The notes beneath the pieces are model-generated. The model did not search any database. It worked only from the letters and a program-made list of their open reading frames with translations, and was not told the DNA's origin. A stretch of 31,772 nt of DNA from a virus. The stretch spans positions 1-31,772 of IMG/VR virus record IMGVR_UViG_3300036770_007199; one strand, written 5' to 3'. Below are positions 1-31,772 of the stretch, piece after piece (positions within the stretch are counted from its first letter, which is position 1; every line of letters starts with the position of its first letter). The translations under genes were made by a program, and so were the position numbers.

Positions 1-333
1 CGAGTCTACGTCAGGTTCAAACAGCACTGCGTTAGTGGCAGCCGAGATTCTGCCGTCCACTTGCACAGGTTGCGGATTTTGTGTGTTTGATCCCAGGGCA
101 AATGCGGCTTGATCTTCGGCCACTACATCGCCGGCACTGATCTGTGCTGCGTTTTGTTGGGCGGCCGCTATCTGTGCCAACAGTCCTGCGATATAGTCTC
201 TGGTATCCCGGATGAAAGTTTCCAGCTGTGCTCGATCTGCAGGATCGGTGGTATCAGACAATGCTGTTTCAGCTGATCTTAGAGCATTCTGCGAATTGAT
301 AACATCGCGTCGAAGATCTTCAATGGAGGCCAT
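1..333 (-). CDS. Unknown protein, 3' end cut by window (partial)
   Basis: A minus-strand frame opens at the ATG at 333 and stays open to base 1, giving 111 codons without a stop; the C-terminal part lies outside the window. The start (MASIEDLRRDV) follows the upstream gene's stop after only 3 bases, so the two are almost certainly co-translated. Residues 1-65 are rich in Ala, Gln, Glu and Arg and look helical or coiled-coil; Gly, Asn and Pro become common after that. I do not recognise the family. Its place downstream of a gp53-like wedge gene and a baseplate tube-type gene, in a late-promoter operon, suggests a baseplate or tail structural protein. That is inference from neighbours only. Confidence 0.65.
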   Translation of the reverse strand, partial: MASIEDLRRDVINSQNALRSAETALSDTTDPADRAQLETFIRDTRDYIAGLLAQIAAAQQNAAQISAGDVVAEDQAAFALGSNTQNPQPVQVDGRISAATNAVLFEPDVDS

Positions 334-336
334 GCT

Positions 337-636
337 TTAGAATCCCAGCGCAGAGCGCAGTGTGTCTAGTTTGGGCACATAGATATTGGTGTTGACTGAA
401 AAATCCCAGGGCGGTGCGGTCAAGGTATTGGGATTCCTTTGATAGAACACCCACCATAGCTGCGTGTCTTGATAGAGATCATAGGCCAAGAGATCGGGCC
501 GATACTGATAGGTCTGATTGATGGTGAAATAGATATCGTCAATGGATCTTGGTATGGGCCGATTCTGGAAAATATCAAGATAGGATTGATTGAGATTGGT
601 GGTAAAATAGCTGCTGGTGCTGGTGTATATGGCCAT
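337..636 (-). CDS. Baseplate wedge protein, gp53-like
   Basis: This is a 99-residue protein. The central stretch (about residues 42-90) reads as tyrosine-rich, then RPDLLAYDLYQD, then LWWVFYQRNP, then a hydrophobic NTNIYVPK end. That is the pattern of the gp53-type baseplate wedge / LysM-like domain of T4-like phages, where a W-W pair and an 'IYVP' strand are typical. T4 gp53 is about twice as long, so this is a compact version. In T4, gp53 joins wedges into the baseplate in the assembling virion. The ATG overlaps the TAA stop of the upstream gene by one base (TAATG), indicating translational coupling within the minus-strand late operon. The assignment rests on motif appearance and neighbourhood; a generic LysM-like baseplate protein is the alternative. 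Confidence 0.5.
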   Translation of the reverse strand: MAIYTSTSSYFTTNLNQSYLDIFQNRPIPRSIDDIYFTINQTYQYRPDLLAYDLYQDTQLWWVFYQRNPNTLTAPPWDFSVNTNIYVPKLDTLRSALGF

Positions 637-2285
637 TACCAGAATCCTCCTTTGATGAGCGTGCCGTTGGCGAACTTTTCAAGACTGAACTCTTGGCTGA
701 CCTGACGCCGTGTCTGCACAGGCAACAACGTCAAGGATATGTCCAGCTTGGTAGGTACATAGGTGGGACTGGCTGTGCCCAGTGTGGGTGGTGCCGGAGG
801 TATGGTCTGGCCGCCCGGCGGCAGTCCTGCATTGTTGCGTCTCTTTGCTACCAGATCTAGTATGCCCAATTTTCCCGAGCCAGCAGAGTTAGTTTGACGA
901 TCTCGTCGTTGTTGCAGGAGACCGGTGCCATTGAAAGTGCTGGTGCGTGCTCGGATATAGTCAACATCGTTGGGCGTGGTATAATTGAAAGTTTTGACCA
1001 CACAGGGATGCAGATTGTACTGGAACTCGCCAAGGCCTTGTAGAAACACCAAGGGCGGAGGCACACCACGGTTGGGATCTTGTCCATAGAACATCTTTGT
1101 CACTGAACGAAAAAAGTGTATCACTGCCAAGAGATAATTGGCTTCAAAGGTGTCTTGAGCCGTGAACGTGGCCTGGATCTGCAGTTCATCCACTGTGCTG
1201 TTCTGATAAAAAACACCGCGGTAATTGCTGTGAGTCAGATCATAATTGGAATAGTTGGCCGAGTAGCCGGTGGTTATCTGCGGAGTATAGGGAAATATCA
1301 CACCATCAGTGACTGCCAATGGTTGTAGGATACCTGGGTCAGCGGCCTTGTAGAGATAGTCGCTGGCGCCGGCCAATCTCAATCGTACCCGCCAATCGCC
1401 TTGACTGGCTTCGGCGCGCTGCACAGCCATGGCCTTTTGGGCGCGTGCTTGTTGGGCAGCGGCCTGTATCTGTGCTTGGCTCTGTTGCGTCACAGCGGCC
1501 GGCGGAAGACTGGCTTCGTCAAACCCAAATGGATCCGTGGTTGGATAGGTGCCAAATCCACTGCTGGCATTTTGTTGTTGAAAGATGTAGGCTTCGGCGT
1601 CTTGCTCGGTGTCAAACACCTGCACCACTTGTCCGTCGCTGTCAAAGACCGTGAAGCCGGTGCCATCTCCGTTGTCTTGGTATGACAGGTCGCTCAAGGG
1701 AGGTATTGGACTGGTGTTTTCTACCTGTTCACTCAGTTCGTTTGGTTCACCGTAGGGACTGAATTCCTCATCCAGATCCGTGGCATCGCCCCTGATGTCC
1801 GATTCGGCAACACCGAGGTCGGCTCCGTCCACTTCGAAAGGATCGCGCTGTGCTGTGGCCGTGAAATTTTCTATGACTTGGCTATTGTCGACTGCTGCTT
1901 GGGTCTCAGTAGCACTCACTTCGGGATCAGCCGCAGGGGCCGCAGGAGCAGGTGGCAACGGTGCAGGCTCGCCTTGGCTTACTCGATTCAAATCGCGTTG
2001 TGCTTGTTGTAGACTGTTTTGCGCAACTTGTAGAGCATTGAATGTGTCAGCCTGCCGAGCTTCTAGCGTGTTGCGACGGCTGGCGAGATTATTGATCTGT
2101 TCCAGCAACAGTGCCTGCGCTTCACTGCCCGGCTCTACACTGTTGCGTTGTGCTCGCAGCTCGGCCAGTCCGCGGTTGGCATCCGCTACCTGCGAGTTCA
2201 AAAACTGCAGATTTGCGTTGAAATCACGCACTCGATCTTCGTAATCATTTACCGCACGCTGATAATATTCGGTGGTGGTAGCCAT
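636..2285 (-). CDS. Large baseplate/tail-tube-associated structural protein (gp48/gp54-like)
   Basis: The start chosen is the ATG at 2285 (MATTTEYYQRAV), preceded by AGGA and by a late octamer at 2303-2310. The frame could open 24 codons further upstream, but that extension would run through the promoter. The product is 549 residues in three parts. Residues 1 to about 115 are an Ala/Gln/Arg-rich coiled coil. Next comes a Pro/Ala linker and an acidic segment. From about residue 290 there is a beta-rich domain with GVIFPYTPQITTGYSANYS, YDLTHSNYRGVFYQNS and AVIHFFRSVTKMFYGQDPN. The C-terminal domain looks like baseplate tube-cap/tube-initiator proteins of marine T4-like phages, and the gene sits with gp53. 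The precise T4 equivalent (gp48 or gp54) cannot be settled by eye. The long N-terminal coiled coil is not in the T4 proteins and may be a lineage-specific extension. Confidence 0.5.
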   Translation of the reverse strand: MATTTEYYQRAVNDYEDRVRDFNANLQFLNSQVADANRGLAELRAQRNSVEPGSEAQALLLEQINNLASRRNTLEARQADTFNALQVAQNSLQQAQRDLNRVSQGEPAPLPPAPAAPAADPEVSATETQAAVDNSQVIENFTATAQRDPFEVDGADLGVAESDIRGDATDLDEEFSPYGEPNELSEQVENTSPIPPLSDLSYQDNGDGTGFTVFDSDGQVVQVFDTEQDAEAYIFQQQNASSGFGTYPTTDPFGFDEASLPPAAVTQQSQAQIQAAAQQARAQKAMAVQRAEASQGDWRVRLRLAGASDYLYKAADPGILQPLAVTDGVIFPYTPQITTGYSANYSNYDLTHSNYRGVFYQNSTVDELQIQATFTAQDTFEANYLLAVIHFFRSVTKMFYGQDPNRGVPPPLVFLQGLGEFQYNLHPCVVKTFNYTTPNDVDYIRARTSTFNGTGLLQQRRDRQTNSAGSGKLGILDLVAKRRNNAGLPPGGQTIPPAPPTLGTASPTYVPTKLDISLTLLPVQTRRQVSQEFSLEKFANGTLIKGGFW

Positions 2286-2302
2286 ATAGTGTTCCTGTGA
2301 TC

Positions 2303-2310
2303 TATTTATG
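2303..2310 (-). promoter_or_regulatory. T4-type late promoter octamer CATAAATA
   Basis: On the minus strand the octamer CATAAATA lies 17 bases before the ATG at 2285, with an AGGA ribosome-binding site between them. It matches the NATAAATA late promoter of T4-like phages (TATAAATA in T4), recognised by gp55. It would drive the baseplate operon leftward. Confidence 0.75.
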
Positions 2311-2342
2311 GCAAAAATAATAGCATCAGTTAATGATTCTGG

Positions 2343-2375
2343 TTGACACTCTGGCAAAAACTAGTATAATAAATA
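2343..2375 (+). promoter_or_regulatory. Consensus sigma70 promoter overlapping a late octamer, upstream of gp55
   Basis: TTGACA at 2343-2348 and TATAAT at 2365-2370 are separated by 16 bases, a perfect match to both sigma70 boxes. The -10 box runs into AATAAATA (2368-2375), which matches the gp55-type late octamer. An AGGAG ribosome-binding site at 2383-2387 precedes the ATG at 2397. The gp55 operon could therefore be transcribed by unmodified host polymerase and again by the late polymerase. Promoter use itself is inferred. Confidence 0.75.
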
Positions 2376-2396
2376 ATATTCCAGGAGAAATACCTC

Positions 2397-3281
2397 ATGA
2401 CCGTGACTGTCAAAGCCACTCCCCGTGTGAACTATCTCAACAACCGCGACATACTCAAACAGATACACCTCAGCAAAAACACCTATTGTGCATTCCGTGA
2501 TCGCGACCAAGATCACCAATATGACATCATCTTGCCCAGCGCGGACAAAATCAATCAGCGTACAGTGGCCGAAGCTCGTAGAAATCGGGCCGATCGTATC
2601 CGGCGCGAAACCGGCGAAATCGTAGATCCAAAAAAAATTCCCAACACCGATCTGGTTTTTCGGGTCACCACTTGGGCACACATACCCTTGGCTCCACCAC
2701 GTGTGCCCAAAAGCAAGCAGAAAGGACGCCGAGTACAGGATTTGTTCGACAGTGTTGAAACCGATGTTGACCTTGACGACGATCCTGTGGTCGAGATAGC
2801 CATTGATCCCACACATGTCAAGGTCAACTTTCCACCATTTGAGCACTATCGCATTTCACAAGACCGTGAACCTTATCTGGTGGGTCGCAGCCACTGGCGT
2901 GGAGACCTCGAAACCGGCGAATACAGTCGCGATCATGGTGCCATGACTCGGCGCCTGGCCGAAATGTTCATCAAACTGTGTGAACGCTATGCCACCCGAT
3001 CCAACTGGCGAGGCTACAGCTACAACGAAGAGATGCGCGGGCAGGCCTTGCTACAGCTCAGCCAGATTGGTCTACAGTTCGACGAATCCAAGAGCCAGAA
3101 TCCCTTTGCCTACTACACAGCAGCCATCACAAATTCATTCACCCGTATCTTGAATGTGGAAAAGAAAAATCAAAACATCAGGGACGATATCTTGGAAATC
3201 AACGGCCTAAATCCCAGTTGGACTCGACAGTACAGTGACTCTTCTCGTCCGAAGAACCTTGACAGCACAGTCGCTGACTAG
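2397..3281 (+). CDS. 55: RNA polymerase sigma factor for late transcription, gp55
   Basis: Late-promoter sigma factor that directs host core RNA polymerase to NATAAATA promoters. It is recognised by an N-terminal NYLNNRDILKQI (residues 12-23), close to the T4 gp55 NYVNNKELL start. A region near residues 200-255 also matches (NWRGYSYNEEMRGQAL, then FDESKSQNPFAYYT, then a basic helix with EKKNQN), corresponding to the T4 segment around GYTQSWKQEMIADGI and NFDETKYKNPHAYIT. At 294 residues it is much longer than T4 gp55 (185). The extra length is a basic-then-acidic segment at about residues 25-185. The end (KNLDSTVAD) lacks an obvious hydrophobic clamp-binding tail like T4's. AGGAG is well spaced before the ATG. 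It leads the long plus-strand operon and its product should act on the late octamers found throughout the window. Confidence 0.9.
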   Translation: MTVTVKATPRVNYLNNRDILKQIHLSKNTYCAFRDRDQDHQYDIILPSADKINQRTVAEARRNRADRIRRETGEIVDPKKIPNTDLVFRVTTWAHIPLAPPRVPKSKQKGRRVQDLFDSVETDVDLDDDPVVEIAIDPTHVKVNFPPFEHYRISQDREPYLVGRSHWRGDLETGEYSRDHGAMTRRLAEMFIKLCERYATRSNWRGYSYNEEMRGQALLQLSQIGLQFDESKSQNPFAYYTAAITNSFTRILNVEKKNQNIRDDILEINGLNPSWTRQYSDSSRPKNLDSTVAD

Positions 3282-3295
3282 TAAACTCGAACACT

Positions 3296-4312
3296 ATGGC
3301 CAACCTATTCCGGCGAGCGATCGCATTCACTGACATACATTTCGGTTTAAAAAGCAACAGTGTGTTGCACAATCAAGACTGCGAACAGTTTGTTGATTGG
3401 TTCATCGCCACTGCTCAGGAACAAGGCTGCGAAACTGGATTTTTTCTCGGTGACTGGAGCCATCATCGAGCGTCTATCAACATGCAGACCCTGCAATACA
3501 GTCTCCGGGCCTTGGAAAAGCTCAGTGCAGCGTTTGATAGATTTTATTTCATCCCCGGTAATCACGATCTCTACTATCGAGATCGGCGTGATATCTACAG
3601 CACAGAGTGGGCCCGGCACATTCCCAACATACACATCTGCAACGACTGGTTTGAAGAGGGTGATGTGATCATTGCTCCATGGTTGGTGGGTGACGATCAC
3701 AAGCGCATCGCCAACATGAGTGCAAAGTATATGTTTGGACATTTTGAACTACCGCATTTCAAGATGAATGCCATGGTGGAAATGCCGGACCACGGCGAGA
3801 TCAGTGCCAAACACTTTGGCGGCTTTGATCGTGTGTTCTCTGGGCATTTCCATCTCCGGCAGGAGAAACACAATGTGACCTATATCGGCAACGCCTTCCC
3901 ACACAATTTTGCCGACGCCGGCGATGATCAGCGCGGTTGCATGATCCTGGAATGGGGCAGTGATCCCAGGTATCTGGCCTGGCCTGGGCAACCTCTCTAC
4001 AATGTATGGAATCTCAGCCATGTCATGGACCATGCCCAAGAAATCTTGCGTCCCAACATGCATGTGAGAGTGCAACTAGATATTGAAATCAGCTACGAAG
4101 AAGCCAATCTCATCCGAGACACCTATGTCACTCAGTATGGTCTCAGAGAGATGGCCTTGATACCCAACAAACGTTCGGCATTGGCGGAAGATCTTTCGCC
4201 CGGCGAAGTGCGATTTGAAAGTGTGGATCAGATTGTCACAGACCAAATCACGCGAATTGAGTCGGAATTTTACGACCCAAAACTTCTACTGCAGATCTAT
4301 CAGACTCTATGA
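3296..4312 (+). CDS. 47: Recombination endonuclease subunit gp47 (SbcD/Mre11-like)
   Basis: Metallophosphoesterase nuclease subunit that pairs with gp46 in the Mre11/Rad50-type complex; it processes DNA ends for recombination-dependent replication and host DNA breakdown. The calcineurin-type motifs are present in order: D13-x-H15 (TDIHFG), GD at 52-53 (LGDWSHHR), GNHD at 88-91, then a GHFELPH segment and a C-terminal SGHFHLRQE that supplies the last metal-binding histidines. Its 338 residues match T4 gp47 (339). It starts 14 bases after gp55 and its stop overlaps the next gene by 4 bases (ATGA). In T4 the gp47 and gp46 genes are close neighbours; here three unrelated AT-rich genes lie between them. 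Confidence 0.93.
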   Translation: MANLFRRAIAFTDIHFGLKSNSVLHNQDCEQFVDWFIATAQEQGCETGFFLGDWSHHRASINMQTLQYSLRALEKLSAAFDRFYFIPGNHDLYYRDRRDIYSTEWARHIPNIHICNDWFEEGDVIIAPWLVGDDHKRIANMSAKYMFGHFELPHFKMNAMVEMPDHGEISAKHFGGFDRVFSGHFHLRQEKHNVTYIGNAFPHNFADAGDDQRGCMILEWGSDPRYLAWPGQPLYNVWNLSHVMDHAQEILRPNMHVRVQLDIEISYEEANLIRDTYVTQYGLREMALIPNKRSALAEDLSPGEVRFESVDQIVTDQITRIESEFYDPKLLLQIYQTL

Positions 4313-4917
4313 CAAAAAAAGTTTTAATAACCGGAGATAGCTTTGCTGCTGACTGGTCAGTGAAATATCATGATTATCCCGGATGGCCTAATCTGTTGTC
4401 TCGGAAATACACTGTTACTAATCTTGCCCAGGCAGGATGTAGCGAATATAAAATCTGGCAACAGATAGAATCAGCAGATCTATCATTGTATGATGCGGTG
4501 ATAGTTTCCCACACTAGTCCTTATAGATTGCCGGTAGAAAATCATCCTGTACACAAGGATGATGCCTTGCATAAAGATTGCGATCTTATCTATACTGACA
4601 TCAAAGAATCCGGAAAAAAAGATCTACACAGCATTGTTGAGTTTTTTGAAAAGTATTTTCATACAGATTATGCTAAGTTTGTACATCAATTGATCATATC
4701 TCACGAATTAAATTATATCAGCCAACATTGCAAAGGACCAATTTTAACAATATCTAACCTAGATTGCAGTCACTTGGTATCAAGGAACGAATTCTTAGAT
4801 TTTTCAAAACTATTTCGTGAACAAAGAGGAATCGTAAATCATTTTAGCGAACAAGCAAATCAAAAGATTTGTACTACCATAGAACAATGGCTAACAACAA
4901 ATCTACCGTCAACATAA
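4309..4917 (+). CDS. SGNH/GDSL-hydrolase-like protein (first of two)
   Basis: 202 residues. The N-terminus, VLITGDSFAADW, is the block I of SGNH hydrolases with a likely nucleophile S11 (GDSFA, residues 9-13). A C-terminal VNHFSEQAN (about residues 176-184) could supply the catalytic histidine. SGNH proteins hydrolyse esters, for example by removing acetyl groups from glycans; which substrate applies here is unknown. The ATG overlaps the gp47 stop (ATGA), so it is coupled to the core operon. The sequence is visibly richer in A and T, and in Lys, Ile and Asn codons, than gp47. That fits a recently acquired cassette. No signal peptide or membrane segment is visible. Confidence 0.55.
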   Translation: MTKKVLITGDSFAADWSVKYHDYPGWPNLLSRKYTVTNLAQAGCSEYKIWQQIESADLSLYDAVIVSHTSPYRLPVENHPVHKDDALHKDCDLIYTDIKESGKKDLHSIVEFFEKYFHTDYAKFVHQLIISHELNYISQHCKGPILTISNLDCSHLVSRNEFLDFSKLFREQRGIVNHFSEQANQKICTTIEQWLTTNLPST

Positions 4918-5702
4918 TACTAGGAGGAGCCAGTATTACCAATAGTCCATGGCCTACATGGGCAGATGCAGTCAGATATCGATACGTAGCAAAACATATC
5001 GATACCAGTAAAAAGGGCCTGGGCAATGAAGCCATACTGTTACGCATGCTGGATGCAGCCGCACAGGTACACTACCCAGATGCCACCACTTTTCTACTAC
5101 CCATGCTGACCAACATAGACAAATGGGACTGGTACGTGGACCAAAAAGATCGTATCAAAAAATACGACAAAGAAAAACATTCGTTAGCCAGGATAGCAAA
5201 CACTCAAGGGGGATTTTGGTCTACCGGATCATGGTTTCCATTGGAAAAAGAAATCTACAAAGAAAATTTTTATAGCCAAGACTATTTTACGCTAAGAAGT
5301 TTGCAAATGTTGGCTATGTTCAAACAAATTTGCCACAGACAGGGATGGAAATATTTGATTTTGTTCGACTCTCCTATCTGGAGTATGACCGAGGCTGAAG
5401 TCAATCAGGGCAAGGAAATTTTACATAATCATCAATTAATCAACACGCCGTTGTGTCAATGGTTTTACCAATGCTCAGGTGCTGCTGATAATGTGTACGA
5501 ACCCGGCATGCTGGGATTCTTATATGAAAACAAACTGCCTTGGTTCAGTGAAAAATGGAAATGTCATCCGGGTCCTTTATCGCAACTGGCGTTTGCTCGG
5601 CAGCACGTGATACCTATATTAGATTTAGAATTACCCCACAACGGCGATGACCATGGACTCGACTATACAATATCTCGTATGGACAAATTATGGACCCTTT
5701 AA
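4887..5702 (+). CDS. SGNH-hydrolase-like protein (second of two)
   Basis: 271 residues from the ATG at 4887; a TTG six codons upstream is possible but adds nothing recognisable. The start lies 31 bases inside the upstream gene in another frame. Residues 10-22 (IILGGASITNSPW) carry an SGNH block I variant with S16. GLGNEA (about residues 46-51) looks like the Gly/Asn block, and KCHPGPLSQLAFA near the C-terminus gives a conserved-looking His. This arrangement is typical of SGNH-like proteins I associate with marine phages. It differs from the preceding gene in length and block structure, so the pair is not a simple tandem duplication. A glycan- or lipid-ester substrate is inferred. It overlaps the next gene by 13 bases. 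Confidence 0.5.
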   Translation: MANNKSTVNIILGGASITNSPWPTWADAVRYRYVAKHIDTSKKGLGNEAILLRMLDAAAQVHYPDATTFLLPMLTNIDKWDWYVDQKDRIKKYDKEKHSLARIANTQGGFWSTGSWFPLEKEIYKENFYSQDYFTLRSLQMLAMFKQICHRQGWKYLILFDSPIWSMTEAEVNQGKEILHNHQLINTPLCQWFYQCSGAADNVYEPGMLGFLYENKLPWFSEKWKCHPGPLSQLAFARQHVIPILDLELPHNGDDHGLDYTISRMDKLWTL

Positions 5703-6835
5703 CACTAAGCAAACGTACCGGCATATGGCCTTCTCTGTGCCAAGATCTACATGATCGATATCGTATCATCTACGCTGCGAATCTACTCGAATATGATTAT
5801 GATATGTCACGATTATGGCAAGAACTATTGCCTTACCGTGACATAAATTTCTCTGAGAACGATCGGATGATTTTCACGTTGTATGACACCGAATACTATG
5901 TTGATGATATGAAGCTGGGGTTTACTTCTGAAAACTTAATCAGGATATTACAAGATCTTAATATTTCATTTGGTTATTGTTTGTTGTTTACCAACCACCA
6001 CGGAATCAATGTCGCATGGTCAAAAAAATGTGGCCGATTTTCCGTTAAGGTTTATGAAAATAATTTTTCTTATATATGTACGCCGTCAACCCCAAAAATA
6101 TTGGAAAGAAATGCGTATCAGATAAAAAAAACTTTCTGTTTTATGAGTAACGTGCGCCGAGATCACCGTTCCTATGTGAGAATATGGATCGAAGATCAAA
6201 ACATAAAAAATCGTGCGATTATATCATGGAATTCTGATTGGAAAAGATTAAACCACTATCAACCCAAAGAAGAATCGTCGAATACCTGCACCTGCGAGTT
6301 TATCTATCCAAAACCTTTTACCCGAATAAAAGACAAAATTTCAGTCAGCGATCACTTGATAAAGTTGTTCAATCAAAATACTGCCATCCTTGATATCGAT
6401 TATCGTGACAGCTCTATAACATCTGGGCCAAACGAAAATAATTTTGAAGCACCGTGGTTAGCGGAAACTTTTTTAAATATCGTAACCGAGACTGTCTTTC
6501 ATTATCCTTATCCGTATTTAAGCGAAAAAACTTTTAAATGCTTTTGGCATCGTAGTCCATTTATTATAGTCGGTGCAGCCAATAGCCTCAAGTACCTAAA
6601 ATCCATTGGATTCAAAACATTTGATCAATGGTTTAATGAAAGCTATGACGACATCATCGATCCCATCAAAAGATTGGACAATATACTGCAAACGTTGAAT
6701 TTGATATCAAAATGGTCGTTATCGCAATGTCAAGATGTTTATAATAGTATGGAAACTGTATTAAGTTACAATTTGCAACACTATCAGACCCACTTCTGTC
6801 AAAAAATGCTTGCCGAGACTAAACAGAATATTTGA
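5690..6835 (+). CDS. Glycosyltransferase-like protein
   Basis: 381 residues. The C-terminal third is the informative part: residues about 258-330 read FLNIVTETVFHY, then YLSEKTFKCFWHRSPFIIVG, then SLKYLKSIGFKTF and DPIKRLDNI. This 'TET ... SEKTFK ... PFIIVG ... LKxxGFKTF' pattern recurs in phage and bacterial glycosyltransferase-like proteins related to exostosin/fucosyltransferase folds, where the E/K region contacts the nucleotide sugar. The N-terminal 250 residues are rich in Tyr, Asn and Ile and I do not recognise them. The gene overlaps the upstream SGNH-like gene by 13 bases and ends 7 bases before gp46. It is AT-rich like its two partners. A role in modifying a sugar on the virion or host surface is inference. 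Confidence 0.4.
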   Translation: MDPLTLSKRTGIWPSLCQDLHDRYRIIYAANLLEYDYDMSRLWQELLPYRDINFSENDRMIFTLYDTEYYVDDMKLGFTSENLIRILQDLNISFGYCLLFTNHHGINVAWSKKCGRFSVKVYENNFSYICTPSTPKILERNAYQIKKTFCFMSNVRRDHRSYVRIWIEDQNIKNRAIISWNSDWKRLNHYQPKEESSNTCTCEFIYPKPFTRIKDKISVSDHLIKLFNQNTAILDIDYRDSSITSGPNENNFEAPWLAETFLNIVTETVFHYPYPYLSEKTFKCFWHRSPFIIVGAANSLKYLKSIGFKTFDQWFNESYDDIIDPIKRLDNILQTLNLISKWSLSQCQDVYNSMETVLSYNLQHYQTHFCQKMLAETKQNI

Positions 6836-6842
6836 TCAAAAA

Positions 6843-8606
6843 ATGATAACTATCAAGACATTGACTGTAAAAAATTTCATGAGCGTGGGCAACGCTGCTC
6901 AAGCCATTGATTTTGATCGTCAAGATCTCACTCTGGTCCTGGGCGAGAATCTCGATCTTGGCAGTGACGGCAGCCGTAACGGCACCGGCAAGACCACCAT
7001 CATCAATGCTCTCAGCTATGCTCTCTACGGGCAGGCTCTCACCAACATCCGTCGCGACAATCTTGTGAACAAGACCAACGGCCGGCAGATGCTGGTGAGC
7101 CTAGACTTCGCCATCAATGGTGCTGAATACCGTATCGAACGCGGTCGCAAACCCAATGTGTTGAAATTTTATATCAACAGCGAAGAACAACAGGCCACCG
7201 ATGACAGCCAAGGCGACAGCCGAGAAACACAGCAGGCCGTGGAACAGATCCTGGGCATGACACACGACATGTTCCGGCATATCTTGGCTCTCAATACCTA
7301 CACCGAACCATTCCTGAGTCTCAAGGCCAACGATCAACGCGTGATCATCGAGCAGTTGTTGGGCATAACTCTCTTGAGCGAGCGGGCCGAGAAGATCAAA
7401 GAATTAAACAAAGCCACCAAGGATGCCATCAGTCAAGAAGAAATGCGCATCCGGGCTGTGCAAGAAGCCAATGCCAGGATCGAAGAGCAGATCGTCAGTC
7501 TAGAAAAACGCCGAGATCTCTGGCTCCGAAAACAAGCCGAAGATGTTCAGGGATTCAAAGACGCTGTATCGGCCTTGGAACACATCGACATCGACGCGGA
7601 AGTACAGGCACATCGCGACCTCGATGCCTATCATCTACGCCGAAAACAGATCGATGAACATCACAGATGCCTGCGGCAAATCGACCAAGACAACATCAAA
7701 CTAGAAAAAGATCAAGGCAAACTCCAACGTGACATCGAAGCTCTTCAGCAACATCGCTGTCATGCTTGTGGCCAAGATCTGCATGATGCCAAGCAAGACG
7801 AAATACTGGCAGAGAAGCAGAAAAATCTACAAGAGATTGCCGTACAATTGTCAGACAACAAAACACAACGCGCCGAGCACGCGAACGAAATTGAAGACCT
7901 CGGCGAACTAGGCACAGCACCTGTGGTGTTCTATGACAATCTCGAACAGGCGCTCAATCACCGAAACAGCCTAGATGCGTTGCGTCGAGATGTAACTGCA
8001 AGATCAAGCGAGACCGATCCCTATACCGAGCAGATTGCGGACATGCGGAACCAAGCCCTGCAAGAGGTCACCTACAACATGGTCAACGAGCTGACTCGTG
8101 TGTTTGAACATCAAGATTTCCTGCTCAAGCTCTTGACCAACAAAGATTCATTTGTGCGCAAGAAGATCATCGAACAGAATCTCTCATATCTCAATCAACG
8201 CCTTACCCACTATCTTGACTGTATTGGGTTACCACATCAAGTGGTGTTCCAGAACGACCTGTCGGTTGAAATCACCGAGCTGGGGCGCGATCTTGATTTT
8301 GACAATCTTTCACGCGGCGAACGCAACAGACTGATCTTGAGCATGAGCTGGGCGTTCCGTGATGTGTGGGAAAGCCTGTACCATCCAATCAACGTGTTGT
8401 TCATTGACGAACTGGTGGATTCAGGCATGGATACCGCGGGCATGGAAGCCAGCCTGGCGCTCTTGAAAAAGATGAGTCGCGAACGCCGCAAGTCAGTATG
8501 GTTGGTAAGTCACCGAGATGAGCTTGCTGGGCGTGTGGAAAACATTTTAAAAGTTGTTAAAGAAAACGGGTTTACAAATTACAACAACGATATTGACATT
8601 GTATGA
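6843..8606 (+). CDS. 46: Recombination endonuclease subunit gp46 (SbcC/Rad50-like)
   Basis: SMC-like ATPase partner of gp47. The start is the ATG at 6843 (MITIKTLTVKNFMSVG), the canonical N-terminus; an upstream ATG in the same frame would add 11 unlikely residues. Features in order: Walker A GSRNGTGKTT (43-52); coiled coil rich in Glu, Gln and Arg; the zinc-hook CHAC (C306-x-x-C309), which dimerises two molecules; a second coiled coil; the ABC signature LSRGERNRL (about 489-497); Walker B NVLFIDELVDSGMD (about 517-530); and a D-loop/H-loop SHRDEL. The 587 residues compare with 560 in T4. Base composition becomes AT-rich over the last 20 or so codons, merging into the downstream cassette. Confidence 0.95.
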   Translation: MITIKTLTVKNFMSVGNAAQAIDFDRQDLTLVLGENLDLGSDGSRNGTGKTTIINALSYALYGQALTNIRRDNLVNKTNGRQMLVSLDFAINGAEYRIERGRKPNVLKFYINSEEQQATDDSQGDSRETQQAVEQILGMTHDMFRHILALNTYTEPFLSLKANDQRVIIEQLLGITLLSERAEKIKELNKATKDAISQEEMRIRAVQEANARIEEQIVSLEKRRDLWLRKQAEDVQGFKDAVSALEHIDIDAEVQAHRDLDAYHLRRKQIDEHHRCLRQIDQDNIKLEKDQGKLQRDIEALQQHRCHACGQDLHDAKQDEILAEKQKNLQEIAVQLSDNKTQRAEHANEIEDLGELGTAPVVFYDNLEQALNHRNSLDALRRDVTARSSETDPYTEQIADMRNQALQEVTYNMVNELTRVFEHQDFLLKLLTNKDSFVRKKIIEQNLSYLNQRLTHYLDCIGLPHQVVFQNDLSVEITELGRDLDFDNLSRGERNRLILSMSWAFRDVWESLYHPINVLFIDELVDSGMDTAGMEASLALLKKMSRERRKSVWLVSHRDELAGRVENILKVVKENGFTNYNNDIDIV

Positions 8607-9172
8607 AATTAACAGTTATAGCTCGAGGTGAGTTTTCAGTTGAGTGGCCAATTTTAGAAGTTGTTGTTAACAACATTGTAGTTGGCCGCCACACTGTCAA
8701 AGACATTTCTGAAGCTGACTTTGATATATCTCTTGAACATGATGTTAATAATGTTTGTATTAACTACGTCAACAAACAACAGCACCACACACAAATCAAT
8801 AAAAACACAGTTGTTGCTGACCAAAGTTTGGAATTAATAGGTTTACGACTTGATGATATAAAATTACAGTCGTGGATCACCACACAAGGTCATTACAAGC
8901 CTAGATATTTTGAGGGTTTTTTACAACAAAATCCCAATGCCCAAACTCTATTGCAAAGCCAATTGATTTGGCATTTTCCTGGCAGCTTTGTGTTACCTCC
9001 CTGGCCACACAAGGACAGATTTTGGGAATGGTATCGCCAGCAAAGACGGTTTGTTCATGCTTCACAATTCACAGGTGCGGCTGCTATTCGTGACGAAGGG
9101 TATATTGGTAGTTTAGACAAACACCAAGACCTTGTGCTTGATATTAAGAAAATTTTAAAAATAGATGTATAA
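8603..9172 (+). CDS. Unknown protein opening the radical SAM cassette
   Basis: 189 residues, not recognised with confidence. The first 100 residues alternate hydrophobic and polar positions (LTVIARGEF, LEVVVNNIVVG, VNNVCINYVN, LELIGLRLDDIKL), as expected for a beta-sandwich like a small carbohydrate-binding module. The second half is aromatic (GHYKPRYFEGF, LIWHFPGSFVLPPWPHKDRFWEWY). The ATG overlaps the gp46 stop (ATGA), and the 3' end overlaps the next gene by 8 bases. It is strongly AT-rich. Position suggests that it is either a substrate or a binding partner of the enzymes that follow. Carbohydrate binding is a guess from strand pattern and aromatic content only. Confidence 0.6.
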   Translation: MKLTVIARGEFSVEWPILEVVVNNIVVGRHTVKDISEADFDISLEHDVNNVCINYVNKQQHHTQINKNTVVADQSLELIGLRLDDIKLQSWITTQGHYKPRYFEGFLQQNPNAQTLLQSQLIWHFPGSFVLPPWPHKDRFWEWYRQQRRFVHASQFTGAAAIRDEGYIGSLDKHQDLVLDIKKILKIDV

Positions 9173-10688
9173 AAATGTTGCGTTTATAACCTGTCCTAGC
9201 ATGGAATTAGAACGTCCACCTGCTGCCGCGGCAGCATTGGCAGGTGTATTTGCAGCCAACAATTGCGAGTATACCATATACGACTTGAATCTTGATTTAT
9301 ACAATAGCCTAGCAAATGAAGACTGGGCTGTGTGCGATCGCAAATGGCGTGTTGATCAAGGAATTTTATTGCCTGCAAGTTTTGATTTGTGGTTTAAGGA
9401 TACTGTTAGTAAAATTATCAACAATGATCATGACATGATTGCCGTGAGTGTGTTTAGTAAATTTAGTACTAGATTTGCACTTATGTTGTTACAAGAATTA
9501 CGATCAAAAATCAGTGCGACATTTATGGTAGGCGGCCAAGGACTATCCAGTCCTTGGGGCGACACTACATTTGGAAAACTATTAGTGGAATATAAGTTAG
9601 TTGATCACATTGCCGTTGGTGACGGTGAAGTTATACTTGATCGATTTCTCAAAGGTGAAAGAAACATTCCCGGCCTTGATGGAATACCGCCAGAACAAGT
9701 GTCAAATCTTGATGAAATTCCGTATCCCAAGTATGATCAAATTGAGCCAACCATGTATCATTACCACCAACATCCGGGTGTGTATGTTACTGCCAGTCGT
9801 GGTTGTGTTCGGAAATGCAAATTTTGTGATGTTCCGCATCGCTGGCCCAAATACAAATATCGTCGAGGCACAGACATTGCCAAAGAAATATATCAACACT
9901 ATAAAGATACAGGTGCAACACTAGTTCAGTTTACTGATTCTGTAATAAATGGTAACGTATCTGAATTTGAAAAATTACAATTAGCACTGATTGATTATAA
10001 AAAAACTGACGCAAACTTTAAACCTAAGTGGATTAGTCAGTTTAACATTCGTAAAAAACGAGACATGCCAGAACGCATCTATTCAGCCATGGCTGATGCC
10101 GGAGCGAGCGTTTTGGTATGCGGAGTTGAACATGCTAGCTGGAGTATTCGAGAAAGCATGGGTAAAGAGTTTGACAATGAAGATTTAGATTATCACATTC
10201 GCATGTGTGCCAAATACGGTATCAGTAATATATTTTTAATGTTTATAGGATATCCAACCGAAACACTAGACGACCATAATGAAATGTTGTTGTTCTTAGA
10301 AAAATATCAAAAGTACATGTTTGCTGGAACTATTATGACTGTACGGTGGGGGTATACTGGTAGCCTAGATCACGGTAGCAAGCTAGAACTAATGCAAGAT
10401 CAATTAGAAATTATACCTGAGTGGCCAGATCTAAAGGTAATGACCGTTGATGACCAAACGCAAGACTGGTTGTATGGTAGAAATTGGGTTAATTTAAACA
10501 ATCCAACGCTGACTTTTAAAGAACGCATGCGCAGACGCCTTGAAGTTCACGAGCGCAGTATTGATCTAGGCTATCCTGTAACGCGAGCACGTGAAGAACT
10601 TGAAATTTTAAAAATCATGTGCGAAGCTTTTTATGCTGATAAACCAGCGCAGGTATTTGAAATCAAAGATATAGGCGATCACCATTGA
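9165..10688 (+). CDS. Cobalamin-binding-type radical SAM enzyme
   Basis: 507 residues. Residues 1-150 form a Rossmann-like N-terminal domain of the B12-binding radical SAM kind: VAFITCPSMELERPPAAAAALAG, YTIYDLN, and MVGGQGLSS before a GDGE turn. No DxHxxG motif is visible, so cobalamin, if bound, would be without the usual histidine ligand. The radical SAM cluster motif C214-xxx-C218-xx-C221 lies in SRGCVRKCKFCD and binds the 4Fe-4S cluster. The barrel continues through SQFNIR and GVEHASWSIRESMGK. Such enzymes often methylate or rearrange unactivated carbons. The substrate is unknown. It overlaps both neighbours, so the four genes form a translationally coupled unit. It is AT-rich compared with the phage core genes. 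Confidence 0.75.
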   Translation: MYKNVAFITCPSMELERPPAAAAALAGVFAANNCEYTIYDLNLDLYNSLANEDWAVCDRKWRVDQGILLPASFDLWFKDTVSKIINNDHDMIAVSVFSKFSTRFALMLLQELRSKISATFMVGGQGLSSPWGDTTFGKLLVEYKLVDHIAVGDGEVILDRFLKGERNIPGLDGIPPEQVSNLDEIPYPKYDQIEPTMYHYHQHPGVYVTASRGCVRKCKFCDVPHRWPKYKYRRGTDIAKEIYQHYKDTGATLVQFTDSVINGNVSEFEKLQLALIDYKKTDANFKPKWISQFNIRKKRDMPERIYSAMADAGASVLVCGVEHASWSIRESMGKEFDNEDLDYHIRMCAKYGISNIFLMFIGYPTETLDDHNEMLLFLEKYQKYMFAGTIMTVRWGYTGSLDHGSKLELMQDQLEIIPEWPDLKVMTVDDQTQDWLYGRNWVNLNNPTLTFKERMRRRLEVHERSIDLGYPVTRAREELEILKIMCEAFYADKPAQVFEIKDIGDHH

Positions 10689-11197
10689 ATGTGTTAATTA
10701 CTGGTTCCGACGAACTTGCTATTGCTTTGCAAAAAGTTTTTAGCGATCATAATGTTGTATTGGTTTCAAGAAAATCTGGACATGATATCAACTGTGTTGA
10801 CCAGTGGGGCGGTGTTTTTACCAATCATGACATGGCAATTAATTGTGCATATTCAGATCACGGACAACTAAAAGTGTTAGACTACTTTTTTAATTGTTGG
10901 AAAAATGATCCAGCTAAAAAAATTATTACCATTGGCAGCCGAGTAATATCACATCGTCCAGTAGCAACTTCATTTGACTACTGGCCTTACAAATTGCACA
11001 AGCAACAGTTACAATTAGCGCACGATGCTATGTTATCCGAAGCAGTATGTGATATGAAAATTATTAATCCTGGTCCAATTGATACCAAAATGGTCAGGCA
11101 TCATGCCGTGCCAAAGTTTTCAACTGAAGAGTTTGCAACAAAAGTAAAAGAGATTGCAAACGATCGTTCACTAAAGAGAGTAGATTTATGGGTATAA
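10685..11197 (+). CDS. Short-chain dehydrogenase/reductase-like protein
   Basis: 170 residues, short for an SDR (usually about 250). Residues 1-8 (MNVLITGS) give the first strand and a degenerate TGxxxGxG turn; the glycines are poorly kept. NCAY at 53-56, TIGSR with S85, and Y102-xxx-K106 (YKLHK) match the Asn-Ser-Tyr-Lys tetrad order, and NPGPIDTKM at 128-136 matches the post-catalytic PG loop. It therefore looks catalytically competent but trimmed in the helices. The start is uncertain: TTG at 10685 (4-base overlap with the upstream stop) or GTG at 10691. It overlaps the next gene by 10 bases. It probably reduces or oxidises a keto/hydroxyl group made by the flanking radical SAM enzymes; that role is inferred. 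Confidence 0.65.
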   Translation: MNVLITGSDELAIALQKVFSDHNVVLVSRKSGHDINCVDQWGGVFTNHDMAINCAYSDHGQLKVLDYFFNCWKNDPAKKIITIGSRVISHRPVATSFDYWPYKLHKQQLQLAHDAMLSEAVCDMKIINPGPIDTKMVRHHAVPKFSTEEFATKVKEIANDRSLKRVDLWV

Positions 11198-12291
11198 ATT
11201 GGCAGTTTTATCATTGGCACCTAGAGCCCAGTGCTGTGTGTGCATTACAATGCCCTAGATGTCCAAGGACTGAACATCCAACAACATCATGGTTAAACTA
11301 TACCATGGATTTGGATTTTGTTAAAAGTTTTTTAACCCCAGAACGATTGGTCAACGATGTTCGTCGTATCACCATGTGCGGCGATGTTGGTGATCCAATC
11401 TACTGTCGTGACTACATCGAAATATATCAATACATTAAACAAGTAAACCCAAAGATTCACATATTCACTATCACAAACGGTAGCAACAGAAATACTGCTT
11501 GGTGGGAACAACTTGCCAGCGTTGCTAACGAATACGACAGTATTAATTTTAGTGTTGATGGATATGATAACGCTAGTAACAATTTATATCGTATTGGTAG
11601 TAATTGGGATTCGATTGTCAATGGCATGCAAACCTTGCGCAACAACAATCATAAAATTTTTATGAATTGGGCCATGATTATTTTTAAATTTAACCAGGAT
11701 CATATCAACAATATAACTGAATTTGCTCGAAAGCTAGAGTTTGATCAACTGCAATTAACAAAAAGCACAAAATTTGGTAGCAAATATGGAGAGGCATATC
11801 AAGGGGAAACTGACCCACTAGAACCACGTGCAGAGTGGATATCAGCTAGTGATAGATACGAACGTCAAACTATTACACTAAGTCAACGGCAACAACCAAA
11901 CACAGAATATTTAGAACACAATAAAAAAATGTTTCAGTTGGTCAAATCCAAGTATATTGACAAGCCTGTTGTGCCATTGTGTGAGATTGGCAACCGTGGC
12001 ATCTATGTAAATGCAGAAGGCGTGGTGTTTCCGTGTTCATGGACTAGTTTTCCCTATCACTCGCTGTCTAACGGAGACAAAACTATTCAATGGAAGGACA
12101 GCTTTTTTGCAAAGTATCGAAATCAAATGAACTTGCGTTCACGAACACTAGAAGAAATTGTGACAGATCCTCTTTGGAATATGTGTAGTCAGGGCTGGAG
12201 TGATGCTAGCAAAACCTGGGTAGAGTGTGCTCAAAAATGTTCAACACAATTGGTTGACGAAAACTATGCTGTGGGCTGGGAAACAAACTAA
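11188..12291 (+). CDS. Radical SAM enzyme with SPASM-like C-terminal cysteines
   Basis: 367 residues. LEPSAVCALQCPRCPR places the cluster motif at C18-xxx-C22-xx-C25. The barrel follows with ITMCGDVGDPIYC (the GGEP-like strand), FTITNGS and INFSVDG. The C-terminal domain has C265 (CEIGNRGIYVNAEG), C283 (FPCSW), C333, C347 and C351 (VECAQKC), a set typical of SPASM or twitch domains that hold auxiliary Fe-S clusters. Family members modify peptides (RiPP maturases, sulfatase-maturing enzymes) or small molecules. No short precursor-peptide gene is visible beside it. It ends 8 bases before the PD-(D/E)XK gene, where composition returns to the phage average. Confidence 0.75.
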   Translation: MGINWQFYHWHLEPSAVCALQCPRCPRTEHPTTSWLNYTMDLDFVKSFLTPERLVNDVRRITMCGDVGDPIYCRDYIEIYQYIKQVNPKIHIFTITNGSNRNTAWWEQLASVANEYDSINFSVDGYDNASNNLYRIGSNWDSIVNGMQTLRNNNHKIFMNWAMIIFKFNQDHINNITEFARKLEFDQLQLTKSTKFGSKYGEAYQGETDPLEPRAEWISASDRYERQTITLSQRQQPNTEYLEHNKKMFQLVKSKYIDKPVVPLCEIGNRGIYVNAEGVVFPCSWTSFPYHSLSNGDKTIQWKDSFFAKYRNQMNLRSRTLEEIVTDPLWNMCSQGWSDASKTWVECAQKCSTQLVDENYAVGWETN

Positions 12292-12299
12292 TTAACATT

Positions 12300-12821
12300 A
12301 TGCCAAGCCCAAGTAAAGCCAAAGGCAATACATTTGAACGACAGACTGCAGATTTCCTTACCCAGCTCTACGGTGAGAAGTTCATACGGGCACCAGGATC
12401 AGGCGCTTACACCGGCGGCAAGAACACTGTGCGTAAACAGTTCCTGCACGAGGGCCAGATCCGTAGCTTCAAGGGCGACATTGTTCCCGGGCAGAGTTTT
12501 CCTCGGCTCAATGCCGAATGCAAGAGCTATCGAGATTTTCCATTCCATCAGCTGTTTTCGGGCTCCATCAAAATCTTGGACAGCTGGATCCAACAGTGTG
12601 CGGACGCTGCAGATCCCGGTGACTTCAACATCATCTTCATGAAATTCAATCGCAAAGGCACCTACATAGCAGTCCAGGCACAGCCAAACACCACCAACCT
12701 CGTATTCACCAGGCACTTCAACTACACCGCAGGCATCAACGGGCACTGGATGATCATGCAGCATGATCTGTTCTGGGAGCTCAATTCTGACACCGTCCGA
12801 ACTCTCTGTAAGGCAGCTTAA
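12300..12821 (+). CDS. PD-(D/E)XK nuclease, Holliday-junction-resolvase-like
   Basis: 173 residues. The N-terminus, SPSKAKGNTFERQTADFLTQL, matches the first helix of Hjc/archaeal-type and phage PD-(D/E)XK nucleases with E13. GDIVP gives D60 and ECK gives E73-x-K75, completing the E-D-ExK metal site. APGSGAYTGG between them resembles the flexible loop of resolvase-like members. It would cleave branched DNA made during recombination-dependent replication, in line with gp46/gp47 in the same operon. It is the last gene of the plus-strand operon and its composition matches the phage core rather than the preceding cassette. Other activities of the fold, such as a restriction-like nuclease, remain possible. 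Confidence 0.65.
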   Translation: MPSPSKAKGNTFERQTADFLTQLYGEKFIRAPGSGAYTGGKNTVRKQFLHEGQIRSFKGDIVPGQSFPRLNAECKSYRDFPFHQLFSGSIKILDSWIQQCADAADPGDFNIIFMKFNRKGTYIAVQAQPNTTNLVFTRHFNYTAGINGHWMIMQHDLFWELNSDTVRTLCKAA

Positions 12822-13208
12822 CGACTCTGTGCTGGGTGCAATGACCCAGCCCCATTGAGGTTGCGGATCTTCCCGCTGCCGGAACTTGGGCGTCAAAGGC
12901 AATAGCTAACTTAGGCTAGAAAGATCAGGGCTCTGTGAAAAAGACACAACCCTGGCGCGGATGATTTCGCTTGCGTGGGATTGATCGCGTTCCGTTGTGA
13001 GTCAAGGCCGGAGTAGGGGGTACAGCACAACCGCCTCCGTTGTAACTTACAGTTACAAATCTCCCCACGCAAGATGGCCATTCGAACTCGGATGATGCAC
13101 CATCACTTGCCCGTGACAACGGGCAAGTATGACCAAAGAATCTGGATGATACTAGAAAAAAGAAATAGTTTCTGAGCACAGCGAAAGAAACAGATCTACG
13201 CAGTAGAT
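12822..13208. ncRNA. Candidate structured RNA in the convergent intergenic region
   Basis: 387 bases without a credible gene. Perfect inverted repeats seen: GCTGGGT/ACCCAGC (12831-12837 with 12844-12850); CTTGCGTGGG/CCCACGCAAG (12970-12979 with 13064-13073, enclosing 84 bases); inside it GTTGTG/CACAAC (12994-12999 with 13026-13031) and CGGAG/CTCCG (13009-13013 with 13035-13039), which cross each other as a pseudoknot would; TTGTAACT/AGTTACAA (13040-13047 with 13051-13058); ACTTGCCCG/CGGGCAAGT (13105-13113 with 13120-13128); GTTTCT/AGAAAC (13168-13173 with 13186-13191). GGATGAT occurs three times (12959, 13090, 13144). No tRNA, tmRNA or group I intron signature fits. The strand is unknown; plus is favoured as the extension of the gp55 operon. 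Confidence 0.35.
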
Positions 13209-13210
13209 CT
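13192..13210. terminator. Hairpin at the meeting point of convergent operons
   Basis: AGATCTAC (13192-13199) and GTAGATCT (13203-13210) form an 8-bp stem with a 3-base loop, directly at the 3' end of the minus-strand operon (its last stop codon occupies 13209-13211). There is no T-run on either side, so classic intrinsic termination is uncertain. Position suggests a 3'-end stabiliser or bidirectional terminator. Confidence 0.35.
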
Positions 13211-13544
13211 AGAACTGATCCGGATAATCTCTGAACAGTGCATGTTGTATGTTACCACTGACAAACTGATTGAAACTCCGGTGCTTGGTTTCGAGTTCAC
13301 CTTCTAAGGGTGCCACTCGTTGGAATGCCGAGTCCATCTGAGCCATGTCTCGGAACTCCATGATTATCATGAATTCGGGCATGTCTGCGATGGATCGGAA
13401 TCCCAGTTTACATCTGGTGATCCTGTAGGTGTCCATGCGACCTTCGCTGACCAAGTGATCAAAAAACTCGCGCATGTTCGTGACCCACTCTAGATCAGTG
13501 ATGTCGCCTTCTTTGTCTGCCCATATTGTGTATAAATCTGCCAT
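13209..13544 (-). CDS. DUF6614-like protein
   Basis: 111 residues. The start YTIWADKEGDITDLEWVTNMREFF, followed by YRITRCKLGFRSIADMPEFMIIMEFRDMAQMDSAFQRV and an ending ALFRDYPDQF, follows the pattern I recall for the DUF6614 family of small alpha/beta proteins in Alphaproteobacteria (ferredoxin-like, NIPSNAP-type fold expected). No catalytic residues are evident and the function is unknown. The ATG overlaps the upstream stop by one base (TAATG), and it is the last gene of the gp26 operon. A cellular protein family next to baseplate genes suggests acquisition from a host, possibly alphaproteobacterial; that is a weak inference from one gene. Confidence 0.6.
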   Translation of the reverse strand: MADLYTIWADKEGDITDLEWVTNMREFFDHLVSEGRMDTYRITRCKLGFRSIADMPEFMIIMEFRDMAQMDSAFQRVAPLEGELETKHRSFNQFVSGNIQHALFRDYPDQF

Positions 13545-13978
13545 TATTGTAGTGGTCCTAGCGTTTCAAAACCCTCGAGATCCAGCATGTAGGGTTCCAC
13601 CGATTCAAAATACATGAATCGATAACCGCGATCACGATAGATCGCGCACTCGTTTTCGAGACTGCGTATGCCCAGTCTCAGTCGGGGATTGCGATAGTCC
13701 CAGGCATGGTGATCGCTGAGAAGATTTTCGCTGTCCCAGATGCGATACATGCTCCAGGCACACAGCTTGTCTTGATTTCGATAACCGATGATTTCAGTGC
13801 CCTGGGATCTCAATCTGCCAGGCAGCATGGGCATCACGCTACGGAAATGCTTGTGAGCACAGTAGTCACGATACACGCGCAGCACATCGTTCACTGGCAC
13901 AGGATCCAGCACTTCATAGTCCAGCTCTATGGCATAGTGGGTGGCAGCGAGATCGATGCGTCCAAATTGCCAGCTCAT
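13544..13978 (-). CDS. Unknown protein, possibly GNAT-fold
   Basis: 144 residues. The second half, CAWSMYRIWD then AWDYRNPRLRLGIRSLENECAIYRDRGYRFMYFE, resembles the acyl-CoA-binding half of GNAT-type or arginyl/leucyl-transferase-like folds, where a strand is followed by a helix beginning 'RLG' and a last strand 'YRFMYF'. The first half (YEVLDPVPVNDVLRVYRDYCAHKHF) is helical. The catalytic identity is unsupported. The start overlaps the upstream stop by 4 bases (ATGA), and the stop overlaps the next start by 1 base. It is a middle member of the gp26 operon and so is presumably expressed late. Confidence 0.5.
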   Translation of the reverse strand: MSWQFGRIDLAATHYAIELDYEVLDPVPVNDVLRVYRDYCAHKHFRSVMPMLPGRLRSQGTEIIGYRNQDKLCAWSMYRIWDSENLLSDHHAWDYRNPRLRLGIRSLENECAIYRDRGYRFMYFESVEPYMLDLEGFETLGPLQ

Positions 13979-14487
13979 GATCTAGGATCTTCACGCCCGT
14001 GAAATACCGAAACCAGATAGTCATCGGGCCAGCCTTGATAATAGCCTCGTGCTGCCAACTGTGCCGCTGCTTCTTCCAACTTGGTCTTGTGCTGCAGCAG
14101 CAACAGGGCCCAGGTGCCTTGATTCATCACAACGCCGTTGACCATTTCTGGATCCGCGGGATGGTCTTCCAAGCACAACAGACCCCGGGGCGTGAAGAAT
14201 TCGGTCTGTGCTGACTGCCACTCGCTGCGGAATCTTTGCAACGGCCACTGTTGAGGATCGTAGATTTTCACAATCACATCGAGATCTGCCATTCCATGCC
14301 AACTCAGCTGTCTGATATCCAGCCAGGGAGCCACACCAATGTCGATGCGGATTTTGTTCTGCATCCGCGCAGCTCGGGCATAGGGACACGGAGCCCAACC
14401 GTTCAAGAGCGGATTGGGCTTTTCCACAAATCCAGTTATCCAGTTGGTCACGTCTCTGACAGCTTGTTCTTGATCCATGATGATCAA
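13975..14487 (-). CDS. Unknown conserved-looking protein
   Basis: 170 residues. Notable stretches: FVEKPNPLLNGWAPCPYARAARMQNKIRI (residues about 20-48), with a cysteine in a Pro-Cys-Pro-Tyr setting, and WPLQRFRSEWQSAQTEFFTPRGLLCLEDHP. I do not recognise the family. The Pro/Trp-rich N-terminus with 'PCPYA' is reminiscent of DUF1415-like proteins, but the match is not convincing. The start MIIMDQEQAV has a second Met at codon 4. The ATG overlaps the upstream stop by 4 bases, and the 3' end overlaps the following gene by 4 bases, so it is coupled in the gp26 operon with the GNAT-like protein. Confidence 0.55.
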   Translation of the reverse strand: MIIMDQEQAVRDVTNWITGFVEKPNPLLNGWAPCPYARAARMQNKIRIDIGVAPWLDIRQLSWHGMADLDVIVKIYDPQQWPLQRFRSEWQSAQTEFFTPRGLLCLEDHPADPEMVNGVVMNQGTWALLLLQHKTKLEEAAAQLAARGYYQGWPDDYLVSVFHGREDPRS

Positions 14488-14672
14488 AACCAGGGAAGCC
14501 CGGTTTTTTTGGTAGTTTCAATGTGTTCTTTGACCAGAACACCAATGGCCCGTCGCTCCTGCTCGCTGAGCTGCAGAGCTTCACTATAGGTCAAACCTCC
14601 CCGCATGTACCAGCACATGGACAATGCGTCTGACCGGATAGCATTGGCCTCCTTTTCCATCGAATCAATCAT
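14484..14672 (-). CDS. Small conserved protein next to gp26
   Basis: 62 residues: an acidic N-terminus, then a SMCWYMRGGLTYSEALQL core and a C-terminal VKEHIETTKKTGLPWF. The CWYMRGG ... YxEAxxLS ... ERRAI ... P pattern is one I associate with the small protein that accompanies gp26 in marine T4-like phages, probably a baseplate hub assembly or chaperone factor. That role is not demonstrated by the sequence. It starts 26 bases after the gp26 stop without a strong ribosome-binding site (an AGAGA-type stretch only). A second Met at codon 5 is an alternative start. The 3' end overlaps the next gene by 4 bases. Confidence 0.6.
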   Translation of the reverse strand: MIDSMEKEANAIRSDALSMCWYMRGGLTYSEALQLSEQERRAIGVLVKEHIETTKKTGLPWF

Positions 14673-14698
14673 AGTGGCTATCTCTGCCGCGTCGAGGG

Positions 14699-15535
14699 TT
14701 AGGAGGCGTCCACGAAAAAATTTGACATGTCCAAGGTCATCATTTGTTGGTAGGATTTCTGGCAGGATCTACAGTTGATGCTCAACGGTTGCAGTTCACT
14801 GGTGGCCTTGAGTTCCAACACACGATCTCTGATGCGATTGAAAATGCTGCGATCGCAGTTGATCAACCATTCGTAGATCTGATCCTGATCTGTGACCTGT
14901 GCTGTGGGAGCCTTGACCAGCTGTATGCTCTGTGCCAATGATTTCACAGTGGCTGTGGTGATTTTCTTCAGCATGGCATTGAGCTCCACCAATTTTTGAT
15001 CATCGGGTGCATCCGAATCCTGGAGCAGTTGTATGGTCTTTTGCTCTTCAAACTGAGTCATGGCGTTGGTGCTCATCTGCTGATAGCTCATGGGCGCAAA
15101 CCAAATTTCAAGATCACCAACAGTGAGATTGCTCTGGTAGTCGGGCGCCTGGATCTGATCCATCACGGTGCGCAGATCCACTTCGTAGTCATCGGTGTTT
15201 TGGCAGGACGGACACTGGGTGCTCACTGACATGGCATGCCCATAGCTGGCCACACGTATGGCCACCAATATGGTGTCTACATCGATGCTGGGTATCACCC
15301 ATGCGTTTTTGATATTGGGCATGCAGCTTTGTATCACTGATGTCACTGCGTTACCATTGAACAAAGCATCGGGAGTACGGTATGTGATCTCGTCGATGGT
15401 GGTCATGGGCAACACAGGATACTCGCCGTTGGGTGTGCGTTCTATGGCCCCAGCAGGATAAAAATCGCCGTTGCTGGGCAAGCGAACATAGATCGCAGGC
15501 TGTCTAAAGTACTGTTTGAGTGGGTTGATTTCCAT
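14699..15535 (-). CDS. 26: Baseplate hub subunit gp26
   Basis: 278 residues (T4 gp26 is about 208). Diagnostic stretches are FRQPAIYVRLPSNGDFYP, YPVLPMTTIDEITYRTPDALFNG and VIQSCMPNIKNAW at residues 10-80, followed by DTILVAIRVASYGH. All are close to the T4-like gp26 / T4 baseplate protein family. Two CxxC pairs, CPSC (about residue 107) and CRSC (about residue 255), probably bind one zinc ion across the fold. It acts in baseplate hub assembly, the centre of the tail end plate. It is the first gene of a five-gene minus-strand operon, with a late octamer 33 bases upstream and a weak GGA ribosome-binding site. Confidence 0.88.
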   Translation of the reverse strand: MEINPLKQYFRQPAIYVRLPSNGDFYPAGAIERTPNGEYPVLPMTTIDEITYRTPDALFNGNAVTSVIQSCMPNIKNAWVIPSIDVDTILVAIRVASYGHAMSVSTQCPSCQNTDDYEVDLRTVMDQIQAPDYQSNLTVGDLEIWFAPMSYQQMSTNAMTQFEEQKTIQLLQDSDAPDDQKLVELNAMLKKITTATVKSLAQSIQLVKAPTAQVTDQDQIYEWLINCDRSIFNRIRDRVLELKATSELQPLSINCRSCQKSYQQMMTLDMSNFFVDAS

Positions 15536-15568
15536 GGATTTTCCAGTAGGTAAATACTTGTGATGAGA

Positions 15569-15576
15569 TATTTATC
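15569..15576 (-). promoter_or_regulatory. T4-type late promoter octamer GATAAATA
   Basis: Minus-strand GATAAATA lies 33 bases upstream of the gp26 ATG in the 54-base divergent region. It is expected to drive the gp26 operon leftward. A weaker plus-strand GGTAAATA (15549-15556) faces the tape-measure gene, with the second base off consensus. Confidence 0.7.
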
Positions 15577-15589
15577 TACATAGAAAACC

Positions 15590-18118
15590 ATGGAAGAGCA
15601 ATTGTTACGTGACATGCAGGAGGAACTGCGGTCTATGACCGAGGCGTTGTTGCGCCTGTCTGCTAGCGGTCTCAAGATCAATGATCAACGACTGGTAGTG
15701 GCCATAGGTCAGCTAGCAAAAAGTTCTAGTGAGGCTGCAAAAAATTCACGCCGGCAGTCCAACAGCGTAGAAAACTTTATCAAAGACGTAGATCGAGCCA
15801 CCAAAAGCCTGGATGCTCACACCAAATCTGTGCAAGAGTCTGATTCCCAGTTAGACAAGGCTGCTGAATCAGCGATGAATCGCGAACAACGCCGCACCTT
15901 GGACGATCAGCGTTGGCGAACTACTCAATCACGCAGTGTCAACACATTCAGCAAACAAATGTGGGAGATGTCAGACAAGAGCGAAACATTTGCTAATCGC
16001 GTTGTGCTTGTCAATCAGGCCCTATCGGGCCTGGCCAATGTGGGCATGTCTACCACACAGTTCGCAGTTGGGCTCACCAACGGCAATCGCAGTTTTACAG
16101 CACTGAATCCCGTAGTAGATTCAGTGACCAATGCCATCGCCAATCTTGCTCAGGCTGTTCCGCTGTTTGGCGGTATACTGGGGGCCGCTGCACGTGGCTT
16201 TGGTGAAGCTGCAAAATTCGCCGTGGCTAATCTGCAGAAAACTGTGGAAATTTTTGAAGACCTGAGCGCTGTAGGAGCACTGACCACTGAGGGCATGAGC
16301 GGTGTACAAGAGCAGTTTCTTGCCAGCAGGATGACCATGGAAGGATTCAAAAGCACAGTCATTGCCAATGCTGCCACTCTAGCGCGATTTGGCGGCACTG
16401 TTGGCACCGGAACCACACGATTTGCCAACTTTGTAGGAGAGTTGCAGCGCAGCGAAGCTGGAGAACAACTGCGACTGCTGGGGTTCAACGCCGACGCCAT
16501 TGGAGAAACAGCAGCAGCTTTTGTTTCTCAGCAGACACGACTGGGACTGGCGCAACGTAAATCACAGGCAGAATTGTCACAGGGCACAGCTCAGTATGCT
16601 AGAGAATTAGATATTTTATCCAAGCTCACCGGAACCAACCGCAAAGCAATGCAGCAGGCCCAGGAAGCGGCCTTGAGCGAACCACGATTCCGTGCCAAGA
16701 TGAACGAATTGGCACGTACCGGGCAAGACGAGCTCGCAAAAGATCTCAATCTCTTGCAGGCCGCAATATCGGAAGCATCAGGACCAGTGGGACAAGGTTT
16801 TCGCGACATCATTGCTGCCAACGGCATGATAACTTCGGAAGCTGCTAAACAATTATATACACTAACCGGTGGCGAAATCCAGGACATCGCTCGGAGAGCG
16901 TTGGCTGGTGAAGACATAGGTCAAGTTTTTGCAGCAGCGTCTGCAGCCGTACAAAAAGGCACAGAAAATTTTGAAAAACTGCAGCAAGTAACTGATTTGA
17001 CCTCCGTAATTGGTGATTTGGCTTCAGCATCAGATTTTGGTGTACTGAGTCTCAATGGACTTGATGAACAGATCAAGAAACTGCGAACAGGGCAAGTAGA
17101 ACAAACCGAAAACGCCGACGAACTCACCAAAAAAACCGTTGAAGCTCGTATCGGCATGGACAAGATAGCCAACACGCTGACGGAGTTTGGATTTTCGCTG
17201 ACCCGTGATGCGGCACCAGCTGTGGAAGCATTTACCAAGACATTGGACGAGGCCATTGATTTTGTAGCTGATAAATTGGGCTTGGAATTGCGTGGTTCTC
17301 GAGAACGGCGAGTAGAACAACACGCACGTGCTCAACAAGAACACGAACAACGAACTAAAGATCAAGTGGCCCAAGATGCAATGATTTCTGGAATCACTCC
17401 TTCTCCAGAGCAGGAAGATTCGCCCACAGGGTCGCCCGATGCAAACAAACCCAAATCAGGACTGCTGAAACCGGGTTTTCTTGGTCTAGGCCCCCAGGTC
17501 CCTGGTTCTGGGGGTTATGCCAGTCAAGAAGATCTTGTGGGGCTAGGACTGAATCTCAAACAAGGCGACGTGCAAGAAGAACAGGCAAGGATCAGTCCAA
17601 AGCTGATTGATCTGGCTAAAAAAATACAATCGGAAATTCCAGGCTTTGGTCGTTTCACTGCATTCAACGATAATTATCATCGAAGAGAGCGATCTGGCAG
17701 CCAACATGTTCAAGGAATGGCCTTGGATTTCACGGTTGGCAAATATGATCCAGCCACTGCCAAAGACATTGTAGCACAGATCAAAAGCATGGGCGCCAGC
17801 AGTGTCGATGACGAATATGCCAACCCCAGCCCAGGAGCGACTGGTCCACATTTTCATGTTGAAATTCCTGAATTCCAGCGAGGCGGCATAGCCACAGGTC
17901 CTAAATCAGGGTACCAAGCCATGCTGCACGGCACAGAAGCCGTGATACCGTTGGCAGACAATCGATCAGTGCCGGTACAGATGCCGGATTTCAGCCGAGG
18001 ATTTGAACAGCAGGCAGACCTGCTGAATCAGCAGATCAGCCGACTCGACGAGCTGGTCACAGCCATGCGCAATCAAAACTCTATATCCAGTAAAATGCTG
18101 CAAGTGTCGCAGGCCTAG
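15590..18118 (+). CDS. Tail tape-measure-like protein with C-terminal M15 peptidase domain
   Basis: 842 residues. The first 130 are polar coiled coil; residues about 140-560 are Ala/Gly/Thr-rich helices (LAQAVPLFGGILGAAARGFGEAA) as in tail-length determinators. A Pro/Ser/Gly linker follows (about 595-645). The C-terminal domain has QHVQGMALDF with H706 and D713, and GPHFHVEI with H754 and H756: the zinc-binding H-x6-D and HxH signature of M15_3 D-Ala-D-Ala carboxypeptidase-like enzymes. The tail GGIATGPKSGYQAMLHGTEAVIPL (about 765-788) is a frequent tape-measure ending. It probably spans the tail tube and cleaves peptidoglycan cross-links on entry. T4 gp29 lacks a peptidase. The ATG has no strong ribosome-binding site. 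Confidence 0.8.
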   Translation: MEEQLLRDMQEELRSMTEALLRLSASGLKINDQRLVVAIGQLAKSSSEAAKNSRRQSNSVENFIKDVDRATKSLDAHTKSVQESDSQLDKAAESAMNREQRRTLDDQRWRTTQSRSVNTFSKQMWEMSDKSETFANRVVLVNQALSGLANVGMSTTQFAVGLTNGNRSFTALNPVVDSVTNAIANLAQAVPLFGGILGAAARGFGEAAKFAVANLQKTVEIFEDLSAVGALTTEGMSGVQEQFLASRMTMEGFKSTVIANAATLARFGGTVGTGTTRFANFVGELQRSEAGEQLRLLGFNADAIGETAAAFVSQQTRLGLAQRKSQAELSQGTAQYARELDILSKLTGTNRKAMQQAQEAALSEPRFRAKMNELARTGQDELAKDLNLLQAAISEASGPVGQGFRDIIAANGMITSEAAKQLYTLTGGEIQDIARRALAGEDIGQVFAAASAAVQKGTENFEKLQQVTDLTSVIGDLASASDFGVLSLNGLDEQIKKLRTGQVEQTENADELTKKTVEARIGMDKIANTLTEFGFSLTRDAAPAVEAFTKTLDEAIDFVADKLGLELRGSRERRVEQHARAQQEHEQRTKDQVAQDAMISGITPSPEQEDSPTGSPDANKPKSGLLKPGFLGLGPQVPGSGGYASQEDLVGLGLNLKQGDVQEEQARISPKLIDLAKKIQSEIPGFGRFTAFNDNYHRRERSGSQHVQGMALDFTVGKYDPATAKDIVAQIKSMGASSVDDEYANPSPGATGPHFHVEIPEFQRGGIATGPKSGYQAMLHGTEAVIPLADNRSVPVQMPDFSRGFEQQADLLNQQISRLDELVTAMRNQNSISSKMLQVSQA

Positions 18119-18119
18119 C

Positions 18120-18127
18120 GATAAATA
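18120..18127 (+). promoter_or_regulatory. Late promoter octamer GATAAATA upstream of portal gene
   Basis: The octamer ends 7 bases before the gp20 ATG and begins 2 bases after the tape-measure stop. With the T4 spacing, transcription would start at or next to the ATG, leaving virtually no leader; no Shine-Dalgarno sequence is visible in the gap. Confidence 0.7.
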
Positions 18128-18134
18128 GCTGACT

Positions 18135-19916
18135 ATGGCCTGGAAAAAATATTTCAAAGTGGCTGATACTTCGGGTCAGCTCAGTCCCTTGTCGGGTAGA
18201 TACAATGATGGCATGCCTGGATACGGGCGCAACGACGGGCAAGGTACTGCTCGGAGTCATGCTGATATAGCCTACAGAAACTATGCCAGCCGCTTGCCTG
18301 AAGTCTACACTGGCCACCCCAATCGGGTCGAGCGCTACAATCAATACGAACAGATGGACATGGATTCGGAAATCAATGCCTGTCTGGACATCTTGGCGGA
18401 ATTTTCCACACAGGTTGCAAGCGCCAGCAACCCCCTGCCTTTCCAGATCAATTATCATGAAAATCCCACAGACAACGAAAGCCGCATCATTGATCAACAG
18501 CTCCAGCAATGGATCAAGTTGAATCGATTGGATCAGCGGATGTTCAAGATTTTCCGCAACACCATCAAGTACGGCGATCAGGTGTTTGTGAGAGATCCGG
18601 AAACCTTTGAGCTGTACTGGGTAGACATGACCAAAGTGGCCAGGGTCATAGTCAACGAAAGCGAAGGCAAGAGGCCCGAGCAGTATGTGATCCGTGACAT
18701 CAATCCCAATTTCCAGAATCTCACAGTGGCAGCCAAAACTACCACTGATTATCAATCCAACCCACCCAGTTCGGGCTACGTAGCTCCTTACAATTACACC
18801 GTGCCTTCGGCCGGTGCCGGCGGTGCGGGCACAGGACAAAGTCGATTTGCTGCAGCCATGAACGAATCAGTGATTGATGCCGAGCACGTGGTACATCTCA
18901 GTCTCACCGAAGGTCTGGACTTTTACTGGCCTTTTGGGATGAGTGTGTTAGAAACCATATTCAAAGTGTTCAAACAGAAAGAATTACTTGAAGATTCTGT
19001 GCTGATCTATCGAGTGAGTCGCGCTCCTGAGCGCAGAGTGTTCAAGATTGACGTGGGTAACATGCCTTCGCACATGGCCATGCAGTTCGTGGAGCGGGTG
19101 AAAAACGAAATACATCAGCGTCGTATACCATCAAACACCGGCGGCGGCACCAACATCATGGACTCCAGCTATAATCCGCTCTCCATCAACGAAGATTACT
19201 TTTTCCCACAAACCGCAGACGGCCGTGGGTCGTCGGTGGAAACCTTGCCTGGCGGGTCAAATCTCGGCGAGATTGATGATCTGAAATATTTCAATAACAA
19301 GATGTGTCGCGGCCTTCGTGTGCCCAGTTCTTATCTGCCTACTGGTCCTGATGATTCCGATCGTCCCTTGTCAGACGGCCGAGTTGGCACAGCCCTGATA
19401 CAAGAATATCGATTCAACCAGTACTGCGAACGGCTGCAGCGTCTTGTGGTCAGCAAGCTCGACGACGAATTCAAGATGTTCATGAAATGGCGTGGCATCA
19501 ACATTGATTCGGGTGTGTTCAGTTTGGCCTTCAATCCGCCGCAGAATTTTGCCAGCTATCGCGAAGCCGAGCTTGACACCACACGTGTCAGTTCTTTTAC
19601 TGCTCTAGAACAAACCCCGTATCTCAGCAAGCGTTTCTTGCTCAAACGCTATCTTGGTCTCACTGAACAAGAAATGCGTGAAAACGATGAAATGTGGCAC
19701 GAGGAGCGCGGTGAGATCACCGCACCGGCGGCTCAAGGAACAGATCTGCGGGGAGTTGGTATCATGCCTGGTGACATCGCCTCTGATCTTGAAACCGGAC
19801 AGGAACTGTCTGCACCCACAGATCTCACCACTGGCGAAATTGGAGCTGGCCCTGCAGCGCCCGGGCAGCAACCCGCAGCTGGCGCTGCAGCACCAGCTGC
19901 AACTCCTGGTAGCTGA
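18135..19916 (+). CDS. 20: Portal vertex protein gp20
   Basis: 593 residues (T4 gp20: 524). It begins MAWKKYFKVAD. Residues 45-75 give IAYRNYASRLPEVYTGHPNRVERYNQYE and then MDMDSEINACLDILAEF. Further on are FRNTIKYGDQVFVRD, DAEHVVHLSLTEGLDFYWPFG, LEDSVLIYRVSRAPERRVFKIDVGNMP and YFFPQTADGRGSSVETLPGG. These are hallmark blocks of T4-type portals, including the conserved RAPERR segment. Twelve copies form the DNA-entry channel and the connector to the neck. The C-terminus is an Ala/Pro/Gly-rich tail. It begins right after a late octamer without a clear ribosome-binding site, and opens the head-gene block in the T4 order. Confidence 0.95.
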   Translation: MAWKKYFKVADTSGQLSPLSGRYNDGMPGYGRNDGQGTARSHADIAYRNYASRLPEVYTGHPNRVERYNQYEQMDMDSEINACLDILAEFSTQVASASNPLPFQINYHENPTDNESRIIDQQLQQWIKLNRLDQRMFKIFRNTIKYGDQVFVRDPETFELYWVDMTKVARVIVNESEGKRPEQYVIRDINPNFQNLTVAAKTTTDYQSNPPSSGYVAPYNYTVPSAGAGGAGTGQSRFAAAMNESVIDAEHVVHLSLTEGLDFYWPFGMSVLETIFKVFKQKELLEDSVLIYRVSRAPERRVFKIDVGNMPSHMAMQFVERVKNEIHQRRIPSNTGGGTNIMDSSYNPLSINEDYFFPQTADGRGSSVETLPGGSNLGEIDDLKYFNNKMCRGLRVPSSYLPTGPDDSDRPLSDGRVGTALIQEYRFNQYCERLQRLVVSKLDDEFKMFMKWRGINIDSGVFSLAFNPPQNFASYREAELDTTRVSSFTALEQTPYLSKRFLLKRYLGLTEQEMRENDEMWHEERGEITAPAAQGTDLRGVGIMPGDIASDLETGQELSAPTDLTTGEIGAGPAAPGQQPAAGAAAPAATPGS

Positions 19917-19922
19917 TAAATA
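19915..19922 (+). promoter_or_regulatory. Late promoter octamer GATAAATA overlapping the gp20 stop
   Basis: The octamer shares its first two bases with the gp20 TGA stop and ends only 5 bases before the next ATG (19928). Transcripts from it would start at or inside the start codon of that gene. It probably serves mainly the prohead genes further downstream. Confidence 0.6.
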
Positions 19923-19927
19923 ACACT

Positions 19928-20146
19928 ATGATACTGCACGAGATATATCAATCGTTGCCACAGGGCTACCAAGATTTGGCACAAGACAACAGCCAGCCTA
20001 GGTTGGGAGATCTACGCAAGACCAAGCTCACGCTGCTGCAGATCAATCGATTGCGACAGCTCAACGATGTGAGATCAATAGAACACACTGAAAAGCTGGA
20101 AAAAATACAGCGCCAGTATGCCCCGCCTGCCCAGCCATTGGTCTAG
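19928..20146 (+). CDS. Small protein between portal and prohead core
   Basis: 72 residues: ILHEIYQSLPQGYQDLAQDNSQPRLGDLRKTKLTLLQINRLRQLNDV, then a charged helix and a PPAQP tail. A small protein of this kind (YQxLPxGYxDLxxDNS ... GDLRKTxLTL) follows gp20 in other T4-like phages as I recall. T4 has the prohead core genes 67 and 68 here, but similarity to either is not evident. The content is helical and basic, with no membrane segment. It starts 11 bases after gp20, with the late octamer between them. A prohead-internal or scaffold role is inferred from position. Confidence 0.65.
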   Translation: MILHEIYQSLPQGYQDLAQDNSQPRLGDLRKTKLTLLQINRLRQLNDVRSIEHTEKLEKIQRQYAPPAQPLV

Positions 20147-20265
20147 GCACATATTACAAAAAAATTACATAATATAGGTTTTTATACCATAATTCCTGCG
20201 TTAAACTGGAGTTATATCAGCATATTCTTAAATAAACCTAGAGCCATTACTTTTGGAGGATCACA

Positions 20266-21105
20266 ATGAACAAGTTTGAACAACTCATCGAGTACGTCAT
20301 AAACGACGAAGACGCCAAGGCCCGTGAACTGTTTCACGAGATCGTGGTAGAAAAAAGTCGCCAGATCTATGAAGAGATCATGGACGAAGAAGACGAGCTA
20401 GAAGACGGCGCAAGCACAGAACAAAAAGACAAGCGGGCTGAAAAAGCTGGCGATAGCAAAACTGACAAGATGCAGGAAGGCATGCACGAACTAGGTGGCG
20501 ATGCAGCCGACGATCTCATCGATGACATCGAAGCCGACGAAACCGGAATCAGCATGGAAGCCGAAGACGATGACGAAGAGCTCGACATGGTTGACAGCGA
20601 CATGGACACAGACATGGACACAGACATGGAAATGGACATGGATAGCAAAGAAGACCTCGAAGATCGTGTAGTTGATCTTGAAGATCAACTGGATGAACTC
20701 ATGGCAGAGTTTGAAGAACTCATGAGCGGTAATGGTGCTGAATCCGACGACATGGACATGGACATGGACATGGACAGCGAAATGGGCATGGGCATGGACA
20801 GCGAAGAGGTAGTCGATGACGAGCTTGAAACCGAAGGTATGATGGAAAACGTGGATCTCAAAGCAGCTCCAAAACCCACCACTTCGGAAGAAGGCAGCAT
20901 CAACAAAAAAAGTGTGGTAGCTGCTAATTCTGGTGCCAAAGGCGCTATGGCCAAACCCGTGGCAGCTCCATCAGGCGAAGAAAAAGGTCGCTCTGCACCC
21001 AAGGCACAAGACATGGGCGGTACCACGCAGCCAGATGTGAAAGCTGCACCTCGGGCAGTCACTACCCAGGCATCTGGCGTGAACACTAAATCTCCCATCA
21101 ATTGA
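20266..21105 (+). CDS. Highly acidic prohead core protein (gp67-like position)
   Basis: 279 residues. The N-terminus NKFEQLIEYVINDEDAKARELFHEIVVEKSRQIYEEI (2-38) matches the start of the prohead core proteins of marine T4-like phages. It is followed by a long acidic body with Asp-Met dipeptide repeats (about residues 104-128 and 160-186: DMDTDMDTDM and DMDMDMDMDSEM). The C-terminal 80 residues are Ala/Pro/Lys/Gly-rich. T4 gp67 (PIP) is also acidic but only 80 residues. Such proteins fill the prohead, are cut by gp21 and leave as peptides during DNA packaging. A strong ribosome-binding site (GGAGG) lies 8 bases before the ATG. The 119-base AT-rich gap upstream may hold a promoter, but no convincing box was found. 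Confidence 0.7.
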   Translation: MNKFEQLIEYVINDEDAKARELFHEIVVEKSRQIYEEIMDEEDELEDGASTEQKDKRAEKAGDSKTDKMQEGMHELGGDAADDLIDDIEADETGISMEAEDDDEELDMVDSDMDTDMDTDMEMDMDSKEDLEDRVVDLEDQLDELMAEFEELMSGNGAESDDMDMDMDMDSEMGMGMDSEEVVDDELETEGMMENVDLKAAPKPTTSEEGSINKKSVVAANSGAKGAMAKPVAAPSGEEKGRSAPKAQDMGGTTQPDVKAAPRAVTTQASGVNTKSPIN

Positions 21106-21115
21106 AGATTCGTAA

Positions 21116-21739
21116 ATGGCTCTTTACCTAAAAGAACATCTCACCTTTGACGCTGCACGCATGATAGTGGAAGGCGTCGAAGGCAAGGATCTCTACATGA
21201 AAGGCATCTGCATCCAGGGTGGTGTGAAAAATGCCAATGAACGTGTGTATCCTGTTGGTGAAATCGAGGAAGCTGTCAAACAGCTCAACGAACAGATCAC
21301 CACAGGGCACAGCGTGCTTGGCGAAGTAGATCATCCAGATGATCTAAAAATCAACCTTGATCGTGTCAGCCATATGATCACAGAGATGTGGATGGACGGG
21401 CCCAACGGATTTGGAAAACTCAAGATACTCCCAACACCAATGGGTAATTTGGTGCGCACCATGCTGGAAAGCGGTGTGAAACTTGGCGTCTCAAGCCGTG
21501 GCTCGGGCAACGTCAACGAAGCAAACGGACACGTCAGTGACTTTGAAATCGTCACTGTTGATGTGGTTGCCCAACCTAGTGCGCCAAACGCATATCCAAA
21601 AGCCATCTATGAAGGTCTCATCAACATGAGATATGGTCATAGAGTGCTAGGGATAGCCAAGGAAGCTGGTTCGGACAACAAGGTACAGAGATATTTGAAA
21701 AGCGAAGTAGTTCGTCTGATCAAAGATCTCAAGATTTAG
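21116..21739 (+). CDS. 21: Prohead core protease gp21
   Basis: 207 residues (T4 gp21: 212). This serine protease of the phage prohead family processes the scaffold, core and capsid proteins during head maturation. Visible motifs: GxxxNANERVYP (37-45); GEVDHPDD with the likely catalytic H73; LGVSSRGSG with the serine at 126 or 127; and VTVDVVAQPSAPNAYP with D149 near the family's third catalytic position. The early segment MKGICIQGGVKNANERVYP is the family hallmark. It begins 10 bases after the acidic core gene and ends 9 bases before the scaffold gene, in the conserved 20-67-21-22-23 order. Confidence 0.93.
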   Translation: MALYLKEHLTFDAARMIVEGVEGKDLYMKGICIQGGVKNANERVYPVGEIEEAVKQLNEQITTGHSVLGEVDHPDDLKINLDRVSHMITEMWMDGPNGFGKLKILPTPMGNLVRTMLESGVKLGVSSRGSGNVNEANGHVSDFEIVTVDVVAQPSAPNAYPKAIYEGLINMRYGHRVLGIAKEAGSDNKVQRYLKSEVVRLIKDLKI

Positions 21740-21748
21740 GAGAAACGC

Positions 21749-22837
21749 ATGTTAGATGCTATCAAACCATTGCTCGATAGTGGCCTAATCAACGAAGACG
21801 TCAGTCAGGAACTCAACGAAGCATGGGAAGCCCGACTGACCGAAGCACGTGAACAGGTTCGTGCCGAGCTCCGTGAGGAGTTCGCACAACGCTATGAGCA
21901 CGACAAATCAGTTATGGTAGAAGCCCTAGATCGCATGGTAACAGAAGGTCTCGCAGGTGAAATCCAGGGCATTGCCGAAGAAAAACAGGCATTGACCAAA
22001 GATCGAGTCCGATTCCAGTCAACTATGAAAGAAAGCGCCAAGAAATTTGACGATTTCATGATTTCAAAGTTGGCCGAAGAATTGGGAGAACTGCGCAAGG
22101 ATCGTAGACAACACAACGAAGCCATCTCTAAGTTGGAAAAATTTGTTGTCAAGGCCCTGGCCGAAGAGATCACGGATTTTGCCCAAGACAAGCGCGAATT
22201 AGTGGAAACACGAGTGCGTTTGGTCAGCGAAGCCCGCAGCAAGCTGGAATCTCTCAAAGCACGTTTCGTAAAAGAAAGTGCGGCCAAGATGGGTTCGGCT
22301 GTTACCCGGCATCTCAAGCAAGAACTTTCACAGTTGCGCGAAGACATTCAAGCGGCCCGTGAAAATAATTTTGGACGCAAGATTTTTGAAGCCTATGCAG
22401 CAGAATTTGCAAACACGCATCTCAACGAGAATGATGTGATTCGAAGTTTGCGTAAGACTGTGACTGAACAAAATCAACAGCTCCAAAAAGCAGCAAACAT
22501 CTTGACCGAAGCCAAGGCAGTGGTCAAGAGCAAGGATCATGAGATCAAAATGATACGCGAAACCAACGAGCGTCAAGCCACGATGGAAGAGCTACTGGCA
22601 CCCCTCAACGAGGAAAAACGTCAGGTCATGCAAGATCTTTTGGAAAGCGTTCAGACCTCTCGTCTCAAGAACGCGTATGAAAAGTATCTACCGGCAGTGC
22701 TTGCTGACCGTTCGCCGAAAGCTCGTAGGGTGATCAGTGAAAGTGTTCGTGAAGTAACCGGTGATAAAACCGTGCCAGCCGCGCAAGAAAGAGAAGGCAG
22801 CAATGTCATCGAACTCAAACGCCTGGCTGGTCTTTAA
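21749..22837 (+). CDS. 22: Prohead scaffold protein gp22
   Basis: 362 residues, almost wholly charged and helical (Glu, Lys, Arg, Ala and Gln dominate from residue 20 to 330), as expected of the internal scaffold that the capsid protein assembles around. It has no enzymatic motif. The C-terminus (RLKNAYEKYLPAVLAD, then PKARRVISESVREVTGDK) resembles the conserved end of T4-like scaffolds that contacts the shell. T4 gp22 is 269 residues, so this one is longer. Several L/I-x-E sites that gp21-type proteases favour are present. An AGGAG ribosome-binding site lies 7 bases before the ATG. It sits between gp21 and gp23, which supports the assignment more than sequence detail does. Confidence 0.88.
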   Translation: MLDAIKPLLDSGLINEDVSQELNEAWEARLTEAREQVRAELREEFAQRYEHDKSVMVEALDRMVTEGLAGEIQGIAEEKQALTKDRVRFQSTMKESAKKFDDFMISKLAEELGELRKDRRQHNEAISKLEKFVVKALAEEITDFAQDKRELVETRVRLVSEARSKLESLKARFVKESAAKMGSAVTRHLKQELSQLREDIQAARENNFGRKIFEAYAAEFANTHLNENDVIRSLRKTVTEQNQQLQKAANILTEAKAVVKSKDHEIKMIRETNERQATMEELLAPLNEEKRQVMQDLLESVQTSRLKNAYEKYLPAVLADRSPKARRVISESVREVTGDKTVPAAQEREGSNVIELKRLAGL

Positions 22838-22860
22838 GAAAGAAAGAAAAGGAGACAGTA

Positions 22861-24051
22861 ATGTCACAAGAACTTCTTGAAAGCCGTTGGGACGAGACCA
22901 AAGATGCCCTTATGGAAGGGCTCAAAGGCTCCCGCCGCAACACCATGGGTGTTATCCTTGAGAATACCAAACGGTACCTCAAAGAAAACGCTTCTGCTGG
23001 TAGTACCGCTTCTGGTAATATCGCAACGCTTAACCGTGTGATTCTGCCCGTGATACGGCGAGTCATGCCCACTGTGATCGCCAACGAAATTGTTGGTGTT
23101 CAGCCCATGACAGGTCCGGTTGGACAGATCCACACCCTGCGTGTGCGGTATGCCACTACCATGACCGACTCATCTGCTGCTGCTACCAGCACTGTGGCCG
23201 GTGAAGAGGCTCTGAGCCCCTTCAAGATCGCGCAGGCATATTCCGGTGGTGTGGGTGCCACACAAAGCACCTACGGTGGTGCCAACACAGCTACACTCGA
23301 GGGTGCAGGCGGACGCAACATTTCCGTGCAGATCCTCAAGCAGGCCGTGGAAGCCAAAACTCGTAAGCTGCAAGCTCGCTGGACATTTGAAGCTGCTCAA
23401 GACGCACAGGCCATGCACGGCATTGACGTTGAAGCAGAAATCATGGCAGCTCTTGCACAAGAGATCACAGCTGAGATCGATCAAGAGATCCTCTTGAGCC
23501 TCCGCAGCTTGGCCTCTACTGAGTTCACCTACAACCAAGCAACGGTTTCGGGTACTGCCACATTCGTGGGTGATGAGCATGCTGCTCTTGCTGTGCTGAT
23601 CAATCGTGTGGCCAACTTGATTGCTCAGCGTACACGTCGCGGTGCAGGTAACTGGGCTGTGGTATCGCCTGCGTCACTCACTGTGCTGCAGAGCGCCACA
23701 ACTTCGGCCTTTGCCAGAACCACCGAAGGCACCTTTGAAGCTCCCACAAACACCAAGTTTGTTGGTACCTTGAACGGCGCCATGCGTGTGTTTGTTGACT
23801 CTTATGCTTCTGACACGACACCTGTGTTGGTGGGCTACAAAGGTTCAAGTGAGGCAGATGCTGCAGCGTTCTACTGCCCCTACATTCCCTTGATGAGTTC
23901 AGGTGTTGTGCTTGATCCCACAACGTTCGAACCAGTGGTCAGCTTTATGACGAGGTACGGATACATAGAATTGACAAACACTGCAAGTTCGTTCGGTAAT
24001 GCGGGCGACTATGTTGGTGAAATCGCGGTCCAAAATCTTTCGTTCAGCTGA
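22861..24051 (+). CDS. 23: Major capsid protein gp23
   Basis: 396 residues, clearly shorter than T4 gp23 (521), as in distant T4-like ('far-T4') phages. Diagnostic stretches: LNRVILPVIRRVMPTVIANEIVGVQPMTGPVGQIHTLRVRYA (about 58-100), the HK97-fold N-terminal region of T4-type capsids; KQAVEAKTRKLQARWTFEAAQDAQAMHGIDVEAE (about 160-195); RRGAGNWAVVSPASLTVL; and a C-terminal YCPYIPLM ... DPTTFEPVVSFMTRYGY. It forms the hexameric shell. An AAGGAG ribosome-binding site precedes the ATG by 7 bases. A strong intrinsic terminator follows 25 bases after the stop, which closes the head operon. The phylogenetic signal of this gene would be the best handle on the phage's relatives. Confidence 0.95.
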   Translation: MSQELLESRWDETKDALMEGLKGSRRNTMGVILENTKRYLKENASAGSTASGNIATLNRVILPVIRRVMPTVIANEIVGVQPMTGPVGQIHTLRVRYATTMTDSSAAATSTVAGEEALSPFKIAQAYSGGVGATQSTYGGANTATLEGAGGRNISVQILKQAVEAKTRKLQARWTFEAAQDAQAMHGIDVEAEIMAALAQEITAEIDQEILLSLRSLASTEFTYNQATVSGTATFVGDEHAALAVLINRVANLIAQRTRRGAGNWAVVSPASLTVLQSATTSAFARTTEGTFEAPTNTKFVGTLNGAMRVFVDSYASDTTPVLVGYKGSSEADAAAFYCPYIPLMSSGVVLDPTTFEPVVSFMTRYGYIELTNTASSFGNAGDYVGEIAVQNLSFS

Positions 24052-24076
24052 TCAACAATCGGTTGTTTCGAATATC

Positions 24077-24104
24077 AAAAAACCTCACTTCGGTGGGGTT
24101 TTTT
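24077..24104 (+). terminator. Intrinsic terminator with UUCG tetraloop after gp23
   Basis: AAAAAACCTCAC (24077-24088), loop TTCG (24089-24092), then GTGGGGTTTTTT (24093-24104). This is a 12-bp stem with one G-T wobble, an extra-stable tetraloop and a T-run, so it is a classic Rho-independent terminator. The A-run on the 5' side means that it could also work on the opposite strand. Confidence 0.92.
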
Positions 24105-24135
24105 GTTGACATAATGTTTATTTTGTGCTAACTTA

Positions 24136-24143
24136 CATAAATA
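24136..24143 (+). promoter_or_regulatory. Late promoter octamer CATAAATA before the HNH gene
   Basis: The octamer ends 5 bases before the ATG at 24149, with no Shine-Dalgarno between. A TTGACA at 24106-24111 lies 25 bases upstream, but its 17-base-spaced -10 box (TAACTT) is poor. Expression is most likely late and from a nearly leaderless message. Confidence 0.6.
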
Positions 24144-24148
24144 ACATT

Positions 24149-24910
24149 ATGAACAAATACACTCGTTGGTATAATCAAATCATTGAATGTGCTCGTTTTC
24201 GCATCATCGATACCTATACCGAAACACATCACATCCAGCCACGCAGTCTTGGTGGCACGGATGACGCCCATAATCTTGTTGAACTTACTGCTCGTGAACA
24301 CTTCATATGCCACTGGCTCTTGGTCAAAATGACCACCGGCGAAGATCATTACAAGATGCTTAACGCCTTGCGAATGATGCGAGCAGAAAAACACGGGCAA
24401 CACCGATATGAAACTGCAATAACGAGCCGTGTTTATGAAAGCATCAAACAAGAATACTCGCGACTACAAAGCAAACGCATACGGGGTGAAAACAATCCAA
24501 TGTGGGGCAAAACACACACTGAAGAAGCACGCCAAGCGATCAGAGAAAAGAACACAGGCAAGAAACTCACAGAAGAACAGATAGCACGACAAGTGGCTGC
24601 ACAAACAGGACGTAAGCGTGCCCCGTTTGGTGAAGAGTGGCGTGCCAAGATGTCAGAAAGCAAACGCGGAGAGAAGAACAATCGCTACGGTGTAGAAGTT
24701 TCTGACGAAACACGGCGCAAGATCGGAGATCGGATCCGTGGCCGTAAACAGAGCGAAGAAGAAAAGCAACGCCGTGGTGAAGCTAATCGAGGTAAGATCA
24801 AACCCAAGATACTCTGCCCCCACTGTGACCAGATGATAGCGGTCAACACCTACCCCCGCTGGCACGGTGACCGCTGTGCTCAAGCACCGGATACACAGCA
24901 TCAGGGATAA
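24149..24910 (+). CDS. Free-standing HNH homing endonuclease with NUMOD-type repeats
   Basis: 253 residues. MNKYTRWYNQIIECARF is the typical N-terminus of T4-like mobile HNH endonucleases; an in-frame ATG 8 codons upstream would read through the promoter. The HNH site is ETHHIQPRSLGG, then NLVELTAREHFICHWLL (H27, H28, N42, H51/H55). Two DNA-binding repeats of the NUMOD3 kind follow: GENNPMWGKTHTEEARQAI (about 120-138) and GEKNNRYGVEVSDETRRKI (about 180-198), both with basic helices. The C-terminus is a zinc-ribbon-like CPHC ... H ... C (about 222-245). It nicks or cuts cognate alleles lacking the gene, so it spreads by gap repair. It sits between gp23 and the next virion gene with its own promoter. 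Confidence 0.85.
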   Translation: MNKYTRWYNQIIECARFRIIDTYTETHHIQPRSLGGTDDAHNLVELTAREHFICHWLLVKMTTGEDHYKMLNALRMMRAEKHGQHRYETAITSRVYESIKQEYSRLQSKRIRGENNPMWGKTHTEEARQAIREKNTGKKLTEEQIARQVAAQTGRKRAPFGEEWRAKMSESKRGEKNNRYGVEVSDETRRKIGDRIRGRKQSEEEKQRRGEANRGKIKPKILCPHCDQMIAVNTYPRWHGDRCAQAPDTQHQG

Positions 24911-25000
24911 GTACTTGTAACACACCCTGTGTTTTATGCGGCGCTGACCCACCGCGTACGAGCTAGAACCTCGATCGGACTTCTTTGAAGGAGAAAACAA

Positions 25001-25555
25001 ATGGGACGTCCTCTCAAAATAGCAAAACTTCTCACTGCCAGTGGTGTTGGCCGTGACATCAGCAATCCTGTGGTATCCTCACTCACCAATCCAGTCACAC
25101 CTGCAGGTGTGGACTCGGACGAGTTCTACGGTGTGGTCGGCGGCCAGATCCAGTCAGATGGCACAGCCGCAGCCGGCCCCAGCAAGAAAAATCCTGTGCT
25201 TCGAGTGCGCGTGCACATCGCTGGTGAAAGCGAAGACGATGGGTTTATCCTACGCCAAAAAGGTTCTCGCAAATATCTAGTCCAGGACACTTCGGGCAAT
25301 GTGGGCGTGTGTGTACTGGCTGATCAAGCAGATTCCAGTGTCAGCGCAGGCAACATGACCATCAGCGTGGACACTGATGGTTCCAGCCTGATACGGCTCA
25401 CCAAGCTCACCAACAAGTTTGGTGTAGACTTCAGCGGTGATCAGTGGTTCTTGAATTTCTTTTCAGGCGTAGACGGCGAAACAGCCATCAAGTCAGGTGC
25501 TGCCAACAACGGTACCATCAATCTAGCCAAGGTAGAAGGCTGGCCACAGCCATAA
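25001..25555 (+). CDS. Virion-associated protein of unknown function
   Basis: 184 residues beginning MGRPLKIAKLLT, an N-terminus I associate with a structural protein near the capsid/fibre genes of marine T4-like phages. The body is beta-rich with Gly, Ser and Asp turns (VLRVRVHIAGESEDDGFILRQKGSRKYLVQDTSGNVGVCVL) and resembles small Ig-like or decoration-type domains; there are no catalytic motifs. It has a strong AAGGAG ribosome-binding site 8 bases before the ATG. It is followed 16 bases after the stop by a terminator-like hairpin (25572-25603). Possibly a capsid decoration or head-surface protein; unproven. Confidence 0.65.
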   Translation: MGRPLKIAKLLTASGVGRDISNPVVSSLTNPVTPAGVDSDEFYGVVGGQIQSDGTAAAGPSKKNPVLRVRVHIAGESEDDGFILRQKGSRKYLVQDTSGNVGVCVLADQADSSVSAGNMTISVDTDGSSLIRLTKLTNKFGVDFSGDQWFLNFFSGVDGETAIKSGAANNGTINLAKVEGWPQP

Positions 25556-25571
25556 TCTTTGCTGCATCGGT

Positions 25572-25603
25572 ATCCTCCCTGCTAACTACAGGGAGGATTT
25601 TTT
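25572..25603 (+). terminator. Intrinsic terminator whose 3' arm holds the next gene's ribosome-binding site
   Basis: ATCCTCCCTG (25572-25581) pairs perfectly with CAGGGAGGAT (25589-25598) across a 7-base loop, followed by TTTTT and then immediately the ATG at 25604. The 3' arm contains GGGAGGA, a strong Shine-Dalgarno 6-7 bases before that ATG, so the folded hairpin would both end transcription and hide the ribosome-binding site. Confidence 0.8.
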
Positions 25604-26176
25604 ATGGCCGCATATGTGTTGGGTAATGGCGTGAGCCGACGGGATGTGTCAGTGGAGCGATTGCTGCAGCTAGGAGCTGTGTATGGTTGTAATGCTATCT
25701 ATCGAGATCATGCAGTCACGGTATTGGTGGCCACTGATCAGCCCATGGCCGCTGAAATCGAACAGTCGGGCTACAGCAGAGATCATAGATTTTACACGCG
25801 TCGTCCTCGCTCCGAATTTGGTGGGCTGCCGGTGCCTCAGAAATACTACGGATTCAGTTCTGGTCCTATCGCTGCTGGTCTAGCCGCTCGCGACGGTGCG
25901 GATCAGGTCTATCTCATTGGGTTTGACATGGCTCCAGATCCGGTTGGCAGATTCAACAATGTCTATGCAGGGTCAGTGAACTACAAACCATTGGGAGCAG
26001 CTCCCACATTTACGGGCAATTGGGTACGACAGCTCACACAGATCATGCAGGATCACCCAGACAGTCGATTCATACACGTGGCCGGGGATACCACAGCTGA
26101 CATCGCTGAATTCCATCGCGTGCGCAATCACGAAAGGATGACGATGGCCAGATTTTTACGACTGATAAATAAATGA
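25604..26176 (+). CDS. Unknown Rossmann-like protein (DUF115/glycosyltransferase-like appearance)
   Basis: 190 residues. It starts AAYVLGNGVSRRDVSVERLLQLGAVYGCNAIYRD; a nucleotide-binding-like GNGxSR turn is followed by VTVLVATDQPMAAEI and then QVYLIGFDM and NNVYAG. This strand-turn-helix order, with an 'LGNGPS' start and 'GFD' later, resembles DUF115 and sialyltransferase-like folds (GT-A/Rossmann variants). The catalytic role is not shown. The start codon directly abuts the T-run of a terminator, and its ribosome-binding site is inside the hairpin. The end (LRLINK) contains a late octamer in its coding sequence. Its place among virion genes suggests late expression; a role in surface glycosylation is speculative. 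Confidence 0.5.
   Translation: MAAYVLGNGVSRRDVSVERLLQLGAVYGCNAIYRDHAVTVLVATDQPMAAEIEQSGYSRDHRFYTRRPRSEFGGLPVPQKYYGFSSGPIAAGLAARDGADQVYLIGFDMAPDPVGRFNNVYAGSVNYKPLGAAPTFTGNWVRQLTQIMQDHPDSRFIHVAGDTTADIAEFHRVRNHERMTMARFLRLINK
26164..26171 (+). promoter_or_regulatory. Late promoter octamer GATAAATA inside the end of the preceding gene
   Basis: It lies within the last five codons of the preceding gene and 21 bases before the ATG at 26193. With T4 spacing it would give a leader of about 14 bases. Confidence 0.65.
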
Positions 26177-26192
26177 TCTTGGACTCCGATCA

Positions 26193-26840
26193 ATGACCAC
26201 GCACAAAAGAATCAACGATGATTACCGTATAACAGCGGTCAACAATGACCGTGTCACCGTGGACTGCCACACGTTTGAAATCAATGGAAATCTCCTGGTG
26301 TTCGGCGATGTTGCAAATGTTGTGACCACAGAACTGTTTGTTGATGATCCTTTCATTACCATCGCTGCCAACAATGCCGGAGCCAACACCGCGGTAGCTT
26401 TGTTCACAGAACAGGGCATCGTGTCACAGACCTCGGCCAACACATTTGCTGCACTGCGATTCAACAATGCCACTGCCAACTGGGAAATCAGCCCATCAGT
26501 GACCGCCAATGGATCAGCTATCACCAGCTACCAGGCCATTGGCACTGCCACAGCTGGATCTGTGGGCGGCCCTCTCGCCAGCATACAGTTCCATGACACC
26601 GGCAATGTGTTTGGTGGATCCGCTGATTTTGTGTGGAATTCCGGCAATAGCAGTGTGTACCATCAAGGACACTACATCTTTGGCAACATAGGATCAGCTC
26701 CTGCGTCCACGGCCAACAGTGCCAGCCTTTACAATTCTACGGTCAGCAGTGGCGGCACCGGAGTCTATGTCAGGTCAGACACAGTAGATGACGAACTTTG
26801 CAGCCGCAGCAAAGCCATAGTTTTTGGCATTATTTTCTAA
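26193..26840 (+). CDS. Fibre-like structural protein
   Basis: 215 residues. Residues 28-75 read EINGNLLVFGDVANVVTTELFVDDPFITIAANNAG, the 'GNL-V-G-V ... T-L-V-D-P-I-I' module that recurs in the large fibre gene at 29531. A Gly/Ser/Thr/Asn-rich beta region follows, and the end VYVRSDTVDDELCSRSKAIVFGIIF looks like a conserved C-terminal cap of T4-like virion proteins. Low charge and high Asn/Gly/Thr content fit an extended beta-helical or fibrous subunit. A leader with a weak Shine-Dalgarno follows a late octamer. Probably a tail-fibre or neck/whisker component; the exact place in the virion is unknown. Confidence 0.6.
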   Translation: MTTHKRINDDYRITAVNNDRVTVDCHTFEINGNLLVFGDVANVVTTELFVDDPFITIAANNAGANTAVALFTEQGIVSQTSANTFAALRFNNATANWEISPSVTANGSAITSYQAIGTATAGSVGGPLASIQFHDTGNVFGGSADFVWNSGNSSVYHQGHYIFGNIGSAPASTANSASLYNSTVSSGGTGVYVRSDTVDDELCSRSKAIVFGIIF

Positions 26841-26849
26841 GGAAAGAAT

Positions 26850-27167
26850 ATGGCAATCAACAACACACGCCTGACATCCACGGCACTGACATCAGTTTTT
26901 ACTTCCAGTGGGCAGACCGCAATCACGGTGATGTATTTCTGTAATCACAGCAGTGGATCAGCGATCATAGACGTATATGCTGTCAACAATGATGACAGCA
27001 GTGCTGGCAGTCTTGACAACATCATACTCAGTCAGCTAGAGATTACAGCCAACGATACCTATGTGATGAGCGCAGAAAAACTCATTCTTGACAACGGCGA
27101 CGAGATCGAAGTACAGGTCAACACCGCAGATGCGGTCACGGTCACTGTGAGTTCAATCGGTATCTAG
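26850..27167 (+). CDS. Small beta-rich virion protein
   Basis: 105 residues: MAINNTRLTSTALTSVFTSSGQTAITVMYFCNHSSGSAIIDVYAVN, then LEITANDTYVMSAEKLILDNGDEIEVQV. The alternating pattern fits a single beta-sandwich domain as found in fibre-tip or head-decoration proteins. A good ribosome-binding site (AAGGAAAG) lies 6 bases before the ATG, and the next gene's GTG start is one base after the stop. I do not recognise a named family. It belongs to the fibre gene run between two late promoters. Confidence 0.6.
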   Translation: MAINNTRLTSTALTSVFTSSGQTAITVMYFCNHSSGSAIIDVYAVNNDDSSAGSLDNIILSQLEITANDTYVMSAEKLILDNGDEIEVQVNTADAVTVTVSSIGI

Positions 27168-27168
27168 C

Positions 27169-27567
27169 GTGGGCAATTTTGTAAAAAATCGAGAGCTTGA
27201 AAGCGGCAGCAGTTCTGTGGTAGTTCCAGGTGGACCCACAGCAAGTCGTCCTGAATCTCCGGTATTTGGCCAGTTCCGTTACAACACCGATATTGCCAAG
27301 CTGGAGTTTTTCAATGGGTCGCAATTCAAGCCCATCACCGAAGCCGGTGCTGTGGTCTACACTGTGGACAGTTTCACTGGCGATGGATCCACAGTGACGT
27401 TTACTATGTCAAAATCAGAAAGCCAAGAAAAGCAGATCATTGTTTTTGTAGGATCAATCTATCAAGACCCCACCACTGCCTATACCGTGGACGGTGGTTT
27501 TGACATCACATTTACTTCAGCACCGCCCACGAGCGAGCCAATCTCAGTAATCCACGCTGAAACCTAG
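27169..27567 (+). CDS. Fibre-like protein with collar-type module
   Basis: 132 residues from a GTG start one base after the upstream stop, so it depends on coupling. The core, GPTASRPESPVFGQFRYNTDIAKLEFFNGSQFKPI (about 23-57), is a module also found at about residues 265-300 of the next gene (TAQQPVYPSAGTVRFNTDSATLELWNGSAWLDL). A second region, VTFTMSKSESQEKQIIVFVGSIYQDPTTAYTVDGGFDITFTSAPP, matches a similar region there (GIIVNTNGVLQLPDVAYSVSGNQITFAEAPL). These paired domains are common in tail fibres of T4-like phages. It is likely a short fibre or adaptor protein that shares an ancestor with its neighbour. Confidence 0.6.
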   Translation: MGNFVKNRELESGSSSVVVPGGPTASRPESPVFGQFRYNTDIAKLEFFNGSQFKPITEAGAVVYTVDSFTGDGSTVTFTMSKSESQEKQIIVFVGSIYQDPTTAYTVDGGFDITFTSAPPTSEPISVIHAET

Positions 27568-27568
27568 C

Positions 27569-27576
27569 CATAAATA
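27569..27576 (+). promoter_or_regulatory. Late promoter octamer CATAAATA
   Basis: Two bases after the preceding stop and 18 bases before the ATG at 27595. The transcript would include the CAGGA ribosome-binding site (27584-27588), so this is a conventional late promoter with leader. Confidence 0.75.
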
Positions 27577-27594
27577 TCCCAAACAGGATACGCA

Positions 27595-29301
27595 ATGGCC
27601 ATAAATCGAATTTCCGGTAACATTCTTGCCGACGATCTCCGTCGCGGTGCCAACCTTGCTGTGCAAGGAAATCTCATTTATTTTGACATCAGCAACGATC
27701 GCGTGGGTATCCTGACCAGTTCGCCTCAAGAAGATTTTGACATCGAAGGCAATCTCCGTGTGGGCAATGTCACGGTGTACGAGCAGGGCAACATCGACGC
27801 AGGATTGATCTGGATCAATAATCTGCAAGATCCACTGGCACCTCAGGATTCAGCTACCAAAAACTATGTAGATAATGTCGTTAGCAATGTCAATATCGTT
27901 ATCTCGGATGGTGCTAACACCCAACAGATATTCAATGGTAATGTCATAACATTCTTGGCTGTGGCCAACCAAACAGCTATCGAAGTCACGGCCACAAACA
28001 ATGTCACTGTTGGACTGGCCGATAATGTCACCATCAATCAGGCTCTCACGGTCCAGGGCAACCTGTCAGCTGATAATCTTTTGGTAAATCTTGCTATTAA
28101 CAGCGATTCGATCGCGGTCCAGGGCAACATTTCTGGCAATTATCTCAACATCAACAGTATCAGCACCACTGACATCACGGCATCAGGAAATATTGAAGCC
28201 GCAGGCAACATCACAGCCAATGAGCTCACTGCCAATATCATGGTTGCTGACACTGCTAACATTGGTAACCTCACATTCACAGACACAACTATTGGCACAG
28301 CCAACTCGGGTACCAACATTGTGTTGTCAATCCAGGATCCGGGGCTAGCCGTCATTGACACTACCACAGGTTTGATATTGCCATCGGGAAATACCGCACA
28401 ACAACCGGTATACCCCAGTGCTGGCACAGTGAGATTCAATACTGATTCGGCCACACTGGAACTGTGGAATGGATCGGCCTGGCTAGATCTCAGCGAAAAT
28501 CTTTCTAATTTGGCATCGCAGGTTATCACCGGCGATGCGGCCAATGTCACATTTGATCTAGATTATACCACTACCAGCACTGGTATCATAGTCAACACCA
28601 ACGGTGTGCTGCAGTTGCCAGACGTGGCTTATTCGGTGTCAGGCAATCAGATCACTTTTGCAGAAGCACCATTGGAATCAGACACCATTGAAGTACGCTT
28701 TGTTTCGCGGATGTCAACGGTCACAGCGATAACCAACATTTCTGGAAACGCACGAGTCGAAACCCTGTCAAATGCACCCACGGTTGGAATTACTGGTAAC
28801 CTAGTGCCTGCAGTAGCCAATGTGTACAGTCTTGGCACCGCGGCCAATCGCTGGAGCGACCTCTATCTATCGGGCTCGACCCTGACACTGGGCAATATCC
28901 TGATCAAAAATATCACGGGCAACGTGATATCTTTTCTGACAGCTGACGGGGTGACTCCAGCAGTGTTAGATGCCAACGCAGAAATAGTGTCAGATGCCAT
29001 ACAGTCTGGCAACAGTGCTGTGGAATTTGACGGAGTTGATGGCAACCTTGATGTTTCAATCAATGGCAATACCTTGGCAGTATTTTCTGCTGAAGGTCTC
29101 GCATTGACCGGTAATATACAGGCTGGCACAGTCACAGCCAACGTGATTGGCGGTTTTTTGCAGGTGGCTCAGTATGCCAATGCCACGGTTAGAGATTCTG
29201 CTATTCCTGTTCCTGCAGCCGGAATGGTGGTGTTGACCGGCAATGTGTTCCAGGGATATACTGGAGCAGGATGGATCAACTTCACTGGGTTTGACAACTA
29301 G
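27595..29301 (+). CDS. Large tail-fibre-like protein
   Basis: 568 residues. The N-terminus MAINRISGNILADDLRRGANLAVQGNLIYFDI may attach to the virion. LQDPLAPQDSATKNYVDNVV (about 78-97) is the fibre motif 'DAATKxYVD'. A long beta-rich stretch with imperfect NxTVxGNLSADNL-type repeats follows (about 130-240), then the collar-type module at about 265-360, then VANVYSLGTAANRWSDLYLSGSTLTLGN (about 402-429), a hallmark of trimeric phage fibres. It ends with a short cap, GMVVLTGNVFQGYTGAGWINFTGFDN. It probably contacts the host receptor or forms the fibre shaft. A late promoter and AGGA ribosome-binding site precede it. The host-binding part cannot be identified. Confidence 0.75.
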   Translation: MAINRISGNILADDLRRGANLAVQGNLIYFDISNDRVGILTSSPQEDFDIEGNLRVGNVTVYEQGNIDAGLIWINNLQDPLAPQDSATKNYVDNVVSNVNIVISDGANTQQIFNGNVITFLAVANQTAIEVTATNNVTVGLADNVTINQALTVQGNLSADNLLVNLAINSDSIAVQGNISGNYLNINSISTTDITASGNIEAAGNITANELTANIMVADTANIGNLTFTDTTIGTANSGTNIVLSIQDPGLAVIDTTTGLILPSGNTAQQPVYPSAGTVRFNTDSATLELWNGSAWLDLSENLSNLASQVITGDAANVTFDLDYTTTSTGIIVNTNGVLQLPDVAYSVSGNQITFAEAPLESDTIEVRFVSRMSTVTAITNISGNARVETLSNAPTVGITGNLVPAVANVYSLGTAANRWSDLYLSGSTLTLGNILIKNITGNVISFLTADGVTPAVLDANAEIVSDAIQSGNSAVEFDGVDGNLDVSINGNTLAVFSAEGLALTGNIQAGTVTANVIGGFLQVAQYANATVRDSAIPVPAAGMVVLTGNVFQGYTGAGWINFTGFDN

Positions 29302-29344
29302 CCAGGTACGAAAATTTCGTGCTAGATTTCAAGATCTTGATCTT

Positions 29345-29359
29345 TGCATAAATATCCTA
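29345..29359 (+). promoter_or_regulatory. Late octamer CATAAATA (first copy of a 15-base direct repeat)
   Basis: CATAAATA occupies 29347-29354 inside a 15-base sequence that recurs exactly at 29491-29505. No well-formed gene starts just downstream: the nearest ATG (29376) opens a seven-codon frame. Confidence 0.55.
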
Positions 29360-29490
29360 CGATTCCTGGCAGGATATGGTGCTGATCGCACCGGCCTGAC
29401 ACACGCATTGCAAGCTGATCTACAATCGTTTGGATCAGCGATTCCCTCGACTGCCAATATTCTATCCACAGAGAGAGAAAAATTCCAACC

Positions 29491-29505
29491 TGCATAAATA
29501 TCCTA
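29491..29505 (+). promoter_or_regulatory. Late octamer CATAAATA (second copy) before the repeat-fibre gene
   Basis: CATAAATA at 29493-29500 lies 30 bases before the ATG at 29531; a GGAGAAAA ribosome-binding site (29520-29527) lies in between. This is the likely promoter of the repeat-containing fibre gene. Confidence 0.75.
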
Positions 29506-29530
29506 GATAGTCTTTGACCGGAGAAAACGC

Positions 29531-31772
29531 ATGGCTGTTACACGAATAAAGAATAACCAGATCACTGATGGTACCATATTGGCCAATACCAAACTGGCTG
29601 ATTTCACCATTACCAGTACCAAGATCGCCAATAATCTTACCTATGGTAGCGATCTTACCATCACAGGCAACCTTACTGTGCAAGGTGAAGTCACTGCCAT
29701 TGATACCATCGACCTTGTGGTCGAGGATCCGCTGATACTGCTTGCCAGAGATCAGACTGGCAGTCCGGCCCTTGATATAGGTTTTATTGGCAAACGCGGA
29801 AACGAAGACAATATCGCGTTTGTTTGGGACGAAAGCACTGACAAATTTGCTGCTGCGTTTACCACCAGCGAAGTAACCAATTCTACTATCACGATCAACA
29901 GCTATGCAAGTATGCAGGTGCTGGATATAGATGCTGTGAACGGCGTCTTTACTGGCAACGTGGATATTTCCGGTAATCTAGTATTTGACGGCACCATCGT
30001 TGGCAACATTGACATCGAAGGCAGCCTCACAGCCACAGATATCACAAGTGATACCACTGTGACAGCCACAGGCAACGTCGCCGGCGGCAACATTACCACA
30101 GCAGGTGCTGTGGATGCCACAGGCAATGTCACAGGTGGAAATCTTGTCACTGCAGGCGATGTAACCACTGCTACCGTGACAGCTTCCAGCACAATTGATG
30201 CGGTTGGTAATGTCACGGGTGGCAACTTGGTCACAGCCGGCGATGTCACCACTGCCACTGTGACAGCTTCCAGCACTATTGATGCTGTTGGCAACGTCAC
30301 GGGCGGCAACTTGGTCACTGCTGGTGATGTAACCACAGCCACTGTGACTGCTTCCAGCACTATTGATGCTGTTGGTAATGTCACAGGTGGAAATCTTGTC
30401 ACGGCAGGTGATGTCACCACTGCCACTGTGACAGCTTCCAGCACTATTGATGCTGTTGGCAACGTCACAGGTGGAAATCTTGTCACGGCAGGTGATGTAA
30501 CCACTGCCACTGTGACAGCATCCAGCACTATCGATGCTGTTGGCAACATCACAGGTGGCAACTTGGTCACAGCCGGCGATGTCACCACTGCCACTGTGAC
30601 AGCTTCCAGCACTATCGATGCTGTTGGTAACATCACGGGTGGTAACTTGGTCACAGCCGGTGATGTCACAACTGCTACCGTGACTGCATCCAGCACCATT
30701 GATGCCACAGGCAACATCACAGGTGGAAATCTTGTCACGGCAGGTGATGTAACCACTGCCACTGTGACTGCTTCCAGCACTATCGATGCTGTTGGTAATA
30801 TCACGGGTGGCAATTTGGTCACTGCTGGTGATGTAACCACTGCCACTGTGACAGCATCCAGCACTATCGATGCTGTTGGTAACATCACGGGTGGTAACTT
30901 GGTCACAGCCGGTGATGTAACCACTGCCACTGTGACAGCCACAGGTAACGTTGTTGGCGGCAACTTGGTCACAGCCGGTGATGTAACCACTGCCACCGTA
31001 ACGGCCTCCAGCACTATCGATGCTGTTGGTAACATCACGGGTGGTAACTTGGTCACAGCCGGTGATGTAACCACTGCCACCGTAACGGCCTCCAGCACTA
31101 TCGATGCTGTTGGTAACATCACGGGTGGTAATCTAACTACTGCGGGCACAGTAGCAGGCGCTACTGCTACGTTCAGTGGCAACATTGATGCTGGTAATAT
31201 TTCCACTGCTGGCAAGATCAACGCCGGTGAATTAGAAGTTTCTGGCTCGGCCGTGATTGGTGGTGACCTCACAGTCAATGGAAACCTTGCTTATGTGAAT
31301 GTTACCACTATTGCCATTGAAGATCCTATTGTTTCTATCGGACGCGGTGCTAACAATACTCCGCTCACCACCGACGATGGCAAAGACCGAGGCATCCTTC
31401 AGTATTATTACGACGGATCTGAGTATTCAGCATTTGTAGGATTTGACAACACCGAAGGCAAGATACTGCTGGCAACAGATGTTTCTGTGGCCAATGAAGT
31501 TGTCACAGTCAACAGTCTTGGTAATGTGATTGTTGGAAATCTTGAAGCTTCAGGCATCAGTCTTTCTGGCGATCTCCAAGCAAACAATTTTATTGCCAGC
31601 AACTCAATAACAGCAGGTACCACTATTGCTGCCACAGGCAACATCACAGGTGGAAATCTTGTCACAGCTGGTGATGTAACCACTGCTACAGTAACAGCTT
31701 CCAGCACCATTGATGCTGTTGGTAACATTACAGGTGGAAATCTTGTCACAGCTGGTGATGTAACCACTGCTA
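29531..31772 (+). CDS. Giant repeat-containing fibre protein (3' end beyond window)
   Basis: The frame is open from the ATG at 29531 (MAVTRIKNNQITDGTI) to the window end: 747 codons, no stop. Layout: an N-terminal region with NTKLADFTITSTKI; module 1 (about residues 50-130: LTITGNLTVQGEV, IDLVVEDPLILLARDQ, GFIGKRGNEDNIAFVWDE); a tandem array of 28-residue repeats (consensus GNVTGGNLVTAGD + VTTATVTASSTIDAV) from residue 198; module 2 (about 577-650: LTVNGNLAYVNV, IAIEDPIVSIGRG, DRGILQYYYDG); then a second array that continues past the window. Such Gly/Thr/Val/Asn repeats form long beta-helical shafts. It is probably the main long tail fibre or a whisker-like fibre. GGAGA ribosome-binding site and late promoter upstream. 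Confidence 0.8.
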   Translation, partial: MAVTRIKNNQITDGTILANTKLADFTITSTKIANNLTYGSDLTITGNLTVQGEVTAIDTIDLVVEDPLILLARDQTGSPALDIGFIGKRGNEDNIAFVWDESTDKFAAAFTTSEVTNSTITINSYASMQVLDIDAVNGVFTGNVDISGNLVFDGTIVGNIDIEGSLTATDITSDTTVTATGNVAGGNITTAGAVDATGNVTGGNLVTAGDVTTATVTASSTIDAVGNVTGGNLVTAGDVTTATVTASSTIDAVGNVTGGNLVTAGDVTTATVTASSTIDAVGNVTGGNLVTAGDVTTATVTASSTIDAVGNVTGGNLVTAGDVTTATVTASSTIDAVGNITGGNLVTAGDVTTATVTASSTIDAVGNITGGNLVTAGDVTTATVTASSTIDATGNITGGNLVTAGDVTTATVTASSTIDAVGNITGGNLVTAGDVTTATVTASSTIDAVGNITGGNLVTAGDVTTATVTATGNVVGGNLVTAGDVTTATVTASSTIDAVGNITGGNLVTAGDVTTATVTASSTIDAVGNITGGNLTTAGTVAGATATFSGNIDAGNISTAGKINAGELEVSGSAVIGGDLTVNGNLAYVNVTTIAIEDPIVSIGRGANNTPLTTDDGKDRGILQYYYDGSEYSAFVGFDNTEGKILLATDVSVANEVVTVNSLGNVIVGNLEASGISLSGDLQANNFIASNSITAGTTIAATGNITGGNLVTAGDVTTATVTASSTIDAVGNITGGNLVTAGDVTTA
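30122..31171 (+). repeat. Tandem 84-bp coding repeat, about 12 units plus a partial
   Basis: Units start at 30122, 30206, 30290, 30374, 30458, 30542, 30626, 30710, 30794, 30878, 30944, 31028 and 31112 (partial). All are 84 bp except the tenth (66 bp, missing six codons), and all are in frame. Units differ mostly at synonymous positions. The eleventh and twelfth share an identical run from the AACTTGGTC segment to their ends. Confidence 0.93.
31637..31772 (+). repeat. Second 84-bp repeat array, cut by window end
   Basis: The same 84-bp unit reappears at 31637 and 31721 after module 2, and is still running at the last base. It is in the same reading frame as the first array. Confidence 0.9.

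Follow-up and report, generated by a model that had tools for sequence, protein, structure and literature searches.

Two recurrent radical SAM gene pairs beside gp46 in an uncultured giant phage, one with a CBM60-like companion

Radical SAM (rSAM) genes are abundant in environmental phages, and to our knowledge the targets of their enzymes are largely unknown. The window analysed here, a 31,772-nucleotide stretch (positions 1 to 31,772 of IMG/VR record IMGVR_UViG_3300036770_007199), contains two such genes within a block of four overlapping genes. What is this block, and on what could its products act?

The locus beside gp46

At 8603-12291, directly after gp46, we found four intact, overlapping, AT-rich ORFs (Table 1), in agreement with the first-pass annotation. 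The overlaps were 4 b (gp46/8603 gene), 8 b (8603/9165), 4 b (9165/10685) and 10 b (10685/11188). The cassette genes had a GC content of 0.365-0.392 and a GC3 of 0.29-0.35, against a GC3 of 0.53-0.63 in the core genes (gp55, gp47, gp46, the resolvase-like gene, portal and major capsid). They are under purifying selection, with a median dN/dS of 0.05-0.12. The first pass had missed a second AT-rich island at 4309-6835, between gp47 and gp46. Islands near the cassette hold SGNH-like and other glycan-type genes.

The label T4-like was appropriate for the core genes, but the isolates closest by gp46 (45-49% identity) are jumbo phages, namely Sinorhizobium phage Phosso, Pseudomonas phage PA5oct (Arenbergviridae) and Agrobacterium phage Atu_ph07. 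The source is an uncultured giant phage. In PA5oct, gp47, gp46 and the resolvase are present and the insert is absent.

Table 1. Features of the four-gene cassette (positions in the window).
Feature	Position	Strand	Basis
Module 1 gene 1, CBM60-fold companion, 189 aa	8603..9172	+	AF2, Foldseek, VIA, Pfam
Predicted CBM60-fold beta-sandwich domain, residues 1-134	8603..9004	+	Predicted structure, structure matches, alignments
C-terminal helical tail, residues 137-185	9011..9157	+	Alignment, AF2 model
Module 1 gene 2, B12-type rSAM enzyme, 507 aa	9165..10688	+	Pfam Radical_SAM E 8e-14; AF2 pLDDT 90.3
CX3CX2C rSAM cluster motif (C214, C218, C221)	9804..9827	+	Invariant in 56 aligned B12-rSAM sequences
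Module 2 gene 1, minimal SDR-type oxidoreductase, 170 aa, TTG start	10685..11197	+	Conserved motifs; NCBIfam
YxxxK catalytic motif (Y102, K106)	10988..11002	+	Alignment
Module 2 gene 2, twitch-type rSAM enzyme, 367 aa	11188..12291	+	Pfam Radical_SAM E 1.4e-10
CX3CX2C motif (C18, C22, C25)	11239..11262	+	62/62 twitch-rSAMs
Twitch auxiliary-cluster region, C265-x17-C283 ... C347-x3-C351	11980..12240	+	Four Cys in 62/62

Recurrence and inheritance of two gene pairs

Viral relatives of the B12-rSAM enzyme were found with an alignment as the query (the window protein alone matched none), and there were at least 555 matches in IMG/VR. We made several conclusions by comparing the gene neighborhoods. 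First, the CBM60-like gene adjoined the B12-rSAM gene in 66 of 69 distinct loci, and the remaining three loci begin at a contig edge. In addition, the SDR gene lay directly upstream of the twitch enzyme gene in all 62 loci that carry the latter (55 detected by HMM and 7 by BLAST). Finally, a twitch-family rSAM was located within 6 kb of the B12-rSAM in 44/69 loci, 34 of which had the SDR as well. The four families often co-locate, in varying order and also on opposite strands. The four-gene unit is in fact two modules, the CBM-like protein with the B12-rSAM (module 1) and the SDR with the twitch-rSAM (module 2).

The pairwise distances of the twitch enzymes correlated with those of gp46 (r = 0.52, p = 0.001), whereas the B12-rSAM distances agreed with those of neither of the two. 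Module 2 is inherited along with the core of the phage, and module 1 moves on its own. The varying order of the pairs and the uncorrelated distances rule out a single inherited four-gene unit. The first-pass annotation had proposed that the four genes are a coupled cassette, that no phage core function matches them and that they suggest one defined multi-step pathway. The set proved to be real, recurrent in many environmental phages and unmatched by any core function. It is not one unit, since each pair is kept whole while the modules are inherited separately and meet again repeatedly, and the separable modules do not establish one pathway. Of the independent scattering that the first pass had named as its refutation, half is therefore observed.

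The window B12-rSAM, CBM-like and SDR proteins had no match among the INPHARED isolates, and the twitch enzyme matched only distant proteins there, from Campylobacter phages CP220/F379 and Pelagibacter phage Mosig. The twitch enzyme has 36 viral relatives at 51-73% identity. A bacterial origin for it was considered and rejected: a scan of 84,980 genomes returned just one match, a C-terminal fragment with which a MAG contig of 5.1 kb ends. A CBM-seeded scan returned known loci only, and the wider CBM alignment had no conserved stretch usable for scanning.

Predicted structures and motifs of the four proteins

The suggestion that the 8603 gene might encode a carbohydrate-binding-module fold was borne out by structure prediction. 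The AlphaFold (AF2) model had a pLDDT of 91.4, and its top Foldseek match was vCBM60 (2xfd; E 5.9e-6, target TM 0.80). The DALI-like comparison VIA gave Z scores of 11.5 and 11.4 for CBM60 against 5.2 for the next match, with 111 residues aligned at an rmsd of 2.7. Pfam CBM60 scored 20.6 bits (E 6e-4), under the gathering cut-off of 28.2, and hhalign against vCBM60 gave an E of 0.02. The sequence match is weak, and the homology with vCBM60 rests on the fold.

The companion and vCBM60 (2xfd, 2xhh) have the beta-sandwich over residues 1-134/144 in common. Unlike vCBM60, the companion has a long insertion, a C-terminal helical tail and an rSAM partner. It also carries a lysine, Lys58, where the TND motif of vCBM60 has the aspartate that we take to be a calcium ligand; this lysine occurred in 41 of 41 long homologues, as aligned by three MAFFT modes and hhalign. 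With Lys at that position, canonical calcium-dependent sugar binding is probably altered or lost, and any binding of xylan or cellulose oligosaccharides, a CBM60 property, is putative. Asp73 is invariant and may be the counterpart of the second CBM60 calcium ligand, and 23 of 76 companions are short (149 aa or less) and do not align across the K58/D73 region. The protein is better named CBM60-like than a CBM60. The helical tail, of lower AF2 confidence at residues 151-180, is present in copies beside the B12-rSAM and absent from several copies beside other enzymes. Extra CBM60-like copies adjoin a glycosyltransferase-like gene (two genomes), PLP-enzyme-like genes or another rSAM gene.

Among solved structures, the 9165 model matched AprD4 (6fd2, VIA Z 26.9), OxsB (24.4), TsrM (23.9) and MgmA (23.4). 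AprD4 led OxsB by just 2.5 Z, and Foldseek placed TsrM above AprD4. The fold aligned over residues 1-470 with OxsB/TsrM and also with AprD4, so that an N-terminal B12-binding-type domain is putative. The phage enzyme shares its fold and CX3CX2C motif, and probably its domain order, with the class B (cobalamin) rSAM methyltransferases TsrM, OxsB, CysS and MgmA. It differs from them in missing every curated NCBIfam subfamily cut-off, including those of the RiPP C-methyltransferase model rSAM_ocin_1 (E 1e-14) and a lipid B12-rSAM model (E 6e-18). The Pfam B12-binding score was 15.9 bits, under the cut-off of 32.1, and cobalamin use is putative. PhpK and GenK/GenD1 are analogues in chemistry. AprD4 operates with the NADPH-dependent reductase AprD3 (PMC5461906) in the C3' deoxygenation of paromamine for apramycin, and the matched structure has this aminosugar bound. 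A B12-type rSAM fold and a reductase partner are common to both systems. However, the phage adds the CBM60-fold companion, the partner of its SDR is the twitch rSAM and not the B12-rSAM, and its enzyme reached only 22.7 bits with the AprD4 equivalog NF033070, whose cut-off is 500.

In module 2, T6G7, N53, S85, Y102, K106 and P129G130 were invariant in 18 aligned SDRs, and the complete TGxxxGxG motif appeared only in longer homologues. NCBIfam SDR model NF006118 matched at E 2.7e-5 (23.8 bits against a cut-off of 279); Pfam gave no match for the SDR, nor did a PDB sequence search with its profile. The catalytic SDR residues and both rSAM cysteine motifs named in the first pass were thus confirmed by alignment (Table 1). 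The 11188 enzyme had been called SPASM-like, with five C-terminal cysteines. C265, C283, C347 and C351 were kept in 62/62 sequences, but C333 was not conserved. A two-cluster SPASM enzyme, with its seven-Cys pattern, was therefore rejected. Twitch is a truncated SPASM with one auxiliary cluster (PMC9012708), and four conserved cysteines indicate a twitch-type enzyme with one predicted auxiliary cluster. The best NCBIfam model was N_Twi_rSAM (E 1.8e-9, below cut-off). BtrN, the twitch rSAM dehydrogenase of butirosin biosynthesis, has in common with it the rSAM core and a single auxiliary cluster with four conserved Cys. In contrast to BtrN, which gave no sequence match in the PDB search, the enzyme is phage-encoded and has a constant upstream SDR. 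In L034/L035 the twitch gene adjoins a gene similar to Fe-S A-type carriers, a further likeness to the rSAM-bearing marine phages discussed below.

What the two modules may act on

We found no described pathway that matches this arrangement. The reading we tentatively favor is that two recombining enzyme modules alter the chemistry of a carbohydrate that is synthesized or attached in the course of infection, which could be a virion glycan, a host-surface glycan or a sugar on another phage product. In module 1, the cytoplasmic CBM60-fold companion would bind the sugar substrate or present it to its partner, and the B12-rSAM would catalyze a demanding reaction at a C-H or C-OH position, which would be C-methylation if cobalamin is used and dehydration/deoxygenation if the enzyme is AprD4-like. 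In module 2, the twitch rSAM may form a ketone by oxidizing an unactivated C-OH, the reaction that BtrN performs with an aminocyclitol, with the electron passing to the single four-Cys auxiliary cluster. The SDR would then reduce the ketone, for a net epimerization, or reduce a module 1 product.

This reading draws on GalE-type epimerases in the relatives and on the CBM60-like copies beside glycosyltransferase-like, PLP and rSAM genes. It also draws on the CBM60 fold of the companion, the constancy of both gene pairs, AprD4 as the top solved match of the B12-rSAM, the BtrN-like four-Cys cluster and the glycan-type genes in neighboring islands. PF01370 NAD-dependent epimerase/dehydratase genes were present in 10/10 large relative genomes, one exceeding the GalE cut-off; among the isolates, Phosso and Atu_ph07 had none and PA5oct had one weak match. 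Against it, the cassette itself has no glycosyltransferase, a shared CBM60 fold is no proof of ligand, and jumbo phages have epimerases and glycosyltransferases for other purposes too. The Lys58 substitution, the short companions that do not align across it, and the narrow lead and sub-threshold NCBIfam score of AprD4 also count against it.

Independent inheritance means that a shared pathway is not required. The genes could then be independent accessory (auxiliary metabolic) genes that make or alter a small molecule or lipid, the two pairs sharing no pathway. The uncorrelated module distances, passenger genes for an AMP-binding ligase and PhyH-like oxygenases, and the sub-threshold lipid B12-rSAM match would suit this. 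We consider it unlikely, because the four families come together repeatedly with order and strand varying, which argues for a functional linkage.

Modification of a protein or peptide seems rather improbable. The target of the rSAM enzymes would be a virion protein or, by a logic like that of RiPPs, the CBM-like companion itself; peptides are acted on by many SPASM/twitch and B12-rSAM enzymes, each enzyme here has one companion gene, and the matches of the B12-rSAM include rSAM_ocin_1, below cut-off, and MgmA, a protein Gln methylase. However, the companion is predicted to be a well-folded 189-aa beta-sandwich rather than a leader peptide, and its variable C-terminal tail has no invariant core peptide. 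Related companions pair with PLP-enzyme-like and glycosyltransferase-like genes, a poor fit to an rSAM-only substrate. In a screen of ORFs above very short length, the sole constant neighbor of the B12-rSAM was this folded CBM60-like protein.

It appears just as improbable that the enzymes further modify a base of the phage DNA, for instance one with a 7-deazaguanine scaffold, and shield the genome from restriction. Such a role would suit a cassette among recombination genes, beside gp46 here and, in other phages, close to a UvsX-like gene. Full-length relatives interleave QueE-like, QueD and GTP cyclohydrolase I genes with B12-rSAMs of ~620 aa, GalE and, in one of the genomes, an SDR that resembles the cassette subfamily. 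The B12-rSAM companion, however, has a carbohydrate-binding fold, and the gp46 position, where SGNH and GT-like genes are located as well, may be no more than a hot spot for insertions. An hmC/hmU route was rejected, the thymidylate-synthase/hydroxymethylase family occurring in only 1/10 large relatives, as was a classical TGT/DpdA enzyme (PF01702 unmatched in 13 genomes). A TGT/DpdA candidate of 514-521 aa in L184/L185, picked by eye, was dropped after Pfam, PHROGs and NCBIfam were all negative for the L184 copy.

rSAM-rich T4-like marine phages are on record, such as TARA_ERS488813_N000010 with 12 rSAM genes (PMC5332604), and pelagimyophages carry rSAM cassettes in a host-recognition cluster (PMC7029224). 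In the available portions of these two papers, as in our phage, the cassettes vary between relatives; a CBM-like companion, an SDR pairing and a proposed substrate do not appear in those portions.

Returning to carbohydrate tailoring, we regard a broader version as doubtful: that a family of intracellular CBM60-like companions brings rSAM, PLP and glycosyltransferase-like enzymes to a single phage glycan and swaps these enzymes modularly, which would quickly diversify the sugar decoration of virion, host surface or DNA and evade recognition. Through its constant CBM60-like companion, the substrate question for one widespread viral rSAM subgroup becomes a matter of binding and activity assays. 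If the substrate is a glycan, these phages would vary a surface or DNA decoration with antibiotic-type sugar chemistry, and radical SAM enzymes would gain a new kind of recruiting element, a non-catalytic carbohydrate-binding partner.

The cassette and its insertion site

The four cassette ORFs are all intact and lie directly 3' of gp46, with successive overlaps, starting from gp46 itself, of 4, 8, 4 and 10 bases. Their GC3 is 0.29-0.35 vs. 0.53-0.63 in the core genes tested (both flanks and the structural region). The overlaps and the GC3 contrast bear out the first-pass annotation, which had described an overlapping, AT-rich four-gene set. The AT-bias was weaker in other relatives, GC3 of gp46 exceeding that of the twitch gene in 22/27 loci and that of the B12-type radical SAM (B12-rSAM) gene in 24/28. 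Purifying selection acts on all four genes (median dN/dS, in cassette order, 0.08, 0.05, 0.12 and 0.05).

Cassette genes and second AT-rich island of the window
Feature	Position	Strand	Remark
CBM60-like companion gene	8603-9172	+	module 1, gene 1
B12-type radical SAM gene	9165-10688	+	module 1, gene 2
SDR gene	10685-11197	+	module 2, gene 1
Twitch radical SAM gene	11188-12291	+	module 2, gene 2
Second AT-rich island	4309-6835		between gp47 and gp46; GC3 0.29-0.44; unreported in the first-pass annotation

Two genes of the second island are SGNH-like, one by a weak Pfam match and the other probably so; a GT-like gene there has a conserved C-terminus (SEKT...GF.TF...YDD) and relatives in 28 loci. 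Elsewhere, a homing endonuclease gene (24125-24910) lies directly 3' of the major capsid gene (phrog_655, E 4e-52).

The window is a 31.8-kb IMG/VR virus record. Its gp46 was closest (45-49% identity) to those of the jumbo phages (287-490 kb) Sinorhizobium phage Phosso, Pseudomonas phage PA5oct (Arenbergviridae) and Agrobacterium phage Atu_ph07. PA5oct and the window share the order structural genes, late sigma factor, gp47, gp46, resolvase, baseplate hub and structural protein. Since gp47 and gp46 of PA5oct overlap by one base and no cassette-type enzyme genes occur 3' of its gp46, both islands count as insertions relative to PA5oct.

Two gene pairs and their inheritance

ORFs were labelled by profiles in 110 non-redundant loci. 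The B12-rSAM profile matched at least 555 viral stretches and the best 80 loci were kept, so the following B12-rSAM statistics describe the nearest part of the family. The CBM-like partner gene was present in 66 of the 69 distinct loci found with this profile, the remaining three starting at a contig edge; a twitch-family radical SAM gene lay within 6 kb in 44, and an SDR gene as well in 34. All 62 high-scoring twitch genes had an SDR gene immediately upstream (55 by profile, 7 by BLAST to labelled SDRs). The pair order is CBM-B12-SDR-twitch in the window, SDR-twitch-CBM-B12 in loci L001-L005 and L008, and B12-CBM-CBM-B12-twitch-SDR in L089, L092 and L096; the pairs are on opposite strands in L090 and L099.

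Twitch protein distances tracked those of gp46 (Spearman 0.52, permutation p 0.001, n = 27), whereas B12-rSAM distances correlated neither with gp46 (-0.04, p 0.62, n = 28) nor with twitch distances (0.06, p 0.23, n = 23). Because only the twitch distances follow gp46, the SDR-twitch pair looks resident in this phage lineage, whereas the CBM-B12 pair has the look of a mobile module that often arrives beside it. The proposed four-protein co-occurrence thus holds for the pairs, which recur and are often co-located, but not for a single unit: there are two modules, in varying order.

Close viral relatives of the window's twitch enzyme number 36 (51-73% identity), and a profile raises this to 104; among 84,980 species genomes of bacteria and archaea, a scan returned a single fragment. 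Isolated phages gave only distant matches to it, and none to the B12-rSAM, CBM-like or SDR proteins of the window.

Predicted proteins

The companion model, built with 41 homologues, had a pLDDT of 91.4. Its residues 1-134 matched vCBM60 (Foldseek E 5.9e-6, target-normalised TM 0.80), and VIA placed two vCBM60 entries (Z 11.5 and 11.4) ahead of the next entry (5.2); Pfam CBM60 matched under its cut-off (E 6e-4). The model thus supports the carbohydrate-binding-module fold raised in the first-pass annotation. Only K58 and D73 were invariant across 41 companion sequences. K58 aligned, in three alignment modes and hhalign, to the Asp of the vCBM60 TND motif, which we take to be a calcium ligand. 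The protein is therefore CBM60-like, and has probably lost calcium-dependent sugar binding or replaced it.

In full genomes, companion copies also stand beside enzymes other than B12-rSAMs, and these copies lack the C-terminal helical tail. They adjoin PLP-enzyme-like genes (~350 aa) in L045, L075 and L200, alternating with them (L045:2890-5415, L075:9550-12084, L200:2698-3837) as if each had its own companion. In L202 the neighbor is a further radical SAM gene, one that matches a SPASM-type cluster. In L201:4178-5516 and L204:3668-5091 a CBM60-like gene adjoins one for a DxD protein whose glycosyltransferase matches (Anp1, GT21) are weak; a cytidylyltransferase-like gene is also nearby.

The B12-type enzyme model (pLDDT 90.3) ranked AprD4 first in VIA (Z 26.9), followed by OxsB (24.4), TsrM (23.9) and MgmA (23.4); Foldseek ranked TsrM first and AprD4 fifth. 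No cut-off of the curated subfamily models was reached. We consider the protein a B12-type radical SAM enzyme that may bind cobalamin. The AprD4 structure carries the aminosugar substrate paromamine, which AprD4 deoxygenates with the NADPH-dependent reductase AprD3 (PMC5461906).

All 62 twitch homologues retain C18/C22/C25, the motif first annotated; of the five C-terminal Cys reported then, exactly four are conserved (C265-x17-C283 and C347-x3-C351; 62/62), a twitch rather than a two-cluster SPASM pattern. Four Cys fit a single auxiliary cluster whose ligands are all Cys. Twitch domains bind one auxiliary cluster, and that of BtrN, which oxidizes an aminocyclitol alcohol, has four Cys (PMC9012708). 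The SDR keeps the TG, Ser, YxxxK and PG motifs; its counterpart in divergent phages is longer, with a TGTSSGIG-type motif. In another lineage (L034:7355-10501, L035:1071-4347), the SDR-twitch pair accompanies an Fe-S A-type carrier-like gene and two GT-like genes, labelled by eye without a supporting family match.

Proposed function

We tentatively propose carbohydrate tailoring. The CBM60-like protein would present the substrate, the two radical SAM enzymes would use radical chemistry to oxidize, methylate or deoxygenate a sugar, and the SDR would supply a reduction step. NAD-dependent epimerase/dehydratase genes, found in 10/10 large cassette-bearing phage records (one above the GalE equivalog cut-off), provide supporting context; Phosso and Atu_ph07 had none and PA5oct one weak match. 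The altered calcium site and the independent inheritance of the modules are among the main weaknesses of this proposal.

The main specific rival, though less likely, is DNA hypermodification, because full relatives also carry genes for QueE-like, QueD and GTP cyclohydrolase I proteins, interspersed with other B12-rSAMs; a thymidylate-synthase-family enzyme occurred in only 1/10 large relatives. The island of the full relatives L184, L185 and L188 interleaves those genes with GalE, GT4-like and SGNH-like genes and ~610-670-aa B12-rSAMs, which suggests 7-deazaguanine chemistry and sugar genes in one locus. The family tests covered L184 and L185 for the QueE-like gene (phrog_2076), and L184 for QueD and GTP cyclohydrolase I. 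Amidinotransferase-like genes, recognized by eye with no Pfam/NCBIfam match, lie near cassettes in L060:2549-3682 and L185:8878-9921.

Tailoring by phage accessory genes is not new as such. Earlier papers describe radical SAM-rich phages (PMC5332604) and phage radical SAM cassettes (PMC7029224). Literature searches, with most subscription journals outside their coverage, found no description of the CBM60-like companion or the SDR-twitch pair, which appear to be the new elements here. A distant twitch relative occurs in the isolated Pelagibacter phage Mosig (L183, 54488-70952), where it belongs to an extended series of genes annotated as aminotransferase, dioxygenase, MoaA-like radical SAM, carbamoyltransferase and nitroreductase. 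Mosig may offer a culturable model.
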